Source of the DNA: Nocardioides marmoribigeumensis
GTDB lineage: Bacteria; Actinomycetota; Actinomycetes; Propionibacteriales; Nocardioidaceae
Reading direction: 5' to 3'
DNA: 64,000 bases
Assembly: GCF_031458325.1 (NCBI RefSeq)
Contig: NZ_JAVDYG010000001.1
Coordinates: 3,100,001 to 3,164,000, forward strand
The translations under genes were made by a program, and so were the position numbers. This document shows positions 1 to 64,000 of the stretch, piece after piece. Numbering within the stretch: position 1 is the first letter of the stretch; each line of letters starts with the position of its first letter. The notes beneath the pieces were generated by a model. It ran no database searches. It saw only the letters and a program-made list of their open reading frames with translations, and was not told where the DNA came from.

Positions 1-636
1 CTGATGGACCAGTCGCTGATCGCAGGCGTCGGCAACGTCTACCGCGCCGAGCTGCTCCACCGGCTGCGGCTCGACCCCCACCTGCCCGGTCGCGAGCTGA
101 CCGAGGGAGTCGTGCAGCGGGTCTGGGAGGAGCTCGTCCGGCTCATGCCCTACGGCGTGCGGACCGGTCGCATCCTCGTCGACGACGGTGACCTACGACG
201 GGCCGCGGCGCTCCTGCGCGAGGGCCGGAGCGGACGCATCCGGCCGACGTACGCCGTCTACCGCCGGCACGGCAGGGCCTGCCCCCGCTGCGGGGAGACC
301 GTCCTCAGGGCGACGATGGCCGCGCGCAACCTCTACTGGTGCCCGGGCTGCCAGGGTGGTCTGCCGGACCTCGAGGACCCCGCCGTCGCCCGGCTGCTGG
401 CCGGCGACGTGCGCGAGCTGGTCGCCGCGCGCCCGGCCGGGAGCGTCTGCCCCTCCGAGGTGGCCCGCAGGGCGGCCGACGAGATCGGCACCCCGGGCTG
501 GCGTGACCTCATGCCACTGGTCCGCGAAGTTTCATTGTCACTCGCACAAGAAGGTGCGATCGAGCTGCGCCGTCGCGGCGAGCGGCTCGACCCCGCCGAC
601 ATCGGCGCGGGACCCATCCGGCTCGCCCCGGTGTGA
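1..636 (+). CDS. Fpg/Nei-family DNA glycosylase, 3' part, fused to a DUF3253 domain
   Basis: The reading frame is open at the window edge, so the N-terminal catalytic domain lies outside. The visible 211 residues begin in the helix-two-turn-helix region (DQSLIAGVGNVYRAE) typical of Fpg/Nei base-excision glycosylases. A zinc finger of form C-x2-C-x16-C-x2-C follows (CPRC...CPGC, about residues 94-117). Fpg/Nei proteins normally end there, but this one continues for about 95 residues. That extension (CPSEVARR, WRDLMPLVREV, GPIRLAP) reads as a DUF3253 winged-helix-like domain, which I know mainly as a separate small protein. The expected role is excision of oxidised bases. What the extra domain does is unknown. 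I see no stop or frameshift between the two parts. Confidence 0.9.
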   Translation: MMDQSLIAGVGNVYRAELLHRLRLDPHLPGRELTEGVVQRVWEELVRLMPYGVRTGRILVDDGDLRRAAALLREGRSGRIRPTYAVYRRHGRACPRCGETVLRATMAARNLYWCPGCQGGLPDLEDPAVARLLAGDVRELVAARPAGSVCPSEVARRAADEIGTPGWRDLMPLVREVSLSLAQEGAIELRRRGERLDPADIGAGPIRLAPV

Positions 637-686
637 CGGGGCTTTGGGCCCTGGGGCGACCCGCGGCGCGGGCGGACAATCCCGGC

Positions 687-2363
687 ATGAGACCGCGCCT
701 CGCCCTCGTCCCCCCGGTCCTGCTCCTCGCCGCGTGGGGCCCGGGACTCGCGCAGCCGGCCGGCGCCGCCCTCGAGTGCTTCGGCCGGTCCCCGACCCAC
801 GTGATGGGGACGGCCGAGGGCACGTACACCGGCACCAACGGTCCCGACGTGATCATCGGGTCGTCGGCGAACGACGTCATCTACGCCCTCGACGGTGACG
901 ACCTGATCTGCGGGCGCGGGGGCAACGACGACCTCTGGGGGGCCGGCGGCTACAACCGGTTCCTGCCGGGCGACGGCGACGACCGGGTCTTCGGCAACTC
1001 GAGCCTGCGCCAGGACTCGGTCTGGTACACCGGCGCCCCGGGCCCGGTGACCGCGTCCCTCGCGACGGCGACCGTGACGGGTGAGGGCACCGACGACCTC
1101 AGCTACGTCCGCATCCTGCACGGCTCGCCCTACGCCGACGACCTCACCGGCTACGACGGTCTCGGCACGGTGTACGGCGGTCCAGGTGACGACACGCTCC
1201 GGCTGGGCAACGCCTCCGGGGCCGCCGCGGAAGGCGAGGAGGGCGACGACACGCTGCTGGGCGGTCCGGCCGACGACTCGCTCAACGGGGGCCCAGGCAA
1301 CGACGTGCTGGAGGGCGGGTCGGGCAACGACGACCTGGTCGGTGACCACACCGCGACCAGCTCCGACGACGACGGCGGGCCCAACGGCGACGACGTCCTG
1401 CGGGGCGGGGAGGGCGACGACCACCTCTGGGGCATGGGTGGGGCCGACCAGCTGACCGGCGGCCCCGGCGACGACTGGCTCAACGGCGCCGGTGAGATCT
1501 ACTGCGTCAAGATGCAGGGCTGCGAGAGCTACGACTCGAGCGGCGCGGACCGGGTCGTCTACTCCTCCGCCCCGGGTCCTGCCGAGGTCGACCTCGGCGC
1601 CGGTTCGGCCGAGGGCGACGGCGCCGACCAGGTGACCGATGTCGAGCAGGTCGTGGGCAGCCGCTTCGCCGACGTGCTGACCGGGTCGGCAGGGGCGGAC
1701 CGGCTCAGTGGTGTGGGCGGCTCGGACACCCTCGCGGGCCTGGGCGGCGCCGACGTGCTGCTGGGCGGGGCCGGTGACGACGCGATCGGCGGGGGCGCCG
1801 ACGTCGACACCGTCTCCTACACCTCGTCGTCCACGGCGGTCGTCGTCGACCTGACCGCGGGGACCGCCGCCGGCGAGGGACGCGACACCCTCACCGACGT
1901 GGAGAACGCGACCGGCTCGGCGTACGGCGACCGTTTGCGCGGCACGCCCACGGTCAACGTGCTGGTCGGCAGCACCGGCACCGACACGCTCCTCGGGCGT
2001 GGGGGCGCGGACACCCTCACCGGCGGAGAGGGCAGCGACTCACTCACCCCGGGCACCGGGGCCGACACCGTGTCGGGCGGGTCGGGCACCGACCTGCTGC
2101 GCTACGCCGAGGCGACGGCCGGCGTGGTCGTGGACCTCGCCGCCGGCACGGCGACCGGGGAGGGGCCGGACGCGTTCACCGGCATCGAGAACGTCCTGGG
2201 ATCGAGCCACGCCGACACCCTTCGCGGCAACGACCTGGCCAACCGCCTCAGCGGCGGTGCCGGCCCGGACCGGCTGGTCGGTCGCGGCGGCACCGACACC
2301 TGCCTGGGAGGCAGCGGCACCGACACCGCCGGCACGTGCGAGGTCCTGTCGTCCGTGCCGTGA
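687..2363 (+). CDS. Secreted RTX-type calcium-binding repeat protein
   Basis: This 558-residue protein starts with a signal peptide (MRPRLALVPPVLLLAAW, cleavage likely near AGA-ALE). The rest is almost entirely hemolysin-type nonapeptide repeats of the form GGxGxDxLxG (for example GGPGNDVLEGGSGNDDL, GGAGDDAIGGG). Such repeats form a calcium-loaded parallel beta-roll outside the cell. Blocks of repeats alternate with spacers containing VVVDLAAGTATGEG-type strands, a pattern common in large extracellular RTX proteins. No catalytic domain is recognisable. I chose the ATG at 687 because the signal peptide begins there. The in-frame GTG at 633 would overlap the upstream gene and place a non-signal stretch first. 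The role is inferred to be extracellular or cell-surface; the partner is unknown. Confidence 0.85.
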   Translation: MRPRLALVPPVLLLAAWGPGLAQPAGAALECFGRSPTHVMGTAEGTYTGTNGPDVIIGSSANDVIYALDGDDLICGRGGNDDLWGAGGYNRFLPGDGDDRVFGNSSLRQDSVWYTGAPGPVTASLATATVTGEGTDDLSYVRILHGSPYADDLTGYDGLGTVYGGPGDDTLRLGNASGAAAEGEEGDDTLLGGPADDSLNGGPGNDVLEGGSGNDDLVGDHTATSSDDDGGPNGDDVLRGGEGDDHLWGMGGADQLTGGPGDDWLNGAGEIYCVKMQGCESYDSSGADRVVYSSAPGPAEVDLGAGSAEGDGADQVTDVEQVVGSRFADVLTGSAGADRLSGVGGSDTLAGLGGADVLLGGAGDDAIGGGADVDTVSYTSSSTAVVVDLTAGTAAGEGRDTLTDVENATGSAYGDRLRGTPTVNVLVGSTGTDTLLGRGGADTLTGGEGSDSLTPGTGADTVSGGSGTDLLRYAEATAGVVVDLAAGTATGEGPDAFTGIENVLGSSHADTLRGNDLANRLSGGAGPDRLVGRGGTDTCLGGSGTDTAGTCEVLSSVP

Positions 2364-2435
2364 CCGAGTGACCGTGTGACCGACCAGACGACCGATCGCC
2401 TGGTGACCCGGCCCTGGCGGGAGGACGCTGGAGGC

Positions 2436-3671
2436 ATGAGGACAGAGCGAAGGCTCCTCGTCCTCGGCGCCGGCACCGCCGGGACGATGGTGGCCAACAA
2501 GGTGCACCGCAAGATCCCCGAGTGGCACGTCACGGTCGTCGCGAGGGACGACGACCACGACTACCAGCCCGGCTACCTCTTCGTCCCGTTCGGGGCCAAC
2601 CGTCCCGAGCAGCTGCGACGCAGGGTGCCCGACCTGCTGGCGAGCGGTGTCGAGCTCGTCACCGGCGAGGTCGACCTGGTCGAGCCCGTCCAGCACCTCG
2701 TGCGGCTGGCCGACGGGCGCGAGCTGGCCTACGACGTGCTCGTCGTCGCGACGGGGACCACGCCGCGACCCGACCAGACCCCGGGGATGCTCGGGCCGGA
2801 GTGGCACCGGTCGGTCGGTGAGTTCTACACGCTCGAGGGTGCCACCGCGCTCGCCGACCAGCTCGCCGCCTTCCGCGGCGGACGCCTGGTGGTGCACGTG
2901 ACCGAGATGCCGATCAAGTGCCCGGTCGCCCCGCTGGAGTTCACCTTCCTCGCCCACGACTTCCTGACCCGCCGCGGCCTGCGCGACGCGACCGAGCTCG
3001 TCTACGTCACCCCGCTCGACGGCGCGTTCACCAAGCCCGTCGCCAGCCGCCGGCTCGGCCACGCCCTCGCCGAGCGCGACATCCACCTCGAGACCGACTT
3101 CGTCGTCGAGGAGGTCGACCAGGACCGCCGCGTCCTGTCGTCGTACGACGGCCGCGAGGTCCCCTACGACCTGCTCGTCACCGTGCCCCTCAACATGGGG
3201 GCCGACGTGATCGGACGCTCGGGACTCGGCGACGAGCTCAACTACGTGCCCGTCGACAAGCACACGCTGCGCTCGACCGAGCACGACGACGTGTTCGCCG
3301 TCGGTGACGCCGCCGACCTCCCGACCTCCAAGGCCGGGTCGGTGGCGCACTTCGCCGCCGAGGTGCTCGTGGACAACCTCGTCGACCTCGCCGAGGGCCG
3401 ACCGCTCTCGCACTCCTTCGACGGCCACGCCAACTGCTTCGTCGAGTCGGGGCACGGCAAGGCCCTGCTGCTCGACTTCAACTACGACACCGAGCCGCTC
3501 ACCGGCACCTTCCCCCTGCCCGGGGTCGGGCCGCTGCGCCTGCTCGAGGAGTCGCGGCTCAACCACCTCGGGAAGCTCGCCTTCCGGCACGCCTACTGGA
3601 ACGTCCTGCTCCCCGGCCGCCCGCTCGGGCTCCCCTCGGCCATGTCGATGGCCGGGAAGCACCCCGAGTGA
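2436..3671 (+). CDS. FAD-dependent pyridine nucleotide-disulfide oxidoreductase, sulfide:quinone reductase-like
   Basis: The 411-residue protein opens with a dinucleotide-binding motif (LLVLGAGTAGTMVAN). It has the layout of sulfide:quinone oxidoreductase (SQR) relatives, including YDVLVVATGTTP and a C-terminal FAD contact (DVFAVGDAADLPTSK). Two cysteines sit where SQRs carry redox cysteines: Cys162 in MPIKCPVAP and Cys334 in HANCFVE. I see no third cysteine around residues 110-135, so the reaction may differ from classical SQR. A TusE/DsrC-like gene and a DsrE-like gene follow directly, which supports a role in oxidation or transfer of sulfane sulfur. The ATG at 2436 was preferred to an upstream in-frame start because the Rossmann strand begins immediately after it. 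Confidence 0.8.
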   Translation: MRTERRLLVLGAGTAGTMVANKVHRKIPEWHVTVVARDDDHDYQPGYLFVPFGANRPEQLRRRVPDLLASGVELVTGEVDLVEPVQHLVRLADGRELAYDVLVVATGTTPRPDQTPGMLGPEWHRSVGEFYTLEGATALADQLAAFRGGRLVVHVTEMPIKCPVAPLEFTFLAHDFLTRRGLRDATELVYVTPLDGAFTKPVASRRLGHALAERDIHLETDFVVEEVDQDRRVLSSYDGREVPYDLLVTVPLNMGADVIGRSGLGDELNYVPVDKHTLRSTEHDDVFAVGDAADLPTSKAGSVAHFAAEVLVDNLVDLAEGRPLSHSFDGHANCFVESGHGKALLLDFNYDTEPLTGTFPLPGVGPLRLLEESRLNHLGKLAFRHAYWNVLLPGRPLGLPSAMSMAGKHPE

Positions 3672-3694
3672 GCACGACGCTCAGGAGGAAGGAC

Positions 3695-4009
3695 ATGACC
3701 ACCACCACGATCGCCGGCCGTCAGGTCGACGTGAACGAGGAAGGGTTCCTCACCGACCCCGGCCAGTGGGACGACCAGCTGGGCACCGAGCTGGCCCACC
3801 TCATCGGGCTCGAGCTGACCGAGGACCACTGGAAGCTGATCCGCTTCCTGCGCGAGGACCACGCCGTCACCGGCGAGACCGCGACGTTGCGCCGGGTCAG
3901 CACGCGGACCGGCGTGCCGGTCAAGCAGCTGTTCGCGCTGTTCCCGGCCAAGCCCGCCAAGAAGCTGGCCTACGTGGCCGGCCTGCCCAAGCCGAAGGGA
4001 TGTGTGTGA
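3695..4009 (+). CDS. tusE: TusE/DsrC/DsvC-family sulfur carrier protein
   Basis: A 104-residue protein with the family's compact fold signature (VDVNEEGFLTDPGQWDDQL) and the diagnostic C-terminus GLPKPKGCV, where the penultimate cysteine carries the sulfur. The second cysteine of true DsrC, eleven residues upstream, is alanine here. It therefore resembles single-cysteine TusE-like proteins rather than the two-cysteine DsrC of dissimilatory sulfite reduction. The start is the ATG at 3695, set by an AGGAGG ribosome-binding site at about 3682-3688. A GTG at 3668 overlapping the previous stop lacks such a site. Its stop overlaps the next start (TGATG), so the trio is very likely one operon. It probably shuttles sulfur between the flavoprotein and DsrE. 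Confidence 0.85.
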   Translation: MTTTTIAGRQVDVNEEGFLTDPGQWDDQLGTELAHLIGLELTEDHWKLIRFLREDHAVTGETATLRRVSTRTGVPVKQLFALFPAKPAKKLAYVAGLPKPKGCV

Positions 4010-4524
4010 TGACCACCGAGATCACCGAGACCGCCCCGATCGTGCCGTCGTTCGACGACGTGACCACCGACCGCAAGCTGGCGATCATCTGCTCCAAGGG
4101 GAACCTCGACATGGCCTACCCGGGTCTCATCCTCGCCAACGCAGCGCTGGGGGAGGGCATCGAGACGCACCTGTTCTTCACGTTCTGGGGCTTCGAGATG
4201 ATCAACCGCAAGACGATGGGCCACCTGCACTTCTCGCCCATGGGCAACACCGCGACGCACATGCCCAACGCCCTCTCCGGGCTGCCCGGCATGACCGCGA
4301 TGGCCACGCACATGATGAAGAAGCAGATCGCGGACCTCGACGTGCCCGAGGTCCCGGAGTTCCTCGAGCAGATCCACGAGTCCGGCGGTCACCTGTGGGC
4401 GTGCCGCATGTCGGCCGACATGATGAAGCTGCACGAGGAGGACCTCTACGAGGGCGTCGAGGGCATCATCTCGGCCAGCGACTTCATGGAGCTGACCGAC
4501 GGCGCTCAGATCCTCTTCATCTGA
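4009..4524 (+). CDS. DsrE/DsrF/DrsH-like family protein
   Basis: This 171-residue protein has the alpha/beta fold of the DsrE-like 'peroxiredoxin family' (KLAIICSKGNLDMAYPGLILANAALGEG, THLFFTFWGFEMINRK). There is a cysteine in the first strand region (IICSKG) and another in LWACRMSADM, the position used by DsrE-type sulfurtransferases. Proteins of this family accept and pass on persulfide sulfur. The ATG overlaps the stop of the TusE-like gene by one base, so the two are translationally coupled. Together with the SQR-like flavoprotein this forms a three-gene sulfur-handling unit. Substrate and final acceptor cannot be read from the sequence. Confidence 0.8.
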   Translation: MTTEITETAPIVPSFDDVTTDRKLAIICSKGNLDMAYPGLILANAALGEGIETHLFFTFWGFEMINRKTMGHLHFSPMGNTATHMPNALSGLPGMTAMATHMMKKQIADLDVPEVPEFLEQIHESGGHLWACRMSADMMKLHEEDLYEGVEGIISASDFMELTDGAQILFI

Positions 4525-4572
4525 CCCGCCTGAGGACGTGAGAGGACCGGCCCTCCGGGGTAACAGGCGCCC

Positions 4573-5037
4573 ATGACCGACCGCGACTCCCTCGTCGAGC
4601 GCCTCGGCCGGCTCGCCGCCGACCGAGGCGCCTCCATCGTCACCGCCGAGAGCCTCACCGCCGGCGCCATCGCCAGCGCCCTGGGGCAGGGCCCGGACTC
4701 CGCCGACTGGTTCCGCGGCGGCATCGTCGCCTACCAGGAGCCGGTCAAGTTCGACGTGCTCGGCGTGCCCGAGGGCCCCGTCGTCAGCGCCGCCTGCGCG
4801 GAGCAGATGGCCCGCGGCGCGCGCGACCTGCTCGGCGGCAGCTGGGCGGTCTCCGTCACCGGCGTCGGTGGACCCGACCCGAGCGAGGGCGAGCCCGCCG
4901 GCACCGTGTGGATGAGCGTGGCGACCGAGGACGACGTGGTCACCACCAAGGTGCAGCTCGACGGCGAGCCCGCCGAGGTGGTCGAGGCGACCGTCGACCA
5001 GGCGCTCGAGCTGCTGCACGACGTGCTGCGCCGTTGA
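4573..5037 (+). CDS. CinA C-terminal-domain family protein (nicotinamide-nucleotide amidohydrolase type)
   Basis: The 154-residue protein consists only of the CinA C-terminal domain. It shows the conserved ESLTAGAIASAL and VTGVGGPDPSEGEPAGTVW motifs. Enzymes of this type (PncC) deamidate nicotinamide mononucleotide to nicotinate mononucleotide in pyridine-nucleotide salvage. The N-terminal molybdopterin-like domain of full-length CinA is absent, which is common. The next gene, kup, begins 35 bases downstream. A small inverted repeat (CCCAC...GTGGG, 5045-5060) lies in the gap. Confidence 0.85.
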   Translation: MTDRDSLVERLGRLAADRGASIVTAESLTAGAIASALGQGPDSADWFRGGIVAYQEPVKFDVLGVPEGPVVSAACAEQMARGARDLLGGSWAVSVTGVGGPDPSEGEPAGTVWMSVATEDDVVTTKVQLDGEPAEVVEATVDQALELLHDVLRR

Positions 5038-5072
5038 GGAGAAGCCCACCTCAAAGTGGGTAGACCTCCCCC

Positions 5073-6971
5073 GTGACCGATCGACGCCGGGCGGGTCCGG
5101 CTGCCGTCGTGGGGGCGCTCGGTGTCGTGTTCGGCGACATCGGGACCAGCCCGCTCTACGCGATGCGCACGATCCTGGGCGAGAGCGGACCCGTCACCCC
5201 GGACACCGTCTACGGCGTCACCTCGACGGTGATCTGGTCGCTGGTCGTGGTCGTCACCGTGCTCTACGTCGGCGTGCTGCTGCGCGAGGACAACCAGGGC
5301 GAGGGCGGCCTGCTCGCCCTGCTCGGGCTGCTGCGCCGCGCCGGCACCGGTGCGCGACTGGTCGCGGCCACCACGGTCGTCGCGATGGTCGGCGCGGCCA
5401 TGTTCATCGGTGACTCGGTGATCACCCCGGCCATCTCGGTGATCTCGGCCGCCGAGGGGCTGGAGACCGCCAGCCCCTCGCTCGCGGCGTGGGTCCTGCC
5501 GGTCGCGCTGACCATCCTCGGGGGAGTCTTCGTCCTGCAGCACCACGGCAGCGGCAAGATCGGCGCGGTCTACGGGCCGGTCATGGTCGCGTGGTTCGCC
5601 GTCCTCGCGCTCGGCGGCCTCGCCTCGCTGGTGCAGGACCCGGCCGCGGTGCAGGCCCTCTCGCCCCACCACGCCGTCCTCTACTTCGTGCACGACCCGC
5701 TCACCGCGTTCCTCTCGCTCGGTGCGGTCGTCCTGGCGGTCACCGGCGGCGAGGCGCTCTATGCCGACCTCGGCCACTTCGGGCGACCGGCCATCGCACG
5801 GGCCTGGTTGTTCGCCGTCCTGCCCGCCCTGCTGCTGGCCTACCTCGGGGAGGCCTCGGCCGTCGTACGCGACCCCAAGGCGGCCGGCGACCCGTTCTAC
5901 GCCGTCGTCCCCTCGTGGGGCACGATCCCGGTGCTCGTGCTGGCCACCCTGGCCACGGTCATCGCCTCGCAGGCGGTCATCGCCGGTGGGTTCACGGTCT
6001 TCCACCAGGCCGGCGGGCTCGGCCTGTTCCCCTTCCTCCGCACCCGTCACCCGTCGGCCACCGAGAGCGGGAGGATCTACGTCCCGGCGGTCAACTGGGC
6101 CCTCGCGGTGGCGGTGCTGGGCGTCGTCCTGCTGTTCCGCAGCAGCGAGCGCCTCGCCGCGGCGTACGGCGTGGCCGTCGCGTTCACGATGCTCACCACC
6201 ACCACGCTGTTCCTCGTGCTCGACCACGTGCGGGGCGAGCGCCACCCCGTGCGGCGCGCCGCGGCCTGGCTCGGCCTCGTCGTGATGGTCGTGTTCTGCG
6301 CAGCGGCCCTGCCCAAGATCCCCCAGGGCGGCTGGGCGCCCGTGCTGATCGGGGCCGTCGTGTTCGTGCTGCTGTGGACCTGGTGGAGCGGGCAGCGCCG
6401 GCTGGCGGCCGCCCGCGCCGCCGACGAGGTCTCCCCGCGCGACCTCCTCGCCGAGCTCCACCGCAGCGGCATCGAGCCCCACCGCACGCCCCACACGGCG
6501 GTCTTCCTCACCGAGGACGACGCCGTCGCGCCGTTCGCCCTGCGCACGATCACCGAGCAGGCGCAGGTCCTGCCCGAGCGGGTGCTGCTGCTCAGCTGGC
6601 AGGTCGAGGACACCCCGGGCTCCGAGGCCCACGTCAACCACGTCGAGCTCGACCCGTTCGAGGACTGCGAGGGCGTCACGGGCCTGTCGGTGACCCTCGG
6701 CTACCGCGAGCGGCTGTCGGTGCAGCACGTGCTCGAGTGCGCGATCGAGCAGCACCCCGAGGCGCTGCGCGGCGTCGACCCGGGCGAGGCGACCTACCTG
6801 GTCTCCGACTCGATCCCGCTGGTGGCCAAGGGGTGCGGCATGGCCGTCTGGCGCCAGCGGCTGTTCGTCCTCATGGCCAGGCTCTCCACCGACCGGGTCG
6901 ACCAGCTCGAGCTGCCGCGTGCGCGGACCATCGTGATCGGGCGGGAGTTCCAGCTCGCCGTGCGCAGCTGA
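5073..6971 (+). CDS. kup: KUP/HAK/KT-family potassium uptake protein
   Basis: A 632-residue protein with the KUP signature near the N-terminus (ALGVVFGDIGTSPLYAM). About twelve hydrophobic segments span roughly residues 10-430, followed by a cytosolic C-terminal domain. The family imports K+ with H+. GEALYADLGHFG and WFAVLALGG-type segments match conserved KUP helices. Start is a GTG. The gap to the upstream CinA-like gene is only 35 bases, so I do not see room for a c-di-AMP riboswitch, which controls kup in some actinobacteria. The gene ends at the dispersed hairpin element and converges on selD. Confidence 0.95.
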   Translation: MTDRRRAGPAAVVGALGVVFGDIGTSPLYAMRTILGESGPVTPDTVYGVTSTVIWSLVVVVTVLYVGVLLREDNQGEGGLLALLGLLRRAGTGARLVAATTVVAMVGAAMFIGDSVITPAISVISAAEGLETASPSLAAWVLPVALTILGGVFVLQHHGSGKIGAVYGPVMVAWFAVLALGGLASLVQDPAAVQALSPHHAVLYFVHDPLTAFLSLGAVVLAVTGGEALYADLGHFGRPAIARAWLFAVLPALLLAYLGEASAVVRDPKAAGDPFYAVVPSWGTIPVLVLATLATVIASQAVIAGGFTVFHQAGGLGLFPFLRTRHPSATESGRIYVPAVNWALAVAVLGVVLLFRSSERLAAAYGVAVAFTMLTTTTLFLVLDHVRGERHPVRRAAAWLGLVVMVVFCAAALPKIPQGGWAPVLIGAVVFVLLWTWWSGQRRLAAARAADEVSPRDLLAELHRSGIEPHRTPHTAVFLTEDDAVAPFALRTITEQAQVLPERVLLLSWQVEDTPGSEAHVNHVELDPFEDCEGVTGLSVTLGYRERLSVQHVLECAIEQHPEALRGVDPGEATYLVSDSIPLVAKGCGMAVWRQRLFVLMARLSTDRVDQLELPRARTIVIGREFQLAVRS

Positions 6972-6974
6972 CCG

Positions 6975-7034
6975 CGCGTCCCCACCCGCGCGTACTCCGA
7001 CGTACGCGTCCCCACCCGCGCGTACTCCGACGTA
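6975..7034. repeat. Two perfect tandem copies of a 30-bp unit
   Basis: Bases 6975-7004 and 7005-7034 are identical 30-bp units beginning CGCGTCCCCACCCGCG and ending in ACTCCGACGTA. Each unit contains the left arm of the adjoining hairpin, so the arm GCGTACTCCGACGTACGCG occurs at both 6990-7008 and 7020-7038. The single right arm can therefore pair with either. The duplication is not present at the second copy of the element near 33185. Confidence 0.95.
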
Positions 7035-7142
7035 CGCGTGGCTGATGTCCGATTTGTCCAGCGCGTACGTCGGAGTACGCGGGGCGGGGCGGCCGGGCGG
7101 GGCGGCCGGGCGGGGCGGGGCGGGGCGGGGCGGCCGGGCCGG
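7020..7142. repeat. Dispersed 61-bp hairpin element, copy 1, with G-rich tail
   Basis: Bases 7020-7038 (GCGTACTCCGACGTACGCG) and 7062-7080 are perfect 19-nt inverted repeats enclosing a 23-nt loop (7039-7061, containing TGATGTCCGATTTGTCC). From 7081 to 7140 follows a tract of GGGGC/GGCCGGGC runs. The whole 61 bp recurs without change at 33185-33245, again followed by such a tract. The element lies between the convergent ends of kup and selD. Read on the selD strand it is a C-rich stretch followed by a hairpin, which would fit a Rho-type or intrinsic 3'-end module. On the plus strand the tail can form G-quadruplexes. Its function is unknown. Confidence 0.9.
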
Positions 7143-8132
7143 TCAGCGGCGGACGGTGATCCGGCCGTCGCCCGCGACCACCTCGCCCACGACGGGGTGG
7201 CCGGGGAGCTCGCCGACGACGAGGAGACCGCCGGAGGTCTGGGCGTCGGCCAGCAGGACCAGCTCGTCCTCGTCGACGTCGGCGTCGAGGTGGGGGCGGA
7301 CCCAGTCGAGGTTGCGGCGGCTGCCGCCCGGCACGTAGCCGGCGGCGTACGACGAGCGCGCGCCCTCGACGTACGGCACGGCCGAGGCGTCGAGGACCGC
7401 CGAGACCCCGCTGGCGCGGCACAGCTTGAACAGGTGCCCGAGCAGGCCGAAGCCGGTCACGTCGGTGGCGCAGGTGTGGCCCGCGGCGAGCGCGGCGCGG
7501 GAGGCGTCGCGGTTGAGCGTGGTCATCACCTCGACCGCCTCGGGGAAGACCTCACCGGTCGCCTTGTGGCGGTTGTTGAGCACCCCGAGCCCCAGCGGCT
7601 TGGTCAGGGTGAGGGGCGTCCCGGGCACGGCGGTGTCGTTGCGCAGCAGGCGGTCGGGGTCGGCGAGACCGGTGACGGCCAGGCCGTACTTCGGCTCGGG
7701 GTCGTCGATGCTGTGGCCGCCGGCGAGGTGGCAGCCCGCCTGCGCCGCGACGGCAGCGCCACCGCGCAGCACCTCGGCGGCCAGCTCGAACGGCACGCGG
7801 TCGCGGGGCCAGGCGAGCAGGTTGACCGCGAGCAGAGGCTCACCGCCCATCGCGTAGACGTCGGAGATCGCGTTGGCCGCCGCGATCCGGCCCCAGTCGT
7901 AGGGGTCGTCGACGACGGGGGTGAAGAAGTCGGTGGTGAGCACGACCGCCCGGCCACCGTCGATGCGGACCACCGCGCCGTCGTCGCCGTTCTCGACGCC
8001 GACGAGCAGGTCGTCCGGGGTGGTCGGGGTGAGGCCGGAGAGCACCCGCTCGAGCTCCCCGGGCGGGACCTTGCAGGCGCAGCCGCCACCGGCGGCGAGC
8101 TGGGTGAGGCGGACGGGTGCGGAGACGGTCAC
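7143..8132 (-). CDS. selD: Selenide, water dikinase (selenophosphate synthetase), cysteine type
   Basis: SelD makes selenophosphate from selenide and ATP and supplies selenium to tRNA-Sec. The 329-residue protein has the N-terminal glycine-rich motif GGGCACK, with the catalytic residue at Cys18. The codon is TGC, so this SelD is not itself a selenoprotein. Conserved LTTDFFTPVVDDPYDWGRIAAANA-type motifs of the AIR-synthase/PurM fold follow, with GHSIDDPEPKYGLAV and NNRHKATGEVF further on. The start is a GTG, chosen because the family sequence begins there and the ATG a few bases upstream is out of frame. It belongs to the Sec locus that runs to 17484, although one unrelated gene separates it from the rest. 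Confidence 0.95.
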   Translation of the reverse strand: MTVSAPVRLTQLAAGGGCACKVPPGELERVLSGLTPTTPDDLLVGVENGDDGAVVRIDGGRAVVLTTDFFTPVVDDPYDWGRIAAANAISDVYAMGGEPLLAVNLLAWPRDRVPFELAAEVLRGGAAVAAQAGCHLAGGHSIDDPEPKYGLAVTGLADPDRLLRNDTAVPGTPLTLTKPLGLGVLNNRHKATGEVFPEAVEVMTTLNRDASRAALAAGHTCATDVTGFGLLGHLFKLCRASGVSAVLDASAVPYVEGARSSYAAGYVPGGSRRNLDWVRPHLDADVDEDELVLLADAQTSGGLLVVGELPGHPVVGEVVAGDGRITVRR

Positions 8133-8189
8133 CTCGCCATCATGGCGCGGGGCGGGTAGGAGCGCGCCCCGGCGGGGTACGACGAGCGC

Positions 8190-9134
8190 ATGCGCATCGG
8201 ATACTTCCTGTCGACCGAGGAGTACACCCCCGCCGAGCTCGTGGCCCAGGCCCGGGCCGCCGAGGCGGCGGGTTTCGAGAAGCTCTGGATCAGCGACCAC
8301 TTCCACCCGTGGAACAACGAGCAGGGCAACAGCCCGCTGGTGTGGAGCGTGATCGGCGCGATCAGCCAGGTCTGCGACCTGCACGTCACGACGGCGGTCA
8401 CCTGCCCGACGGTGCGGATCCACCCGGCGATCGTCGCCCAGGCCGCCGGCACCTGTGCCGAGCTGCTGGACGGGAAGTTCACGCTCGGCGTCGGCACGGG
8501 GGAGGCGCTCAACGAGAGCATCGTCGGCGGCCCGTGGCCGCCGCTCGACGTCCGTCTGGAGATGCTCGAGGAGGCGGTCGGGCTCATCCGCGAGCTGTGG
8601 ACCGGCGAGGTCGTGACGCACCGCGGGCGGCACTACACCGTCGACCACGCGCGCATCTACAACGTGCCGGAGACCCCGCCGGAGATCTACGTCTCCGCCT
8701 TCGGGCCCAAGGTGCTCGAGGGCGCGGTCCGGTTCGGCGACGGCTTCATCTCCACCCAGCCCGACTCCGACTCGGTGAGCACGTGGAAGGAGCGCACCGG
8801 CGGCAAGCCCGCGCAGGCCGGCGCCAAGGTCGCCTACGCGAGCACCGCCGAGGAGGGGCTCGAGCACGCCTACCGGTTGTGGCCCAACGCGGGCGTGCCC
8901 GGCGAGCTGTCCCAGGTGCTGCCGACCCCGGAGCACTTCGAGCAGGCGACCCAGCTGGTCACCCCGGACACGATCCGCGACTCGACGGTCGCCGGCAACG
9001 ACCCGGAGGCGCACCTGCGCCAGGTGCAGGAGTACGCCGACGCGGGCTTCGACGAGATCTACGTCGCCAACATGGGCCCGCACCACCAGGAGATGATCGA
9101 GTTCTACGGCAAGCAGGTGCTGCCGCAGCTCTGA
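8190..9134 (+). CDS. LLM-class F420-dependent oxidoreductase (G6PDH-like subfamily)
   Basis: A 314-residue luciferase-like monooxygenase-fold protein (MRIGYFLSTEEYTPAELVAQA, WISDHFHPWNNEQG, LGVGTGEALNE). These features match the F420-dependent glucose-6-phosphate-dehydrogenase-like branch (TIGR03557-type) of actinobacteria. The TIM-barrel active site uses coenzyme F420. The actual substrate cannot be deduced. It is divergent from selD and converges on nrfD, with only six bases to the nrfD stop. It thus sits inside the selenium locus although no link to selenium is known to me. Confidence 0.88.
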   Translation: MRIGYFLSTEEYTPAELVAQARAAEAAGFEKLWISDHFHPWNNEQGNSPLVWSVIGAISQVCDLHVTTAVTCPTVRIHPAIVAQAAGTCAELLDGKFTLGVGTGEALNESIVGGPWPPLDVRLEMLEEAVGLIRELWTGEVVTHRGRHYTVDHARIYNVPETPPEIYVSAFGPKVLEGAVRFGDGFISTQPDSDSVSTWKERTGGKPAQAGAKVAYASTAEEGLEHAYRLWPNAGVPGELSQVLPTPEHFEQATQLVTPDTIRDSTVAGNDPEAHLRQVQEYADAGFDEIYVANMGPHHQEMIEFYGKQVLPQL

Positions 9135-9140
9135 GCCCCG

Positions 9141-10121
9141 TCAGGAGGCCTCGGCCCGCGCCTTCTCCCGCGCGGCCAGGCGCTCGCGCTGGGGAATGAC
9201 GACGTACTTCGGGTCGCGCGCGGAGTCCAGGCCCGCCTCGAAGATGCCGAAGCGGGTCGCCAGGGAGGCGCCGACGTAGGTCGCGCCGGCGAGGACGGCG
9301 GCCGTGCGCGACCGCCCGCCGAGCAGCACGTTGGCCGCGGTCGCGACCGCCGTGGCGTTGCGCGAGAGCTTCATCAGCCGACCGGGTCGGCCCTTGCGGT
9401 AGGGCTCGGCGGCGAGCCCGCGACGGTGGATGATCGTCTCCGCGGCCGCGATCTCGACCGCCGCGCCGAGCAGCGCCATCGTGCGCGCGGGCCCGGCCTG
9501 GTCGAGCGGCACCAGCATCATCGCCAGGCCCCCGGCCGCCTGCGAGCCCGAGCCGGCGAAGACGAACGGCAGCTCGCGGTGCGCCTCGTGCCACGCGGGT
9601 ACGGCGGTGTCGGCGACCAGCGCGGCGGTGTAGGTCGCCAGCGGGGGCCCGAACACGGCCGCCCCGACCCCGGCCAGGCGACCCAGCGCCGGCAGGACGC
9701 CGGTGACGTGGGAGGCGACGGCAGCGCCGGACAGTGCGGAGAACGGCGCGAGGATGAAGGAGCCGACCGAGAGGGGGGAGGTCGGCTTGACCACCCGCAG
9801 CATGTGGAGGAACCGCTCGGGCCGGCCGAGGTCGTGGATCAGCGCGACCGTGCCCACCGCGGCACCGCCCGCGGCGGCGAGCCGGGTGACGCGCTCGAGC
9901 TCGGGGTTGTCGGTCAGCGCCGCACCCTCGGCCAGGATCGCCGAGCAGCCGGCCAGCCCGCCGAGGAAGAGGTAGAGCGGAACGTCGGGGGTCTTCCACG
10001 TCGGGGTCTTGAGGATCTGGCGGCCGTAGTAGGACTGGAACTCCGCCTCGGGGACCATCAGCCGGTCACCCTTGCCGCCGCCGCCCCTGGGTCGCCGGCG
10101 CTGCTCCGGCTGCGCCGTCAT
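9141..10121 (-). CDS. nrfD: NrfD-type membrane subunit of formate dehydrogenase
   Basis: The 326-residue integral membrane protein is of the NrfD/PsrC family (TPDVPLYLFLGGLAGCSAILAEGA, HDLGRPERFLHMLRVVKPTSPLSVGSF) with roughly eight hydrophobic segments. In this setting it anchors the catalytic and Fe-S subunits and passes formate electrons to the quinone pool, in place of the cytochrome b subunit of E. coli Fdh-N. The ATG overlaps the fdhB stop (ATGA), so it is the third cistron of fdhA-fdhB-nrfD. The C-terminal tail is charged (RERLAAREKARAEAS) and probably cytoplasmic. Confidence 0.9.
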   Translation of the reverse strand: MTAQPEQRRRPRGGGGKGDRLMVPEAEFQSYYGRQILKTPTWKTPDVPLYLFLGGLAGCSAILAEGAALTDNPELERVTRLAAAGGAAVGTVALIHDLGRPERFLHMLRVVKPTSPLSVGSFILAPFSALSGAAVASHVTGVLPALGRLAGVGAAVFGPPLATYTAALVADTAVPAWHEAHRELPFVFAGSGSQAAGGLAMMLVPLDQAGPARTMALLGAAVEIAAAETIIHRRGLAAEPYRKGRPGRLMKLSRNATAVATAANVLLGGRSRTAAVLAGATYVGASLATRFGIFEAGLDSARDPKYVVIPQRERLAAREKARAEAS

Positions 10122-11044
10122 CGGCGTCGCCCGACGAACGAGGCCACGCCGAGGCCCACGATGGTCACGGCCGCCGCGCCCACGTGACGCCACATCGAGC
10201 CGAGGTCCTTGGTGGTGACGACCGGGTCCGGGGGCAGGCCGTAGACCTCGGGCTCGTCGAGCAGCAGGAAGAACGCCCCGTCGCCGCCGACCCCGTCGTC
10301 GGGGTCGTGGCCGTAGAGCCGGGCGGCGTCGACGCCCTGCTCGTGCAGCTCGGCCAGGCGCAGGTCGGCCTTGGCCCGCAGCTCGGACAGGTCGCCGTAC
10401 TGGATGGACTCCGTCGGGCAGGCCTGCGCGCACGCGGGCGTCTGGCCGTCCTTGAGCCGGTCGTAGCAGAGCGTGCACTTGAACGCCCGGCCGTCCTCCT
10501 TGCGGATGTCGATCACGCCGTAGGGGCAGGCCGCGACGCAGTAGCCGCAGCCGTTGCAGATGTCGGGCTGGACGACGACCGTGCCGAACTCGGTGCGGAA
10601 CAGCGACCCGGTCGGGCAGACGTCGAGGCACGCCGCGTGCGTGCAGTGCTTGCAGACGTCGGAGGACATCAGCCAGCGCACGCCCGAGTCGCCGGACTCG
10701 GCGCCCTGCGGGTCGGGCGCCTGCGGGTCGGCGCCGGGGAGCGAGAACGACGGCATGCCGAGGTCGGTCGTCGCGCTGGGCACCGGCTGCTCGACGAACG
10801 CCACGTGGCGCCAGGTGCTCGCGCCGAGCTGGGCGGTGTTGTCGTAGGACATGCCGGTCATGAGGTAGCCGTCGTCGGGCACCTCGTTCCACTCCTTGCA
10901 CGCCACCTCGCAGGCCTTGCAGCCGATGCACACCGAGGTGTCGGTGAAGAAGCCCTTGCGGGGCGGGTGGTCGTCGGCGTAGCCGGCGTCGCCGGTCACG
11001 TCGTCCAGCCGGCTCCACAGGCTCTCCTCGGAGAAGAGGCTCAC
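10118..11044 (-). CDS. fdhB: Formate dehydrogenase iron-sulfur (beta) subunit
   Basis: This 308-residue ferredoxin-like subunit has four [4Fe-4S] motifs: CIGCKACEVACKE, CKHCTHAACLDVCPTG, CNGCGYCVAACPYG and CTLCYDRLKDG...CAQACPTE. It carries electrons from the catalytic subunit to the membrane. A single hydrophobic helix near the C-terminus (AAAVTIVGLGVASFVG) would anchor it, as in Fdh-N beta subunits. The GTG start overlaps the fdhA stop (GTGA), and its own stop overlaps the nrfD start. Residues 95-125 form a proline/glycine-rich insertion of unknown purpose. Confidence 0.95.
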   Translation of the reverse strand: MSLFSEESLWSRLDDVTGDAGYADDHPPRKGFFTDTSVCIGCKACEVACKEWNEVPDDGYLMTGMSYDNTAQLGASTWRHVAFVEQPVPSATTDLGMPSFSLPGADPQAPDPQGAESGDSGVRWLMSSDVCKHCTHAACLDVCPTGSLFRTEFGTVVVQPDICNGCGYCVAACPYGVIDIRKEDGRAFKCTLCYDRLKDGQTPACAQACPTESIQYGDLSELRAKADLRLAELHEQGVDAARLYGHDPDDGVGGDGAFFLLLDEPEVYGLPPDPVVTTKDLGSMWRHVGAAAVTIVGLGVASFVGRRR

Positions 11045-14000
11045 GTCTGCGCACCTCCGTCGGTGTGGTCCGGCGCGTCGGAGACCCCGGCGCGGCGGCG
11101 GTAGTCCTCGACGTACGCCGTGAGGGCGGGTCCGCGCGGGCGTCGCCCGGGGCGGATGTCGCAGGTGCCGACCTTGTCCTGGATGTAGACGTTGGGGTCC
11201 ATCGTCACGTTGACCAGGTCGTTGGGGGAGTCGCCCTGGCTGATGCCGTTGCGGCCCCAGTGGTAGGGCAGGCCGACCTGCTCCACCCACTGGTCGCCCA
11301 GGCGGAGCGACCGCAGCCGGTCGGTGACCAGCACCCGCGCCTCGATCGCGCTGCGCGCGGTGACGATCGTGGCCCACTCGCCGTGCTCCAGGCCGCGCTC
11401 GCGCGCCAGTCGCGGCGACACCTCGCAGAACGGCTCGGGCTGCAGCTCGGTGAGGTAGGGCAGCGTGCGGCTCATGCCGCCCGCCGTGTGGTGCTCGGTC
11501 AGGCGATAGCTGGTGAAGACGTAGGGGAAGACGTCGCTGCAGCTGGGGTTGATCGGGTTGCTCGGGTCGGAGATGCCCTGCCGGCCGGGGTTGTTCTGCT
11601 GGCCGTAGAGCGGGTTGCGCACCGGCGACTCGGGCGGCTCGTAGTGCGCGGGGAGCGGGCCGTCGGCCACGCCCAGCGGCGCGAACAGCCAGGCCTTGCC
11701 GTCGGTCTGCATGATGAACGGATCGGCGCCCCCGATCGCGTCGGGGCCCTTGGCGTCGTCGGGCGGGACGTAGGACGGGTCGCGGTCGGCGATGAAGTCG
11801 GGCACGTCGGGCCCGACCCACTTGCCCTGGTCGGCGTCCCAGGTGATGTAGCGCTTGCGCTCGCTCCACGGCGTGCCGTCGGGGGCGGCGGACGCGCGGT
11901 TGTAGAGCTGGCGGCGGTTGGCCGGCCACGCCCAGCCCCACTCCGAGGCGACCCAGTCCTGCTCCCAGTGCGGCTTGCGCCGACGCGCCTGGTTGACCCC
12001 GTCGGCGTAGACCCCGGAGTAGATCCAGCAGCCGCACGCCGTCGAGCCGTCGTCCTTGAGCTCGGTGTAGCCCGACAGCGGGTTGCCCTGCGCGTCGGTG
12101 CCGTTGATCTCCATCAGCACGGCCTCGCCGTCGACGTCGCCGTGCTCGTCGACGGGGTAGTCCCACGCCAGGTCGAGCAGCGGGCGGTCCATCTCGTCGG
12201 TGGAGTCCTTGAGCTTCTCGCGGATGCGCACGCCCAGCTCGTAGTAGAAGTCCAGCTCGCTGCGGCAGTCGCCCGGCGGGTCGACCGCCTTGTCGCGCCA
12301 CTGCAGCATGCGCTGGGTCTGGGTGAACGACCCGGCCTTCTCCACGTGGGTGGCGGCCGGGAGGAAGAAGACCTCGGTGCCGATCTCCTCGGTGACCAGC
12401 TCACCGGTCTCGATCTCCGGGCCGTCCTTCCAGAAGGTCGCCGACTCGATCATCTGGAGGTCGCGGACGACCAGCCAGTCGAGGTTGGCCAGGCCGAGTC
12501 GCTGCATCTTGCCGTTGGCCGAGCCGACTGCGGGGTTCTCCCCGACGATGAAGTAGCCCTTGGACCGGCCGTCGATCTGCGCCTTGACGGTGGTGTACGT
12601 CGACGCGTCGCCGGTCAGCCGGGGGAGGTAGTCGAAGCAGAACTCGTTGTCCGGCGTCGCCGCGTCCCCCCAGTAGGACTTGAGCAGGCTCACGGCGTAG
12701 GCGCTCATGTTGCCCCAGAAGCCGGTCTTGCCGGCGTCGCCCGCGACGTAGGCGGCGAGGTCCTGGTGCTCGGCGGCGTGCGGCATGGGGAGGTAGCCCG
12801 GGAGGATGTTGAACAGCGTCGGGATGTCGGTCGAGCCCTGGATGCTCGCGTGTCCGCGCAGGGCCATGATGCCGCCGCCGGGACGGCCGATGTTGCCCAG
12901 CAGGGTCTGCAGGATCGCCGAGGTGCGGATCATCTGCGCGCCGACGCTGTGGTGGGTCCACCCGACGGCGTAGCAGATCGCGGAGGTGCGCTCCCGGCCG
13001 CTGTTGCTGGTCAGCGCGTCCGCGATGCGAGCGAACTGGTCCGGGCTGATGCCGCAGACCTCCTGCACCATCTCGGGGGTGTAGCGCGCGAAGTGACGCT
13101 TGAGGATCTGGAACACGCAGCGCGGGTGCTGCAGGGTCTCGTCGCGCTCGCCCTTGCTGGCCACGCCCGGACCGCCCGAGCCGTGGGTCTCGGACCGCGC
13201 GGCCTCGTGCTGCTGCCCGTGGGAGCCGGCGTCGCCCGCCGGCTGCGCCGGGTCGCGCTGACCGGCCGCGGGCGCCGACGTCGCGCCGACGTACTGCCAG
13301 GTCCCGGGGTCGTACTGCCCCGACTCGGGGTCGAAGCCGGAGAAGAGCCCGTCGAGGTCCTCGGTGTCCTGGAACCCCTCCTCGATGATCGAGGCCGCGT
13401 TGGTGTAGGCGACGACGTACTCGCGGAAGTCGAGGTCGTTGCTCAGCACGTGGTTGACCAGCGCACCGAGGAACGCGATGTCGGAGCCCGCGCGGATCGG
13501 CGCGTGGATGTCGGCGACCGCCGAGGTCCGCGTGAAGCGGGGGTCGACGTGGATGATCGTCGCGCCCCGGCGCTTGGCCTCCATCACCCACTGGAACCCG
13601 ACCGGGTGTGCCTCGGCCATGTTGGAGCCCTGGATCAGGATGCAGTCACTCTGCGCGAGGTCCTGCAGGAAGGTGGTGGCCCCACCACGGCCGAACGAGG
13701 TCCCCAGACCGGGGACCGTGGAGGAGTGTCAAATCCGCGCCTGGTTCTCGATGGCGATCGCCCCCATCGCCGTGTAGAGCTTCTTCATGAGGTAGTTCTC
13801 CTCGTTGTCGAGGGTCGCTCCTCCGAGGCTGGCGATGCCGGTGGTGCGGCGGGTGCGACGACCCTGGTCGTCCTCCCACTCCCAGAACTGCTTGCGCGTC
13901 TTGATCACCCGGTCGGCGACCATGTCGACCGCCGTGTCGAGGTCGAGGTCCTCCCACTCGGTGCCGAAGGGGCGGCGGTAGCGCACCTTGGTCACCCGGC

Positions 14001-14289
14001 TGGGGGACGTGACGAGCTGCTTGCTGGCGCTGCCCTTGGGGCAGAGGCGGCCGCGGGAGACCGGGCTGGCGGGGTTGCCCTCGATCTGGACGATCTTGTC
14101 GTCCTTGACGAAGACCCGCTGGCCGCAGCCGACGGCGCAGAAGGGGCAGACCGAGTCGACCACGCGGTCGGCGGTCACGGTGCGGGGGGTGAGGCTCTCG
14201 CTCCGGGCGGACATCGCGGCCTGGCCACGGCCCAGGCGGTCCGCGCCCGTGACCTGCCGCAGCACCGGCCACCCCAGGAACGCCTTCAC
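11041..14289 (-). CDS. fdhA: Selenocysteine-containing formate dehydrogenase catalytic (alpha) subunit
   Basis: This molybdopterin oxidoreductase oxidises formate to CO2. An N-terminal [4Fe-4S] motif (CPFCAVGC...RLCPKG) precedes molybdopterin domains that continue to the stop at 11041. The frame is broken only by an in-frame TGA at 13731-13729, codon 187, in the context QARI-U-HSSTVPGLGTSFGRGG. That is exactly where formate dehydrogenases carry selenocysteine or cysteine. A SECIS-like hairpin follows, and selA, selB, selC and selD are all nearby, so the TGA is read as Sec. Full length is 1082 residues. I chose the GTG at 14289 because the family-conserved FLGWPVLRQVTGAD follows it; an ATG further in (MSARSES) is an alternative. 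No twin-arginine signal is visible. Residues near 340-380 form a low-complexity insertion. Confidence 0.95.
13699..13731 (-). promoter_or_regulatory. Bacterial SECIS element with its UGA selenocysteine codon
   Basis: On the fdhA strand the UGA (13731-13729) is followed by an 11-nt spacer. Then comes a perfect 7-bp stem with a 5-nt loop: GGUCCCC-GGUCU-GGGGACC (13717-13699). E. coli fdhF has the same 11-nt spacing and a GGUCU motif in its SelB-binding apical loop, as I recall that well-studied element. The hairpin lies inside the coding sequence (residues 191-197), so it must satisfy both the protein and RNA structure. Confidence 0.92.
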
Positions 14290-14347
14290 GTGGGTGATGT
14301 AACCACGGCCGTCAAGGACCAAACCCCTCGCAGGTAGGTTGACCTGC

Positions 14348-14442
14348 GGAGGCGTACCTCGTCTGGTGACGGGCGCGGTCCTCAACACCGTTGTGACCGG
14401 GCATCCCGGTCAGGCGGGTTCGATTCCCGTCCGCCTCCGCCA
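14348..14442 (+). tRNA. selC: tRNA-Sec (anticodon UCA)
   Basis: About 95 nt with a GGAGGCG acceptor strand pairing with CGCCTCC at 14432-14438, a G discriminator, and an encoded CCA at 14440-14442. The anticodon stem-loop is CGGT-CCTCAAC-ACCG, which places TCA in the anticodon. The long variable arm is a perfect GACCGGG...CCCGGTC hairpin, and the T-loop is TTCGATT. The extra-long arm and UCA anticodon are diagnostic for selenocysteine tRNA. It lies between the divergent fdhA and selA genes and ends 23 bases before selA, so the two may share a transcript. Confidence 0.96.
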
Positions 14443-14465
14443 ACTCTTCGCCCGGGAGGAGCACC

Positions 14466-15779
14466 GTGGACGACCCGCGCCGCCGTACGCCGCGCACGGA
14501 CGCGGTGCTCGCCGCGCCGACGGTCGCAGCCGCGGCCGACCGGCTCGGGCGCGACCGGGTCAAGGCCGCGGTCGTCGAGGTCCTCGCCGAGTGCCGGGCG
14601 GGCTCGCTGGCCCCGGAGGACGTGGTGGACGCCGTGGTCGCGCGACTCCCCGGCTCGTCCACGTCGATGCGCCCGGTGGTCAACGCGACCGGGGTCGTCG
14701 TGCACACCAACCTGGGCCGCGCGCCGCTCTCGACCGCGGCGCTCGAGGCGGTCACGCTCGCGGCGGGCCCGACCGACGTCGAGCTGGACCTCGCCACGGG
14801 GACGCGTGGACGCCGGGGCGCGGGCGCGCTGGCGGCGCTCTCGGCCGCCTGCCCCGACGCCGGCGGGGTGCACGTGGTCAACAACGGCGCCGCGGCCCTG
14901 GCCCTGGTCGCCTGCGCGCTGGGGGCGGGTCGCGAGGTCGTCATCGCCCGTGGCGAGCTGGTCGAGATCGGCGACGGCTTCCGCATCCCCGACCTGGTGC
15001 AGTCCCTCGGCGTGCGCCTGGTCGAGGTCGGCACGACCAACCGGGTGCGACTGGCCGACTACGAGGCGGCGATCGGGCCCGACACCGCGTTCGTGCTCAA
15101 GGTGCACCCGTCGAACTTCACGGTGGAGGGCTTCACCTCCTCGGTGGACGTCTCCGCGCTCGCGACGCTGGGGGTCCCCGTCGTGGCCGACATCGGCTCC
15201 GGCCTGCTGGCCCCGCACCCGCGGCTGCCCGACGAGCCCGACGCCGCCACCACATTGCGTGCCGGCGCCGCGCTCGTGACCGCCTCGGGCGACAAGCTCC
15301 TCGGCGGCCCGCAGTGCGGGCTGCTGCTCGGGTCGGCGCCGCTGGTCGAGTCGCTGCGGCGGCACCCGTTCGCCCGTGCGCTGCGGGTCGACAAGCTCAC
15401 GCTGGCCGCGCTGGAGGCGACGCTGACCGGCCCGACCCCGCCGGTCGCGGCGGCACTCGCGGCACGGCCCGAGGACCTGCTCGCCCGGGCCCGACGACTG
15501 GCCGTCGCGATCGGTCCGGGCCTGGCGACCGCGGTGGAGTCGGAGGGCCGGGTCGGGGGTGGCGGGGCGCCCGGCGTGCCCCTGCCCAGCGCCGCCGTCG
15601 CCCTCCCGTCGTCGCTCGCGACGCCCCTGCGGCTCGGTGACCCCTCGGTGGTCGGGCACGTCAAGGACGGCCGGCTGCTGCTCGACCTGCTGACGGTGCC
15701 CGAGGAGCGCGAGGCGGACGTGGTCGACGCCGTACGCCGGGCCGCGGCCGCGGCGGGCACCGCTGAGGGAGCCTCCTGA
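14466..15779 (+). CDS. selA: L-seryl-tRNA(Sec) selenium transferase
   Basis: SelA converts Ser-tRNA(Sec) to Sec-tRNA(Sec) with selenophosphate. The 437-residue protein has the N-terminal tRNA-binding region, the NATGVVVHTNLGRAPLS motif and the pyridoxal-phosphate lysine at Lys277 (TASGDKLLGGPQCG). The start is a GTG with a GGGAGGAG ribosome-binding site ending a few bases upstream. The stop is one base from the selB start. The length is slightly below the roughly 460 residues of E. coli SelA. Confidence 0.96.
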   Translation: MDDPRRRTPRTDAVLAAPTVAAAADRLGRDRVKAAVVEVLAECRAGSLAPEDVVDAVVARLPGSSTSMRPVVNATGVVVHTNLGRAPLSTAALEAVTLAAGPTDVELDLATGTRGRRGAGALAALSAACPDAGGVHVVNNGAAALALVACALGAGREVVIARGELVEIGDGFRIPDLVQSLGVRLVEVGTTNRVRLADYEAAIGPDTAFVLKVHPSNFTVEGFTSSVDVSALATLGVPVVADIGSGLLAPHPRLPDEPDAATTLRAGAALVTASGDKLLGGPQCGLLLGSAPLVESLRRHPFARALRVDKLTLAALEATLTGPTPPVAAALAARPEDLLARARRLAVAIGPGLATAVESEGRVGGGGAPGVPLPSAAVALPSSLATPLRLGDPSVVGHVKDGRLLLDLLTVPEEREADVVDAVRRAAAAAGTAEGAS

Positions 15780-15780
15780 G

Positions 15781-17484
15781 GTGCACGTCGTCGTGACCGC
15801 CGGCCACGTCGACCACGGCAAGTCGACGCTGGTGCGGGTCCTGACCGGGTCGGACCCGGACCGGCTCGAGGAGGAGCGGCGGCGCGGGCTGTCGATCGAG
15901 CTGGGCTACTGCTGGACGAGCCTCGACGGCCTCGGGGAGGTCGCCTTCGTCGACGTGCCCGGGCACGAGCGCTTCATCGCGACCACGCTGTCGGGCATGG
16001 GGCCCGTGCCGGTCGCGATGCTCGTGGTCGCCGCCGACGACCCGTGGATGCCGCAGGCCGCCGAGCACCTCGCGGCTCTCGACGCCCTGGGTGTCGCGCA
16101 TGGAATTGTCGTCGTGACCAGAAGTGACCTCGCCGATCCCGCGCCGGCTCTCGCGCGAGCGCGCAGCGAGGTCGACCGCACGTCTCTGGCCGGTGCGCCC
16201 GTGGTGGCGGTGAGCGGCGCGACGGGCGAGGGGCTCGACGAGCTCAGGGCCCTGCTGCACAAGGTCCTCTCCGGCCTCCCGGCCCCGGATCCCGCTGCCG
16301 ACGTGCGGCTCTGGGTGGACCGCCGCTTCCACGTCAAGGGGTCCGGCACCGTCGTGACCGGCACCCTGCCGGCCGGCACCGTGCGGGTCGGCGACGTGCT
16401 CGAGGTGGGCGGCCGCGAGGCGCGGGTGCGCGGGGTCGAGGCGCTCGGCGTCGCTCGCGAGGCGATCTCCGGGGTCGCCCGCGTCGCGCTCGACCTGGGC
16501 GGCCGCGCGCCCGAGGTCGCACGGGGCGACGCGGTGGTCACGCCCGGCGCCTTCGAGCCGACCACCCTCGTCGACGTGCGGGTGACGGGCGAGGGGGCGG
16601 TCCCGGCCAAGCCGCTGCTCCACGTGGGTTCGGCGCTGCTGGCCGTCCACGCACGACCGCTCGGGGACGACCTCGTCCGCCTGTCGCTGGAGCGACCGCT
16701 CCCGCTGCGGGTGGGGGACCGCGCGATCCTGCGCGACCCGGGCAGCCGCGCCCTCTGGGGGCTCGAGGTCCTCGACCCGGCACCACCACCCCTGCGGCGT
16801 CGCGGAGCAGCCGGCGTCCGCGCGGCGACCCTGCGGGGCCACGACGGGTCCCTCGCCGCGGAGCTCGAGGTGCGAGGCGTCGTGCGCCGGTCGCTCCTGC
16901 GGCGCATCGGCGTGCCCGACGGACCCCTGCCGGACGGAGCCGTGGAGACAGCCGGCTGGCTGGTCGGCCCGCGTCGGGCCGAGGAGCTGCGTCAGCGGCT
17001 GGTCGCCCTCGCGTCGACCCGGCCGGTCGCGCCGGCGGCGGCCGCGCACGAGCTCGGCCTCCCGGCCGACGACCTGGTCCTCGCCGTCGTGCGGCCCCCG
17101 CTGCGCCTCGAGCAGGGTCGGATCACCACCGGGTCGGACGTGCCCGCCGCGCTGCGTGACGCGGCGGCGCGGGTGTGTGCCGAGACCGACGGCTTCGCCG
17201 CGGTCGAGGCCGGGCGTCTCGACCAGCTCGGCCTCGGGCCCGCGGAGCTCGCCCGGCTGCACGGGGCCGGGCTCCTGCTGCGCATCGACCCCCGGCTGGC
17301 CCTCCCGCCGGGCGCCGACGCCGCAGCGGTCGAGGTGCTCCGTGGCCTGGACCAGCCCTTCACCACCAGCGCGGCCCGGCAGGCCCTGGGCACCAGCCGT
17401 CGCGTCGTGCTCCCGCTCCTGGCGCACCTGGACCGCACCGGCCGCACCGTGCGGCTCGCCGACGACCGGCGTCGGCTGCGCTGA
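15781..17484 (+). CDS. selB: Selenocysteine-specific translation elongation factor
   Basis: SelB carries Sec-tRNA(Sec) to UGA codons by binding the SECIS hairpin. The 567-residue protein has the GTPase G1 motif AGHVDHGKST (residues 7-16), the switch segment DVPGHERFI, and EF-Tu-like barrel domains (FHVKGSGTVVTGT). The C-terminal region consists of winged-helix repeats ending DRTGRTVRLADDRRRLR, which bind the mRNA hairpin. It is somewhat shorter than E. coli SelB, so one of the four winged helices may be reduced. The start is a GTG directly after the selA stop. Confidence 0.96.
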   Translation: MHVVVTAGHVDHGKSTLVRVLTGSDPDRLEEERRRGLSIELGYCWTSLDGLGEVAFVDVPGHERFIATTLSGMGPVPVAMLVVAADDPWMPQAAEHLAALDALGVAHGIVVVTRSDLADPAPALARARSEVDRTSLAGAPVVAVSGATGEGLDELRALLHKVLSGLPAPDPAADVRLWVDRRFHVKGSGTVVTGTLPAGTVRVGDVLEVGGREARVRGVEALGVAREAISGVARVALDLGGRAPEVARGDAVVTPGAFEPTTLVDVRVTGEGAVPAKPLLHVGSALLAVHARPLGDDLVRLSLERPLPLRVGDRAILRDPGSRALWGLEVLDPAPPPLRRRGAAGVRAATLRGHDGSLAAELEVRGVVRRSLLRRIGVPDGPLPDGAVETAGWLVGPRRAEELRQRLVALASTRPVAPAAAAHELGLPADDLVLAVVRPPLRLEQGRITTGSDVPAALRDAAARVCAETDGFAAVEAGRLDQLGLGPAELARLHGAGLLLRIDPRLALPPGADAAAVEVLRGLDQPFTTSAARQALGTSRRVVLPLLAHLDRTGRTVRLADDRRRLR

Positions 17485-17487
17485 CCC

Positions 17488-17504
17488 GGGCGGTCACTCC
17501 GCCC
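17488..17504. terminator. Small hairpin between convergent selB and lipoprotein gene
   Basis: GGGCGG and CCGCCC form a 6-bp stem with a 5-nt TCACT loop that includes the stop of the minus-strand gene. It could act as a weak bidirectional terminator. No U-tract is present, as usual in this GC range. Confidence 0.35.
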
Positions 17505-17967
17505 GCGCGACCACCTGCACGACGGTCTCGCCCTGGCATTTGCCCGACTCGCGGATCGCCCAGCGGCCCTCGAAGCCGTTGCCGCGCCAGTCCGCCTCGG
17601 CGTCGTGCTCCTCGGTCTCGCCGTGCTCGACCTCGAACCCCGCGTCCTGCGCCGGGCCGTTGAGCGCGGCGAGCACCTGCTCGAACGGCAGCGACGTCAC
17701 GCCCGTGGCGATCACCCCGTCGGCGCCACGGTCCTCGGCGTCGTAGACGACCGTCCTGTCGGGGAAGGGGAAGTCGGTGGGGAACCCGTCGGGGAGCGAG
17801 GAGACCTGCTCGGCGTCGGCGACGCACGTCTCGGTCGCCGAGGCAGGCAGTGCCTCGTGCTCCGCCTCGGCCTCCGACTTCTTGTCCGATCCACAACCAC
17901 CCAGCACGAGGGCGCCGGCCAGCGACACGGCGGCGAGGACCGCCGTGCGCCGGAGCGGTGCCGTCAT
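17494..17967 (-). CDS. Putative lipoprotein of unknown function
   Basis: The 157-residue protein has a lipoprotein signal peptide ending in the lipobox LVLGGC (cysteine about residue 25), followed by a charged linker (GSDKKSEAEAEHE). The mature part contains two cysteines (TCVADAEQVSS and GKCQGETVV) that could form a disulfide. It also has a segment with a repeated FPTDFPFPDRTVVYDAED-type pattern. I do not recognise a family with a known function. The gene overlaps the end of the Asp-box protein gene by four bases, so it is probably the second cistron of that unit and acts at the outer face of the membrane. Confidence 0.75.
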   Translation of the reverse strand: MTAPLRRTAVLAAVSLAGALVLGGCGSDKKSEAEAEHEALPASATETCVADAEQVSSLPDGFPTDFPFPDRTVVYDAEDRGADGVIATGVTSLPFEQVLAALNGPAQDAGFEVEHGETEEHDAEADWRGNGFEGRWAIRESGKCQGETVVQVVARAE

Positions 17968-19463
17968 CGGGTGCGCGTGCCGACCAGCGGCAGCCGGCCC
18001 AGCAGGCCGGTCCCGCTCGTCGTCGCCGTCGGTGCCCCGGTCGCCGTGGCCGTCCCGCCGTCGTACGCCGCGAAGAGGCCGAGACCGCTGCTGCTGCGGG
18101 CGATCGTGGCGTAGGCCGCCTGCGCGTCGGCCGGGCCGGCCCCGCTGGTGTGGGTCGGGTCGGTGACGCAGGCGTCGATGCAGCCGTCGGCGTAGCCGAC
18201 CTCGATGTGCCCGGTCCGGTCCACCGTCGCGTCGATGAAGTCGAGCAGGTTGCGGTCGCCGCCACAGGTGGTGCCACCGGTGCAGATCGAGCCGCGCTGG
18301 ACCGGGTCGTTCGGCGTGGTGTCGGTGGTCTGCCAGGTCTTGCCGCCGTCGTACGTCGTGGAGACGTAGAGGTGCCAGACGCCCTTGAAGCCGGCGGTGT
18401 CCTGGTAGTTGCCACCGGTCGGCGTGCCGATGAAGGCCACCGCCGCGCGGTCGTCGTCACCGGCCACCGCGGCCGGGAAGACGGCGTTCTGGATGCCGAA
18501 CTCGCCGCCGAGCTCCTGGTTGTCGGTCCAGGTCGCGCCCTGGTCGTGGCTGACCGCGACGCCGGGCTTGCCGTCGGCGCCGACGTAGCCGAAGTACGTC
18601 GTGCCGTGGGCGCCCACGGCGATCGACGGGTCGGCGTCGCTCTCGGTCGTGCCCGGGACCGGGCGGACCTTCCACGTGGTGCCGTTGTCGGTCGACACGA
18701 CCGCGGCCTGGGTGCCGTTGCAGCCCTTGTTGGGCAGGTAGGCGGTGCCGTCGGGGGCGACCTTGACGTGGCCGTGGAGGCCGCCGCAGTCGAGCAGGCT
18801 GTAGGTCGGGACGCCGACGCCGAAGGTCGTGCCGCCGTCGCGGGAGACCGCGCAGAAGGCGGTCGCGATGTCCTGGCTGCAGTAGTAGACGGCGTCGGGG
18901 TAACCGGTCAGCGGGAGGCCACCGATGCCGGCGGCGCTGAACGGGCCGCCGCCGACGGTCTGGTGGTCGACGCCGCTGGGGATGCCACCGCCGGTGCTCG
19001 GGTTCCAGGTGGCGCCGTCGTCGTCGGTCCAGCAGGTGGCCGAGTCGAGACCGGTGAGCTGGGACTCGAAGGTGCGGCCGGTGGTGTGGTCGGTGAAGAG
19101 GATCGGGTCGAGGCTGATCGTGCTGCCGAGCGGGCAGCCGTTGGAGAGGTTGGCCGAGACGTCCGACCACGAGACGGTGGCCGGGGAGACGGAGTCGTCG
19201 AAGACGGCCTTGTAGGTCGACAGGCTCGCCTGGTACATCGTCGCGCCGGACTTCCAGCTGCTGCCGATCGACGGCTCCCCGGCGTTGTTCACGTCGGTCA
19301 GCGACGCGGGAGCGGGGTAGGTGGTGAAGCCGGGTGCGGAGGCGGTGGTCGCGGCGCTCGCACCACTCTCGGCCCCGCCGATCACAGCGGCGGAGGTGAC
19401 CGTGCCGAGGGCGAGCACGAGGGCGGCGGGAACGGACAGGCGACGCAGGCGCGTGGAGGCCAT
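17964..19463 (-). CDS. Secreted sialidase-fold (Asp-box/BNR repeat) protein
   Basis: The 499-residue protein begins with a signal peptide (RRLSVPAALVLALGTV, cleavage near ASAA). At least five Asp-boxes of form S-x-D-x-G-x-T-W follow (TDDDGATW, SRDGGTTF, STDNGTTW, SHDQGATW, TYDGGKTW), the hallmark of six-bladed sialidase/neuraminidase-type propellers. Such repeats also occur in non-enzymatic proteins. I cannot confirm the arginine triad needed for true sialidase activity. The C-terminus is a Thr/Ala/Gly-rich linker ending LGRLPLVGTRTR, without a clear sorting signal. A GAAAGGTTCC ribosome-binding site precedes the ATG. The lipoprotein gene follows with a four-base overlap. Confidence 0.8.
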   Translation of the reverse strand: MASTRLRRLSVPAALVLALGTVTSAAVIGGAESGASAATTASAPGFTTYPAPASLTDVNNAGEPSIGSSWKSGATMYQASLSTYKAVFDDSVSPATVSWSDVSANLSNGCPLGSTISLDPILFTDHTTGRTFESQLTGLDSATCWTDDDGATWNPSTGGGIPSGVDHQTVGGGPFSAAGIGGLPLTGYPDAVYYCSQDIATAFCAVSRDGGTTFGVGVPTYSLLDCGGLHGHVKVAPDGTAYLPNKGCNGTQAAVVSTDNGTTWKVRPVPGTTESDADPSIAVGAHGTTYFGYVGADGKPGVAVSHDQGATWTDNQELGGEFGIQNAVFPAAVAGDDDRAAVAFIGTPTGGNYQDTAGFKGVWHLYVSTTYDGGKTWQTTDTTPNDPVQRGSICTGGTTCGGDRNLLDFIDATVDRTGHIEVGYADGCIDACVTDPTHTSGAGPADAQAAYATIARSSSGLGLFAAYDGGTATATGAPTATTSGTGLLGRLPLVGTRTR

Positions 19464-19544
19464 CTGGAACCTTTCGGCGGTCGCTGCTCCCGGGGTGGGG
19501 GAGAGGAGCAGACCAGAGGGCTCAACGACCTGCGCGGGGTCGCG

Positions 19545-20870
19545 TTACGCCGTCGCGGGCTGCACCATCTCCCGGGTGATGCCGGCCAGGTCGCGCACGC
19601 CGGTGAGGCCCATCGTCAGGTCGAGCTCGGCCACGACGTTGGTGATGACGTCCTCGATGCCCTGCCGGCCCGCCAGGGCCATGCCGTAGACGTAGGACCT
19701 GCCGAGCAGGACCGCGTCCGCCCCGAGCGCGCGGGCGACGTACACGTCCGCACCCGAGCGCACCCCGCTGTCGAGCAGGACGGTCGGCTCGGGCCCGATC
19801 GCCTCGCGGATCGCGACGAGCGCGTCGAGGGAGGCGATCGCGTTGTCGACCTGGCGGCCGCCGTGGTTGGACACCACGATGCCGTCGACGCCGAGGTCGA
19901 AGGCCCGCCTCGCGTCGTCGGGGTGCAGGACCCCCTTGAGCAGGACCGGCAGCTCGGTGCGCTCGCGCAGCGTGGCGAGGTGGTCCCAGCTCAGGCCGGG
20001 GTTGGAGTAGACGTCGAGGAAGGTCTCGACCGACCCGCGCGCCTCGCCGGAGCGCAGGTTGTCGAGGAACGCGCCGGGGTGGTTGCGCAGGATGTCGACC
20101 AGGCTCCGGACGGCGGCGAGCGTGACGTCGGGCTTGGGTCCCTGGACCGGGCGCGCGATCCGCTCGCGCACGAGCTCGAGGAAGCGGCTGTCCCGGGTGT
20201 ACTGCGCGATGCCGATCCCGCGGCTGAACGGCAGCGAGCCCAGGTTGAGGTCGCGGGGACGCCATCCGAGCTGCGTGGTGTCGAGCGTGACCACGACGGC
20301 GCCGGCGTCGATCTTGGCCGCGCGGTCGAGCAGGCTCTGCACCAGTCCCTCGTCCTTGCTCCAGTAGAGCTGGAACCAGCGCGCCGCCCCCGGCGACACC
20401 TCGTCCATCGCCGCCGCGCAGTCCTCCATGGAGGAGCTGCCCTGGTTGGAGAAGACGTACGGCGTCCCGGTCGCCGCGCTCGCGCGTGCGGTCAGCAGGT
20501 CGGCGTCGGGACGGACCAGGCCGCAGGCGCCGATCGGCGCCAGCAGCACCGGAGCCGGCAGCCGGCGTCCGAACAGTTCCACCGACAGGTCGCGGTCGGT
20601 CGCGCCCGCCGCCATGCGCGGCACGACCTGCCACTTGTCGAACGCGGCCCGGTTGCGCCGCACGGTGCGCTCCTCGCCCGCACCGCCCGCGATGTAGGCC
20701 CAGGCCCGCGGGCTCATGCGCCGCTTCGCGCGTGCCTCGAGGGTGGGGGCGTCCGCCGGGACCGACGGCTTGCGGCCGGCGATCCCGGCGCGGTAGATCG
20801 CGGACTGCCGGGCCAGGCCCGGACCGGCCGAGACCGCGGGCGTCGACATCGAGGTGGGGCTGTCGGTCAC
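19545..20870 (-). CDS. FMN-dependent alpha-hydroxy-acid oxidase (lactate 2-monooxygenase type)
   Basis: A 441-residue TIM-barrel flavoprotein of the lactate/glycolate oxidase family. It shows the early substrate/FMN segment (SPRAWAYIAGGAGEERTVRRN), PVLLAPIGACGL, the catalytic-base loop VSNHGGRQVD with the conserved His-Gly-Gly-Arg, and the FMN-phosphate motif ADAVLLGRSYVYG. Length and internal spacing fit lactate 2-monooxygenase (lactate to acetate and CO2) better than the shorter L-lactate dehydrogenase LldD, but the substrate is inferred. The first 25 residues are a loose extension, and an ATG at codon 9 is an alternative start. It is a single gene, divergent from the HNH gene. Confidence 0.88.
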   Translation of the reverse strand: MTDSPTSMSTPAVSAGPGLARQSAIYRAGIAGRKPSVPADAPTLEARAKRRMSPRAWAYIAGGAGEERTVRRNRAAFDKWQVVPRMAAGATDRDLSVELFGRRLPAPVLLAPIGACGLVRPDADLLTARASAATGTPYVFSNQGSSSMEDCAAAMDEVSPGAARWFQLYWSKDEGLVQSLLDRAAKIDAGAVVVTLDTTQLGWRPRDLNLGSLPFSRGIGIAQYTRDSRFLELVRERIARPVQGPKPDVTLAAVRSLVDILRNHPGAFLDNLRSGEARGSVETFLDVYSNPGLSWDHLATLRERTELPVLLKGVLHPDDARRAFDLGVDGIVVSNHGGRQVDNAIASLDALVAIREAIGPEPTVLLDSGVRSGADVYVARALGADAVLLGRSYVYGMALAGRQGIEDVITNVVAELDLTMGLTGVRDLAGITREMVQPATA

Positions 20871-21019
20871 GGGCTCTCCCGGGGTCAGGTCGCAGGTGGC
20901 CGCCAGGCTAGCCGCTCCCGACCCACCGCTGTCGAGCAGCGAGACCCAGGTGGTCGAGCGCCCGGGAGTCGCCCGTGCACCGGAGAGAAAATGTCGGAGC
21001 TCGGTGGTGGGATGAGGTC

Positions 21020-22564
21020 ATGACAGCGACCGCCGGGTTCACCGCCCCCGCCCCTGAGGACCTGACCTCCCAGGGCCGTGGGTGGCGTCGCGGGGTGCTG
21101 TTGTCCGGGGTCCGCGCCGAGCAGCGCACGATCGAGGCCGCCGAGGCCCGCAAGCTGTCCTTTGTCACCGAGTGGGCCGACCTGCACCGCGCCGACCAGG
21201 CCGCCCTCGACGGCGACACCCTCGAGCCCGCCTCTGTCCCGGTGCCGGCCTCGGTGGGCCTGGGCAGCCTGCCGATCCTGATGTCCGGGGTGCCGGTCGA
21301 GGAGTACTGCGTGACCGAGCTGGCCACCGCGCTGCGCACCAGCCACGCCGCGGCGCGGTCGTTGACCGAGGACGCCCTGGAGCTCCGTGGGCGTCTGCCC
21401 CGCTGCTGGGCCCGGGTCCACGCCGGCGAGCTCTCCGCCTGGAAGGCCCGCACTGTGGCCCAGCAGACCCGGACCCTGCCGGAGGAGGCGGCGGACTGGG
21501 TCGACCGCAACCTCGCCCCGTTCGCCGCCAGCCTGTCGGTGACCCGGATCAAGAACGCCGTCGCCGCGGCGGTGCTGCGCTTCGACCCCGACCGTGCCGC
21601 GGCCGAGGCCGAGGCCGCGAGTGACAAGCGGGGGGTGTGGTTCGACTACGAGCACGGCTCGGCCGAGCTCCCCACCGACGACGCCCGACCCGACGGCACC
21701 GGCCGCCTCGACGCAGTCGCCTCGATCCCCGACCTACGGGCCCTGGACGACACCCTCGACGAGGTCGCCGCGGAGCTGAAGATCCTCGGCGACGAGTCCT
21801 CCCACCAGGTCCGACGCTCCAAGGCACTGGGCATCATCGCCGACCCCCAGCACGCCATCGACCTGTCCCACTCCGCCGACCAGGCCCTCGATGCCGAGGC
21901 CGAGCCCGACGCGAGTGGGGAGCCGGTGCCGCGTCGCCGGCCGAACCGGGCCCGGAGCCCGCTGGGGGTCGAGCGCCCGATCCACCTGCACCTGCACACC
22001 TCGACCGACGTCGCCCGCATCCAGGCCAGCGGTCTGCCCCACGCCGCGTCACCGATCAGCCGGGCCGCGGTCGAGCAGTGGCTCGCCGACCTCGCCCCCG
22101 GCACACGCGTGAAGGTCACCCCCGTGATCGACCTCAACCACCACCACGCCGTCGACGCCTACGAAGCCCCCGACCACCTCCGCGCCCTGGTCGACGAACG
22201 CGACCACGGCTGCGTGTTCCCCTACTGCACCAACCAAGGCCGCTACGACCTCGACCACACCGACCCGTTCCTCGACCCCGACGACGGCGGACCACCCGGG
22301 CAGACGTCCAACCACAACCTCGCCAAGCTCTGCCGACACCACCACCGAGCCAAGACCCACGGACACTGGACCTACCGACGCATCACCGACCCCTGGGACC
22401 TCGACATCGGCTGGCCCGAACACCACCGGGACGAGCAGCACGCAGACCCACCACCCGTGATCAGCGCCGACGACCGCGGCGGACCACCCGCCGCCTACCG
22501 CTGGGACTCACCCCTGGGCCACGCCTACCTCGTCACCGCCACCGGCACCTACCCCCTCGACTGA
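21020..22564 (+). CDS. DUF222 domain protein with C-terminal HNH endonuclease motif
   Basis: The 514-residue protein belongs to the actinobacterial '13E12 repeat' type. A helical DUF222 region (LATALRTSHAAARSLTEDALELRGRLP...) occupies about residues 80-300. A C-terminal HNH nuclease motif follows (CVFPYC...YDLDHTDPF...NHNLAKLCRHHHRAKTHG). Such genes occur in many copies in actinobacterial genomes and are suspected mobile or selfish elements. Their physiological role is not established. The ATG at 21020 was preferred to one at 20975 because the conserved part starts later. The last third of the gene has a visibly more C-rich, 'ccacc'-type codon pattern than the first part. Confidence 0.88.
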   Translation: MTATAGFTAPAPEDLTSQGRGWRRGVLLSGVRAEQRTIEAAEARKLSFVTEWADLHRADQAALDGDTLEPASVPVPASVGLGSLPILMSGVPVEEYCVTELATALRTSHAAARSLTEDALELRGRLPRCWARVHAGELSAWKARTVAQQTRTLPEEAADWVDRNLAPFAASLSVTRIKNAVAAAVLRFDPDRAAAEAEAASDKRGVWFDYEHGSAELPTDDARPDGTGRLDAVASIPDLRALDDTLDEVAAELKILGDESSHQVRRSKALGIIADPQHAIDLSHSADQALDAEAEPDASGEPVPRRRPNRARSPLGVERPIHLHLHTSTDVARIQASGLPHAASPISRAAVEQWLADLAPGTRVKVTPVIDLNHHHAVDAYEAPDHLRALVDERDHGCVFPYCTNQGRYDLDHTDPFLDPDDGGPPGQTSNHNLAKLCRHHHRAKTHGHWTYRRITDPWDLDIGWPEHHRDEQHADPPPVISADDRGGPPAAYRWDSPLGHAYLVTATGTYPLD

Positions 22565-22577
22565 CGCCGCCGGCGTC
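22563..22577 (+). terminator. Short hairpin at the end of the HNH gene
   Basis: GACGCC and GGCGTC form a 6-bp stem around a 3-nt loop, starting within the HNH stop codon. It is a plausible but weak terminator before the small gene at 22604. Confidence 0.3.
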
Positions 22578-22603
22578 CACCTGCGCCCTGCGACACTTGA
22601 CGC

Positions 22604-22783
22604 ATGACCGATGAAGCCGTGGACGCGCTCGAGCGCTGGCTCGCCTCGGGTGGAGAGGCGCGCGTGCTGAGCGAGCGCGGGGACGAGCTGGTCGTCGGCC
22701 TCTTCACCTGCGACGGCGGCGAGCAGATGGGCCAGGTCGTCGGAGAGGCCTCGCAGCTGCGGCCGCTCCTCGACCCGAGCTGA
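22604..22783 (+). CDS. Small hypothetical protein (59 aa)
   Basis: A short open frame beginning MTDEAVDALERWLASGGEA and ending LRPLLDPS. Composition and third-position GC look like real coding sequence, and the frame fills the gap between the HNH gene and the next small gene. It is acidic with one cysteine (LFTCDGGEQMG) and no membrane segment. I do not recognise the family. No strong ribosome-binding site is visible, so the call is moderate. Confidence 0.55.
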   Translation: MTDEAVDALERWLASGGEARVLSERGDELVVGLFTCDGGEQMGQVVGEASQLRPLLDPS

Positions 22784-22871
22784 AGGCCCGCCCGTTCGGA
22801 CGAGGCCACGCACCGTGACGCGCCTCTAGGCTGCCGGGGCCGGGACTCGGGAACCCCGGCCGGAGGGGCTC

Positions 22872-23195
22872 ATGAAGCAGGTCGTGGTGGCGGCGGTGGT
22901 GCTGGTGGCGTTCTTCGTCGGAGGCCCCTGGTTCGCCGGCAAGGTCGGGCCCGGGCTCGCTGACCTGATCACGCAGTGGGCCACGCCCGACCAGCCCTGC
23001 CCGACGGCGACCGCGACGCCGGCGCGGCGGAAGCACCAGGCGCGGCCGCACCGTGCGCACGACCACCGAGCGCATCCTTCGCGGAGGGAACCGGCGCGCA
23101 GGCACCACGCCGCGGCGCCCCACCCGAGGAAGCCGCGCCCCTCGCCGAGCGCGTCCGCGACCTGCGAGCCCAGCAGCTCCGCGTCCGCGAGGTGA
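22872..23195 (+). CDS. Small protein with N-terminal membrane segment and basic His/Pro/Arg-rich tail
   Basis: The 107-residue product starts MKQVVVAAVVLVAFFVGGPWF, a signal anchor or signal peptide. A long low-complexity tail follows, rich in Arg, His, Pro and Ser (RRKHQARPHRAHDHRAHPS) and ending in a serine/alanine stretch. A good GGAGGGG ribosome-binding site precedes the ATG. Function is unknown. The His-rich tail could bind metal or cell-wall polymers, but this is only inference from composition. Confidence 0.55.
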   Translation: MKQVVVAAVVLVAFFVGGPWFAGKVGPGLADLITQWATPDQPCPTATATPARRKHQARPHRAHDHRAHPSRREPARRHHAAAPHPRKPRPSPSASATCEPSSSASAR

Positions 23196-23256
23196 GTGGT
23201 CCCGACCGCTCGCTCGCTGCTTGCCAACCGCCGGACACCTGGGACGATCGGTGCTC

Positions 23257-24606
23257 GTGACGTGGCGTGAGCGACTGCGGGCGATGCGGATCGACCTGAC
23301 CCCGCTGCAGGACTCCCGCGACTTCCGGCTGCTGTTCAGCGCGGGGACGGTGTTCTACCTCGGCGGGATGGTCAGCTACGTCGCGATCCCGTTCCTCATC
23401 TACCGCCTCACCGACAGCAACTTCGCGGTCGGTGCCGTGGCCCTGGTGGAGCTGGTGCCGCTCGTCGTCTTCGGGCTGTACGGCGGGGCGCTGGCCGACC
23501 ACGTCGACCGGCGTCGGCTGCTCATCGGCACCGGCGTCGCCCAGGCCGTGCTGACAGCGGTGCTCGCGGTCAACGCGATGCAGGACCGGCCGAGCGTGGC
23601 GCTGATCTTCGTCGTGGCGGCGTTCCTCCAGAGCGCGAGCGCGCTCCAGCGGCCGAGCCGCGAGGCGGTGATGCCCCGCACGGTGCGCCACGACCAGATC
23701 ACCGCGGGCAACGCGCTGACCAGCCTGGGGATGCAGGCCGGCGTGCTGGTCGGCCCGGCGATCGGCGGGGTGCTGATCGCCTACGTCGGGCTGTCCTGGT
23801 GCTTCGTCATCGACGTGTGCGCGCTGGTGGTCGCGACGGTGCTCTACGCCGCGATGCGGCCCTACCCGCACACCGAGGAGACCACCCCGCCGAGCCTGCA
23901 GGGGATCGCCGAGGGGATGCGTTACGCGGTCGGTCGCCGTGACCTGCTCGGCACCTACCTGGTCGACATCGCCGCGATGCTGCTGGCGATCCCGGTGGTG
24001 CTCTTCCCGGCGCTGGTCGAAGACATCTTCGAGCGGCCCGAGCTGCTCGGCATGCTCTACTCCGCCGAGACGGTGGGGGCCGTGCTCGCCACCGCGCTGT
24101 CGGGGTGGACCAGCCGGGTGCACCACCACGGCCGGGCCATCGTGACGGCCGCCGCGGTCTACGGCGGGTTCATCGCGCTGGCCGGCATCGCGCCGAACAT
24201 CTGGCTGTGCGCGGTCGCGCTGGCCGGGGCCGGGGCCAGCGACATGGTCTCGGCGGTCTTCCGGGGGACCGTCTGGAACCAGACCATCCCCGAGCACCTG
24301 CGTGGTCGCCTGGCCGGCATCGAGATGCTCTCCTACTCGCTCGGCCCCCTGGGCGGCCAGGTGCGGGCGGGCCTGGTCGCGGACCTGTGGAGCGTGCGCG
24401 GGTCGATCACCTCGGGCGGCCTCGCCTGCGTGGGCGGGGTCCTGCTGACCGCGGCCTGGCTGCGCGACTTCTGGTCCTACGACGCGCGCACCGACCCGTA
24501 CGCCGTCGCGGAGCGCGAGCTGCGCGCCGCACGCGGCGAGCGACCCCAGCCCGAGCGACCCCAGCCCGAGCGACCCCAGCCCGAGCGACCCCAGCCCGAG
24601 GTGTAG
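23257..24606 (+). CDS. MFS transporter (EntS/MFS_3-like)
   Basis: About 449 residues with some eleven to twelve hydrophobic segments and the MFS loop motif between helices 2 and 3 (GGALADHVDRRRLL). It resembles the actinobacterial exporter group often annotated near EntS (DSRDFRLLFSAGTVFYLGGMVSYVAIPFLIYRL). The substrate is unknown. Several starts are possible: GTGs at 23251 and 23257 and an ATG at 23284 just before MRIDLTPLQDSRDFR. I chose 23257. The C-terminal tail is unusual: after ERELRAARGE come four exact RPQPE pentapeptides encoded by perfect 15-nt repeats. Confidence 0.85.
   Translation: MTWRERLRAMRIDLTPLQDSRDFRLLFSAGTVFYLGGMVSYVAIPFLIYRLTDSNFAVGAVALVELVPLVVFGLYGGALADHVDRRRLLIGTGVAQAVLTAVLAVNAMQDRPSVALIFVVAAFLQSASALQRPSREAVMPRTVRHDQITAGNALTSLGMQAGVLVGPAIGGVLIAYVGLSWCFVIDVCALVVATVLYAAMRPYPHTEETTPPSLQGIAEGMRYAVGRRDLLGTYLVDIAAMLLAIPVVLFPALVEDIFERPELLGMLYSAETVGAVLATALSGWTSRVHHHGRAIVTAAAVYGGFIALAGIAPNIWLCAVALAGAGASDMVSAVFRGTVWNQTIPEHLRGRLAGIEMLSYSLGPLGGQVRAGLVADLWSVRGSITSGGLACVGGVLLTAAWLRDFWSYDARTDPYAVAERELRAARGERPQPERPQPERPQPERPQPEV
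24541..24600 (+). repeat. Four perfect 15-nt tandem repeats encoding RPQPE
   Basis: CGACCCCAGCCCGAG is repeated four times without any difference at the 3' end of the MFS transporter gene, extending the protein with (RPQPE)4-V. Perfect identity at third positions suggests recent expansion and possible length variation between strains. Confidence 0.97.
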
Positions 24607-24691
24607 GGCGAGGAGAAAGGCGGGAGTGCTGCGTGTCCTGGTGGCGAGTGGGTACCGAGCGGCCGTGCAGCCGAGGGCGAGGAGCGCATGC

Positions 24692-25342
24692 ATGGAAAAC
24701 CCCACCGGGAGGCACGGCCCCCAGGACCCGCGCGACGGCGGTGCCTCGGGCGACGGGTCGCAGTGGCTGCTGCGCTCGGCCCTGATGGCCTCCGCGGAGG
24801 CGCAGGTGCTCCTGGACCGCGAGGGCCGGCTGGTGCTGGCCAACCGCCACGCCGACGAACGGCTCGGCCTCGCCGGCCGGCACCTGGGCCGTCCGGTCGA
24901 GGAGCTGCCGATCCCCCTCGAGCTGCGCGACCACCTGGAGCACGCCCGCGAGCAGCGCGCCCCGCTGTGGGTCCACGACGTCCTGGGCCGCGACGACCGG
25001 GGGGTCCGCTGCTACGACGTCGAGGTGGTGCCGCTGAGCGGCCAAGGACCGCTCGAGCACGGATGGACGGTGATCCTGCACGACTGCTCTCAGCCGACGC
25101 AGCCGACGCAGCGCCCGCAGGTCGACGAGCCGGCGGACGACTCGGTGCCCGGCGCCGAGCTGGGCGAGGTCTCGGTGGTGGACCTGTTCGTGATCCTCGT
25201 GGAGCACCACCGGTTCGAGGTGCGCGAGGCGGTGCGCCGGCTGACGGTCGGGCTGCTGGCGTCGGGCTATCCCGAGGACAGCGAGCGGGTCTCGGCCTCG
25301 GACGCCATGGGCATCCTGGAGGACGTCCTCAGGACGCCCTGA
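24692..25342 (+). CDS. PAS domain protein, possible signalling input or antitermination-type factor
   Basis: The 216-residue protein carries one PAS-like domain (SAEAQVLLDREGRLVLANRHADERLG...WTVILHDCSQ, about residues 30-135). A proline/threonine linker and a roughly 65-residue C-terminal helical region follow (VVDLFVILVEHHRFEVREAVRRLTVGLLASGYP). There is no kinase, HTH or GGDEF domain. It converges on a NarL-type regulator gene with six bases between the stops. The ATG at 24692 begins just before ENPTGRHGPQ; earlier in-frame starts add an unrelated stretch. The ligand is unknown. Confidence 0.7.
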   Translation: MENPTGRHGPQDPRDGGASGDGSQWLLRSALMASAEAQVLLDREGRLVLANRHADERLGLAGRHLGRPVEELPIPLELRDHLEHAREQRAPLWVHDVLGRDDRGVRCYDVEVVPLSGQGPLEHGWTVILHDCSQPTQPTQRPQVDEPADDSVPGAELGEVSVVDLFVILVEHHRFEVREAVRRLTVGLLASGYPEDSERVSASDAMGILEDVLRTP

Positions 25343-25348
25343 CCGCGC

Positions 25349-26056
25349 TCAGCTGCTGGGCAGCAGACCTGCGCGGATCGCCAGCGAGAGCGCCTCGAGC
25401 TTGGAGTGCGCCCCCAGCTTGGCCGACAGGTTGGCCACGTGGTTGCGCACCGTGTGGACGCTGACGACCAGCTCGTCGGCGATGGCCTGGTTCGACTTGC
25501 CCTCCGAGACCAGCACGAGCACCTCGCGCTCGCGGGCGGTGAGCTCCGCGCGCGCGGCAGGGGCGCCGCGGCGCATCCGCGGCAGCAGGCGGGCCAGCAG
25601 CTCGGGGGAGATCACCGACTCGCCGGCCGCGGCCGCGCGGACCGCTGCGGTGAGCTCGTCGAGGGACCGGGTCTTGGACAGGAAGCCGGAGGCGCCCGCC
25701 TCGATGGCGTCGACCAGCACCTGGTCGGCCGCGCTCGCGGTCACCATCACCACACGGACCCCTGGTCGGATCTCGAAGATGCTCGGCAGGGCGCTCACCC
25801 CGTCGCCGTCGGGGAGACGGTGGTCGAGCAGCACCACGTCGGGGGCCGCCGACCGGATCATCGACCGGGCCTGCTCGAGCGTGCCGGCGCTCCCCACGCA
25901 GAGCATGCCGTCCTGGGCGTCGATGGCCATCGCGATGCTGCCCGCGACGATCTGGTGGTCGTCGACGACGAGCACCCGGATGGGGTGCCGACCGTCGTCG
26001 CTGGTGGACTCCACCCGAGTCCCCCCTTCGGTCGAGAGGACCCCACGGTCCCACAT
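25349..26056 (-). CDS. NarL/LuxR-family response regulator
   Basis: A receiver domain (IRVLVVDDHQIVAGSIAMAI, phospho-acceptor Asp in VVLLDHRLPDGDG, Lys in GFLSKTRSLDE) is followed by a LuxR-type HTH (LTAREREVLVLVSEGKSNQAIADELVVSVHTVRNHVANL). The most likely partner is the PAS-GAF histidine kinase at 26594-28210, but they are not in one operon. The start may be the GTG about 14 codons in (VESTSDDGRHPI), because the first residues precede the conserved fold. It is divergent from a receiver-only protein. Confidence 0.92.
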   Translation of the reverse strand: MWDRGVLSTEGGTRVESTSDDGRHPIRVLVVDDHQIVAGSIAMAIDAQDGMLCVGSAGTLEQARSMIRSAAPDVVLLDHRLPDGDGVSALPSIFEIRPGVRVVMVTASAADQVLVDAIEAGASGFLSKTRSLDELTAAVRAAAAGESVISPELLARLLPRMRRGAPAARAELTAREREVLVLVSEGKSNQAIADELVVSVHTVRNHVANLSAKLGAHSKLEALSLAIRAGLLPSS

Positions 26057-26153
26057 CTAGTGCAGGCGTACTAGGACGCCCGGCGGATGGGGGTCACGCG
26101 CCACACCGGCCCGCGCGGGACGATCAGGTGACGGCACAGAGTGGAGGTGGCAC

Positions 26154-26597
26154 GTGCCCACGATCACGGTCGTCCTCGCCGACGACGACGAGCAGGTGCG
26201 CGAGGCCCTCCGGCTCACGCTCGTCGCTGACGGGCGCTTCACCGTCGTCGGGGTGGCCGGCACGGGGGAGGGCGTCCGGGACGTCGTCGCCTCCACCCAT
26301 CCCGACCTGGTCCTCATGGACGTGCACATGCCCGCCGGCGGGCCCGACCTGTGCCGCGCGGTGTCGGGCTTCCGCGACGGGGGCGACCCTCCGGTCGTCG
26401 TGGCGGTCTCGGCCGACCACCGCGTCACCACGGTCAGGTCGATGCTGCTCGCCGGCGCCACCGGCTATCTCGGCAAGGGGCTGCTCGGGGAGGGCCTCGG
26501 CGACCTGCTGGCCGCCTGCTCGCGCGGGCGCGTCGTCCTGGCGGTGCCGCACGCGCGCCGCGTGTTCCAGGGCTGGGGCGAGGACCCCACCGGCTAG
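26154..26597 (+). CDS. Stand-alone receiver domain protein
   Basis: The 147-residue protein is a CheY-like receiver (ITVVLADDDEQVREALRL, Asp in DLVLMDVHMPAG, Lys in GYLGKGLLGE). It has only a 25-residue basic tail and no output domain. It probably acts by protein contact or as a phosphate sink. The histidine kinase gene converges on it, and the two stops share the same four bases CTAG at 26594-26597. Start is a GTG. Confidence 0.85.
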   Translation: MPTITVVLADDDEQVREALRLTLVADGRFTVVGVAGTGEGVRDVVASTHPDLVLMDVHMPAGGPDLCRAVSGFRDGGDPPVVVAVSADHRVTTVRSMLLAGATGYLGKGLLGEGLGDLLAACSRGRVVLAVPHARRVFQGWGEDPTG

Positions 26598-28210
26598 CGC
26601 TGCGAGGAGCCCGGCAGCCACACCTCGACCAGGGCGCCGCCCGAGTCCGAGGCTCCGAGCCGGAAGGTTCCGCCGGCCAGGTCGGCACGGTCGGCCATCG
26701 TCCGGAGCCCGCGGTGCCACCGCGGCGACTGTGCGGTGCGCGGGTCGTCCAGCCCCCGGCCGTCGTCGGTGACGGTGAAGAGCGCCCCGCCGTCGTACGC
26801 CCTCACCTGGATGTGGACGCTGCTCGCCGCTGCGTGTCGCCGGACGTTGACCAGCGCCTCGGTGAGGATGCGGGCGGCCTGCCGCAGGACCCGCTCGTCG
26901 AGGTCGACGTGCTCGGCGTCGACGACCACCTCGACCGGCTGCTCGGCGAACACCTGGCCGGCCACCTGCTCGACCGTGTCGCCGAGGGAGGTGCCCGGGG
27001 TGGGCGGGTCGAGGTCGAACATCATCGTGCGCAGCGACTCGCCGGTCGCGACCACGATGTCGCGCACCTCCCGCAGCTGCTCCAGCGCGTCCGTCCGGCC
27101 GGCGGCGGCCAGCTGCTCGACCAGGCCCAGGCGCAGCACGGCGGCTGCGAGGGCCTGGACGGGCTCGTCGTGCAGGTCGGCGGCGATGCGGCGGCGCTCG
27201 TCCTCCTCGGCTCCCACCACGCGCTCGAGCAGCGACTCGACGCGGGCCGCGTCCGCGAAGCGGTCGAGGGCGAACGAGACGTTGTCGGCGAGACCGTCGA
27301 GCAGGTCGCGGGCCTCGGGCCCGACCGCGCCGCTGTCCGCGGCGTAGAGCGACAGCACCGCCACCGTGGTGCCACCACGGCACAGGGGCAGGCTGACCGA
27401 CGCGGCGATGCCGTGCTCCGCGGCGCGCTCGTGCCAGGGCGTGGTCGTCACGTCCTGGGCGAAGACGGAGCTCACCACCGGGACACCACGGAGGAAGGCG
27501 GTGCCGGTCGGGCCTGCGCTGGTCGGCAACGCCGGGTCGGTGGTCACCTCGAGCCCGTCGACGTAGGCGTCGAGGCTGCCGGCCAGGGCGACCGGACGGA
27601 GCCGCCCGCGCTCGTCGGGCTCGCCGACCCAGGCGCCCAGGAAGCCGCCCTCGTCCACCGCCACCCGGCAGGTCTCGGAGAACAGCTCGGCGACGTCGTT
27701 GGCCCGGACCACGGCCTGGTTCATGCGGGCCAGGGTGCGGTAGGAGCGCGTCAGGCTGCGGATCCGTGCCGTGCTGTCGCGCTCCGACGACATGTCGAAG
27801 ATCGTCACCACGACCCACACGCCGTGACGGTTGGTCATCTTGTTGGCGACGTACTGCATCGGGAACTCGCTGCCGTCGCGGCGGCGTGCCATGAAGTCGG
27901 GCCGCCCGCCCAGCGTGCGCGGGTCCGCCTGCGCGAGGAACTCGTCGACCCGGCCGGCGAGCTCCTCGCGGTGGCGCTCGGGGAAGAGCTGCTCGTAGGG
28001 GCGGCCGAACACCTCGGACGCCGCGTAGCCGAAGACGTGCTCGAAGGACCCGTTGGCGTAGAGCACCGTGTGCTCGGGGTCGAAGACCACGGTGGGCAGC
28101 GGTGACCCGTCCAGCAGCTCGCGGGTCAGCGTCACGCCCTCGCCGTACGGCACGTGCGCGGTGTCCGGCACGCGCGACGGCGTACGACGCGACGCCGGAC
28201 GGGTGAGCAT
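26594..28210 (-). CDS. PAS-GAF sensor histidine kinase (HisKA_3 type)
   Basis: The 538-residue cytosolic kinase has these domains in order. A PAS domain (LLDGSPLPTVVFDPEHTVLYAN, about 30-140) comes first, then a GAF domain (about 165-325). A dimerisation/phosphorylation helix follows with the HisKA_3 histidine (ERRRIAADLHDEPVQAL). An HATPase_c domain ends it (LTEALVNVRRHAAASSV, DDGRGLDD). There are no membrane segments, so it senses a cytoplasmic signal. NarL-type regulators are the usual partners; candidates are at 25349 and 31941. A 74-residue protein is encoded directly upstream (stop six bases before this start) and is likely co-transcribed. Confidence 0.92.
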   Translation of the reverse strand: MLTRPASRRTPSRVPDTAHVPYGEGVTLTRELLDGSPLPTVVFDPEHTVLYANGSFEHVFGYAASEVFGRPYEQLFPERHREELAGRVDEFLAQADPRTLGGRPDFMARRRDGSEFPMQYVANKMTNRHGVWVVVTIFDMSSERDSTARIRSLTRSYRTLARMNQAVVRANDVAELFSETCRVAVDEGGFLGAWVGEPDERGRLRPVALAGSLDAYVDGLEVTTDPALPTSAGPTGTAFLRGVPVVSSVFAQDVTTTPWHERAAEHGIAASVSLPLCRGGTTVAVLSLYAADSGAVGPEARDLLDGLADNVSFALDRFADAARVESLLERVVGAEEDERRRIAADLHDEPVQALAAAVLRLGLVEQLAAAGRTDALEQLREVRDIVVATGESLRTMMFDLDPPTPGTSLGDTVEQVAGQVFAEQPVEVVVDAEHVDLDERVLRQAARILTEALVNVRRHAAASSVHIQVRAYDGGALFTVTDDGRGLDDPRTAQSPRWHRGLRTMADRADLAGGTFRLGASDSGGALVEVWLPGSSQR

Positions 28211-28215
28211 GCCGA

Positions 28216-28440
28216 TCAGCCTTCCAGGTCCTGCTGGTCGCGCAGGTCGCGGATCACCTGGTCGAGGACCGCGATGGTCTCCGCGACGAGGCGGTCACGG
28301 GAGTGCGGGTCGCGCTGGGCCTTGCACAACGAGAGCGTGCACCGCAGGAGCCTCTCGAGGACGTCGTCCCGGTCGGTGCGCCCGGCGACGCCCGCTGGCG
28401 TCGGTCCGGCGAGGGAGTCGGTCGTGGTGGTGTGGCTCAT
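28216..28440 (-). CDS. Small helical protein upstream of the histidine kinase (74 aa)
   Basis: It starts MSHTTTTDSLAGPTP and continues into a predicted helical stretch (RDDVLERLLRCTLSLCKAQ, then RDRLVAETIAVLDQVIRDL). It has one cysteine-containing core, LSLCK. The gene is immediately upstream of the kinase on the same strand, so a regulatory or accessory role is plausible. A shorter relative with the same RDxVLExLxRxTxxLC pattern is encoded at 32512-32688. I know no named family. Confidence 0.65.
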   Translation of the reverse strand: MSHTTTTDSLAGPTPAGVAGRTDRDDVLERLLRCTLSLCKAQRDPHSRDRLVAETIAVLDQVIRDLRDQQDLEG

Positions 28441-28846
28441 CGGTGTCGTGTCCTCTCGAGCGGGGGCCGTACCCCTGCCCCACCATCGTCGGGCGGGCAG
28501 GGTGTCCGGGCCCAGGTGCCGAGGGGGTGACCGTGCTGGGGCACGGGGCCCAGAGGCGTCTGGTACATCGGCACCAGAAGGTTCGACGCGGCCGCGCCAT
28601 GTGCTCGGCCCCCTCCCCGCGCCACACTGGTGACGTGGCCCTCTGGGCCCGGGCCGCGCCGGAGATCCCCCCTCTCCGGCGCGGCCGCTCCACGCAGCGC
28701 CGGCACCCCCCACCGTCGCTGCAGCGCACTCCGCCGGTCCGCGCGTTCTGGGAGGACTCGTGGACCGGTGGGTGCCGTGCCGCAGGTGCGGCCGCTCCCG
28801 ATCTGGGTAGGTCGTCGGGAGAGGCACGCGACCGGAGGAGTGAGCG
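28441..28846. other. 406-nt intergenic region with several inverted repeats
   Basis: No convincing gene lies here. It separates the divergent small genes at 28440 (minus) and 28847 (plus) and must hold both promoters. It contains an 11-bp inverted repeat pair, GGGCCCAGAGG (28546-28556) with CCTCTGGGCCC (28640-28650). A perfect 13-bp stem lies at 28652-28686 and two smaller stems at 28779-28792 and 28795-28821. The last three lie upstream of the plus-strand small gene and could form a structured leader. Confidence 0.6.
28652..28686. repeat. Perfect 13-bp inverted repeat with 9-nt loop
   Basis: GGCCGCGCCGGAG (28652-28664) pairs with CTCCGGCGCGGCC (28674-28686) around a C-rich loop. There is no U-tract. 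It could be an operator, a terminator or part of a structured 5' leader for the gene at 28847. Confidence 0.85.
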
Positions 28847-29023
28847 ATGGAGGACCGCGACCCGCGGGTGGAGAGCCGGGCCGAGCTGCTGCCGGAGGAG
28901 CAGGTCGCCGGCAGCGAGGACCCGGAGGCGCAGGCCGAGGCGATCCTGGAGGAGTCCCAGGACCGCACCGACGACCCGTCGGGCACGCGCGCCGCGTCCA
29001 GCCAGACGCCTGGGGAGGACTGA
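28847..29023 (+). CDS. Small acidic protein (58 aa)
   Basis: It begins MEDRDPRVESRAELLPEEQ and ends SSQTPGED. It is strongly acidic, rich in Glu, Asp, Ala and Ser, lacks hydrophobic segments and is probably disordered. An excellent GGAGGAG site precedes the ATG. I have seen very similar RAELLPEE...EAQAEAILEES proteins in Nocardioides-type genomes, always without a known function. It lies between a structured upstream region and an 11-bp tandem repeat. Confidence 0.7.
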   Translation: MEDRDPRVESRAELLPEEQVAGSEDPEAQAEAILEESQDRTDDPSGTRAASSQTPGED

Positions 29024-29060
29024 GCGCCCGGGTCGCCTCGCGCAGCGGGACCACGCACGC

Positions 29061-29104
29061 CGGGTCGACGTCGGGTCGACGCCGGGTCGACGTCGGGTCG
29101 ACGC
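29061..29104. repeat. 11-bp tandem repeats CGGGTCGACGY, four units
   Basis: Units at 29061, 29072, 29083 and 29094 alternate CGGGTCGACGT and CGGGTCGACGC, and a partial fifth follows. Each carries the palindrome GTCGAC, so identical dyads recur once per helical turn. The array lies 52 bases before the membrane-protein start at 29156, where operators would be expected. Confidence 0.92.
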
Positions 29105-29155
29105 CGGGACAGTCCGGCGATGCGCCTGGGACACCGGGCGGCCGAGCCTCGGGGC

Positions 29156-29926
29156 ATGACCACGAACACCCTCCTCCCGTCCTCGTCCACCTCTCCCGCC
29201 GCCCGCCCGGGCGCCGGCCGGCGTACGGCGCTCGCCGTGACCGGCTTCCTGGCGTGCTTCCTGCCGGCGGTCTTCGCGTTCAACATGGCGCGGTTCCTGC
29301 TGACCGGCGAGCTGCCCGACCACCGCTTCCACCAGGCCACCGGGCAGGGGCTCCTGCTGTGCGCGGTGTGGCTCGTCCCGCTCCTCGGCCTGTTGCGGGC
29401 CGGCTGGGCGGGCAGACGGCCCAGCGCCGCCGCCGGGTGGCAGCACGTGTCCTTCCTCACCGTGGGGGCCGTGTGCGCCGCCGTCGCCCCCGGGGGCGGG
29501 GCGCCGTCCCTCGTCGCGGTCGTCGCCGTCACGGGCGCGCTGGTCTGGGCCGCGCTGCCGCTGCGCCCCCGCCTGCTCGAGCCCGTCCTGGTGGACCCGC
29601 TGGTCGCGCCCCTGGCGCTGCTCGCGACCGCCTGGTTCGCGCCGTACGCCGTCGGCCAGCTGCAGGCGCAGGACGCGGTGACCGCGGGCAACCACCTGCA
29701 CAACCCGCACCTGTTCGACATGGCGTGGCTGGTCGGCGTGCTCATGGTGACCGGCCTGCTCGCCGCGCTCCTGCCGTCGGTGCGTCATCTGGTCGGCTGG
29801 CTGGCCGGTCCGGCGGTCGTCCTGGGAGCCGCAGGCCTCGCCTTCGGGGAGCCGACCACCTGGTCGTTGGTGACCCTCTCCCTCGGGGTGGTCTGTGCCG
29901 CAGGGTCCCTCCTGCGACGCCGATGA
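29156..29926 (+). CDS. Integral membrane protein of unknown function
   Basis: The 256-residue protein has about seven hydrophobic segments (LAVTGFLACFLPAVFAFNMA, LLLCAVWLVPLLGLL and others) after a short Ser/Pro-rich N-terminus. Polar residues such as NHLHNPHLFDMAW in a loop may be functional, but I recognise no family. Its stop overlaps the start of the membrane-bound histidine kinase (ATGA at 29923-29926), so it is probably in that operon and might be the sensor's partner. The ATG at 29156 is preferred to an upstream in-frame start. Confidence 0.75.
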   Translation: MTTNTLLPSSSTSPAARPGAGRRTALAVTGFLACFLPAVFAFNMARFLLTGELPDHRFHQATGQGLLLCAVWLVPLLGLLRAGWAGRRPSAAAGWQHVSFLTVGAVCAAVAPGGGAPSLVAVVAVTGALVWAALPLRPRLLEPVLVDPLVAPLALLATAWFAPYAVGQLQAQDAVTAGNHLHNPHLFDMAWLVGVLMVTGLLAALLPSVRHLVGWLAGPAVVLGAAGLAFGEPTTWSLVTLSLGVVCAAGSLLRRR

Positions 29927-31944
29927 CTCCTATGCTTCGCCGCATGCCCACCCTGCGTGCCACCGCCGGGCTCCTGCTGCCCGGGGTGGCGTGCGGGGCC
30001 GTCGGTGGCCTCGCCGGGGTCGGGCTCATGGCCGCGCACGACCTGTGGGACCTCGCCCCGGCGGCCCAGAACCTCACCGACGCGACCGTCGGCGTGAGCT
30101 ACTCCCTCATCGCGGCGGTCGTGCTGCTCGCGGGCCGCCTGAACGACGGGGCCCGGTCCCTCGCGACGGTCCTGCTCGTCGCGGGCGCGGCCTCCGGGCT
30201 CACCGCCTGGACGACGGCGGTCGCGATGGGCGCGACGCAGGAGACCGGCTGGGTGCGGCTGGCCGTGCAGCTGCAGTCGTTCCTGTGGGTGCCGGGGTTC
30301 CTGCCGCTGCTCACGCTGGTGCCGCTGCTCCACCCCTCCGGCCTGCTGCCCGGGCGGCGGTGGCGCGCGGTCGCCGTCGCCGCCGTCGTCGGCATGCTGC
30401 TGCTCGCCGTCGGGGCGGGCCTGTTCCCCGAGACCTTCGAGGGGCGGATCCGCCTGGAGCGGCCGGTCACCGCCGAGCCCGTGGCGCGCGTGGCCTTCAC
30501 GGCCGGCGCCCTCGTCCTCGTGCCCACCGTGGTGGCCTCGCTGGCCTCGCTCGGCGTGCGGCTGCGGCGCACGCGCGGCCTGGAGCGGCGGCAGGTCGTG
30601 GTGCTGCTCGTCGCCGCCGGGGCGCTGGCGGTGGTGACCGCCCTGCAGGGCGTCCTGCCCTCGCCGGTCGACGTCCTGCTGCAGGCGGGCGCGGCCGCGC
30701 TGGTGCCGCTCGCGATCGGCGTCGCGGTCACCCGGCACCGGCTCTACGAGCTCGACATCGCGGTCTGCCGGGCGCTGGCCCTGGCCAGCCTCGCGGTGTG
30801 CCTCGCGGGGGCCTACCTCACGGTGTTCGCGGTCCTCCAGGGCCTGCCCGGGCACGCCTCGGCGGTCAGCGCCGCGCTCGCCGCCGGGACGAGCGGCGCC
30901 CTGGTGCAGCCCCTCGGGCGGCGCCTGGCGCGAGGCGTGGACCGGCTGTACTACGGCGAGCGCGCCGAGCCGTGGGTCGTCGCCACGCGCATGTCGCAGG
31001 CACTCGCCGGGGTCGGGCTCGACGTCGACCGCGTCCCCGGCACCGTCTGCCGGACCGTCGTGAAGGCGCTGCGGCTGCCCCGCGCCGAGCTGCGACTCGA
31101 CGACCTGTCGCTGGCGGTGGCCGGTGAGGGGACGGGCCCGACCGAGGAGTTCGACCTGCGCCACCACGGCGAGACGGTCGCCCGCCTCGTCGCGACCGCC
31201 CGTCCCGGGGAGCGGGAGCTCGCCGACTCGGACCGCTCGGTGCTGCAGGGGCTCGCCGACCAGGTCGCCCCGGCCGTCGCCGCGCTGCGCCTGCACCACG
31301 AGCTGCAGCGCAGCCGCGAGCTCCTCGTCGCGGCCCGTGAGACCGAGCGCCGGCAGCTGCGCCGCGACCTGCACGACGGCCTCGGCGCGAGCCTCGCCGG
31401 GCTGCGGCTCCAGCTCGAGACGGCCGCCGACCTCGTGGAGCAGCCCACCGCCTCCGACCTGCTCGACCGCGCCGCCGGCACGGTCACCCAGGCCGTGGCC
31501 GAGGTGCGCAGCCTCTGCGACGGTCTGCGACCCCCGGGCATCGACGACCTCGGGCTGGCCCGCACCCTCGCCGCCCTCGCCGAGCGGACCCGGACGCCGG
31601 CGCTCGACGTGCGCCTCGACGTACCCCAGGACCTCGCGGGGCTGCCCCCGGCCGTCGAGGTGGCCGTCCACCGGATCGCCGCCGAGGCGCTGGCCAACGC
31701 GGCCCGGCACTCCGGCGCGCGCTGCGTCGACGTGCGGCTGACCGCGGGCGACACCCTGGACCTGGTCGTCGCCGACGACGGGCACGGCGTCCTGACGGGT
31801 GCGGCGACGTCGGGCGGCGGCCTCGGGCTGGACTCCATGCGGCTGCGGGCCGAGGAGATCGGCGGACGGCTCGAGGTCCGCAGCGACCACACCGGCACCC
31901 GCGTCACCGCGCGGCTGCCCTTGACGCCCGGAGGCGCGCGATGA
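29923..31944 (+). CDS. Membrane-bound sensor histidine kinase (NarL-system type)
   Basis: About 673 residues. The N-terminal 300 residues hold around eight membrane helices (LLLPGVACGAVGGLAGVGLM, LATVLLVAGAASGLTAW and others). A GAF-like linker (PWVVATRMSQALAGVGLDVDRVPGTVCRTVV) follows. The HisKA_3 helix has its phospho-accepting His in RRQLRRDLHDGLGASLAGL, and the HATPase_c domain reads ALANAARHSGARCVDVRL, DDGHGVLTG, GLGLDSMRLRAEEIGGRL. The downstream regulator overlaps it by four bases. Start options are ATGs at 29923, 29932 and 29944; the first overlaps the upstream stop. The stimulus is unknown. Confidence 0.92.
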   Translation: MTPMLRRMPTLRATAGLLLPGVACGAVGGLAGVGLMAAHDLWDLAPAAQNLTDATVGVSYSLIAAVVLLAGRLNDGARSLATVLLVAGAASGLTAWTTAVAMGATQETGWVRLAVQLQSFLWVPGFLPLLTLVPLLHPSGLLPGRRWRAVAVAAVVGMLLLAVGAGLFPETFEGRIRLERPVTAEPVARVAFTAGALVLVPTVVASLASLGVRLRRTRGLERRQVVVLLVAAGALAVVTALQGVLPSPVDVLLQAGAAALVPLAIGVAVTRHRLYELDIAVCRALALASLAVCLAGAYLTVFAVLQGLPGHASAVSAALAAGTSGALVQPLGRRLARGVDRLYYGERAEPWVVATRMSQALAGVGLDVDRVPGTVCRTVVKALRLPRAELRLDDLSLAVAGEGTGPTEEFDLRHHGETVARLVATARPGERELADSDRSVLQGLADQVAPAVAALRLHHELQRSRELLVAARETERRQLRRDLHDGLGASLAGLRLQLETAADLVEQPTASDLLDRAAGTVTQAVAEVRSLCDGLRPPGIDDLGLARTLAALAERTRTPALDVRLDVPQDLAGLPPAVEVAVHRIAAEALANAARHSGARCVDVRLTAGDTLDLVVADDGHGVLTGAATSGGGLGLDSMRLRAEEIGGRLEVRSDHTGTRVTARLPLTPGGAR

Positions 31945-32585
31945 CCCGACTGCTGCTGGTCGACGACCACCCGCTGTTCCTCGACGGGGTCCGCGCCGCG
32001 CTCGCGTCGCACCCCGACCTCGAGGTCGTGGCCGAGGCGCACACGGTCGCCGAGGCCCGCGCGCTCGCCGTCGAGCACCGGCCCGACGTCGTGCTGATGG
32101 ACCTCAACCTGCCCGACGGCTCCGGCATCGACGCGACCCGTGACCTGCTCGCCGCCCACCCCGACCTGCACGTCCTGGTGATCACGATGTCGGCCGAGGA
32201 CGACGCCGTCGTCGCCGCGATGCGCAACGGCGCGCGCGGCTACGTCGTCAAGGGCGCGGGCCGCACCGACCTGATCCAGGCCGTCACCACGGTCGCCGCG
32301 GGCGGAGCGGTGTTCAGCCCGACCGTCGCGGCCCGCCTCGGCGACTTCTTCACCGGGCTCGCCGCGCAGCCCGGACGCGAGGTCTTCCCCCAGCTGAGCG
32401 AGCGTGAGCGCGAGGTGCTCGACCTGGTCGCCCGCGGGTGGGACAACCGCCGCATCGCCCAGCGGCTGTTCCTCTCCGACAAGACGGTGCGCAACCACGT
32501 CTCGTCGGTCCTCACCAAGCTGGACGCCGGCGACCGGACCGAGGCCGTGCAGCGCGCCAGGCGGGCAGGCCTGGGTCAGGAGTGA
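31941..32585 (+). CDS. NarL/LuxR-family response regulator paired with the membrane kinase
   Basis: A 214-residue regulator with a receiver (RLLLVDDHPLFLDGVRAAL, Asp in VVLMDLNLPDGSG, Lys in GYVVKGAGRTD) and a LuxR-type HTH (LSEREREVLDLVARGWDNRRIAQRLFLSDKTVRNHVSSVL). Its ATG overlaps the kinase stop (ATGA), so they form a cognate pair. Its 3' end overlaps, on the opposite strand, a short ORF at 32512-32688. Confidence 0.94.
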   Translation: MTRLLLVDDHPLFLDGVRAALASHPDLEVVAEAHTVAEARALAVEHRPDVVLMDLNLPDGSGIDATRDLLAAHPDLHVLVITMSAEDDAVVAAMRNGARGYVVKGAGRTDLIQAVTTVAAGGAVFSPTVAARLGDFFTGLAAQPGREVFPQLSEREREVLDLVARGWDNRRIAQRLFLSDKTVRNHVSSVLTKLDAGDRTEAVQRARRAGLGQE

Positions 32586-32688
32586 GGCGCGTCGAGCCGC
32601 CGCGGCACAGCGCCACCGTGGCGCGGAAGAGCTCCTCCAGGACCCGGTCGCGGACGGTGGTCGTGGCGGTGGGGTGGTGCGGGCGCAC
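32512..32688 (-). pseudogene. Short ORF related to the 74-aa protein at 28216, probably a truncated remnant
   Basis: The GTG at 32688 overlaps the SRPBCC stop as TAGTG, which suggests translational coupling. The peptide contains VRDRVLEELFRATVALCRG, matching DRDDVLERLLRCTLSLCKA of the protein at 28216-28440 at many positions. After this core the frame runs into Arg/Pro-rich sequence that is antisense to the 3' end of the response regulator. The second helix of the 28216 protein is therefore missing. It may be a decayed copy or a short functional variant. Confidence 0.4.
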
Positions 32689-33155
32689 TACCGCGCCAGC
32701 GACTCCGCCCGCCGCTTGAGGTCCGCGGCGTGCCGCTCGAACCCGGCTTGCACCCGCTTCGGCCCGGCCAGCGGCACCAGCGGCCCGCGGAACTCCTCGA
32801 CGGTGTCGTAGCGCGTGGGGCCGCCCGGCTCCTGGGTCAGCCGCTGGTGACGCACCCCGCGCACCAGCCCGAGGCGGGCCGGCCAGCCCTCGAAGACGTA
32901 GGACAGCAGCGCGGTCCGGGTGCCCTCGCCGGCCGGGGGCTCCACGGCGCTGATCCGCTCCGGTGAGGTGATCCGCCGCCCCCCGGGGGTGAACTCGACG
33001 TGCAGCACGATCGGGTCGCCCACGCTCGGGGGACTCGGGCACTGCGCCTCGCGCACGAAGCTGTTCCACTCGGCGTACGCCGCGGTGTCGGTCATCACCG
33101 ACCACACCACCTCGATCGGGGCGTCGATCTCGACGTGGGCCTCGGGGGTGCGCAT
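32688..33155 (-). CDS. SRPBCC-fold (polyketide cyclase/START-like) protein
   Basis: The 155-residue protein starts with HVEIDAPIEVVWSVMTDTAAYAEWNSFV, typical of the START/Bet v1-like SRPBCC superfamily. It has a C-terminal long helix (FERHAADLKRRAESLAR) that lines the hydrophobic cavity. Such proteins bind lipids or polyketide-like molecules; no specific ligand can be inferred. The dispersed hairpin element lies between this gene and the F420 enzyme gene upstream. Confidence 0.85.
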   Translation of the reverse strand: MRTPEAHVEIDAPIEVVWSVMTDTAAYAEWNSFVREAQCPSPPSVGDPIVLHVEFTPGGRRITSPERISAVEPPAGEGTRTALLSYVFEGWPARLGLVRGVRHQRLTQEPGGPTRYDTVEEFRGPLVPLAGPKRVQAGFERHAADLKRRAESLAR

Positions 33156-33184
33156 GGGCTGATCCTGCCAGCCATCCCGGCCCC

Positions 33185-33296
33185 GCGTACTCCGACGTAC
33201 GCGTGGCTGATGTCCGATTTGTCCAGCGCGTACGTCGGAGTACGCGCGGCGGGGCGGTGCGCGCGGCGGGGCGGGGCGCGGCGGGGCGGGGCGGGC
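33185..33296. repeat. Dispersed 61-bp hairpin element, copy 2, with G-rich tail
   Basis: Bases 33185-33203 (GCGTACTCCGACGTACGCG) and 33227-33245 form the same perfect 19-bp stem, and the 23-nt loop is identical to the copy at 7020-7080. A GGCGGGG-rich tract (33246-33296) follows, up to the stop codon of the minus-strand gene at 33297. The left arm is single here, without the 30-bp duplication of copy 1. As in copy 1, the element lies directly 3' of a minus-strand gene in the same orientation. Confidence 0.92.
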
Positions 33297-33782
33297 TCAG
33301 TCGGCGAGGCGGGCCGGGAAGCCTCCCGTGGCGATCGGGCCCCAGCGGGTGGGGGTGACCCGGATCAGGGACTTGCCCTGGTCGACCATCGCCTGGCGGT
33401 ACTCCGCCCAGTCGGGGTGCTCGCCGGAGATGCAGCGGAAGTACTCCTCGAACGCGTCGAGCGCCGTGTCGTCCGGGGTGCCGTCGGAGACCGCGTCGAG
33501 CACCTCGGCGTCACCGTCGACCTGCACCCAGGCGTCGTCCCACTCGTCGGACAGCACGAGCACGGTCGCGCGCCCGGAGCGACGGGCGTTCCTGGTCTTG
33601 GCGCGCTCGGGGTAGGTCGCGATGACCAGCCGCCCGCCGGCGTCGACGCCCCCGCTGACGGGGGACAGCTGGGGGCTGCCGTCCTGGCGCTCGGTGACCA
33701 GGACGTAGTGGTGGCGGGTCCGGGCGAAGTCGAGCAGCTCGTCGAGCTCGACCCGATCGGTGGTGGCGATGGAGCGTGGCAT
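33297..33782 (-). CDS. PPOX-class F420-dependent oxidoreductase
   Basis: The 161-residue protein has the split-barrel flavin/F420-binding fold (HHYVLVTERQDGSPQLSPVSGGVDAGGRLVIATYPERAKTRNARRSG) characteristic of actinobacterial F420-dependent PPOX-family enzymes (related to Rv1155-type proteins). It probably reduces a small organic substrate with F420H2. It is divergently arranged with the BVMO gene, and the starts are about 18 bases apart. Its 3' side carries the dispersed hairpin element. Confidence 0.85.
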   Translation of the reverse strand: MPRSIATTDRVELDELLDFARTRHHYVLVTERQDGSPQLSPVSGGVDAGGRLVIATYPERAKTRNARRSGRATVLVLSDEWDDAWVQVDGDAEVLDAVSDGTPDDTALDAFEEYFRCISGEHPDWAEYRQAMVDQGKSLIRVTPTRWGPIATGGFPARLAD

Positions 33783-33799
33783 GGGTGAGGCTTACCCGC

Positions 33800-35293
33800 G
33801 TGACCCGCACCAGCACACCTGTCGACCATGACGTGGTCGTCGTCGGCGCCGGCTTCTCCGGCCTCGGCGCCGCCATCAAGCTCCGGGAGTCGGGCTTCGA
33901 CGACTTCGTCCTCCTCGAGGACGGCGACGGGGTCGGCGGCACCTGGCACTGGAACACCTATCCCGGCGTCGCGGTCGACATCCCGTCGTTCAGCTACCAG
34001 TTCTCCTTCGCCCAGCGCTCCGACTGGTCGCGCACCTACGCCCCGGGCAGCGAGCTGAAGCAGTACGCCGAGGACCTCGCCGATCGCTACGGCCTGCGGG
34101 ACCGCATCCGGCTGCGCACCCGGGTGGAGCGCGCGTCGTGGGACGAGGACGGGTCCTGCTGGCGGCTGGACCTGCGCGGCGGGGCGCAGGTGACCGCGCG
34201 CCACCTGCTCAACGCCTCGGGCGTGCTCACCACGCCCAGGCTGCCCGACATCCCGGGCATCGAGACCTTCGAGGGCACCTCGGTGCACACCGCCCGCTGG
34301 GACCACGACCTCGACCTGACCGGCCAGCGCGTCGCGGTGATCGGGACCGGCGCGTCGGCGGTGCAGGTGATCCCCGAGATCGCCCCTCACGTCGCCGGGC
34401 TGACCGTCTTCCAGCGCACCCCGATCTGGTGCTTCCCCAAGCTCGACCTGCCCCTGCCCGCGCCGCTGCGGGCCGGGCTGCGCCTGCCCGGTGCCAAGGC
34501 CGCGGTGCGGCTCGCCGCGCAGGGGTTCGTCGAGGTGACGTTCCCGATCGCCGCGCACTACCACCGGTGGTTCCCGCTGGCGACGCAGATGGAGAAGGCC
34601 GGCCGGCGCTACCTTGCCCAGCAGGTCGAGGACCGCGAGACGCGCCGCAAGCTCACCCCGTCGTACGGCGTCGGGTGCAAGCGGCCGAGCTTCCACAACG
34701 GCTACCTCGCGACCTACAACCAGCCGCACGTGCACCTGGAGACCACGCCGATCCTCGAGGTCACGCCGACCGGGGTCCGCACCTCCGACGGCATCCTGCA
34801 CGAGGTCGACGTGCTCGTCCTGGCGACCGGCTTCCAGGTGATGGAGGGCGACAGCATTCCGACCTTCGAGCTCGTGGGGCGTGAGGGCACGCTCGCGGAG
34901 TTCTGGGACGAGCACCGGCTCCAGGCCTACCAGGGCGTGTCCGTGCCGGGCTTCCCGAACTTCTTCACGGTCTTCGGCCCCTACGGCTACAACGGGTCGT
35001 CCTACTTCGCGCTGATCGAGGCGCAGGTGCACCACATCGTCCGCTGCCTGCGCCGTGCCCGGAGCGTGGGCGCCGACCGGGTCGAGGTGACCGAGGAGGC
35101 CAACCAGCGCTACTTCGCCGAGATGCTGCGGCGGCGCGACCGGCAGGTGTTCTGGCAGGAGTCGTGCACGCGGGCCAACTCCTACTACTTCGACAAGCAC
35201 GGCGACGTCGCCCTGCGGCCCACGACGACGATCGAGTCGGTGTGGGCGAGCCGGCGTTTCCCCTTGCAGGACTACGAGTTCAGCGCGGGCTGA
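33800..35293 (+). CDS. Flavin-containing monooxygenase, Baeyer-Villiger type
   Basis: The 497-residue NAD(P)/FAD oxidoreductase has two Rossmann motifs (VVVVGAGFSGLGAA and VAVIGTGASAVQV). Between them lies the Baeyer-Villiger fingerprint FxGxxxHxxxW (FEGTSVHTARW, about residue 155). GGTWHWNTYPGVAVDIPSFSYQFSF is typical of the family. It inserts oxygen into ketones or oxygenates heteroatoms with NADPH. The substrate is unknown. The GTG at 33800 avoids overlap with the divergent F420 enzyme gene; an upstream GTG/ATG-type start would overlap it. Confidence 0.9.
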   Translation: MTRTSTPVDHDVVVVGAGFSGLGAAIKLRESGFDDFVLLEDGDGVGGTWHWNTYPGVAVDIPSFSYQFSFAQRSDWSRTYAPGSELKQYAEDLADRYGLRDRIRLRTRVERASWDEDGSCWRLDLRGGAQVTARHLLNASGVLTTPRLPDIPGIETFEGTSVHTARWDHDLDLTGQRVAVIGTGASAVQVIPEIAPHVAGLTVFQRTPIWCFPKLDLPLPAPLRAGLRLPGAKAAVRLAAQGFVEVTFPIAAHYHRWFPLATQMEKAGRRYLAQQVEDRETRRKLTPSYGVGCKRPSFHNGYLATYNQPHVHLETTPILEVTPTGVRTSDGILHEVDVLVLATGFQVMEGDSIPTFELVGREGTLAEFWDEHRLQAYQGVSVPGFPNFFTVFGPYGYNGSSYFALIEAQVHHIVRCLRRARSVGADRVEVTEEANQRYFAEMLRRRDRQVFWQESCTRANSYYFDKHGDVALRPTTTIESVWASRRFPLQDYEFSAG

Positions 35294-35295
35294 CC

Positions 35296-35321
35296 GTTTG
35301 GGTGCTCGAGCCACCGGGCAC
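35296..35321 (+). promoter_or_regulatory. Candidate SigB/SigF-type promoter before the DUF5709 gene
   Basis: GTTT (35296-35299) is followed after 16 nt by GGGCAC (35316-35321), ten bases before the ATG at 35331. The mycobacterial/streptomycete SigF/SigB consensus is roughly GTTT-N14-17-GGGTAT. The match is partial. Confidence 0.35.
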
Positions 35322-35330
35322 GTCACTGCC

Positions 35331-35735
35331 ATGAGCGAAGACCAGCTGCAGCCCGCCGACACCCTCGACGACCGGGGCGTGGACGACGTCCTCGACGAGG
35401 GCTACTCGCCGCCCGAGAAGCTGCAGGGCAGCCGCTCCCACGGCACCACCGCACGCGAGCTCGCCGAGGGCGAGAGCCTCGAGGACCGCCTCGCCCAGGA
35501 GGAGCCGGAGCCCGACCCCTACGACGAGGCCCACGCCGGCATCCCCGACCAGGAGTCCGGTGAGGTCGTCGGCGACCAGCGCGCCGGGCGCCTGACCGCC
35601 CCGGACGAGGGCGTGCACGAGGACGTCGACGCCGAGCTGGTCGCCGACGACCACGGCATCGACGGCGCGGCCGCGAGCGCGGAGGAGGCCGCCGTCCACG
35701 TCATCGACGAGGACGCCGACCCGACCCGGCTCTGA
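35331..35735 (+). CDS. DUF5709 domain protein
   Basis: The 134-residue acidic protein is of the actinobacterial DUF5709 type, recognisable by TLDDRGVDDVLDEGYSPPEK and LAEGESLEDRLAQEEPEPDP near the N-terminus. The second half has paired DExxGEVVGDQRAGRLTAPDEG motifs. It is cytosolic, probably largely disordered, and of unknown function. A SigB-like promoter candidate lies directly upstream, and the gene is separated from the SprT-like gene by a perfect hairpin. Confidence 0.85.
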   Translation: MSEDQLQPADTLDDRGVDDVLDEGYSPPEKLQGSRSHGTTARELAEGESLEDRLAQEEPEPDPYDEAHAGIPDQESGEVVGDQRAGRLTAPDEGVHEDVDAELVADDHGIDGAAASAEEAAVHVIDEDADPTRL

Positions 35736-35742
35736 GCGCCAC

Positions 35743-35763
35743 CGAGCCGGTCAGACCGGCTCG
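35743..35763. terminator. Perfect hairpin between convergent DUF5709 and SprT-like genes
   Basis: CGAGCCGGT (35743-35751) pairs with ACCGGCTCG (35755-35763) around CAG. It covers the stop of the minus-strand gene and sits eight bases after the plus-strand stop, so it can serve as a bidirectional terminator. Confidence 0.7.
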
Positions 35764-36425
35764 ACCATCCCGAAGGGGACGGTGTAGACCCCCGACGGCA
35801 CGCGCAGGTGGTAGCGCGTGCGGCCGACCTTGACCACGCGCCCGATCTGTCCCTGCAGGACGCCGGGTGCGACCACCCGGGCCCGCATGCCCGGGCCCAG
35901 CCGCTGGAGCCGGGCGCCCCGGGTCAGCGCGGCCAGCTCGACGGCGTAGGTCGGGTGGAGCACCTCCGGCGCGACGGGGCGGCCGTGGTGGGTCCACGCG
36001 AAGACCCGCTCGAGCGTGGGCCGCGACGCGCACGGTCGGCAGAGCAGGACGCGCTCGGGGCGCCGGTGGCGGTCGGCGGTGTGGCCCTGGGGGCACACCC
36101 CCACCCAGGCACCCGTCACGCGCGGTGAGTCGGCCGAGACGCACCGCTCGCCGCTGCACCCGATGCGCCGGGCGACCGCCCGCCAGCGAGGGCCGTGGCC
36201 CGTGCCGGGCCCCACCAGGGCGTGGGCGATCTCGTGCAGCACCGTGTCGCGCACCTCGTCCTCGCTGTGCAGCGCGGTGAGCGGCCTGGACAGGCCGATG
36301 ACCCGGTCGGAGTAGCGGCAGATGCCGGCCCGCCGCTTGGCGTTGTCGAGCTGCAGCCGCCAGCCGGACAGGCCGTGCTCGGCCATCAGCTCGAGGGCGA
36401 GCCTGCGGGCGGCGGCGATCTCCAT
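35751..36425 (-). CDS. SprT-like zinc metalloprotease-domain protein
   Basis: The 224-residue protein has a SprT/WSS1-like core with the metalloprotease motif HEIAHALVG (HExxH). It is preceded by LSRPLTALHSEDEVRDTVL, and a third His follows in GTGHGPRW. A cysteine-rich segment comes next (GCSGERCVSAD...GVCPQGHTADRHRRPERVLLCRPC), likely a zinc ribbon. The C-terminal 60 residues (VVKVGRTRYHLRVPSGVYTVPFGMVEPV) look like a small beta domain. SprT-type proteins act on DNA-protein crosslinks in eukaryotes; the bacterial role is unclear. A tandem repeat occupies the region upstream of its start. Confidence 0.82.
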   Translation of the reverse strand: MEIAAARRLALELMAEHGLSGWRLQLDNAKRRAGICRYSDRVIGLSRPLTALHSEDEVRDTVLHEIAHALVGPGTGHGPRWRAVARRIGCSGERCVSADSPRVTGAWVGVCPQGHTADRHRRPERVLLCRPCASRPTLERVFAWTHHGRPVAPEVLHPTYAVELAALTRGARLQRLGPGMRARVVAPGVLQGQIGRVVKVGRTRYHLRVPSGVYTVPFGMVEPV

Positions 36426-36447
36426 GCCCCGGAGGCTAGGCGAGCCC

Positions 36448-36507
36448 ACCGACAGCCCCACCGACAGCCCCGCCGACAGCCCCGCCGACAGCCCCGTCGA
36501 CAGCCCG
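36448..36507. repeat. Five 12-bp tandem repeats RCCGACAGCCCC
   Basis: Units begin at 36448, 36460, 36472, 36484 and 36496, with changes only at the first two positions and the last base. The array lies 22 bases upstream of the SprT-like start and 113 bases upstream of the methyltransferase start. It could be a divergent regulatory site or a neutral expansion. It is open in both directions but unlikely to be coding. Confidence 0.9.
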
Positions 36508-36620
36508 CCGAGAGCGCCGCGGACAGCACGGCCGACGGTCTGTTTCGGGACCGACGGTCCTGTCGGCCCGGGGGGCGGGGGAGCAGCATGGAGGTGCCCC
36601 CGACCCACAGGAGGTCCCCC

Positions 36621-37427
36621 GTGACCGTCAGCTTCGAGGGACTCAAGGGAGTCCAGCACCGCACGTGGACCAGCGGCGACTACGCCAACGTCGCGCGCCT
36701 GACGGTGCCGCTGGCCCAGGAGCTCGTGGAGGCGGTCGACCCCGCCCCGGGCACCCGCGTGCTCGACGTCGCGTGCGGCACGGGACACGTCGCCCTGGCC
36801 GCGGCGCGACGGTTCTGCGAGGTCACCGGCGTGGACTACGTCCCGGCGCTGGTCGAGCGGGCCCGGGAGCGGGCGCACGCCGAGCGGCTGCACGCCGACT
36901 TCGAGGTCGGCGACGCCGAGGCGCTGCCCTACCCCGACGGCTCCTTCGACACCGTCCTGTCCTCGATCGGCGTCATGTTCGTCGCCGACCACCAGCAGGG
37001 CGCCGACGAGCTCGTGCGCGTGACGCGTCCGGGCGGGAGCATCGGGGTGGCCAGCTGGACGCCCGACGGCTTCGTCGGCCGGCTCCTGCGCGTGGTGTCC
37101 GGGCACGTGCCGCCGCCGGCGGGCGCCCAGCCGCCGACGCGCTGGGGTGCACCCGGCGTCGCGGCGGAGATGTTCGGCGACCGCGTGGAGGACGTGGAGG
37201 AGCGGGTGCTCACGGTGCGCGAGCGGTTCCACTCCCCGGAGCACTTCGCCGACCTGTTCCTGCACGACTACGGCCCCACGCACCAGGCGGCGCTCACGCT
37301 GGACACCGACGCCCGCGAGGCCTTCCGCCAGGACCTGGTCGACCTCGCGGCGTCCTCCGACGTGGCCGACGACGGCACGCTGGCCACCGAGTGGGACTAC
37401 CTCCTCGTCACCGCCCGGCGCCGCTGA
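36621..37427 (+). CDS. Class I SAM-dependent methyltransferase
   Basis: The 268-residue protein has the SAM-binding motif I (RVLDVACGTGHVALAAARR), motif II-like VTGVDYVPALVERARERA and the acidic motif VGDAEALPYPDGSFDTVLSSIGVMF, as in UbiE/MenG-like and small-molecule methyltransferases. GTRW-type C-terminal helices complete the fold. The substrate is unknown. The GTG start is supported by an AGGAGG site ending eight bases upstream. It converges on the YceI gene, with a hairpin spanning the junction. Confidence 0.88.
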   Translation: MTVSFEGLKGVQHRTWTSGDYANVARLTVPLAQELVEAVDPAPGTRVLDVACGTGHVALAAARRFCEVTGVDYVPALVERARERAHAERLHADFEVGDAEALPYPDGSFDTVLSSIGVMFVADHQQGADELVRVTRPGGSIGVASWTPDGFVGRLLRVVSGHVPPPAGAQPPTRWGAPGVAAEMFGDRVEDVEERVLTVRERFHSPEHFADLFLHDYGPTHQAALTLDTDAREAFRQDLVDLAASSDVADDGTLATEWDYLLVTARRR

Positions 37428-37442
37428 GGCAGGTCAGCGGCG
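37419..37442. terminator. Perfect hairpin spanning the stops of the methyltransferase and YceI genes
   Basis: CGCCGCTGA (37419-37427) pairs with TCAGCGGCG (37434-37442) around GGCAGG. The arms contain the stop codon of each convergent gene (TGA on each strand), so one hairpin can terminate both transcripts. Confidence 0.7.
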
Positions 37443-37991
37443 ACGGTCCGCGGCGTACCCCTCGGTCGGGACGGCAACCCCGTCCAGCCGCACGCGGACC
37501 TCGTCGCTCACCGAGAACGCCCCGCCCAGGAAGCGGACCGGGGTGACGCCGAAGTCGGTCTGTCGCAGCGTCTCCTTGGCCCGCAGGACGCCGCCCTCGT
37601 CCCGCAGCCGCAGCGTGAACGGGCGCGACCGGCCGCGGATCCGCAGCGTCCCGGCGACCCGCCACCCGTCCCGGTCGGCCGTGACGTCCTCGGAGTGCAG
37701 CTCGACGGTCGGGTGCTCGGCAGCGCCCAGCTCCTTGAGCGCGCGCCGGCGCACGATCGCCTTCTCCGGACCCGACAGGCCCTTCACCCCGCCCTCGCCC
37801 CGGACCACCTCGACGCCGTCGACCGGGACGGTCACGCGCACCGACGTCGGGGTGCCCTCGGCGTGCTCCACCTCGGCGCGCCAGCGCGTCCACCGCAGCG
37901 TGAGCGCGTGCCCCATCCGAGCGGCCGGGCCCTCCACCCCGGTGAGGACGAGCAGGTCGCCCGCGGTCTCGTCGTACGTCCAGACACCCAT
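37434..37991 (-). CDS. YceI-family protein
   Basis: About 185 residues with the YceI-like lipocalin-type beta-barrel pattern (GVWTYDETAGDLLVLTGVEGPAARMGHALTLRWTRWRAEV ... LRQTDFGVTPVRFLGGAFSVSDEVRVRLDGV). Members bind isoprenoids or other lipids, and many are periplasmic. No signal peptide is visible, so it is probably cytoplasmic. I chose the ATG at 37991; a longer in-frame start at 38042 adds 17 non-conserved residues. Confidence 0.8.
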   Translation of the reverse strand: MGVWTYDETAGDLLVLTGVEGPAARMGHALTLRWTRWRAEVEHAEGTPTSVRVTVPVDGVEVVRGEGGVKGLSGPEKAIVRRRALKELGAAEHPTVELHSEDVTADRDGWRVAGTLRIRGRSRPFTLRLRDEGGVLRAKETLRQTDFGVTPVRFLGGAFSVSDEVRVRLDGVAVPTEGYAADRRR

Positions 37992-38089
37992 GGGGGTGAA
38001 GCTAGTGAGCTCGGGCGCCCGCTGCCACGCGACCTGCGTCACCCCCGTCCCGGCGGGTGCTGCCGGGGACCGGTGGGTACGTGTCCGCC

Positions 38090-39567
38090 ATGACCTCGTT
38101 GTGGCACGCCACCCACCAGCCCCGCGCCGACCGCGCCCACTCGCTCGAGCCGCTGCCGGACCGCACGGACCTCGTCGTCGTGGGCGCCGGCATCACCGGG
38201 CTCACCACCGCCCTGCTCGCACGTCGCGCAGGGCTGGAGGTGCTCCTGCTCGAGGCCCGCTCGATCGGCGCCGCCGCGACCGGCAACAGCACCGCCAAGG
38301 TCAGCCTGCTGCAGGGCACCGTGCTCTCCGGGATCCGCAGGCACCACGACCAGGAGGTCGTCGACGCCTACGTCCGCTCCAACACCGACGGGCGCGACCT
38401 GCTCACCGGCCTGATGGAGGAGCTCGGCGTCTCCTACCAGCGCGAGACCGCCTACACCTACGCCACCACCGACCAGGGCCTGCGCAGCCTGGAGCAGGAG
38501 TACGCCGCCGCCGTGGGCGCGGGCCTGCCGATGCGGTGGACCGACCGGACCGAGCTGCCGTACGACGTCGCCGGCACGATCGCGCTCGACGGCCAGCTGC
38601 AGGTGCACCCGATGGAGCTGCTGGAGGCCCTGGCCTCGGCGTTCGAGGACGCGGGCGGCCGGCTCGTGGAGGGCGTGCGCGTGGTGAAGGTCGGCAAGAC
38701 CGAGACCGTCGTCCACACCACGGTCGGCGACGTGCGGGCCGACAAGGTCGTGATGACGACCGGCGCCCCGACGCTCGACCGCGCCGGCCACTTCGCACGC
38801 GTGGTCGCCGCCCGCTCCTACGCGCTGTCGTTCGCGCTGCCCGACGAGGCGGCCGTGCCGCACGGGATGTACCTCTCCGCCGACCAGCCGAGCCGCTCGA
38901 TCCGCTGGACGCCGTCGGAGCAGGGACGTCTCCTGCTGGTCGGCGGCAACGGCCACGACGTCGGCCGCGACGGGCACACCGACCGCCGCGTGCAGCAGCT
39001 GGTCGACTGGACCCGCGAGCACTGGGGCGAGGTCTCGCTGACCCACCAGTGGTCGGCGCAGGACTACACGGCCGAGAACCTGCTCCCGATCGTCCAGAAG
39101 CTCCCCGGCGGCGCCGAGGTCTGGCAGGCCAGCGGCTTCCAGAAGTGGGGCTTCACCAACGGCCCGGCCTCGGCGCTCGCGCTGCTCGCCGCCGTCACGG
39201 GCGAGCCCGAGCCGTCTGGCGCCGCACGCTCCGCCGGCGCGTCCCCGGAATGCGCGACCTCGGCCACGCGGCGATGGCGCAGCAGAAGGTCGGCTGGCAC
39301 ATGACCCGCGGCTGGGCCCAGGCGCTGGTCGACGGCCAGGGCGACCCCGAGCCGGGCCAGGGCGTCGTACGCCGGGAGGGCGCCAAGGTGGTCGCCACCG
39401 CCAACGTCGACGGCCGGCTGTGCTCGGTGTCGGGCATCTGCCCCCACCTCGGCGGGATCCTCACGTGGAACGCCGCGGAGCAGTCCTGGGACTGCCCGCT
39501 GCACGGGTCGCGCTTCGACACCGACGGCCAGGTCCTGGAGGGCTTCGCGACCCGGGGTCTGGCCTGA
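38090..39567 (+). pseudogene. FAD-dependent oxidoreductase with C-terminal Rieske domain, interrupted by a frameshift
   Basis: From 38090 an FAD oxidoreductase of the DadA/glycine-oxidase fold (LVVVGAGITGLTTALLARRAG, residues 29-49) continues well past NGPASALALLAAVTGEPEP (about 39210). The frame then runs into a nonsense tail ending at 39304. In the next frame the expected continuation appears (RTLRRRVPGMRDLGHAAMAQ, about 39220 on), leading to a complete Rieske [2Fe-2S] domain: CPHLGG...CPLHGSRF, stop at 39567. Together they are the usual architecture of an FAD oxidoreductase with a Rieske tail. A two-base insertion at about 39214-39216 (...CCGTCTGGC... against an expected CCGTGG) would explain it. 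It could be a real mutation or an assembly error. An ATG at 39250 might also let the Rieske part be made separately. Confidence 0.75.
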
Positions 39568-39594
39568 CCGTCCGGGGCGTCGGAGACTGACCGC

Positions 39595-40446
39595 ATGAGC
39601 GGTGCGCACCCCGACCTCCCGACCCTCGCCGTCACCGGCTCGACCGGCGCCGTCGGCGGCGAGGTCGCGCGGACGCTGGCCGGCCGCGGCGTGCCGCTGC
39701 GGCTGCTGGTCCGGTCGCCGTCGAGGGCACCCTCGCTCGAGGGGGCCGCCGTCGTCGGGTGCACCTACGCCGAGCCGGGGGAGGCGCTCGAGGGCGTCCG
39801 CGTGCTGTTCATGGTCTCCGCCTCGGAGTCGGCCGACCGCCTGGCCGAGCACCGGTCGTTCGTCGAGGCCGCGGCGCGGGCCGGGGTGGAGCACGTCGTC
39901 TACACGTCGTTCCTCAACGCCTCTCCGGAGGCGACCTTCACCCTCGCGCGGGACCACCACGCGACCGAGCTGATGATCCGCGAGGCCGGGCTCGGGTTCA
40001 CCTTCCTGCGCGACAGCCTCTACCTCGACTTCCTGGCGTCGCTGGTCGGCGACGACGGCGTGGTCCGGGGACCCGCGGGCTCCGGCGCCCTCGCCGGGGT
40101 GGCCCGCCACGACGTCGCGGCCTCGGCCGTCGCCGTCCTGCACGACCCCGCCGCGCACGCCGGGGCGACGTACGACCTGACCGGGCGCGAGGCCCTGACC
40201 TTCGCCGAGGTCGCCGGCGTCCTCGCGCGGCACCTGGGCCGGGAGGTGCGGTTCCACGACGAGACCGTGGAGGAGGCCTACGCCTCGCGCCGCCGCTACG
40301 GCGCGCCCGACTGGCAGCTGGACGCGTGGGTCTCGACCTACACCGCGATCGCGGCCGGAGAGCTGGCCACGGTGTCCGGCGACGTCGAGCGGCTGACCGG
40401 GCGCCCGCCCCTCACCCTCGACGAGCTGCTGACCCGGCGGGCCTGA
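39595..40446 (+). CDS. NmrA-like NAD(P)-binding protein
   Basis: The 283-residue protein belongs to the atypical SDR/NmrA group: TLAVTGSTGAVGGEVARTLAG, then RLLVRSPSRAPSLEGAAV, with no clear catalytic Tyr-x3-Lys. VVYTSFLNASPEATFTLARDHHATELMIREAGLGFTFLRDSLY is typical of QorB/NmrA-like quinone reductases or redox sensors. Its function may be NAD(P)H-dependent quinone reduction or regulation. It converges on an SDR gene. Confidence 0.85.
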   Translation: MSGAHPDLPTLAVTGSTGAVGGEVARTLAGRGVPLRLLVRSPSRAPSLEGAAVVGCTYAEPGEALEGVRVLFMVSASESADRLAEHRSFVEAAARAGVEHVVYTSFLNASPEATFTLARDHHATELMIREAGLGFTFLRDSLYLDFLASLVGDDGVVRGPAGSGALAGVARHDVAASAVAVLHDPAAHAGATYDLTGREALTFAEVAGVLARHLGREVRFHDETVEEAYASRRRYGAPDWQLDAWVSTYTAIAAGELATVSGDVERLTGRPPLTLDELLTRRA

Positions 40447-40457
40447 CGCGCCCGCGC

Positions 40458-41243
40458 TCAGCGCCGGAAGCCGCCCTCGGTGCTGAGCACCTGGCCGACC
40501 ACCCACTCGCCCTCGTCGGAGACCAGCCACGCGATGAGCCGCGCGGGGTCGTCGGGCAGGCCGACGCGACCGGTGGGGAACCGCCGGGCGAGCTCGCCCT
40601 CGACCTCGTCGAGGTAGCCGCTGTTCACCGGCCCCGGGTTGACCGTGTTGAGCAGGATCCCGGACTCGACCAGCTCGTCGGCCACCGACCAGGTCGCGCC
40701 GGCGAGGGCGGCCTTGGAGACGGCGTAGGCGAGGTTGTCCGACATCGGGCCGTGCCCCTGGCCCGACGTCATCCAGATGACCCGCCCGCCGCGTCGCCCG
40801 TCGTGCTGGGCCGCGAACGCCTGGGTGAGCAGGAGCGTGCCGCGGGTGTTGACCTCCCAGTGCCGGTCGAGGGCCTCCACCGTGGCGGTGCGCAGCCACA
40901 CCTCGTCGCCGGAGCGGGCGTGGTTGCACACCAGGACGTCGAGGTGGCCGACCGCGCCGCGCGCGGCGGCCACGACCGCGTGGGGGGCGTCGGGCGTGCC
41001 GAGGTCGCCCGCGACGGCCGTGACCTGCGCGCCCGGTGCGAGCTGCGCGCGGAGCTCCTCCAGCAGGGCGTCGAGGTCCTCGACCCCGCCGTAGACGTCC
41101 TGGTCGTGCGGCGCGTGGTGGTGCAGCACCACCGACGCGCCCCTGCGCACCAGCCGTGTCGCCACGGCGAAGCCGATCCCACGTCGCCTGCTCGCCCCGG
41201 TCACCAGGGCGGTGCGACCCGTCAGCGAGGTCTCGTCCGTCAC
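40458..41243 (-). CDS. Short-chain dehydrogenase/reductase
   Basis: A 261-residue SDR with the glycine-rich cofactor motif TALVTGASRRRGIGFAVA, VLVCNHA in place of NNAG, the catalytic Ser/Tyr/Lys group in VIWMTSGQGHGPMSDNLAYAVSKAAL (Y-x3-K), and a C-terminal segment LSTEGGFRR. The substrate is unknown. The GTG at 41243 gives the shortest intact Rossmann fold. An upstream extension is Arg/Pro-rich and out of character. Confidence 0.88.
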   Translation of the reverse strand: MTDETSLTGRTALVTGASRRRGIGFAVATRLVRRGASVVLHHHAPHDQDVYGGVEDLDALLEELRAQLAPGAQVTAVAGDLGTPDAPHAVVAAARGAVGHLDVLVCNHARSGDEVWLRTATVEALDRHWEVNTRGTLLLTQAFAAQHDGRRGGRVIWMTSGQGHGPMSDNLAYAVSKAALAGATWSVADELVESGILLNTVNPGPVNSGYLDEVEGELARRFPTGRVGLPDDPARLIAWLVSDEGEWVVGQVLSTEGGFRR

Positions 41244-41262
41244 GCAGCCATGGATAGCAGGC

Positions 41263-41463
41263 TCAGTGCTGGTCGCGGACGGAGGTGTCGGCCCCGGCCC
41301 CCGGGACCTCGGAGGTGTCGTCGTCCGACGGCGTGCTCTTCTCGGCGAACTCCGCCCCCTTGGCGGGGGTGTCGGAGGTCTTGTCGGGGACCGCGTCGGC
41401 GCCGTTGAGCGGCCCGTCGGCCTCGGTGACCTCGCTGGGCTCACTGTCGGTGGAGTGCGTCAT
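41263..41463 (-). CDS. Small acidic disordered protein (66 aa)
   Basis: The product runs MTHSTDSEPSEVTEADG ... SVRDQH and is rich in Asp, Glu, Ser and Thr, with no hydrophobic segment. It occupies the gap between the SDR and exporter genes on the same strand. The acidic composition is like that of the small proteins at 28847 and 35331, but no family is recognised. The frame is long for a chance ORF of such biased composition. Confidence 0.5.
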   Translation of the reverse strand: MTHSTDSEPSEVTEADGPLNGADAVPDKTSDTPAKGAEFAEKSTPSDDDTSEVPGAGADTSVRDQH

Positions 41464-41500
41464 GGTCGTGGAGTACCCGCCCCGGGGGTGGGCAACCCCG

Positions 41501-43024
41501 TCAGCCCGTCCCGTGCGCGAGCGCGTGCTGCTCGCAGTCGGTGTGGCCCTCGTCGTCGCAGCAGGTGGCCAGCGGCGGGGCGCCGAGGCCGCAGTGGCTG
41601 AGCTGCCTGAGGTGCTCCTTGGGGGCCGGCTCCTCCGCCGGGGCCGTCTCGAGGACCGTGTCGCGGATGCCCAGGGCGGCCAGGACCCCGGCGACGACCA
41701 TGAGCCCGGCGCTGACCCACAGGGCCACGGCGAACCCGTCGGCGAAGGCGACCGGGTCGTCGTACACCCGGCCGTCGAGCCCGGCCAGGGCCGGGATGCC
41801 GGCGACGGCGACGAGGCCGCCGGTGCGGGCCACCGCGTTGTTGACCCCCGACGCGAGGCCGGCGTGCTCGTCGGGGGCGGAGGCGAGAGCGGTCGCGGTG
41901 AGCGGGGCGACCATCGTGGCGAGGCCGAGCCCGATGACGAGGACGGCGGGCACCACGTCGAGGAGGTAGGACGTGTCGCGGTCCACGCGCAGCAGGAGCA
42001 GGAAGCCGAGCGCGCAGACGAGCGGGCCCACGGCCATCTGCCGGCGGGGGCCGATGCGCGCGGCGAGCTCTCCCGAGCGCGAGGACAGCGCCAGCATCAC
42101 CAGCGTGATCGGCAGCAGCGAGGTGCCGGCCGCGATCGGGCCGTAGCCGGCGACGACCTGCAGGTCGATGACGAGCAGGAAGAACGCGACCCCGATCGCG
42201 GCGTAGGCCACGAACGTCACCGCGTTGGCGGCGGTGAACTGGGCGGAGCGGAAGACCTCCGGCGGCAGCATCGGGTGGGCCGAGCGGCGCTCCACGAGGA
42301 CGAAGGCGACGCCGGCGACGAGGCCGAGGACCCCGGCGGGCAGGGCGAGGGCGCCACCCGAGCCGGCCTCGATCAGCCCGAAGCTCAGGCCGCCCAGCGC
42401 GACGGCGCCGAGCACCGCACCCCACGGGTCGAGCGACGGGGCGGCGCGGGGGTCGCGGGTCTCGGGGACGTGGCGGACCGCGACCGCCACGACGACCGCG
42501 GCCAGCGGGAGGTTGATCAGGAACACCCAGCGCCACGACGCGACGTCGACCAGCCAGCCGCCGAGGAACGGCCCGACCGCGGTCGCGACGCCGCCGAGCC
42601 CCGACCAGGTGCCGATCGCGCGAGCGCGGTCCTCGGGGACGAACGACGCCTGGAGCATCGCCAGGCTGCCCGGGGTGAGCAGGGCGGCCCCCAGCCCCTG
42701 CAGCGCGCGGGCGGCGACCAGCACGCCGGCCGACGGGGCGAGCCCGCACAGCAGCGAGGCCAGGGCGAACCACACCACGCCGACGACGAACACCCGCCGT
42801 CGCCCGAACCGGTCGCCCAGGCCGCCCCCGAGGAGGATGAACGCCGCGAGCGTGAAGGCGTAGGCGGTGACGGTCCACTGCAGCGTCGTGAACGAGGTGT
42901 CGAACGACCGGCCGATCGCCGGCAGCGCCACGTTGACCACGGTCGCGTCGATGCCGGCCAGCCCCGAGCCCAGGATCGAGGCGAGCAGGAGCCAGCGGCC
43001 CTGCGGGCTGGCGAAGGTCACCAC
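41501..43024 (-). CDS. DHA2-family MFS multidrug efflux transporter with Cys/His-rich tail
   Basis: About 507 residues with fourteen predicted membrane segments, the DHA2 start (LLLASILGSGLAGIDATVVNVALPAIG), the loop motif GLGDRFGRRRVFV and the export motif C (GLGGVATAVGPFLGGWL). Proton-driven drug export is expected. The C-terminus continues in a soluble tail with HCGLGAPPLATCCDD and EGHTDCEQHALAHG, containing four cysteines and four histidines. This is not standard for the family. Several consecutive GTGs (43030, 43024, 43021) could start the protein. Confidence 0.88.
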   Translation of the reverse strand: MVTFASPQGRWLLLASILGSGLAGIDATVVNVALPAIGRSFDTSFTTLQWTVTAYAFTLAAFILLGGGLGDRFGRRRVFVVGVVWFALASLLCGLAPSAGVLVAARALQGLGAALLTPGSLAMLQASFVPEDRARAIGTWSGLGGVATAVGPFLGGWLVDVASWRWVFLINLPLAAVVVAVAVRHVPETRDPRAAPSLDPWGAVLGAVALGGLSFGLIEAGSGGALALPAGVLGLVAGVAFVLVERRSAHPMLPPEVFRSAQFTAANAVTFVAYAAIGVAFFLLVIDLQVVAGYGPIAAGTSLLPITLVMLALSSRSGELAARIGPRRQMAVGPLVCALGFLLLLRVDRDTSYLLDVVPAVLVIGLGLATMVAPLTATALASAPDEHAGLASGVNNAVARTGGLVAVAGIPALAGLDGRVYDDPVAFADGFAVALWVSAGLMVVAGVLAALGIRDTVLETAPAEEPAPKEHLRQLSHCGLGAPPLATCCDDEGHTDCEQHALAHGTG

Positions 43025-43068
43025 GCGCACAGTCTGCCCCCTGCCGACTGCCCCTGCCGGCGTACGGC

Positions 43069-43094
43069 GTTTGGTGCTCCGGGCGGTCGGGGAC
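43069..43094 (+). promoter_or_regulatory. Candidate SigB/SigF-type promoter before the pyridoxamine-oxidase-fold gene
   Basis: GTTT (43069-43072), 16 nt, then GGGGAC (43089-43094), ten bases before the ATG at 43104. Spacing matches the candidate at 35296 exactly, and the -10 is degenerate. The downstream gene resembles general stress protein 26-type proteins, which fits stress control. Confidence 0.3.
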
Positions 43095-43103
43095 TGATCG
43101 TCC

Positions 43104-43595
43104 ATGGGAGACATCGAGAGGGAGAGCACCGGGCCGCACCGCTTCGTCGAGGCCGTGGACGGCATCCGGATGGTCATGCTGACCACGCTCAGCGGCTCCG
43201 AGCCGCACGCGCGCCCGATGGCCGTGCAGGAGACCGACGACGACGGGGTCGTGTGGCTGTTCGCCGAGCACGGCTCCGACAAGGTCGAGCAGATCCGCCG
43301 CAGTCCGCAGGTGGGGCTGGTCTACGTCGACGGTGGTGACTACGTCTCGGCCACCGGGCGGGCCGAGGTCGTCACCGACGTGGCCCGCAAGCGGGAGCTG
43401 TGGAACCCGTTCGCCGAGGCGTGGCTGCAGTGCGAGCCCGAGGACGACAAGGCCGTGCTGCTGCGGGTCGAGGTGACCGGTGCCGAGCTGTGGGAAGCGC
43501 CCGACCCGGTCTCCCGGGTGCTCGGCGCGGCCAAGACGCTGGTGCTGCGCCGACCGCCGGGGGTCGGCGACAACGAGACCGTCGTCGTGCGCTGA
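43104..43595 (+). CDS. Pyridoxamine 5'-phosphate oxidase-fold protein (general stress protein 26-like)
   Basis: The 163-residue split-barrel flavoprotein (IRMVMLTTLSGSEPHARPMAVQETDDDGVVWLFAEHGSDKVEQIRRSPQVGLVYV) matches the general-stress-protein-26 group more closely than true PNP oxidase. It probably binds FMN or F420. Its role is not defined in general, but relatives are induced by stress. It converges on the DUF202 pair. Confidence 0.85.
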   Translation: MGDIERESTGPHRFVEAVDGIRMVMLTTLSGSEPHARPMAVQETDDDGVVWLFAEHGSDKVEQIRRSPQVGLVYVDGGDYVSATGRAEVVTDVARKRELWNPFAEAWLQCEPEDDKAVLLRVEVTGAELWEAPDPVSRVLGAAKTLVLRRPPGVGDNETVVVR

Positions 43596-43614
43596 CCCAC
43601 CGGCTCTGCCGGGC

Positions 43615-43914
43615 TCAGCCCCGCAGCACGGTCGCCGTCGCGAGGGCGGCCACGACCAGCAGGCCCAGGACCAGCCCGAGCGCCGGGCCCCGGGCAGGGT
43701 CGACCGCGCCACCCTCGACGCCGGCGGTCACCCGCCGGAGCCGTCGCTCGGCGGTGCCGAGCAGGGCGACGCCCAGGACCAGCGCGACCATCCACGCCAC
43801 GCTCGGACCGGCGTGCGCGAGCAGCGCGGCGGTGCCGAGGACCCCGAGACCCGTGCGCTGCCAGGCCAGGAACGTGCGCTCGGCCTGCAGACCGGGTGGC
43901 TCGCCGGGCCTCAT
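43615..43914 (-). CDS. DUF202 membrane protein, second of a pair
   Basis: The 99-residue protein has the DUF202 signature ERTFLAWQRTGLGVLGTAALL followed by two or three membrane helices. Its ATG overlaps the stop of the preceding DUF202 gene (ATGA at 43911-43914). Function is unknown. Relatives occur near vacuole-transporter-chaperone and copper-related genes in some organisms. Confidence 0.85.
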   Translation of the reverse strand: MRPGEPPGLQAERTFLAWQRTGLGVLGTAALLAHAGPSVAWMVALVLGVALLGTAERRLRRVTAGVEGGAVDPARGPALGLVLGLLVVAALATATVLRG

Positions 43915-44249
43915 CGACCGACCGCGCCGAGCACCAGGACGACCGTGACCGCGGCGACCACGACCACCAGGAGGGCGAGGACCCGCGGCAGCGTGGAGGT
44001 CGGCAGCGGCTCCCCGGCCCGCATCGCCGCCTCGGCCGCGCGCCAGCGCCGGTAGGCCAGCACCCCTCCGGTGGCGCCGCACGCCACCAGCAGCAGCGCG
44101 AGGACCTCGCGCAGGACGCGGTCGCCCGAGACCAGCTCGGAGACCGCGATGCCGCCCGCGACGAAGGCGAGGCTCGTGCGGACCCACGCGAGGTAGGTCC
44201 GCTCGTTGGCCAGGGTGAAGCGGTAGTCGGCCTGAGGTCGGTCCGTCAT
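43911..44249 (-). CDS. DUF202 (YidH-like) membrane protein, first of a pair
   Basis: The 112-residue protein is recognised by YRFTLANERTYLAWVRTSLAFVAGGIAV and has three hydrophobic segments. It is coupled to the following DUF202 gene by a four-base overlap, so the two likely form a hetero-oligomer. No function is established. It starts 18 bases after the modC stop on the same strand and could be read through from mod transcripts. Confidence 0.87.
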   Translation of the reverse strand: MTDRPQADYRFTLANERTYLAWVRTSLAFVAGGIAVSELVSGDRVLREVLALLLVACGATGGVLAYRRWRAAEAAMRAGEPLPTSTLPRVLALLVVVVAAVTVVLVLGAVGR

Positions 44250-44267
44250 GGACCCATCATCGCGGGG

Positions 44268-45362
44268 TCACACGCCGTAGACCGACACCTCGGTCGCCTT
44301 GACCGTCAGGCTCACCCGCAGCCCCGGCACCAGGCCGAGCTCGGCGACCGACTGCGGCGTGACGTCGGCGGCCAGGGTGAGCCCGCCCGACTCGCCGGTC
44401 ACGCGGACCAGGTCGCCGCGCGGCTCCAGGGCCCGCACCACGAGGGGGAAGTGGTTGCGCGGGGAGCCAGACACGTCGTGGAGGTAGACCGCGACCGCCG
44501 AGGGACGGAAGACCGCTGTCGCGGTCGAGGAGTACGACGGGACGTCGCCGTGGGTGAGCCCGTGCACCTCGGTGCCCTCCTCGGTGACGAGCCGGTCGCC
44601 CCGCCAGGTCCCCCGCACCAGGTTGAGCCCGGCGATCCGGGCCGCGAAGGCGCTGCGCGGACGGGCCAGCACCTCGGCGGTGGGCCCCTCCTCGACGACC
44701 CGGCCGTCCTCGACCACGGCCACCCGGTCGGCGAGCAGCAGGGCGTCGAGCACGTCGTGGGTGGCGAGCACGGTGGTCTGCTCGGCCAGGACCTCGCGGA
44801 GGCGGTGGCGCAGGGCGGGGGCGACGTCGACGTCGAGGGCGGCCAGCGGCTCGTCGAGCAGCAGCACCTCGGGGTCGGCGGCCAGGGCCCGGGCGACGGC
44901 GACCCGTTGCGCCTGGCCGCCGCTCAGCTCGGTCGCGCGGGAGGCGGCCCGGTCCTCGAGCCCCACGGCGGCGAGCCATCGCCGCGCGGTCGCCCGGGCC
45001 GCGTCCGGTCGCACGCCCGCGCTGCGGGGGCCGAAGGCGACGTTGTCGGCCACGCTGAGGTGGGGGAAGAGCAGCGCGCGCTGGTCGAGCAGCCCGACGC
45101 GACGGCGGTGGGGCGCGACCCAGGTGCGGGTGGTCCCGGACCTCACCGAGGTGAGGACGCGGTGGCCGAGGGTGACCTGGCCGTCGTACGGCGCGATCAG
45201 GCCGGCGACCAGGGAGAGCAGCGTGGACTTGCCGGCGCCGTTGGGCCCGAGCAGCGCGAGGGTCTCGCCGCGGCCGACCGCGAGCGCGGCGTCGAGCCCG
45301 CGCTCGGGCACGGTGGCGGCCACGCGCAGGTGCGCGTCGTCCCGGTCCGCAGCAGGGGTCAC
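44268..45362 (-). CDS. modC: Molybdate ABC transporter ATP-binding protein
   Basis: The 364-residue ATPase has a Walker A ([15 protein letters not shown]), Q-loop region ([19 protein letters not shown]), signature ([16 protein letters not shown]) and Walker B ([13 protein letters not shown]). A C-terminal TOBE-like domain follows (about residues 240-364), typical of ModC. It energises molybdate import. The GTG start overlaps the modB stop (GTGA at 45359-45362). Confidence 0.92.
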
Positions 45363-46162
45363 AGCGACCTCGCCCCCCGCCGGGCGAACCCGATCACGAC
45401 GACGGCGACCAGGACGAGCACGAGCGACAGCGCGACCGCGGCGTCGGGGTCGGTCTCGCGCTGGAGGTAGATCTCCAGCGGCAGCGTGCGGGTCACGCCC
45501 TGGAGGCTGCCGGCGAAGGTGATCGTGGCGCCGAACTCCCCGAGGGCCCGGGCGAAGCACAGGACCGTGCCGGAGGTGAGCGCCGGCAGGACGAGGGGGA
45601 GGGTCACCCGTCGCAGGACGGTGGTCGGCGTGGCGCCGAGGGTGGCGGCGACGGTCTCGTAGCGGTCGCCGGCGGTGCGCAGCGCCCCCTCGAGCGAGAT
45701 CACCAGGAACGGCAGGGCGACGAACGACTGCGCGAGCACGACGGCGGTGGTGGAGAAGGCGATCTCGAGACCCGCGACCTCCAGCGAGTGTCCGAGCAGG
45801 CCCCGTCGGCCGAAGGTGTAGAGCAGCGCGATGCCGCCGACGACCGGAGGGAGCACGAGCGGCACGAGCACGAGGGCGCGGAGCAGGTCGCGCCCGGCGA
45901 ACTCGGTGCGGGCGAGGACGACGGCCAGCGGCACGCCGAGGACCAGGCACACGACGGTGCTCGCCGTGCACGTGCGCAGCGAGAGCCACAGCGCGTCACG
46001 GGAGGACGGGCTGGTGACCAGCGACCCGAAGCTCGCCCAGTCCACCCGGGAGGTCATCGCGACCAGCGGGAGCAGCATGAAGACCGCGGCCGCTGCGGCC
46101 GGCAGGAAGGCCCAAGCGGGCAGGCCGACCCCGGGGCGCCTAGGGCTTGCCGAACCCCGCAC
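45359..46162 (-). CDS. modB: Molybdate ABC transporter permease
   Basis: The 267-residue permease has about six membrane helices and the EAA loop of binding-protein-dependent permeases ([27 protein letters not shown]), with the ModB-type segment [14 protein letters not shown]. It imports molybdate together with ModA and ModC. The GTG start lies within the last codons of modA, a 23-base overlap. A later start cannot be excluded, because the first helix begins near residue 16. Confidence 0.92.
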
Positions 46163-46889
46163 CTGCGAGCACCTTCCGACCGTCGGGACCGGTGACCAGG
46201 TCGACGAACTCCTGCGCCAGCCGCTGCTCCTCGCTGTCCTTGACGGTGGCGATCGGGTAGCGGTTGACCACGTCGCGCGCCTCCGGCAGGTCGATGCTGG
46301 CGACCTTGTCGCCCGCCCCCTCGGCGTCGGTGACGTAGACCAGGCCCGCGTCGGCCTCGCCGGAGACCACCTTGTTGAGCACGTCGGTGACGCTCTGCTC
46401 CTCGCTGACCGGCTCGAACCTCACTCCGGCCGCCTCGGCGAGCCTGGCCGCCGCGGAGCCGCACGGCACCTGGGGGGCGCAGGTGACCAGCCTGACCCCG
46501 GCCCGCGTGAGGTCCTTCAGCGACTCGACGCCGGCGGGGTTGTCCGGCGGCACCGCGGCGGTGAGCGTGTTGGTCGCGAAGATCCTCGGGTCGTCGACCA
46601 GGTGGTCGCCGGTGAGCTCGCCCATGGTGGCCTCGTCGGCGGAGGCGAGGACGTCGGCGTCGGCGCCCTGCTGGACCTGCGAGACCAGGTCGGAGGAGCC
46701 GGCGAAGCTGAACGCCACCCGGACCCCGGCGTGGTCGCCCTCGAAGTCCTTGCCCAGCTGCTCGAAGGCGCCCTTGAGCGACGCGGCGGCGTAGACGGTC
46801 AGGGTCCGGTCGCCGCCGGCGTCGCCGCCCGCGGACCCGCAGCCGGTGAGGAGCAGGACGAGGGCCGCCGCCCCGGCCAGCGCCCTCAC
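46140..46889 (-). CDS. modA: Molybdate-binding lipoprotein
   Basis: The 249-residue substrate-binding protein has a lipobox (LLLTGC) and the ModA opening [21 protein letters not shown]. Oxyanion-contact residues of the family appear in [28 protein letters not shown] and [14 protein letters not shown]. It captures molybdate (or tungstate) outside the membrane. The GTG overlaps the stop of the HTH-TOBE gene. Confidence 0.92.
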
Positions 46890-47293
46890 GCGTGCCGCCC
46901 GTCGGCGGTCTCGACGACCACGTGGGTGGACTTGATCGAGGCCACGGCCGCCGACCCGCGCTCGAGCCCGAGCTCGCGGACCGCCTCGCTGCTGAGCAGG
47001 GAGACCACGCGGAACGGCCCGCACTGCAGCTCGACCTGGGCCATCACCCCGTCGACCTGCAGGTCGGTGACCAGGCCGACGAAGCGGTTGCGCGCCGAGC
47101 TGGCGATCCCCTTGGGCAGCCCGGGCGTGGTCGCGTGCTGGCGGGCGACGAGGGCGACCTCGTAGCCGTCGACCACCTTGCGCCCCGCCTCGTCGGTCGT
47201 CGCCGCGAGGAGCCCACGGTCGACCCAGCGGCGGACCGTGTCGTCGCTGACGCCGAGATAGGTGGCGGCGTCGCGGATCCTCAGGTGCGGCAT
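46886..47293 (-). CDS. HTH-TOBE regulator of the molybdate operon
   Basis: The 135-residue protein joins an excisionase/MerR-like DNA-binding domain (HLRIRDAATYLGVSDDTVRRWVDRG, residues 3-27) to a C-terminal molybdate-binding TOBE/mop domain (SSARNRFVGLVTDLQVDGVMAQVELQCGPFRVVSLLSSEAVRELGL). It probably senses molybdate and controls the modABC operon it heads. E. coli ModE has a different HTH, so this is a functional analogue rather than a close orthologue. The ATG at 47293 was chosen because the HTH begins directly after it. Confidence 0.87.
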   Translation of the reverse strand: MPHLRIRDAATYLGVSDDTVRRWVDRGLLAATTDEAGRKVVDGYEVALVARQHATTPGLPKGIASSARNRFVGLVTDLQVDGVMAQVELQCGPFRVVSLLSSEAVRELGLERGSAAVASIKSTHVVVETADGRHA

Positions 47294-47374
47294 GCCGACG
47301 AGTCTAGGCACATGGGTGCGGATCCACCAGGCGCGCTGAACCGCAGGTGCGTGCCACGCCCACATGCGGGGCGG

Positions 47375-48082
47375 TCAGGCCTGGCCGGCCTCCTGCGGTG
47401 CGTCGGCCCGCTCGGCGACCACCTCCGCGGCGACGTCGCGCAGCTTGACGTTGGTCGTCGAGCTCATCCGCTGGAGGAGGGCGAAGGCCTGGTCGGGGCC
47501 GAGACCGTAGCGCTCCATGAAGATGCCCTGCGCCAGGCCGATGGTGTGGCGCGAGGTCATCGCCGTCTCGAGGCCGCTGAGCTGCTCGACGGCGGTGAGC
47601 GCCAGCGCCGCGTGCGTGGCGTAGAGGGCGGCGAGGTCGACCACGTCGCGGTCGGCGAAGCGGCCCTTCTGCTCGGCGTAGAAGTTGAGCGCCCCCATCG
47701 GCTCTCCCTGGGTCAGGAGCTGGACGCTGAGCAGCGACCGCAGCCCCAGCGCGGCGGCCTCGGGCCCCCAGGCCGGCCAGCGCTCGTCGGCGCCGATGTC
47801 GCCGCTGCGGAAGAAGTCGGCCTCCTCGATGGCGTCGACGCAGGGTCCCTCCCGCAGGGCGTACTGCGCCTCGTCGGCCCGGACCGCCAGCTCCGAGGTG
47901 GAGCCGAGCGAGATGAACCTCCCCCGGCCACGACGCACGGTGATGCTCGCGTGGTCCGCCTCCGGCACCACCTCGAGCGCGCTCTCCGCGACGCGGCGCG
48001 CGGTGAGGGGCGGGTCGTCGTCACCGGCGCGCAGGTGGCTGGCGAGCTGGGCGAGCAGGGCAGCGTCGTGCTGGGTTGCCAT
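47375..48082 (-). CDS. GAF-ANTAR transcription antitermination regulator
   Basis: The 235-residue protein has an N-terminal GAF domain (DHASITVRRGRGRFISLGSTSELAVRADEAQYALREGPCVDAI) and a C-terminal ANTAR RNA-binding domain (HTIGLAQGIFMERYGLGPDQAFALLQRMSSTTNVKLRDVAAEVV). ANTAR proteins bind paired hairpins in nascent transcripts and prevent termination. The RNA targets and the GAF ligand are unknown. The start is ATG at 48082, or the GTG directly before it. Confidence 0.92.
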   Translation of the reverse strand: MATQHDAALLAQLASHLRAGDDDPPLTARRVAESALEVVPEADHASITVRRGRGRFISLGSTSELAVRADEAQYALREGPCVDAIEEADFFRSGDIGADERWPAWGPEAAALGLRSLLSVQLLTQGEPMGALNFYAEQKGRFADRDVVDLAALYATHAALALTAVEQLSGLETAMTSRHTIGLAQGIFMERYGLGPDQAFALLQRMSSTTNVKLRDVAAEVVAERADAPQEAGQA

Positions 48083-48191
48083 CACATCGTTTCCAGGGGC
48101 GGGGCCGGAGGCCGTCGTCTCGACCGCTCCCAGGCTAGAACCCGGTGGGTGAGAGCGACAACCGGCGGCGACCCCGCGAGTGCACGCCGGC

Positions 48192-49379
48192 TCAGGGCTG
48201 GAAGACGACCTTCACGTAGCCGTCGCTCTTCTCCTGGAACTTCTTGTAGGCCTCGGGCGCCTCGCTGAGCGGCAGGTGGTGCGTGGCGAAGGACTCCACG
48301 CCCCACGCGTCGCCCTCGCTCAGCCGCTGGAGCAGCTCGTCGCTCCACGACCGCACGTTGGCCTGGCCCATCCGCAGCTGCACCTGCTTGTCGAACATCT
48401 GGAACAGCGGCAGCGGGTCGACCGCTCCGCCGTACACGCCGGAGACCGAGATCGTGCCGCCTCGCCGCACGGCGTCGATGGCGGTCAGCAGCGCGGCGAG
48501 CCGGTCGACGCCCAGCTTCTTGAGCATCGGCTGCGCGATGACGTCGGGCATGAGCCCGGTCACCTGGTGCAGCAGGTTGCCGGCCGCGGAGCCGTGGGCC
48601 TCCATGCCGACCGCGTCGACCACGGCGTCGGCGCCACGGCCCTGCGTGTGGTCGCGCACCACGTCGGCCACGCTCGTGCCCTTGTCGAGCGCGTCGAGGT
48701 CGATCGTCTCGGCCCCTGCGCCGTGGACACGGGCCAGCCGCTCGGGCACCCGGTCGACGGCGATGACCCGGTGGCCCTGGGCGACGGCCATGCGGCTGAC
48801 CATGTCGCCGATCGGTCCGGCGCCGAGGACGAGGAGCGTGCCGTCGTCGGGCATCTCGGCGTACTTCAGGCCCTGCCAGGCGGTCGGCACGACGTCGGAG
48901 AGGAACAGGAACCGGTCGTCCGGCGGCCCGTGGGGCACCTTGACCGGCAGGTGGTCGGCGAACGGGACGCGGAGGAGCTCCGCCTGCCCGCCCGGCACCT
49001 GGCCGTAGAGCTTGCTGTAGCCGAACAGGCTCGCGCCCGTGCCCTGGTCGCGGTTCTGGGTGGTCTCGCACTGACTGTGCAGGTTGCGCGAGCACATCCA
49101 GCAGGTGCCGCACGAGACGTTGAACGGGACGACGACGCGGTCGCCCGGCTTCAACGTGGTGACCTCGGCCCCGACCTCCTCCACGATGCCCATCGGCTCG
49201 TGGCCGACGACGTCGCCGCGGTCCATGAACGCACCGAGCACGGTGTAGAGGTGCAGGTCGCTGCCGCACAGCCCGGTGGAGGTGATCCGGATGATCGCGT
49301 CCGTCGGCTCCTCGATGCGGGGGTCGGGGACCTCCGTCACCTGCATGTCTTCCTTGCCCTGCCAGGTCACTGCGCGCAC
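48192..49379 (-). CDS. Zinc-dependent alcohol dehydrogenase (glutathione-independent formaldehyde dehydrogenase-like)
   Basis: The 395-residue medium-chain dehydrogenase has the catalytic zinc ligands in GLCGSDLHLYTV and GHEPMGIVEEVG, the structural zinc cysteines in CGTCWMCSRNLHSQC, and a nucleotide-binding motif VLGAGPIGDMVSRMA. An inserted segment resembles the formaldehyde-dehydrogenase-like branch of the family. Oxidation of small alcohols or aldehydes with NAD+ is likely. The sequence does not fix the substrate. Confidence 0.9.
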   Translation of the reverse strand: MRAVTWQGKEDMQVTEVPDPRIEEPTDAIIRITSTGLCGSDLHLYTVLGAFMDRGDVVGHEPMGIVEEVGAEVTTLKPGDRVVVPFNVSCGTCWMCSRNLHSQCETTQNRDQGTGASLFGYSKLYGQVPGGQAELLRVPFADHLPVKVPHGPPDDRFLFLSDVVPTAWQGLKYAEMPDDGTLLVLGAGPIGDMVSRMAVAQGHRVIAVDRVPERLARVHGAGAETIDLDALDKGTSVADVVRDHTQGRGADAVVDAVGMEAHGSAAGNLLHQVTGLMPDVIAQPMLKKLGVDRLAALLTAIDAVRRGGTISVSGVYGGAVDPLPLFQMFDKQVQLRMGQANVRSWSDELLQRLSEGDAWGVESFATHHLPLSEAPEAYKKFQEKSDGYVKVVFQP

Positions 49380-49407
49380 GGGTGGTCCTTCCGAGAACGA
49401 GGGGATG

Positions 49408-49430
49408 AGGGGCTCCGGGTCGGAGCCCCT
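49408..49430 (-). terminator. Perfect 10-bp hairpin after the sigma factor gene
   Basis: AGGGGCTCCG (49408-49417) pairs with CGGAGCCCCT (49421-49430) around a 3-nt loop, 16 bases downstream of the sigma-gene stop on the minus strand. This is a good intrinsic-type terminator for this GC range, and it separates the gene from the alcohol dehydrogenase. Confidence 0.65.
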
Positions 49431-49445
49431 GGTGAGGGGGTGGGG

Positions 49446-50285
49446 TCAGGAGGCGTCGTGGAGGAGGTCGCCCAGCTCGGGGCCGAGCTCCTCGCGCAGG
49501 GTGCCGAGCAGCCGGGTCAGCGTGCGGGAGACCTGCATCTGGCTGACGCCGATGTCCTCGCCGATCTCCTTCTGGGTCCAGTCCTCGAAGAAGCGGAGGA
49601 ACAGCACCCGGCGGTCACGCTCGGAGAGACGGCGTACGACGGGCTGCAGGACCGTGCGCGCCTCCGAGGCCCGGGTCTCGCGGTCGTCGCCGGGCAGCAG
49701 CTCGCCGAGGGGAGTGGTGCTGCCCGGGTCCGAGCCGCCCTCCGCGGCGGGCTGGTCCAGCGAGGTCGGGTGGAACGCGCCGACCGCGGCGTCGGCCTCG
49801 GCGATCTCCGACGGCTCCACCTCGAGCCGGTCGGCGATCTCGCGGCGCGACGGCTCGCGGCCGAGCTGCTGGTGCAGCTGGTCGATCACGCGGCCGCGCT
49901 GCCACTGGAGGTCCTGGATGCGTCGCGGGGGCCGCACGGTCCAGCCCTGGTCGCGGAAGTAGCGGCGCACCTCGCCGCGCATCGTCGGCACGGCGTAGCT
50001 GAGGAAGTCGTGCTGCAGCTCGGGGTCGAAGCGCGAGATCGCCTTGACCAGGCCCTCGTTGGCAGCCTGGACCAGGTCGTCGAGCGGGATGCCACGCTCG
50101 CGGTAGCGCCCGGCGATGGACTGGGCGACGTCGAGGTAGAGCAGCGCGATGTCGTCGTGCAGCTCGTGGCGTCGCTGCGCGGAGGCGGTCGCGGCGTCGC
50201 GGAACATCTCGATCGCGCGGGCGTCGCGGTGGGTGGGGGACAGTCGCGGAGCGGGGAAGCTCAGGGGCTGAGCAAGTGCCGTCAT
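49446..50285 (-). CDS. SigB/SigF/SigG-family RNA polymerase sigma factor
   Basis: The 279-residue protein has sigma-70 region 2 (IALLYLDVAQSIAGRYRERGIPLDDLVQAANEGLVKAISRFDP), region 3 (IQDLQWQRGRVIDQLHQQLGREPSRREIADRLEVEPSEIAEAD) and region 4 (RRVLFLRFFEDWTQKEIGEDIGVSQMQVSRTLTRLLGTL). It lacks region 1, as in the stress/sporulation sigma-B/F group. No anti-sigma factor or antagonist gene lies next to it. The divergent neighbour is a GAF histidine kinase, a typical stress-sensor arrangement. The ATG at 50285 is the first sensible start; an upstream in-frame start adds non-conserved residues. Confidence 0.9.
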   Translation of the reverse strand: MTALAQPLSFPAPRLSPTHRDARAIEMFRDAATASAQRRHELHDDIALLYLDVAQSIAGRYRERGIPLDDLVQAANEGLVKAISRFDPELQHDFLSYAVPTMRGEVRRYFRDQGWTVRPPRRIQDLQWQRGRVIDQLHQQLGREPSRREIADRLEVEPSEIAEADAAVGAFHPTSLDQPAAEGGSDPGSTTPLGELLPGDDRETRASEARTVLQPVVRRLSERDRRVLFLRFFEDWTQKEIGEDIGVSQMQVSRTLTRLLGTLREELGPELGDLLHDAS

Positions 50286-50489
50286 GACGTGCTCCAGACG
50301 AGGGGCGAGGCTCCAGCCGGTGTCTTCAGCGGAGAGCTGCTCCTTCCTGCCTACCCGGGCCTGGCCCACTGATGCCCACCCCAACAGGTGAAATCCGTGC
50401 CATCAGTCCCGAAGGGGGACCCGAATGGTCCCGATCCGGACGTCGTGGGACCTGCTGTGGGGCGTCGGGACGCCGACTAGCCTGGGCAG

Positions 50490-51713
50490 GTGAGGGAGGA
50501 GGCGCTGCTGCGCGAGGCGGAGGTGCTGAGCTTCGGCGTCCTGGGGCACCCGGTGCTCCCCGCCCTGCAGGCGGTCGCCGACCTGGCCCGCGAGCTCGTC
50601 GGCGTCACGATGGCCGAGGTCAACGTGGTCACCAGCCTCCACACCGTCCACCTCGCCACCTCCGACCGCCACGAAGGACGCGTGCCGCTCGGGGACAGCT
50701 TCTGCAGTCGCGTGGTCACCCAGGACTCCCGGACCATGGTCGTGCCCGACGCGACCGTCGACGAGACCTTCAAGTCCAGCCCCTACGTCGACGGCACCCT
50801 GGGCTCGATCGTCACCTACGCCGGCACCCAGCTGGTCTCGTCCACCGGCGTGGTCTACGGGACCCTCTGCCTCTGGGACGACGACTTCCGCGCGCTGTCC
50901 GAGGCCGACCTGGCGCTCCTCGAGCGGCTGGGCACGATCGCCGCGCTCGTGATGGACCAGCAGCGCAGCGCCGCCCAGATGGCGGCCGGGCTCCAGCGGG
51001 TGGTGGAGTCCCACCGCGACGTCGACCGGTCCAACGAGTCGCTGGCGCAGCTGGCCGGCCAGCTCGGGCACGACCTGCGCGGCCCGCTGGCGTCGCTGAA
51101 GCTGTCGCTGGCGCTGCTCGCCGAGCGCGCCGCCGAGGTCGGGGACCCGATGGTCGGGCGGCTGGCGGACCGGGCGATGCAGGGGGCGGACCGGCTCAAC
51201 CGCACGATCGCCGAGGTGATGGAGTTCGCGCTGGTCGGCGGGGACCTCCAGGTCGAGCCGGTCGACCTGCACGAGGTGCTCATCGAGGTGCTCGACGACC
51301 TGACGGCGATGGCCCACGGCGTGCACGTGACCGCGGAGCACCTCCCGGTCGTGCTCGGTCACCGCGCCTCCCTCGCGGCGGTGCTGCAGAACCTCGTGGC
51401 CAACGCGGTGAAGTTCAGCGCCCACCACGCCGGCACCCCGCAGATCCGGGTGAGCTCGGTCGTCGACCACGACCGTGCCTACGTCTCGGTCGAGGACAAC
51501 GGCCCGGGGGTGCCGGAGGACCTGCGCGGCGCGATCTTCGCCCGAGGGCACCGCGGGCTGGTGCGCGACGAGGTCGAGGGCTTCGGCATCGGCCTGTCGA
51601 CCTGCCTGCGGATCGTGCGCCACCTCGGCGGCTCGATCGGGGTCGGCGAGTCCGACCTGGGTGGCGCGACCTTCTGGTTCGAGCTGCCGCTCGCGGTCCC
51701 CACCTCAGGCTGA
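50490..51713 (+). CDS. GAF-domain sensor histidine kinase
   Basis: The 407-residue soluble kinase has an N-terminal GAF domain (ALQAVADLARELVGVTMAEVNVV...VYGTLCLWDDDFRALSEADLALLE). HisKA follows with the phospho-His in LAGQLGHDLRGPLASLKLSLALL, then HATPase_c with NLVANAVKFSAHH, DNGPGVPEDLRG and GFGIGLSTCLRIVRHLGGSI. No regulator is adjacent, so it may act on a distant regulator or with the divergent sigma factor; this is inference. The GTG start is weakly supported. The stop lies inside a perfect hairpin shared with the hemerythrin gene. Confidence 0.9.
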   Translation: MREEALLREAEVLSFGVLGHPVLPALQAVADLARELVGVTMAEVNVVTSLHTVHLATSDRHEGRVPLGDSFCSRVVTQDSRTMVVPDATVDETFKSSPYVDGTLGSIVTYAGTQLVSSTGVVYGTLCLWDDDFRALSEADLALLERLGTIAALVMDQQRSAAQMAAGLQRVVESHRDVDRSNESLAQLAGQLGHDLRGPLASLKLSLALLAERAAEVGDPMVGRLADRAMQGADRLNRTIAEVMEFALVGGDLQVEPVDLHEVLIEVLDDLTAMAHGVHVTAEHLPVVLGHRASLAAVLQNLVANAVKFSAHHAGTPQIRVSSVVDHDRAYVSVEDNGPGVPEDLRGAIFARGHRGLVRDEVEGFGIGLSTCLRIVRHLGGSIGVGESDLGGATFWFELPLAVPTSG

Positions 51714-51720
51714 GGTGGGG
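51698..51720. terminator. Perfect 10-bp hairpin covering both convergent stop codons
   Basis: CCCCACCTCA (51698-51707) pairs with TGAGGTGGGG (51711-51720) around GGC. The arms contain the TGA of the kinase gene and the TGA of the opposite-strand hemerythrin gene, which overlap by nine bases. It is a likely bidirectional terminator. Confidence 0.75.
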
Positions 51721-52184
51721 CCGTCGGCCAGGAAGCTCGGCCGCCGCGCGTGCGCCCGTCCCACGGTCTCCCAGCCGGTGGCGCCCAGGGTCACCACGGA
51801 GACCGGGAAGATGCCGACGTCCTCCCGCTCGATGTGGACGTCCAGCGACTCCAGCAGCGTGCGCACGCGACCGGCGAACCCCTCGTCGTCCGGGCTGCCC
51901 AGCCGCTCCAGCGCCTCGGCGAAGGACAGGTGCTCGCCCTCCAGGGCCTCCACCTCCTCGACGAAGTCGCCCTGGTCCCGCAGCGCGGTGAACACCCCGT
52001 CCTCCTCACGGGCGACGTGGTGCTCCAGGTGCGCCACGAACGGGCCCAGCAGCCCGGCAGCCGCGCGGTGGTCGCCCGCGGCGAGTGCCCGGCGTACGGC
52101 GTAGGCCTGCTCCTGCAGGGCGTCGTGCTCGTCGACCAGCTCCCGGATCGCGGGGACGTCGTGGCAGCCGCAGTGCGCGCACAC
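51705..52184 (-). CDS. Hemerythrin-like protein linked to the nitrate reductase operon
   Basis: The 159-residue four-helix protein has the di-iron ligand pattern of HHE-type hemerythrins (LVDEHDALQ, FVAHLEHHVAREEDGVF, GEHLSFAEAL, LDVHIEREDVGIFP). The N-terminus MCAHCGCHD is cysteine-rich and may be redox-active or bind metal. It starts seven bases after narI on the same strand, at the end of the nar operon. Nitric oxide or oxygen sensing, or iron repair during nitrate respiration, is a reasonable inference. Confidence 0.87.
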   Translation of the reverse strand: MCAHCGCHDVPAIRELVDEHDALQEQAYAVRRALAAGDHRAAAGLLGPFVAHLEHHVAREEDGVFTALRDQGDFVEEVEALEGEHLSFAEALERLGSPDDEGFAGRVRTLLESLDVHIEREDVGIFPVSVVTLGATGWETVGRAHARRPSFLADGPTSA

Positions 52185-52190
52185 CGGGGG

Positions 52191-52928
52191 TCACCCGACC
52201 TTGTCCCAGCCGGGTCGTGGCTTGTGGGTGCCGAGCTGGCGGCCCGGCCCCACGTCGCGGCTGCGGTAGACGATGTAGGGGCGGGTGACGTAGCCCAGGG
52301 GCGCGCTGAAGACGTGCACGAGCCGGGTGAACGGCCACAGCGCGAACAGCGCGAACGCCACGAGCGCGTGCAGCTGGAAGCCGATCGGTGCCTCGCCCAT
52401 CAGCTCGGGCCGGGGGTTGAAGGCGAGGAACGAGCGGAACCACACCGAGACGCCCTCGCGGTAGTTGTACTCCCCGCCGATGGTGAGGATCGACCCGGCG
52501 ACGGTGTTCCACATCCCCAGCAGGATCACCACACCGAGGAAGGCGTACATCACCTTGTCCATCACGGTGGTCGCGGAGAAGACCGGGCCGACGGTCCGCC
52601 GGCGGTAGACCAGGATCGCCAGCCCCACCACGGCCATGACGCCGGCGACGAGGCCGCCGACGACGGCGACCACGTGGTAGCCCTCGTCGCTGATCCCGAC
52701 CGCCGCGGTCCACGAGCGCGGCACCAGCAGCCCGATCACGTGGCCGCCGACGACGCCGAGCATGCCGAAGTGGAACAGCGGGCTGCCCCAGCGCAGCAGC
52801 CGGTCCTCGTAGAGCTGGGAGGACCGGGTGGTCCAGCCGAACTTGTCGTAGCGGTAGCGCCAGAAGTGCCCGACCACGAAGGTCGCCAGGCACACGTAGG
52901 GCACGATCACGAACAGCAGGACGTCCAT
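52191..52928 (-). CDS. narI: Respiratory nitrate reductase gamma subunit (cytochrome b)
   Basis: The 245-residue membrane protein has five hydrophobic segments and the haem-b histidines in PLFHFGMLGVVGGHVIG and LHALVAFALFALWPFTRLVHVFS. It takes electrons from quinol to NarH. The start is the ATG at 52928, overlapping the narJ stop by one base (TGATG). It is the last nar gene; only the hemerythrin gene follows. Confidence 0.95.
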   Translation of the reverse strand: MDVLLFVIVPYVCLATFVVGHFWRYRYDKFGWTTRSSQLYEDRLLRWGSPLFHFGMLGVVGGHVIGLLVPRSWTAAVGISDEGYHVVAVVGGLVAGVMAVVGLAILVYRRRTVGPVFSATTVMDKVMYAFLGVVILLGMWNTVAGSILTIGGEYNYREGVSVWFRSFLAFNPRPELMGEAPIGFQLHALVAFALFALWPFTRLVHVFSAPLGYVTRPYIVYRSRDVGPGRQLGTHKPRPGWDKVG

Positions 52929-53581
52929 CAGCGGGCTCCTCCCGACGGCACGGTCGACAGGACGGTCGGGAGCGGCAGGTCGACCGGTCCGGCCTGGCCG
53001 TAGGGCGAGAGCCCGACCTCCTCCTCCGGCGGGCCCTCCGCGGCCAGCCGGCGTACGGCGTCCCGCTCGTCCCCGCGCAGCGTGGGCAGCGTGGCGCTCA
53101 CCGCGGCCACGGCCCCCGCCCACGGGGAGCCCAGGTCGCGCAGCGCCAGGCGCAGCACCTCGAGCCCGGCGCGGTGGTCGAGCAGCAGTCGGCGGCCCTG
53201 CTCGGGGTCGACCGTGGCGGCGTACTCGAGCACGACGGCGAGGTGGTCGGGCAGCTCGCTGTCGTCGAGGGCGTGGCCCGAGCGCAGGTAGGTCTGGCGG
53301 AAGCGCAGCAGCGCCGTGCCGCGCTTGCGGGTGTCGCCGTGCAGGAAGTAGGTCAGGAACAGGCTGCAGCGACGCCGGGTGTCGAAGGTGGCGACGTACT
53401 CCTCCTGGAGCCCCTGCAGGGGCCGTGCCCCCAGCGCCGTCGCCGTGTCGGTGAGCGGACGTCCCAGGCGGTCGGGCAGCCGGGCCGCCACGTCACCGAC
53501 GAGCTCGAGGTGGCTGCGCTGCTCCTCGTCGGGGTAGGCGAGCAGCAGCGAGGCACACTGCCAGGCCAGCGTGTCGTTCAC
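52928..53581 (-). CDS. narJ: Nitrate reductase molybdenum cofactor assembly chaperone
   Basis: The 217-residue protein is of the NarJ/TorD type (LAWQCASLLLAYPDEEQRSHLELVGDVAARLP, EYVATFDTRRRCSLFLTYFLHGDTRKRG, SELPDHLAVVLEYAA). It helps insert the molybdenum cofactor into NarG and is not part of the final enzyme. The GTG start overlaps the narH stop (GTGA at 53578-53581). Confidence 0.94.
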   Translation of the reverse strand: MNDTLAWQCASLLLAYPDEEQRSHLELVGDVAARLPDRLGRPLTDTATALGARPLQGLQEEYVATFDTRRRCSLFLTYFLHGDTRKRGTALLRFRQTYLRSGHALDDSELPDHLAVVLEYAATVDPEQGRRLLLDHRAGLEVLRLALRDLGSPWAGAVAAVSATLPTLRGDERDAVRRLAAEGPPEEEVGLSPYGQAGPVDLPLPTVLSTVPSGGAR

Positions 53582-55248
53582 GACCCCTCCTCCCCGTCGT
53601 GGCGAGGCGGGAAGAGCCCTGGTGGCGCGCTCTTGCCGTCCCAGTCGAGCAGGTTGACCCGGCGCTGCTTGTCCGGCGGAGCGGCGACCGTGTCGGAGGT
53701 CTGTCGCGCCTGCAGCATCGCGAAGTTCTCCACCGCGATCGGCTGGGCCTGGTGGCCCGAGCCCTCGCCGAACGGCCCGGACTCCATCATCCCGGGGCCG
53801 CCGTCGTAGTCCAGCGAGCACTCGGTGGCCAGCTCCTCCAGGTTGTGCGCCTGCTCGGCGTGGGCCGGGGGGATGACGTAGCGCTCGTCGTACTTCGCCA
53901 GCGCGAGCAGGCGGTACATGTCGTACATCTCCTCCTCGGTCATGCCGACCGCGGCCGGGGTCGAGGCGTCGGGCTCGCGTCCCAGGTTGATGTCACGCAT
54001 GTAGGACCGCATCGCGGCCAGCTGGCGCAGCACCCGGTCGACCGGGGCCACGTCACCGGCGGTGAACAGCTCGGCGAGGTACTCCACCGGGATGCGCAGC
54101 GCGTCGACCGCGGCGAAGAGGTTGCCCGCGTCCTCGGCGTCCTCGCCGGTGTCACGGACCACGTCGACGACGGGCGAGAGCGGCGGGACGTACCAGACCA
54201 TCGGCATCGTGCGGTACTCCGGGTGGAGCGGCAGCGCGACCTTCCAGTCGCAGATCAGCTTGCGGATCGGGGACCGGCGCGCGGCCTCCATCCAGTCGAA
54301 GGGGATGCCGGCCTTCTCCGCCTCGCGCTGCACCTCGGGGTCGTCCGGGTCGAGGAAGACCCCGAGCTGGGCCTCGTAGAGCGCCTTGTCGTCGGTGACC
54401 GACGCGGCCTCCAGCACCTTGTCGGCGTCGTAGAGCACGAGCCCGATGTAGCGCAGGCGCCCGACGCAGGTCTCGGAGCAGACGGTCGGCAGCCCGACCT
54501 CCACGCGGGGGAAGCAGAACGTGCACTTCTCGGCCTTGCCGGTGCGGTGGTTGAAGTAGACCTTCTTGTAGGGGCAGCCGGAGACACACATGCGCCAGCC
54601 CCGGCAGCGGTCCTGGTCGACCAGCACGATGCCGTCCTCGCTGCGCTTGTAGATCGCACCGCTGGGGCACGACGCGGCGCACGACGGGTTGAGGCAGTGC
54701 TCGCAGATGCGCGGGAGGTAGAACATGAAGGTCTCCTCGAAGGAGCGCTTCACCTCCGTGGACACCTTCTGCAGGATCGGGTCCTTGGCGAAGGTCGCCT
54801 CGGAGCCGCCGAGGTTGTCGTCCCAGTTGGCCGACCACTCGATCTTCATGTCCTCGCCGGTCAGCAGCGACTTGGGCCGCGCGACCGGGGTGTGCTGCTG
54901 GGCGGGGGCGTCGGTGAGCGTGGCGTAGTCGTAGGTCCACGGCTCGTAGTAGTCCTGGATCGAGGGCAGCTTCGGGTTGGAGAAGATCGTGGCGAGCTTC
55001 TTCCACCGGCTGCCGGACTTGAGGGTCAGGCGACCCTTCCTGGTCAGCGTCCAGCCGCCCTTCCACTCCTCCTGGTCCTCGTAGGTGCGCGGGTAGCCCT
55101 GGCCGGGACGCGTCTCCACGTTGTTGAACCAGACGTACTCCGTGCCGGCGCGGTTGGTCCAGGCCTGCTTGCACGTGACCGAGCAGGTGTGGCACCCGAT
55201 GCACTTGTCGAGGTTCATGACCATGGCCATCTGGGCCATCACCCTCAT
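53578..55248 (-). CDS. narH: Respiratory nitrate reductase beta subunit
   Basis: The 556-residue iron-sulfur subunit has four cluster motifs: CIGCHTCSVTCKQ, CEHCLNPSCAASCPSG, CRGWRMCVSGCPYKK (tryptophan replacing one Cys, which gives a [3Fe-4S] cluster as in E. coli NarH) and CTFCFPRVEVGLPTVCSETCVG. It conducts electrons from NarI to NarG. The ATG overlaps the narG stop by four bases. Confidence 0.96.
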   Translation of the reverse strand: MRVMAQMAMVMNLDKCIGCHTCSVTCKQAWTNRAGTEYVWFNNVETRPGQGYPRTYEDQEEWKGGWTLTRKGRLTLKSGSRWKKLATIFSNPKLPSIQDYYEPWTYDYATLTDAPAQQHTPVARPKSLLTGEDMKIEWSANWDDNLGGSEATFAKDPILQKVSTEVKRSFEETFMFYLPRICEHCLNPSCAASCPSGAIYKRSEDGIVLVDQDRCRGWRMCVSGCPYKKVYFNHRTGKAEKCTFCFPRVEVGLPTVCSETCVGRLRYIGLVLYDADKVLEAASVTDDKALYEAQLGVFLDPDDPEVQREAEKAGIPFDWMEAARRSPIRKLICDWKVALPLHPEYRTMPMVWYVPPLSPVVDVVRDTGEDAEDAGNLFAAVDALRIPVEYLAELFTAGDVAPVDRVLRQLAAMRSYMRDINLGREPDASTPAAVGMTEEEMYDMYRLLALAKYDERYVIPPAHAEQAHNLEELATECSLDYDGGPGMMESGPFGEGSGHQAQPIAVENFAMLQARQTSDTVAAPPDKQRRVNLLDWDGKSAPPGLFPPRHDGEEGS

Positions 55249-58200
55249 GAGTAGCGCACCTCCTGGGAACGACGACGGATCACGGTGACCTCGTCGCGCT
55301 GGTTGCCGGTGGGACCGAGGTAGTTGAACGCGTAGGACAGCTGGGCGTAGCCGCCGACCAGGTGGCTGGGCTTGACCAGCAGGCGGGTCAGCGAGTTGTG
55401 GATGCCGCCGCGCTTGCCGGAGGTCTCCGCCAGCGGGACGTCGATCAGCCGGTCCTGCGCGTGGTGCATGTAGACCGTGCCCTCGGGCATCCGGTGGCTC
55501 ACCACCGCTCGTGCGACCACGACGCCGTTGCGGTTGACCGCCTCGATCCAGTCGTTGTCGGCGATGCCGGCCTTGGCGGCGTCGACCTCGCTCATCCAGA
55601 TCAGCTGGCCGCCGCGGGACAGCGAGAGCATGAACAGGTTGTCCTGGTACTCCGAGTGGATCGACCACTTGTTGTGCGGCGTCAGGTAGCGCACGGTGAT
55701 CGTCGCCGCGCCCCGCTCGTCCCCGACGGTGCCGGGCGCGGGCTCGGAGAACAGCGTCGCCATGTCGAGCGGTGGCCGGTAGACCGGCAGCTCCTCGCCC
55801 AGCTCCTGCATCCAGTCGTGGTCGAGGTAGAAGTGCTGCCGTCCGGTCAGCGTGTGCCAGGGCTTGAGCCGCTCCACGTTGATCGTGAACGGGCTGTAGC
55901 GCCTGCCACCGCTCTCCGAGCCCGACCACTCCGGTGAGGTGATCACCGGGACGGGCGCAGCCTGGGTGTCGGCGAAGGTGATCTGCTTGCCCTCGTGCTC
56001 GGCGGCCAGGTCGTGCATCACCGTGCCGGTGCGCTTCTCCAGGGTCTTGAAGCCCTGCACCGCCAGGTGGCCGTTGGTGGTGCCGGACAGCGCGAGGATC
56101 GCTTCACAGGCGTGGACGTCGCGCACCAGCGAGGGCCGCCCGTCGGCGGGTCCGCCCCGCACGGCGCCGTTCTTGGCGCGCAGGTAGTCGATCGACGCCG
56201 TCACGTCGTAGGTGACGCCCTTGGTCGTCGTGCCGAGCGTGTCGAGCAGCGGACCGAGGGCGCCCATCTGGGCGCCGACCGCGGCGTAGTCCCGCTCCAC
56301 CTCGACCAGCTTGGGCATGGTCCTCCCCGGCTCGGGCCGGCACTCGCCGCGCTTCCAGTCCTTGACGACCCCGTGGGGCGTGGCCAGGGCGTCCGGGGTG
56401 TCGTGCAGCAGGGGCATGGCGACCACGTCGCGCCGCGTGCCGAGGTGGGTCCAGGCCAGCTCGCTGAACCGGGCCGCGATCGCCTGCCACGCGTCCCAGT
56501 CGGTGCGGGTCTGCCACGGCGGGGCGATCGCCGGGTTGAACGAGTGGATGAACGGGTGCATGTCGGTGGTGTTGAGGTCGTGCTTCTCGTACCACGTGGC
56601 CGCCGGGAGGACGACGTCGGAGAACAGCGTCGTGCTGGTCTGGCGGAAGTCGAGGGTGAGCAGCAGGTCGAGCTTGCCCTCCGGGGCCTCGTCGTGCCAC
56701 TCCACGTCCCGCGGACGGTGCCCCGCACCGGCCTCCTCCGCTCGCAGCGAGGAGTCGGTGCCCAGCAGGTGCTTGAGGAAGTACTCGTCGCCCTTGGCCG
56801 AGGAGCCCAGCAGGTTGGCCCGCCAGATCGACAGCACCCGCGGGAAGTTCTCCGGGCTGTCAGGGTCCTCGCAGGCGAAGCGCAGCCGCCCGGCCTCGAG
56901 CTCCTCGACGACGTGCTCGGCCACCGGCCTGCCGGCCGCGGCGGCCTCGTCGGCGAGGTCGAGCGGATTGCGGTCGAAGGTCGGGTAGGACGGCATCCAC
57001 CCCATGCGCGCGCTCTGCGCGATCAGGTCGGCGGTCGTCAGGCCGGCGAACCGCCCGTCCGAGCGGGTCGAGGACAGCGCGTCGGCGCTGAACGGGTCGT
57101 AGCGGAACTGGTCGGTGTGGAGGTACCAGTAGGCCGTCTGGATCATCTGGCGCGGCGGGCGCGACCAGTCCAGCGCCGAGGCCAGCTGCGCCCACCCGGT
57201 GACCGGGCGGCACTTCTCCTGGCCGACGTAGTGCGCCCAGCCGCCACCGTTGACGCCCTGGCAGCCCGTGAGCGTGGTGAGCGCGAGGAACGCGCGGTAG
57301 ATCGTGTCGGAGTGGAACCAGTGGTTGGTGCCGGCGCCCATGATGATCATCGAGCGTCCGCGGGACTCCTCCGCGTTCTGCGCGAACTCCCGCGCGATGC
57401 GCCTCGCCGCAGCAGCCGGCACCCCCGTGATCGGCTCCTGCCACTCCGGGGTGTAGCCGGCGTAGCGCGCCAGCATCAGCTCGTAGACCGTGGTGACCAG
57501 GTGGCCGTCCACGCGCCGCGCCCGCACGGTGGCCGTGGTCTCGCCTGCGCTGCCGTCGACGTCGCCGAAGGCCGGCAGCGTGAGGGTCACGGTCTCGGTG
57601 GCGTCGCCACCCTCCAGCGACAGCAGGGGATCCACGTCGCCGAGGTCGAGGTTCCAGCGCCCCGCGCCCTGCTCGCCGAACCGGTCGCCCAGCGTGCCGT
57701 TGGGCACCACCGGCTCGCCGGTGCGCGCGTCGAGCAGCACGGTCTTGAACGCGGCGTTCTCGGTGCCCTCCGGCGTCGAGCCCAGGTCCTCGGCGGTCAG
57801 GAACTTCCCGGGCCGCATCTCGGTGGTCGAGCCTGTCGAGACCAGCTTCACCAGGAACGGCAGGTCGGAGTAGCGCTTGACGTAGTCGGTGAAGTACGGC
57901 GTGGTCCGCTCGACGAAGAACTCCTGCAGGATCACCTGCCCCATCGACAGCGCGAGCGCCCCGTCGGTGCCGGGCCGCGCGGGCAGCCACTCGTCGGCGA
58001 ACTTCACGTTGTCGGCGTAGTCGGGGGAGACCGCGATCACCTTCTGGCCGCGGTAGCGCGCCTCGGCCATCCAGTGCGCGTCGGGCGTGCGGGTCACGGG
58101 GACGTTGGAGCCCCACATGATGAGGTAGCCCGCGTCCCACCAGTCGCCGGACTCCGGCACGTCGGTCTGGTCGCCGAACACCTGCGGGGAGGCGACCGGC

Positions 58201-58904
58201 AGGTCGGCGTACCAGTCGTAGAACGAGAGCATCGAGCCGCCGACGAGCGAGGTGAACCGCGCGCCGGAGGCGTGCGAGACCATCGACATCGCCGGGATCG
58301 GGGAGAAGCCGGCGACCCGGTCGGGTCCCCACTTCTTGATCGTGTGGACGTAGGCCGCCGCGACGATCTCGACGGCCTCCTCCCAGGTGGCGCGCACCAT
58401 GCCGCCCTTGCCCCGCTGGGACTTGTAGTGCCGCGCACGGTCGGGGTGGTCGACGACGTGCGCCCACGCGGCCACCGGGTCGCCGTGCTGGGACTTGGCC
58501 TCGCGGTACATCTGCAGCAGGGCGCCGCGGACGTAGGGGTAGCGCACGCGGGTGGGGGAGTAGGTGTACCAGCTGAAGGCGGCGCCGCGCGGGCAGCCGC
58601 GGGGCTCGTACTCCGGCCGGTCGGGACCGGTGGAGGGGTAGTCGGTCTGCTGGGTCTCCCAGGTGATGATCCCGTCCTTGACGTAGACCTTCCACGAGCA
58701 CGAGCCCGTGCAGTTCACGCCGTGGGTGGAGCGCACCACCTTGTCGTGGCTCCACCGGTCGCGGTAGAACGCGTCCGCGTCGCGACCGCCCTGGTGGTGC
58801 AGCGTGCGGAGGTCCTCCGACACCGTCCCCTTGGTGAAGTAGCGCCGCGTGCGCACCAGCGCCTCGGCGAGCCCGTCGTCGAGACCAGGACGGGTGTCGC
58901 TCAT
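55245..58904 (-). CDS. narG: Respiratory nitrate reductase alpha subunit
   Basis: The 1219-residue molybdoenzyme reduces nitrate to nitrite. An [4Fe-4S] motif with a histidine ligand is visible near the N-terminus (His61, Cys65, Cys69, Cys104 in HGVNCTGSCSWKVYV...GCPRGAA). The molybdenum ligand Asp234 is in YDWYADLPVASP, equivalent to Asp222 of E. coli NarG. There is no Tat signal, so the active site faces the cytoplasm and nitrate must be imported, which fits the preceding narK. The ATG overlaps the narK stop (ATGA at 58901-58904). Confidence 0.97.
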   Translation of the reverse strand: MSDTRPGLDDGLAEALVRTRRYFTKGTVSEDLRTLHHQGGRDADAFYRDRWSHDKVVRSTHGVNCTGSCSWKVYVKDGIITWETQQTDYPSTGPDRPEYEPRGCPRGAAFSWYTYSPTRVRYPYVRGALLQMYREAKSQHGDPVAAWAHVVDHPDRARHYKSQRGKGGMVRATWEEAVEIVAAAYVHTIKKWGPDRVAGFSPIPAMSMVSHASGARFTSLVGGSMLSFYDWYADLPVASPQVFGDQTDVPESGDWWDAGYLIMWGSNVPVTRTPDAHWMAEARYRGQKVIAVSPDYADNVKFADEWLPARPGTDGALALSMGQVILQEFFVERTTPYFTDYVKRYSDLPFLVKLVSTGSTTEMRPGKFLTAEDLGSTPEGTENAAFKTVLLDARTGEPVVPNGTLGDRFGEQGAGRWNLDLGDVDPLLSLEGGDATETVTLTLPAFGDVDGSAGETTATVRARRVDGHLVTTVYELMLARYAGYTPEWQEPITGVPAAAARRIAREFAQNAEESRGRSMIIMGAGTNHWFHSDTIYRAFLALTTLTGCQGVNGGGWAHYVGQEKCRPVTGWAQLASALDWSRPPRQMIQTAYWYLHTDQFRYDPFSADALSSTRSDGRFAGLTTADLIAQSARMGWMPSYPTFDRNPLDLADEAAAAGRPVAEHVVEELEAGRLRFACEDPDSPENFPRVLSIWRANLLGSSAKGDEYFLKHLLGTDSSLRAEEAGAGHRPRDVEWHDEAPEGKLDLLLTLDFRQTSTTLFSDVVLPAATWYEKHDLNTTDMHPFIHSFNPAIAPPWQTRTDWDAWQAIAARFSELAWTHLGTRRDVVAMPLLHDTPDALATPHGVVKDWKRGECRPEPGRTMPKLVEVERDYAAVGAQMGALGPLLDTLGTTTKGVTYDVTASIDYLRAKNGAVRGGPADGRPSLVRDVHACEAILALSGTTNGHLAVQGFKTLEKRTGTVMHDLAAEHEGKQITFADTQAAPVPVITSPEWSGSESGGRRYSPFTINVERLKPWHTLTGRQHFYLDHDWMQELGEELPVYRPPLDMATLFSEPAPGTVGDERGAATITVRYLTPHNKWSIHSEYQDNLFMLSLSRGGQLIWMSEVDAAKAGIADNDWIEAVNRNGVVVARAVVSHRMPEGTVYMHHAQDRLIDVPLAETSGKRGGIHNSLTRLLVKPSHLVGGYAQLSYAFNYLGPTGNQRDEVTVIRRRSQEVRYS

Positions 58905-60124
58905 GCAGGCACTCCCTTGCGTACGACGGTGAGGGTGAGGAGGAGCGTGAGGGCCGCCGTGACCGACAGCAGGCCCAGGCCGATCGCGTAGGAGTCGGTG
59001 CGGCCGTAGATGTAGCCCATGAGCAGCGGCGGGACGAAGCCGCCGAGGCCGCCGGCCGCGCCGACGAGACCGGTCACTCCGCCGACCCGCGAGGGGTCGG
59101 TCACCCGGGCGACGAGGGCGAAGGTCGCGCCGCTGCCCGACCCGAGGGCCGCGGCCATCGCGAGAAACGCGACGGTGCCGACGTGCTCGAGCAGCGGGTG
59201 CGTGGCGGCGACCGCGGCTCCGACGACCACGACGGCGTAGCCGGTCGCGAGCACGGGCACCGGGCCGAACCGGTCGGAGAGCCACCCGCCGACGGGGCGC
59301 ATCACCACGGCGACCACCACGAACCCGGCCATGCGGTTGGCGGCGTCGGCCGGCGTGAGCTGGTAGTCGGTCTTGAGGTAGGCCGGCAGGTAGACCGAGA
59401 ACGCGACGTAGCCGCCGAACGCGACGGCGTAGAGCAGGCAGGCCTGCCAGGTGATCGGCAGCCGTGCGGTGGCGGCGAGCCGCTTCGCGAGGGGGACCGT
59501 GGGGATCGTGCGGCCGGGCGCGTCGCGCAGCACGACCCAGGCCAGGACGGCGTACGCCGCGAGGACCGCGGCCACGATGAAGAACGGCGCGGTCTCGCCC
59601 AGCCCGGTCCACAGCTTGACCGTGGTGAGCGCGCTGATCGCCGTGCCGCCCATGCCCGCGCCGAACACCCCGACCGCGAGGCCGCGCCGCTCGGGCGGGA
59701 ACCACGCGTTGACGAAGGGCACGCCGACCGCGAAGGCGGTGCCGGCGATGCCGAGCACGAAGCCGCCGCCGATCATCGCCCAGTAGGAGGTCTGCGCGAA
59801 CAGCCCGATGAACAGCACCGGCAGGATCGTGACCGCGGAGACCGCCGGGAACATCACCCGGCCGCCGAGCCGGTCGGTGAGGGCACCGACCAGGATGCGC
59901 CCCAGGGAGCCGACCACGACCGGCACCGCGACCAGCAGCGCGACGTCGGACTCGCTGAGCGTGCCGAGCGTGCCCTTCTCGCGGAACAGCGGGCCGAGCG
60001 GGCTGAGCAGGGCCCAGGCCCAGAAGCACACCGCGAACCCGAGCGTGGCCACGGCCAGCATCGTCCACGGGTTGCCGGCGGTCGGGGGGGCCGTCGGCTC
60101 GGTCGTCTGCGCCGTGTGGGTCAT
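58901..60124 (-). CDS. narK: Nitrate/nitrite transporter (MFS, NarK type)
   Basis: The 407-residue transporter has twelve hydrophobic segments. It carries nitrate signature-like glycine clusters (GVFGAGMGGTAISALT, GAAGGLGGFVPPLLMGYIYGRT) and conserved arginines such as VVVAVVMRPVGGWLSDRF. It brings nitrate in and/or exchanges nitrite out for cytoplasmic NarGHI. The ATG at 60124 has an AGGAAGG site. It is the first gene of narKGHJI and is divergent from the ArnR-like regulator. Confidence 0.94.
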   Translation of the reverse strand: MTHTAQTTEPTAPPTAGNPWTMLAVATLGFAVCFWAWALLSPLGPLFREKGTLGTLSESDVALLVAVPVVVGSLGRILVGALTDRLGGRVMFPAVSAVTILPVLFIGLFAQTSYWAMIGGGFVLGIAGTAFAVGVPFVNAWFPPERRGLAVGVFGAGMGGTAISALTTVKLWTGLGETAPFFIVAAVLAAYAVLAWVVLRDAPGRTIPTVPLAKRLAATARLPITWQACLLYAVAFGGYVAFSVYLPAYLKTDYQLTPADAANRMAGFVVVAVVMRPVGGWLSDRFGPVPVLATGYAVVVVGAAVAATHPLLEHVGTVAFLAMAAALGSGSGATFALVARVTDPSRVGGVTGLVGAAGGLGGFVPPLLMGYIYGRTDSYAIGLGLLSVTAALTLLLTLTVVRKGVPA

Positions 60125-60180
60125 CGGGCCTGCCTTCCTGAGCACGGGGGCGGAACTCCGGATCGGTCGGGTCCATCCCT

Positions 60181-60210
60181 ATCAGAAGATTTACTACACT
60201 CGGACCCGTG
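60181..60210. promoter_or_regulatory. AT-rich divergent promoter region between narK and the regulator gene
   Basis: This is the only AT-rich patch in the neighbourhood (AAGATTTACTACACT). TACACT (60195-60200) is a good -10 for the plus-strand regulator and lies only seven bases before its GTG at 60208, which suggests a leaderless mRNA. On the minus strand TAGTAA and GATAGG are candidate -10 sequences for narK. A self-regulatory operator is expected here. Confidence 0.5.
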
Positions 60211-60924
60211 GAAAATAATCGGAGGCGGGGTCCAAGCGGCCCTTCTTCGCAGTCATCCGTCCCTCCTACGAGGGCCCTTCTGCTCCGGCGGCTGTCGGCG
60301 CAGGCGCAGCCGACGACCCTCGCCGCGCTCGCCCACCTCACCGGACGGCACGAGAACACCGTGCGCGAGCACCTCGAGGCGCTGGTGCGCAGCGGTCACG
60401 TCACCAGGTCCGCCGCCGAGCCCGACGGGCGGGGCCGGCCCGCGTGGCTCTACGAGGTGACCGGCGCGCCGGAGGACGGTGGGCAGCACGCGGAGTACGC
60501 CGGCCTGGCCGCGGCCCTCGCCGAGACGCTGCAGCGCACCAGCGACCGCCCGGTCGAGCTCGCCGTCGAGGCGGGCGAGCGGTGGGGCCACGAGCTGGCC
60601 GCCCGTCGAGGGGCGCAGCCGCAGCCGACCGCCGCCCTCGCGCGGCGCCGGGTCGTCGAGCTGGTCGACGACCTCGGCTTCGGCACCGAGAGCGACAGCC
60701 GGGCCACCCGGGTCACGCTCACGCGCTGCCCGCTGCTCGAGGCGGCCCACCGCTTCCCCGACGTGGTGTGCGCGGTCCACGAGGGCCTGGTCCGGGCGGC
60801 GATGGAGGACTACGGGGCCGACCCCGACGGCGTGTCGCTGGTGCCCTTCTCCGAGCCCGGGGCGTGCCTGTTGCGGCTGACCGCTTCTGGGCACACTCGG
60901 AGCCGTGAGCACCGACGAGACTGA
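60208..60924 (+). CDS. ArnR-like HTH regulator with cysteine motif
   Basis: The 238-residue winged-helix protein has its HTH at about residues 35-70 (TTLAALAHLTGRHENTVREHLEALVRSGHV). Its C-terminal half carries Cys residues in TRCPLLEAAHRFPDVVCAVHE (C-x13-C) and in GACLLRL. This resembles SufR/ArnR-type regulators that hold an Fe-S cluster with three cysteines. In Corynebacterium glutamicum, ArnR represses narKGHJI and is relieved by nitric oxide or anaerobiosis. The divergent placement next to narK supports the same role here. The downstream SDR gene overlaps its end by about 20 bases. Confidence 0.82.
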   Translation: MENNRRRGPSGPSSQSSVPPTRALLLRRLSAQAQPTTLAALAHLTGRHENTVREHLEALVRSGHVTRSAAEPDGRGRPAWLYEVTGAPEDGGQHAEYAGLAAALAETLQRTSDRPVELAVEAGERWGHELAARRGAQPQPTAALARRRVVELVDDLGFGTESDSRATRVTLTRCPLLEAAHRFPDVVCAVHEGLVRAAMEDYGADPDGVSLVPFSEPGACLLRLTASGHTRSREHRRD

Positions 60925-61858
60925 CCACCAGCCCGAGCAGCCCCAACCAGACCAGCCCGTGGTGGTGGTGACCGGCGCCAACGGCCTCGTCGGCGCGCGT
61001 GTCGTGCGGCACCTGCTCGACGCGGGCGCCCACGTGCGGGCCGTCGTACGCCGGGAGGGGGCGGCGCCGGAGGGCACCGAGGAGCACGTCGGCGAGTTCG
61101 GGGACCCCGAGGTCGCCGCGTCGGTGGTCGCCGGCGCGAGCGCCGTCGTCTCGACCGTCCACCCGCTCGGCGGCGAGGACGAGGAGCAGCGTCGGGTGGC
61201 CGTGGAGAGCACGCCGACGCTGGCGCGGGCCGCGCGCGACGCGGGCGTGCCGCTGCTCGTGCACGTCTCGACCGCCGCGGTCTACGACCGGTCCCCGTCG
61301 GCCGGTGACGTCGACGAGCAGGCCGACCTGGTCGGCGACGACGCCGACGTCTACGCCACGACCAAGCGCGACGCCGACGCCGCGCTGGCCGAGGTCGAGG
61401 ACCTCACGACGGTGCTGGTCCGGCCGCCCGCCGTCCTGGGCCCGGGCGCGACCTCGGTGTGGAACACCAAGCGGCCCGCGCAGCTGCGCGACGACGAGTC
61501 CGAGCGGCACGCGGTGCCCGAGCGCGCCTTCGCGTGGGTGCACGTGGACGACCTCGCGCGCCTGGTCGCCGACGTCGCCCTCGGGCGCATCGCGACCTCC
61601 GACGACCCCGACCGCGGACCGGTCGAGGGCGGCTGCACCGTGGTCAACGCGGCAGCGGCGCCGGCCACGGTCCGCGACTACGTCGGGGCCGTGACCGGCG
61701 CGCTGGGCGTCGACCCGGTGTGGGAGGAGGGCGAGGCCTGGACGGGGCGCATCGTCGCCGACCGCGCCCACGCCTGGGGCTGGCAGCCCCGGGTCTCCCT
61801 CGCGGAGGCTCTGGACGAGCTCCGCGAGGGGATCAGCGGGTCCGGCCCTCGGCGGTGA
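60905..61858 (+). CDS. NAD-dependent epimerase/dehydratase-family (extended SDR-like) protein
   Basis: The 317-residue protein has the Rossmann motif VVVVTGANGLVGARVVRHLL and VVSTVHPLG. The active-site-like pair Y-x3-K in VYATTKRDADAAL and the domain order of nucleotide-sugar epimerases or reductases follow. The substrate is unknown. The GTG start lies within the last codons of the regulator gene, so the two are probably one transcript. The 3' end overlaps the convergent secreted-protein gene by 26 bases. Confidence 0.87.
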   Translation: MSTDETDHQPEQPQPDQPVVVVTGANGLVGARVVRHLLDAGAHVRAVVRREGAAPEGTEEHVGEFGDPEVAASVVAGASAVVSTVHPLGGEDEEQRRVAVESTPTLARAARDAGVPLLVHVSTAAVYDRSPSAGDVDEQADLVGDDADVYATTKRDADAALAEVEDLTTVLVRPPAVLGPGATSVWNTKRPAQLRDDESERHAVPERAFAWVHVDDLARLVADVALGRIATSDDPDRGPVEGGCTVVNAAAAPATVRDYVGAVTGALGVDPVWEEGEAWTGRIVADRAHAWGWQPRVSLAEALDELREGISGSGPRR

Positions 61859-62327
61859 AGCACCCGGTCTGGAAGTAGCCGGTCTTGCCGGTCGACCCGC
61901 TGATCCGCCAGTACGGCGTGATCGAGTGGGTGCCGCGACCGACCGGGATCACCGCGAGGGTCGAGCGGGTCTCCCAGTATTCGTCGTGGTTGGCCAGGTT
62001 GGCCGGACCCCAGACGCGCTCCTGGATCGGGCCGTTGTCGACCTGGTAGCCGACGCGGACCTCGGCCAGCGTGTCGACCCCGAGGTCGGCCGCGAGCTGG
62101 GTGACGACCTTGCGGGCGGTGTCCCCGTTGTTGATCGTCACGCCCAGCCCCAGCGGCTTCCACCCCTGGTCGCTGGTGATGCTGGAGTAGGAGAAGCTGC
62201 AGGTCTTCTGCGGCACCGGGATCGCCTCGGCGGTGCCACCGAGGACGGTGGTCGCCGCGGCGCCGGCGAGGGCGGCGGTGGTCAGGGCGAGGGCGGTACG
62301 ACGGGTGGTGCTGCGCGGTGCGCTCAT
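61833..62327 (-). CDS. Secreted protein of unknown function, Tat-like signal
   Basis: The 164-residue product has a twin-arginine-like signal (RSTTRRTALALTTAALAGAAATTVL, cleavage near AEA). A compact domain with two cysteines follows (KTCSFSYSSITSDQGWKPLGLGVTI and YFQTGCFTAEGR) that may form a disulfide. It looks like a small beta-rich extracellular domain (GKTGYFQTGCFTAE at the end). A strong AGGAGG site precedes the ATG. I do not recognise the family. Confidence 0.7.
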   Translation of the reverse strand: MSAPRSTTRRTALALTTAALAGAAATTVLGGTAEAIPVPQKTCSFSYSSITSDQGWKPLGLGVTINNGDTARKVVTQLAADLGVDTLAEVRVGYQVDNGPIQERVWGPANLANHDEYWETRSTLAVIPVGRGTHSITPYWRISGSTGKTGYFQTGCFTAEGRTR

Positions 62328-62438
62328 GGAGGTTCCTCCTGGGACGTGGTGCCCCTGGGTGGGCACGCGGAGGAGGAGCCGGGCCGGGGCGCGCTGATAC
62401 GGCGCCGATCGTCGGTCGAGCCGGTCGAGACCCCCGCG

Positions 62439-63767
62439 TCAGCGCGGCACCGTCAGGCGCACCGTCGACCCGGAGGCGGAGGCCTGCCCGCCGTGGAGGT
62501 CGGCGACCGCCCGCACCAGGGCCAGCCCGAGCCCGGAGCCACGGGTCGAGCGGCTCTCGTCGGCGCGGGCGAACCGGTCGAACGCGCGGTCGACGAACTC
62601 CGGGGGGAAGCCCGGACCCTCGTCGTGGACCTCGAGCAGCACGTCGGCGGCGTGCCCGGTCACGGTGACCGTCACGTCCCCCTCGCCGTGGGTCAGCGCG
62701 TTGGTCACCAGGTTGCCGAGGGCCAGCTCGAGCCGCAGGGGGTCGCACCGCGCACGTGCCGGCCCGTGCACCCGCAGCCCCAGCTCGCGGTCGGCGCGGT
62801 GGGCCTGCGGCGCGAGGCGGTCGACGACGCGTCGCGCGACCTCCGCGACGTCGGCGTCCTCGTGGGGGGCGGGGGCCGCGCGGACCTCCTCCAGGTCGAG
62901 CAGCAGGTCGGACAGCTCGACCAGCCGGTCGACCTGGATCGCCAACGAGGCAAGGGACTCCTCCACCTCGACCGGGTCGTCGGCGTGGCCGCGGACCCAC
63001 TCCAGGTCGGTCTTCATCACGGTCAGCGGCGAGCGGAGCTCGTGGGCCGCGTCGGCCAGGAACGCCCGCTGCTGCTCGTGCGCCGACGCGATGCGGGCGA
63101 GCAGGTGGTTGAGGGTGTGGCCGAGGCGGGTGACCTCGTCGTCGCGGCGGCGCGGGACCGGCAGCGCGACCTGCTGGTCCGGGTCGGCCGCCTCCGCCGC
63201 GGCGCGGTAGCGCTCGACCGGGCGCAGCGCGCCGTGGGCCGTGCGGTAGGCCGCGTAGGACGCCGCGGCCAGCACCGCGAGCCCCGCGAGCAGCAGCTGG
63301 AGCAGCAGCTCGCGCAGCGCCTCGTCGTGCCCCCGCCGGTCGGCGGCGACGGCGAGCACCCGCGTGCCGACGGGCGTGTCGACCCGGAGGCCGCGCACCC
63401 GCTGGGCGCGGTCGGACGGGGGGAGCAGGGAGCCGATCTCCCGGCGTACCTCCTCACCGACGGCGGCCGCACGCACCTCGGAGCGGCGGAGCAGCCGGTG
63501 GCCGGCGTCGCCCGAGATCAGCCGGCCGTCGACGTCGTAGACCTGGTGGACCAGGCCCGGGGTCCCGGTCGGCGGGGCGTGGCCGAGGCGCACGTCGCCG
63601 GCCACGACGTCGGAGTAGGCCGTGAGGTCGCGGTCGACCTGCCGGTCCAGCGCGAAGGAGACGCGCCACCACACCACCGCCCCGGAGACCAGCAGCACCA
63701 CCGACATCGCCGCCGTCACGGCCAAGACCAGCCGGGTGACGATCGTCCGCTCGGCGAGCCGGCTCAC
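62439..63767 (-). CDS. Membrane-bound sensor histidine kinase (HAMP-HisKA)
   Basis: The 442-residue protein has an N-terminal membrane segment (LVLAVTAAMSVVLLVSGAVVW) and an extracellular sensor of about 120 residues. A second membrane helix, HAMP, HisKA (FLADAAHELRSPLTVMKTDLEWV, phospho-His) and HATPase_c (LVTNALTHGEGDVTV, DEGPGFPPEFVD, GSGLGLALVRAV) follow. Its ATG overlaps the stop of the upstream OmpR-type regulator (ATGA at 63764-63767), which is its partner. The stimulus is unknown. Confidence 0.92.
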   Translation of the reverse strand: MSRLAERTIVTRLVLAVTAAMSVVLLVSGAVVWWRVSFALDRQVDRDLTAYSDVVAGDVRLGHAPPTGTPGLVHQVYDVDGRLISGDAGHRLLRRSEVRAAAVGEEVRREIGSLLPPSDRAQRVRGLRVDTPVGTRVLAVAADRRGHDEALRELLLQLLLAGLAVLAAASYAAYRTAHGALRPVERYRAAAEAADPDQQVALPVPRRRDDEVTRLGHTLNHLLARIASAHEQQRAFLADAAHELRSPLTVMKTDLEWVRGHADDPVEVEESLASLAIQVDRLVELSDLLLDLEEVRAAPAPHEDADVAEVARRVVDRLAPQAHRADRELGLRVHGPARARCDPLRLELALGNLVTNALTHGEGDVTVTVTGHAADVLLEVHDEGPGFPPEFVDRAFDRFARADESRSTRGSGLGLALVRAVADLHGGQASASGSTVRLTVPR

Positions 63768-64000
63768 CGGGTCGTCTCGAGCCGGTAGCCGACGCCGCGC
63801 ACCGTCCGAATCTCGACGCCGCCGCCCTCGACGCGCTGCCGCAGCCGCGAGACGGTCACGTCGAGGGCGTTGCTGCTGATGTCGGTGTCGTCGTCCCAGA
63901 CCTCGTCGAAGAGCCGGTCCCGGCTGACCGCGCGCCCCGGGGACTCCATGAGCGTGCGCAGCATCGCGAACTCGCGCCGCGGGACCTCGGTCTCGGTGCC
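63764..64000 (-). CDS. OmpR/PhoB-family response regulator, C-terminal part only
   Basis: The window ends inside this gene. The visible 78 residues are a winged-helix output domain (MLRTLMESPGRAVSRDRLFDEVWDDDTDISSNALDVTVSRLRQRVEGGGVEIRTVRGVGYRLETTR) typical of OmpR/PhoB regulators. The receiver domain lies beyond 64000. It is the cognate regulator of the kinase that follows with a four-base overlap. Confidence 0.9.
   Translation of the reverse strand, partial: GTETEVPRREFAMLRTLMESPGRAVSRDRLFDEVWDDDTDISSNALDVTVSRLRQRVEGGGVEIRTVRGVGYRLETTR

Follow-up and report, generated by a model that had tools for sequence, protein, structure and literature searches.

The analysed window, a stretch of 64,000 nucleotides (64 kb) of the Nocardioides marmoribigeumensis genome, carries a hairpin element at the convergent kup/selD junction; gene ends here and below were taken from our own GC-frame gene caller, not from an annotation. 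A kup-like potassium transporter gene on the plus strand (5109–6971; its start is uncertain, with 5073 also possible, and its name comes from the preliminary description and from sequence reading) ends 47 bp before the element, and selD, the selenophosphate synthase gene on the minus strand (7143–8132), has its stop 61 bp after it. On direct sequence reading, the element (copy 1, 7019–7081, plus strand) is a 63-bp hairpin unit of 20-bp arms and a 23-nt loop. The left arm (7019–7038) is itself an imperfect palindrome, GCGTAC-TCCGAC-GTACGC, the loop (7039–7061) contains the direct repeat TGTCC-N4-TGTCC, and the right arm (7062–7081) is the left arm inverted. The perfect 19-bp stem and 23-nt loop given in the preliminary description are thus borne out (7020–7038 paired with 7062–7080), and a C-G pair between 7019 and 7081 extends the stem to 20 bp. 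Likewise, the second copy described there as identical over 61 bp, loop included, is identical over 63 bp, 7019–7081 being the same as 33184–33246. This copy 2 (plus strand) lies between two minus-strand genes, 50 bp past the stop of the gene at 33297–33782, and is followed by a G-rich tail (33247–33296, plus strand). Copy 1 has a similar G-rich tail (7082–7142, plus strand; GGGCGGGGC...) with an outward G4 motif, which, read on the minus strand, gives the selD transcript a C-rich 3' flank. On its other side, 6980–7009 and 7010–7039 form a 30-bp tandem duplication, so that an additional module of C-rich tail and left arm (6980–7009, plus strand) places the left arm beside copy 1 in a third copy. 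A selenocysteine tRNA gene (Rfam RF01852; 14348–14438, plus strand) near selD indicates that the window also carries selenocysteine machinery; it is the sole Rfam match in the window, and no known Rfam family matches the element above its gathering score.

Copies 1 and 2 are the intergenic inverted repeats with the longest arms within the window. The loop sequence has two matches compared with none in each of 100 shuffles, and the arm sequence has five compared with 0.2 expected; a chance repeat is ruled out on these grounds. Throughout the 4.44-Mb genome, which is assembled as one contig, there are 19 copies, 17 of them outside the window, and all are exactly 63 bp long without insertions or deletions. 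A covariance model built from the 19 copies regains 18 of them and adds none in the genome. Arms with up to one mismatch are found only in or directly beside doublets, with no solo arms elsewhere in the genome: extra arms at a 30-bp period adjoin copies L002, L004 (two arms) and L010, and one extra arm at about 18 bp adjoins L018.

To describe the conservation of the element, the 19 copies were compared column by column. Columns 3–7, 9–11 and 13–16 are invariant, as are the right-arm mirrors 48–51, 53–55 and 57–60; within columns 3–16 and 48–60, changes are confined to four columns, 8 and 12 in the left arm and the mirrors 56 and 52 in the right. Most of the arm changes break or weaken their stem pair. 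Compensatory changes, which had been proposed as a check, are not in excess, with 91.5% of positions paired compared with 91.3% in shuffles; RNA covariation was dropped for this reason. Given both results, the constraint on the arms seems to lie in their sequence, each arm being a palindrome GCGTAC-N6-GTACGC, and not in compensated pairing. The loop is more variable than the arms, although TGTCC-N4-TGTCC is kept in most copies. The earlier argument that loop conservation speaks against a simple terminator is therefore only partly right, since the three near-identical copies are recent and the loop is less well conserved than the arms across all 19.

Outside both arms lies a G-rich tail (about GGGCGGGG) that is strand-symmetric and conserved in register, so that each strand reads as a C-rich stretch, the hairpin and a G-rich stretch. 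Its consensus over the 38 tails is G (26/38), G (30/38), G (31/38) and C (25/38) at positions +1 to +4, after which it continues G-rich, with an overall composition of 60% G and 6% T. The GGGGC-rich tail reported earlier is accordingly seen in composition at all copies, and its C-rich counterpart on the other side, which is what makes it strand-symmetric, is an addition. The proposed G-quadruplex candidate has proved better founded than expected, as outward G4 motifs flank 10 of the 19 copies compared with 13 among 370 intergenic controls (P=4e-9). The left and right flanks of a copy are no more complementary than swapped flanks; an extra stem formed by the flanks was dropped for this reason, and the tails appear to be kept as composition and consensus, not as pairing partners. 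None of the 19 copies has a U-tract in its tails, and no terminator is predicted at any copy. The computed stability of the 63-nt hairpin ranges from about -29 to -49 kcal/mol, and it is stable on either strand.

With regard to genes, all 19 copies are intergenic: 10 lie between convergent genes, eight between codirectional genes just past the stop codon, and one (L006) between divergent genes. In the baseline, which comprises intergenic regions of 60–400 bp in 1.26 Mb of the genome, 38 regions are convergent, 281 are codirectional and 127 are divergent. Convergent positions are thus strongly enriched (10/19 compared with 8.5% expected, P=9e-7) and divergent ones depleted (P=0.015). From the stop codon to the element, the RNA is rich in C, with a median skew of 0.34 compared with 0.03 in controls (P=3e-8), and a switch from C to G from left to right across the element occurs in 19/19 copies. 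No second hairpin with a score of at least 10 is found in the flanks of the 19 sites, whereas 14 of 21 element-free convergent regions of 50–120 bp carry one; since many flanks are short, this absence is modest evidence. The surrounding genes are ordinary and of many kinds, and on sequence reading none beside the 19 copies is transposase-like. In two places, oppositely oriented copies enclose just one gene of roughly 1 kb, L005/L011 (1677931, 1679060) and L017/L012 (911303, 912526), the enclosed genes being one hypothetical gene and one probable GDSL-type lipase gene; by a hand estimate, about 0.1 such close opposite pairs would be expected by chance.

To reveal what unit is copied, the surroundings of the most similar copies were compared. 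L001, L002 and L003 are identical over 62–63 bp, whereas their 60-bp flanks are only 23–57% identical, about the level of the other copies (mean 38–39%). Identical copies in unrelated flanks indicate that it is the element that is copied, without its surroundings, and segmental duplication is ruled out by the same observation. At the convergent junction of a PAC2 gene and mshC (gene names from sequence reading), the gap here is 119 bp, that is, 56 + 63 bp. In relatives with this gene pair, it is mostly about 10–60 bp (range -4 to 93, leaving aside a value of 1202 at L306 that reflects a poor gene call), with 48 bp in the most similar relative. Only two relatives have an inverted repeat of at least 9 bp there, one of them long and unrelated. 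Such empty orthologous junctions imply that relatives need no hairpin at this place, although this empty-site-like comparison concerns one locus over a large divergence. No empty site can be read at kup-selD because these two genes do not keep their arrangement in the same-genus genomes that were inspected, and the fumarase and phosphate-transporter junctions are mostly not syntenic in relatives. No target-site duplication was seen around the copies, and no Y1/RAYT transposase (PF01797) was detected in this genome, while control genomes such as E. coli were positive. A transposon end or IS relic is ruled out by the lack of viral and plasmid copies, of a Y1 transposase and of transposase-like flanking genes. 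Collectively, the sequence comparisons suggest that the element moves as a discrete unit and has apparently spread recently.

Outside this genome, no match to a permissive doublet pattern occurs in 84,980 GTDB species of bacteria and archaea or in viral contigs, and no copies were found in plasmids. A search of 58 relatives gives a single 29-bp arm match only, and the covariance model finds four weak look-alikes among 295 family genomes (G012, G034, G197 and G261), which were dropped as family members owing to weak scores and different arms. The preliminary description had held that the idea of a dispersed or REP-like element would fail if there were only two copies, if copies lay at random inside genes or if relatives had none. 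With 19 copies, all of them extragenic and forming a discrete unit, that idea is upheld and the first two outcomes did not occur; the third did, and it points to a species-specific family, not an artefact. This specificity partly mirrors the lack of a close relative, as the same-genus genomes are distant (SelD 74–78% identical).

Other hairpin families were observed in the genus. A second dispersed composite family, GTTTCACTAGGTACCTAGTGA ... TGGCACTTCCCGAGCGAAGTTTCGCTCGGGAAGTGCCA ... TCACTAGGTACCTAGTGAAAC, with palindromic outer arms and mostly at convergent gene ends, is common to this genome (L165 at about 7008–7093; genome positions 1670589 and 1810808) and the same-genus species G002 (103634, 110280, 178562 and 328069). 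G002 also has a family CGGTTTCCCACGGTATGCAG ... CTGGCACTCCCCATGG ... CTGCATACCGTGGGAAACCG, mostly past gene ends (stretches L145–L164, e.g., 88001, 107314, 121970, 163435, 180726, 266140 and 339144), the inner core of which resembles that of the GTTTCACTAGGTACCTAGTGA composite family. A family-wide pattern, GACGTACG..CGTACGTC, was dropped because most genomes have one or few matches, many of them plausibly coding; among its matches, G003 of the same genus stood out as an obvious separate hairpin family, with four copies of a GACGTACGGACGGTTCC hairpin (L251–L254), all intergenic. Moreover, Nocardioides deserti and N. oceani share a nearly identical hairpin, CGAACGCCCGGCCGGG ... CCCGGCCGGGCGTTCG, located at gene ends (L068, 3675–3709; L071, 2945–2980). 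Species-typical dispersed hairpins may be general in Nocardioidaceae. A broader proposal, which we regard as speculative and doubtful, is that the family harbors a RAYT-independent, REPIN-like class in which each species has its own long-armed doublets with C-rich/G-rich (G4-prone) tails, spread by an enzyme and serving as interchangeable two-way transcript ends; the gene-end families of G003 (GACGTACGGACGGTTCC) and G002 (CGGTTTCCCACGGTATGCAG) would be examples.

The best explanation, to which we assign a probability of roughly 0.6, is that the element is a species-specific REPIN-like repeat without a RAYT, located at gene 3' ends and acting as a bidirectional transcript-end module. It would have been spread in trans by a hairpin-recognizing enzyme that is now absent or unrecognized. 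The transcript of either strand would carry, at its 3' end, a very stable hairpin preceded by a C-rich, G-poor stretch, on which Rho could load and end transcription, and the hairpin could then block 3' exonucleases; at the least, the element would be tolerated solely in places where it can serve as such a module. Rho is encoded in this genome, so that both sequence features of a Rho-dependent module, a C-rich/G-poor upstream RNA and a Rho gene, are present, while the U-rich tract that follows the hairpin of an intrinsic terminator is absent. Of the possible Rho or 3'-end module proposed in the preliminary description, the position, the composition and the missing U-tract all fit; the role itself is one that we infer. 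Judging from these features, the element probably works as a barrier at 3' ends in both directions, perhaps together with Rho.

A purely selfish or relic miniature element without a role is unlikely. Placement at 3' ends would then result from the removal of insertions in genes and promoters, and the placement bias alone could indeed also arise if harmful insertions are purged, as with REPs of other bacteria, which are placed alike (PMC3733652). The absence of the element from all relatives searched and its occupation of a junction that is empty elsewhere agree with this account. However, convergent regions are enriched even against codirectional ones (10:8 compared with 38:281 in the baseline), though both offer space near stops, and the C-rich sense flanks and the lack of a second hairpin at 19/19 sites likewise speak against this account.

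Somewhat less probable again is a protein-binding element acting at the DNA level, in which each palindromic arm (CGTAC-Y-CCG-V-CGTACG) would serve as a dimer site and the two arms together would be read as a duplex by a regulator or nucleoid protein. The restriction of changes in the 38 inner arms to motif positions 8 and 12 and mirrors 56 and 52, together with the tendency of these changes to unpair the stem, would be explained by a constraint on the arm sequence and not on arm-arm pairing. Nevertheless, the copies lie past stop codons and between convergent genes, not at promoters, and arms do not occur away from doublets. Their chromosomal positions are uniform (P=0.94), by which a segregation-type site is ruled out. 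Finally, this genome has many strong hairpins past stop codons, but ordinary intrinsic terminators resembling one another by chance are very improbable and, as a complete explanation, are refuted by the sequence identity across 19 unrelated loci, with a nearly identical 63 bp of fixed length, loop included, and neither a U-tract nor a terminator call.

REP-like repeats have been studied mainly in Proteobacteria, together with the RAYT transposase. Here, a clean doublet family without a transposase occurs in an actinobacterium, clearly favors convergent gene ends and has apparently spread recently; the strand-symmetric G-rich tail outside both arms is new. The element would allow us to ask what moves such repeats without a RAYT, and whether high-GC genomes, in which U-tract terminators are rare, recruit repeats as two-way transcript ends.

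Among known systems, the BIMEs of E. coli are arrays of units that form stable hairpins near 3' ends and protect the 3' ends of mRNA. The element resembles them in its likely mode of working and in the 30-bp tandem modules at three of its copies; in contrast, it has no sequence relation to them. As discussed in PMC8355165, hairpin terminators without a U-trail are reported from Streptomyces and from a mycobacterium, and they share with the element a strong GC-rich hairpin past the stop codon; there, however, each gene has an unrelated sequence, whereas here one sequence is repeated. Like the CGTC/GTAG-tagged REPs (PMC3733652), the element consists of short palindromes that lie in convergent as well as same-direction intergenic regions, for the most part past the ends of genes, and the CGTC REPs likewise have no dedicated transposase; Actinobacteria are not mentioned by that name in the text of that paper. 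In contrast to these REPs, which have a tag next to a short stem, the element has 20-bp arms and, by the tag definition of PMC3733652, no GTAG/CGTC tag at the arm ends, CGTC occurring only inside the stem on direct reading of the arm. Because of this missing tag and the lack of a RAYT in the genome, we do not file the element as a REP or REPIN. It also differs from REPINs in showing no significant compensatory change, in having G-rich tails on both sides and in its 19 copies, below the usual REP abundance of tens to hundreds. Nevertheless, it is a repeated extragenic palindrome (19/19 intergenic) of inverted units and a spacer, capable of forming a hairpin in 19/19 copies, and the missing orphan arms and the identical copies in unrelated flanks mark the doublet as the dispersing unit. 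REPINs likewise consist of two inverted palindromic arms of ~16–18 bp around a less conserved spacer of fixed length, are extragenic and species-specific, and spread as doublets (PMC3116915). Collectively, the element looks like a REPIN and may work like one.
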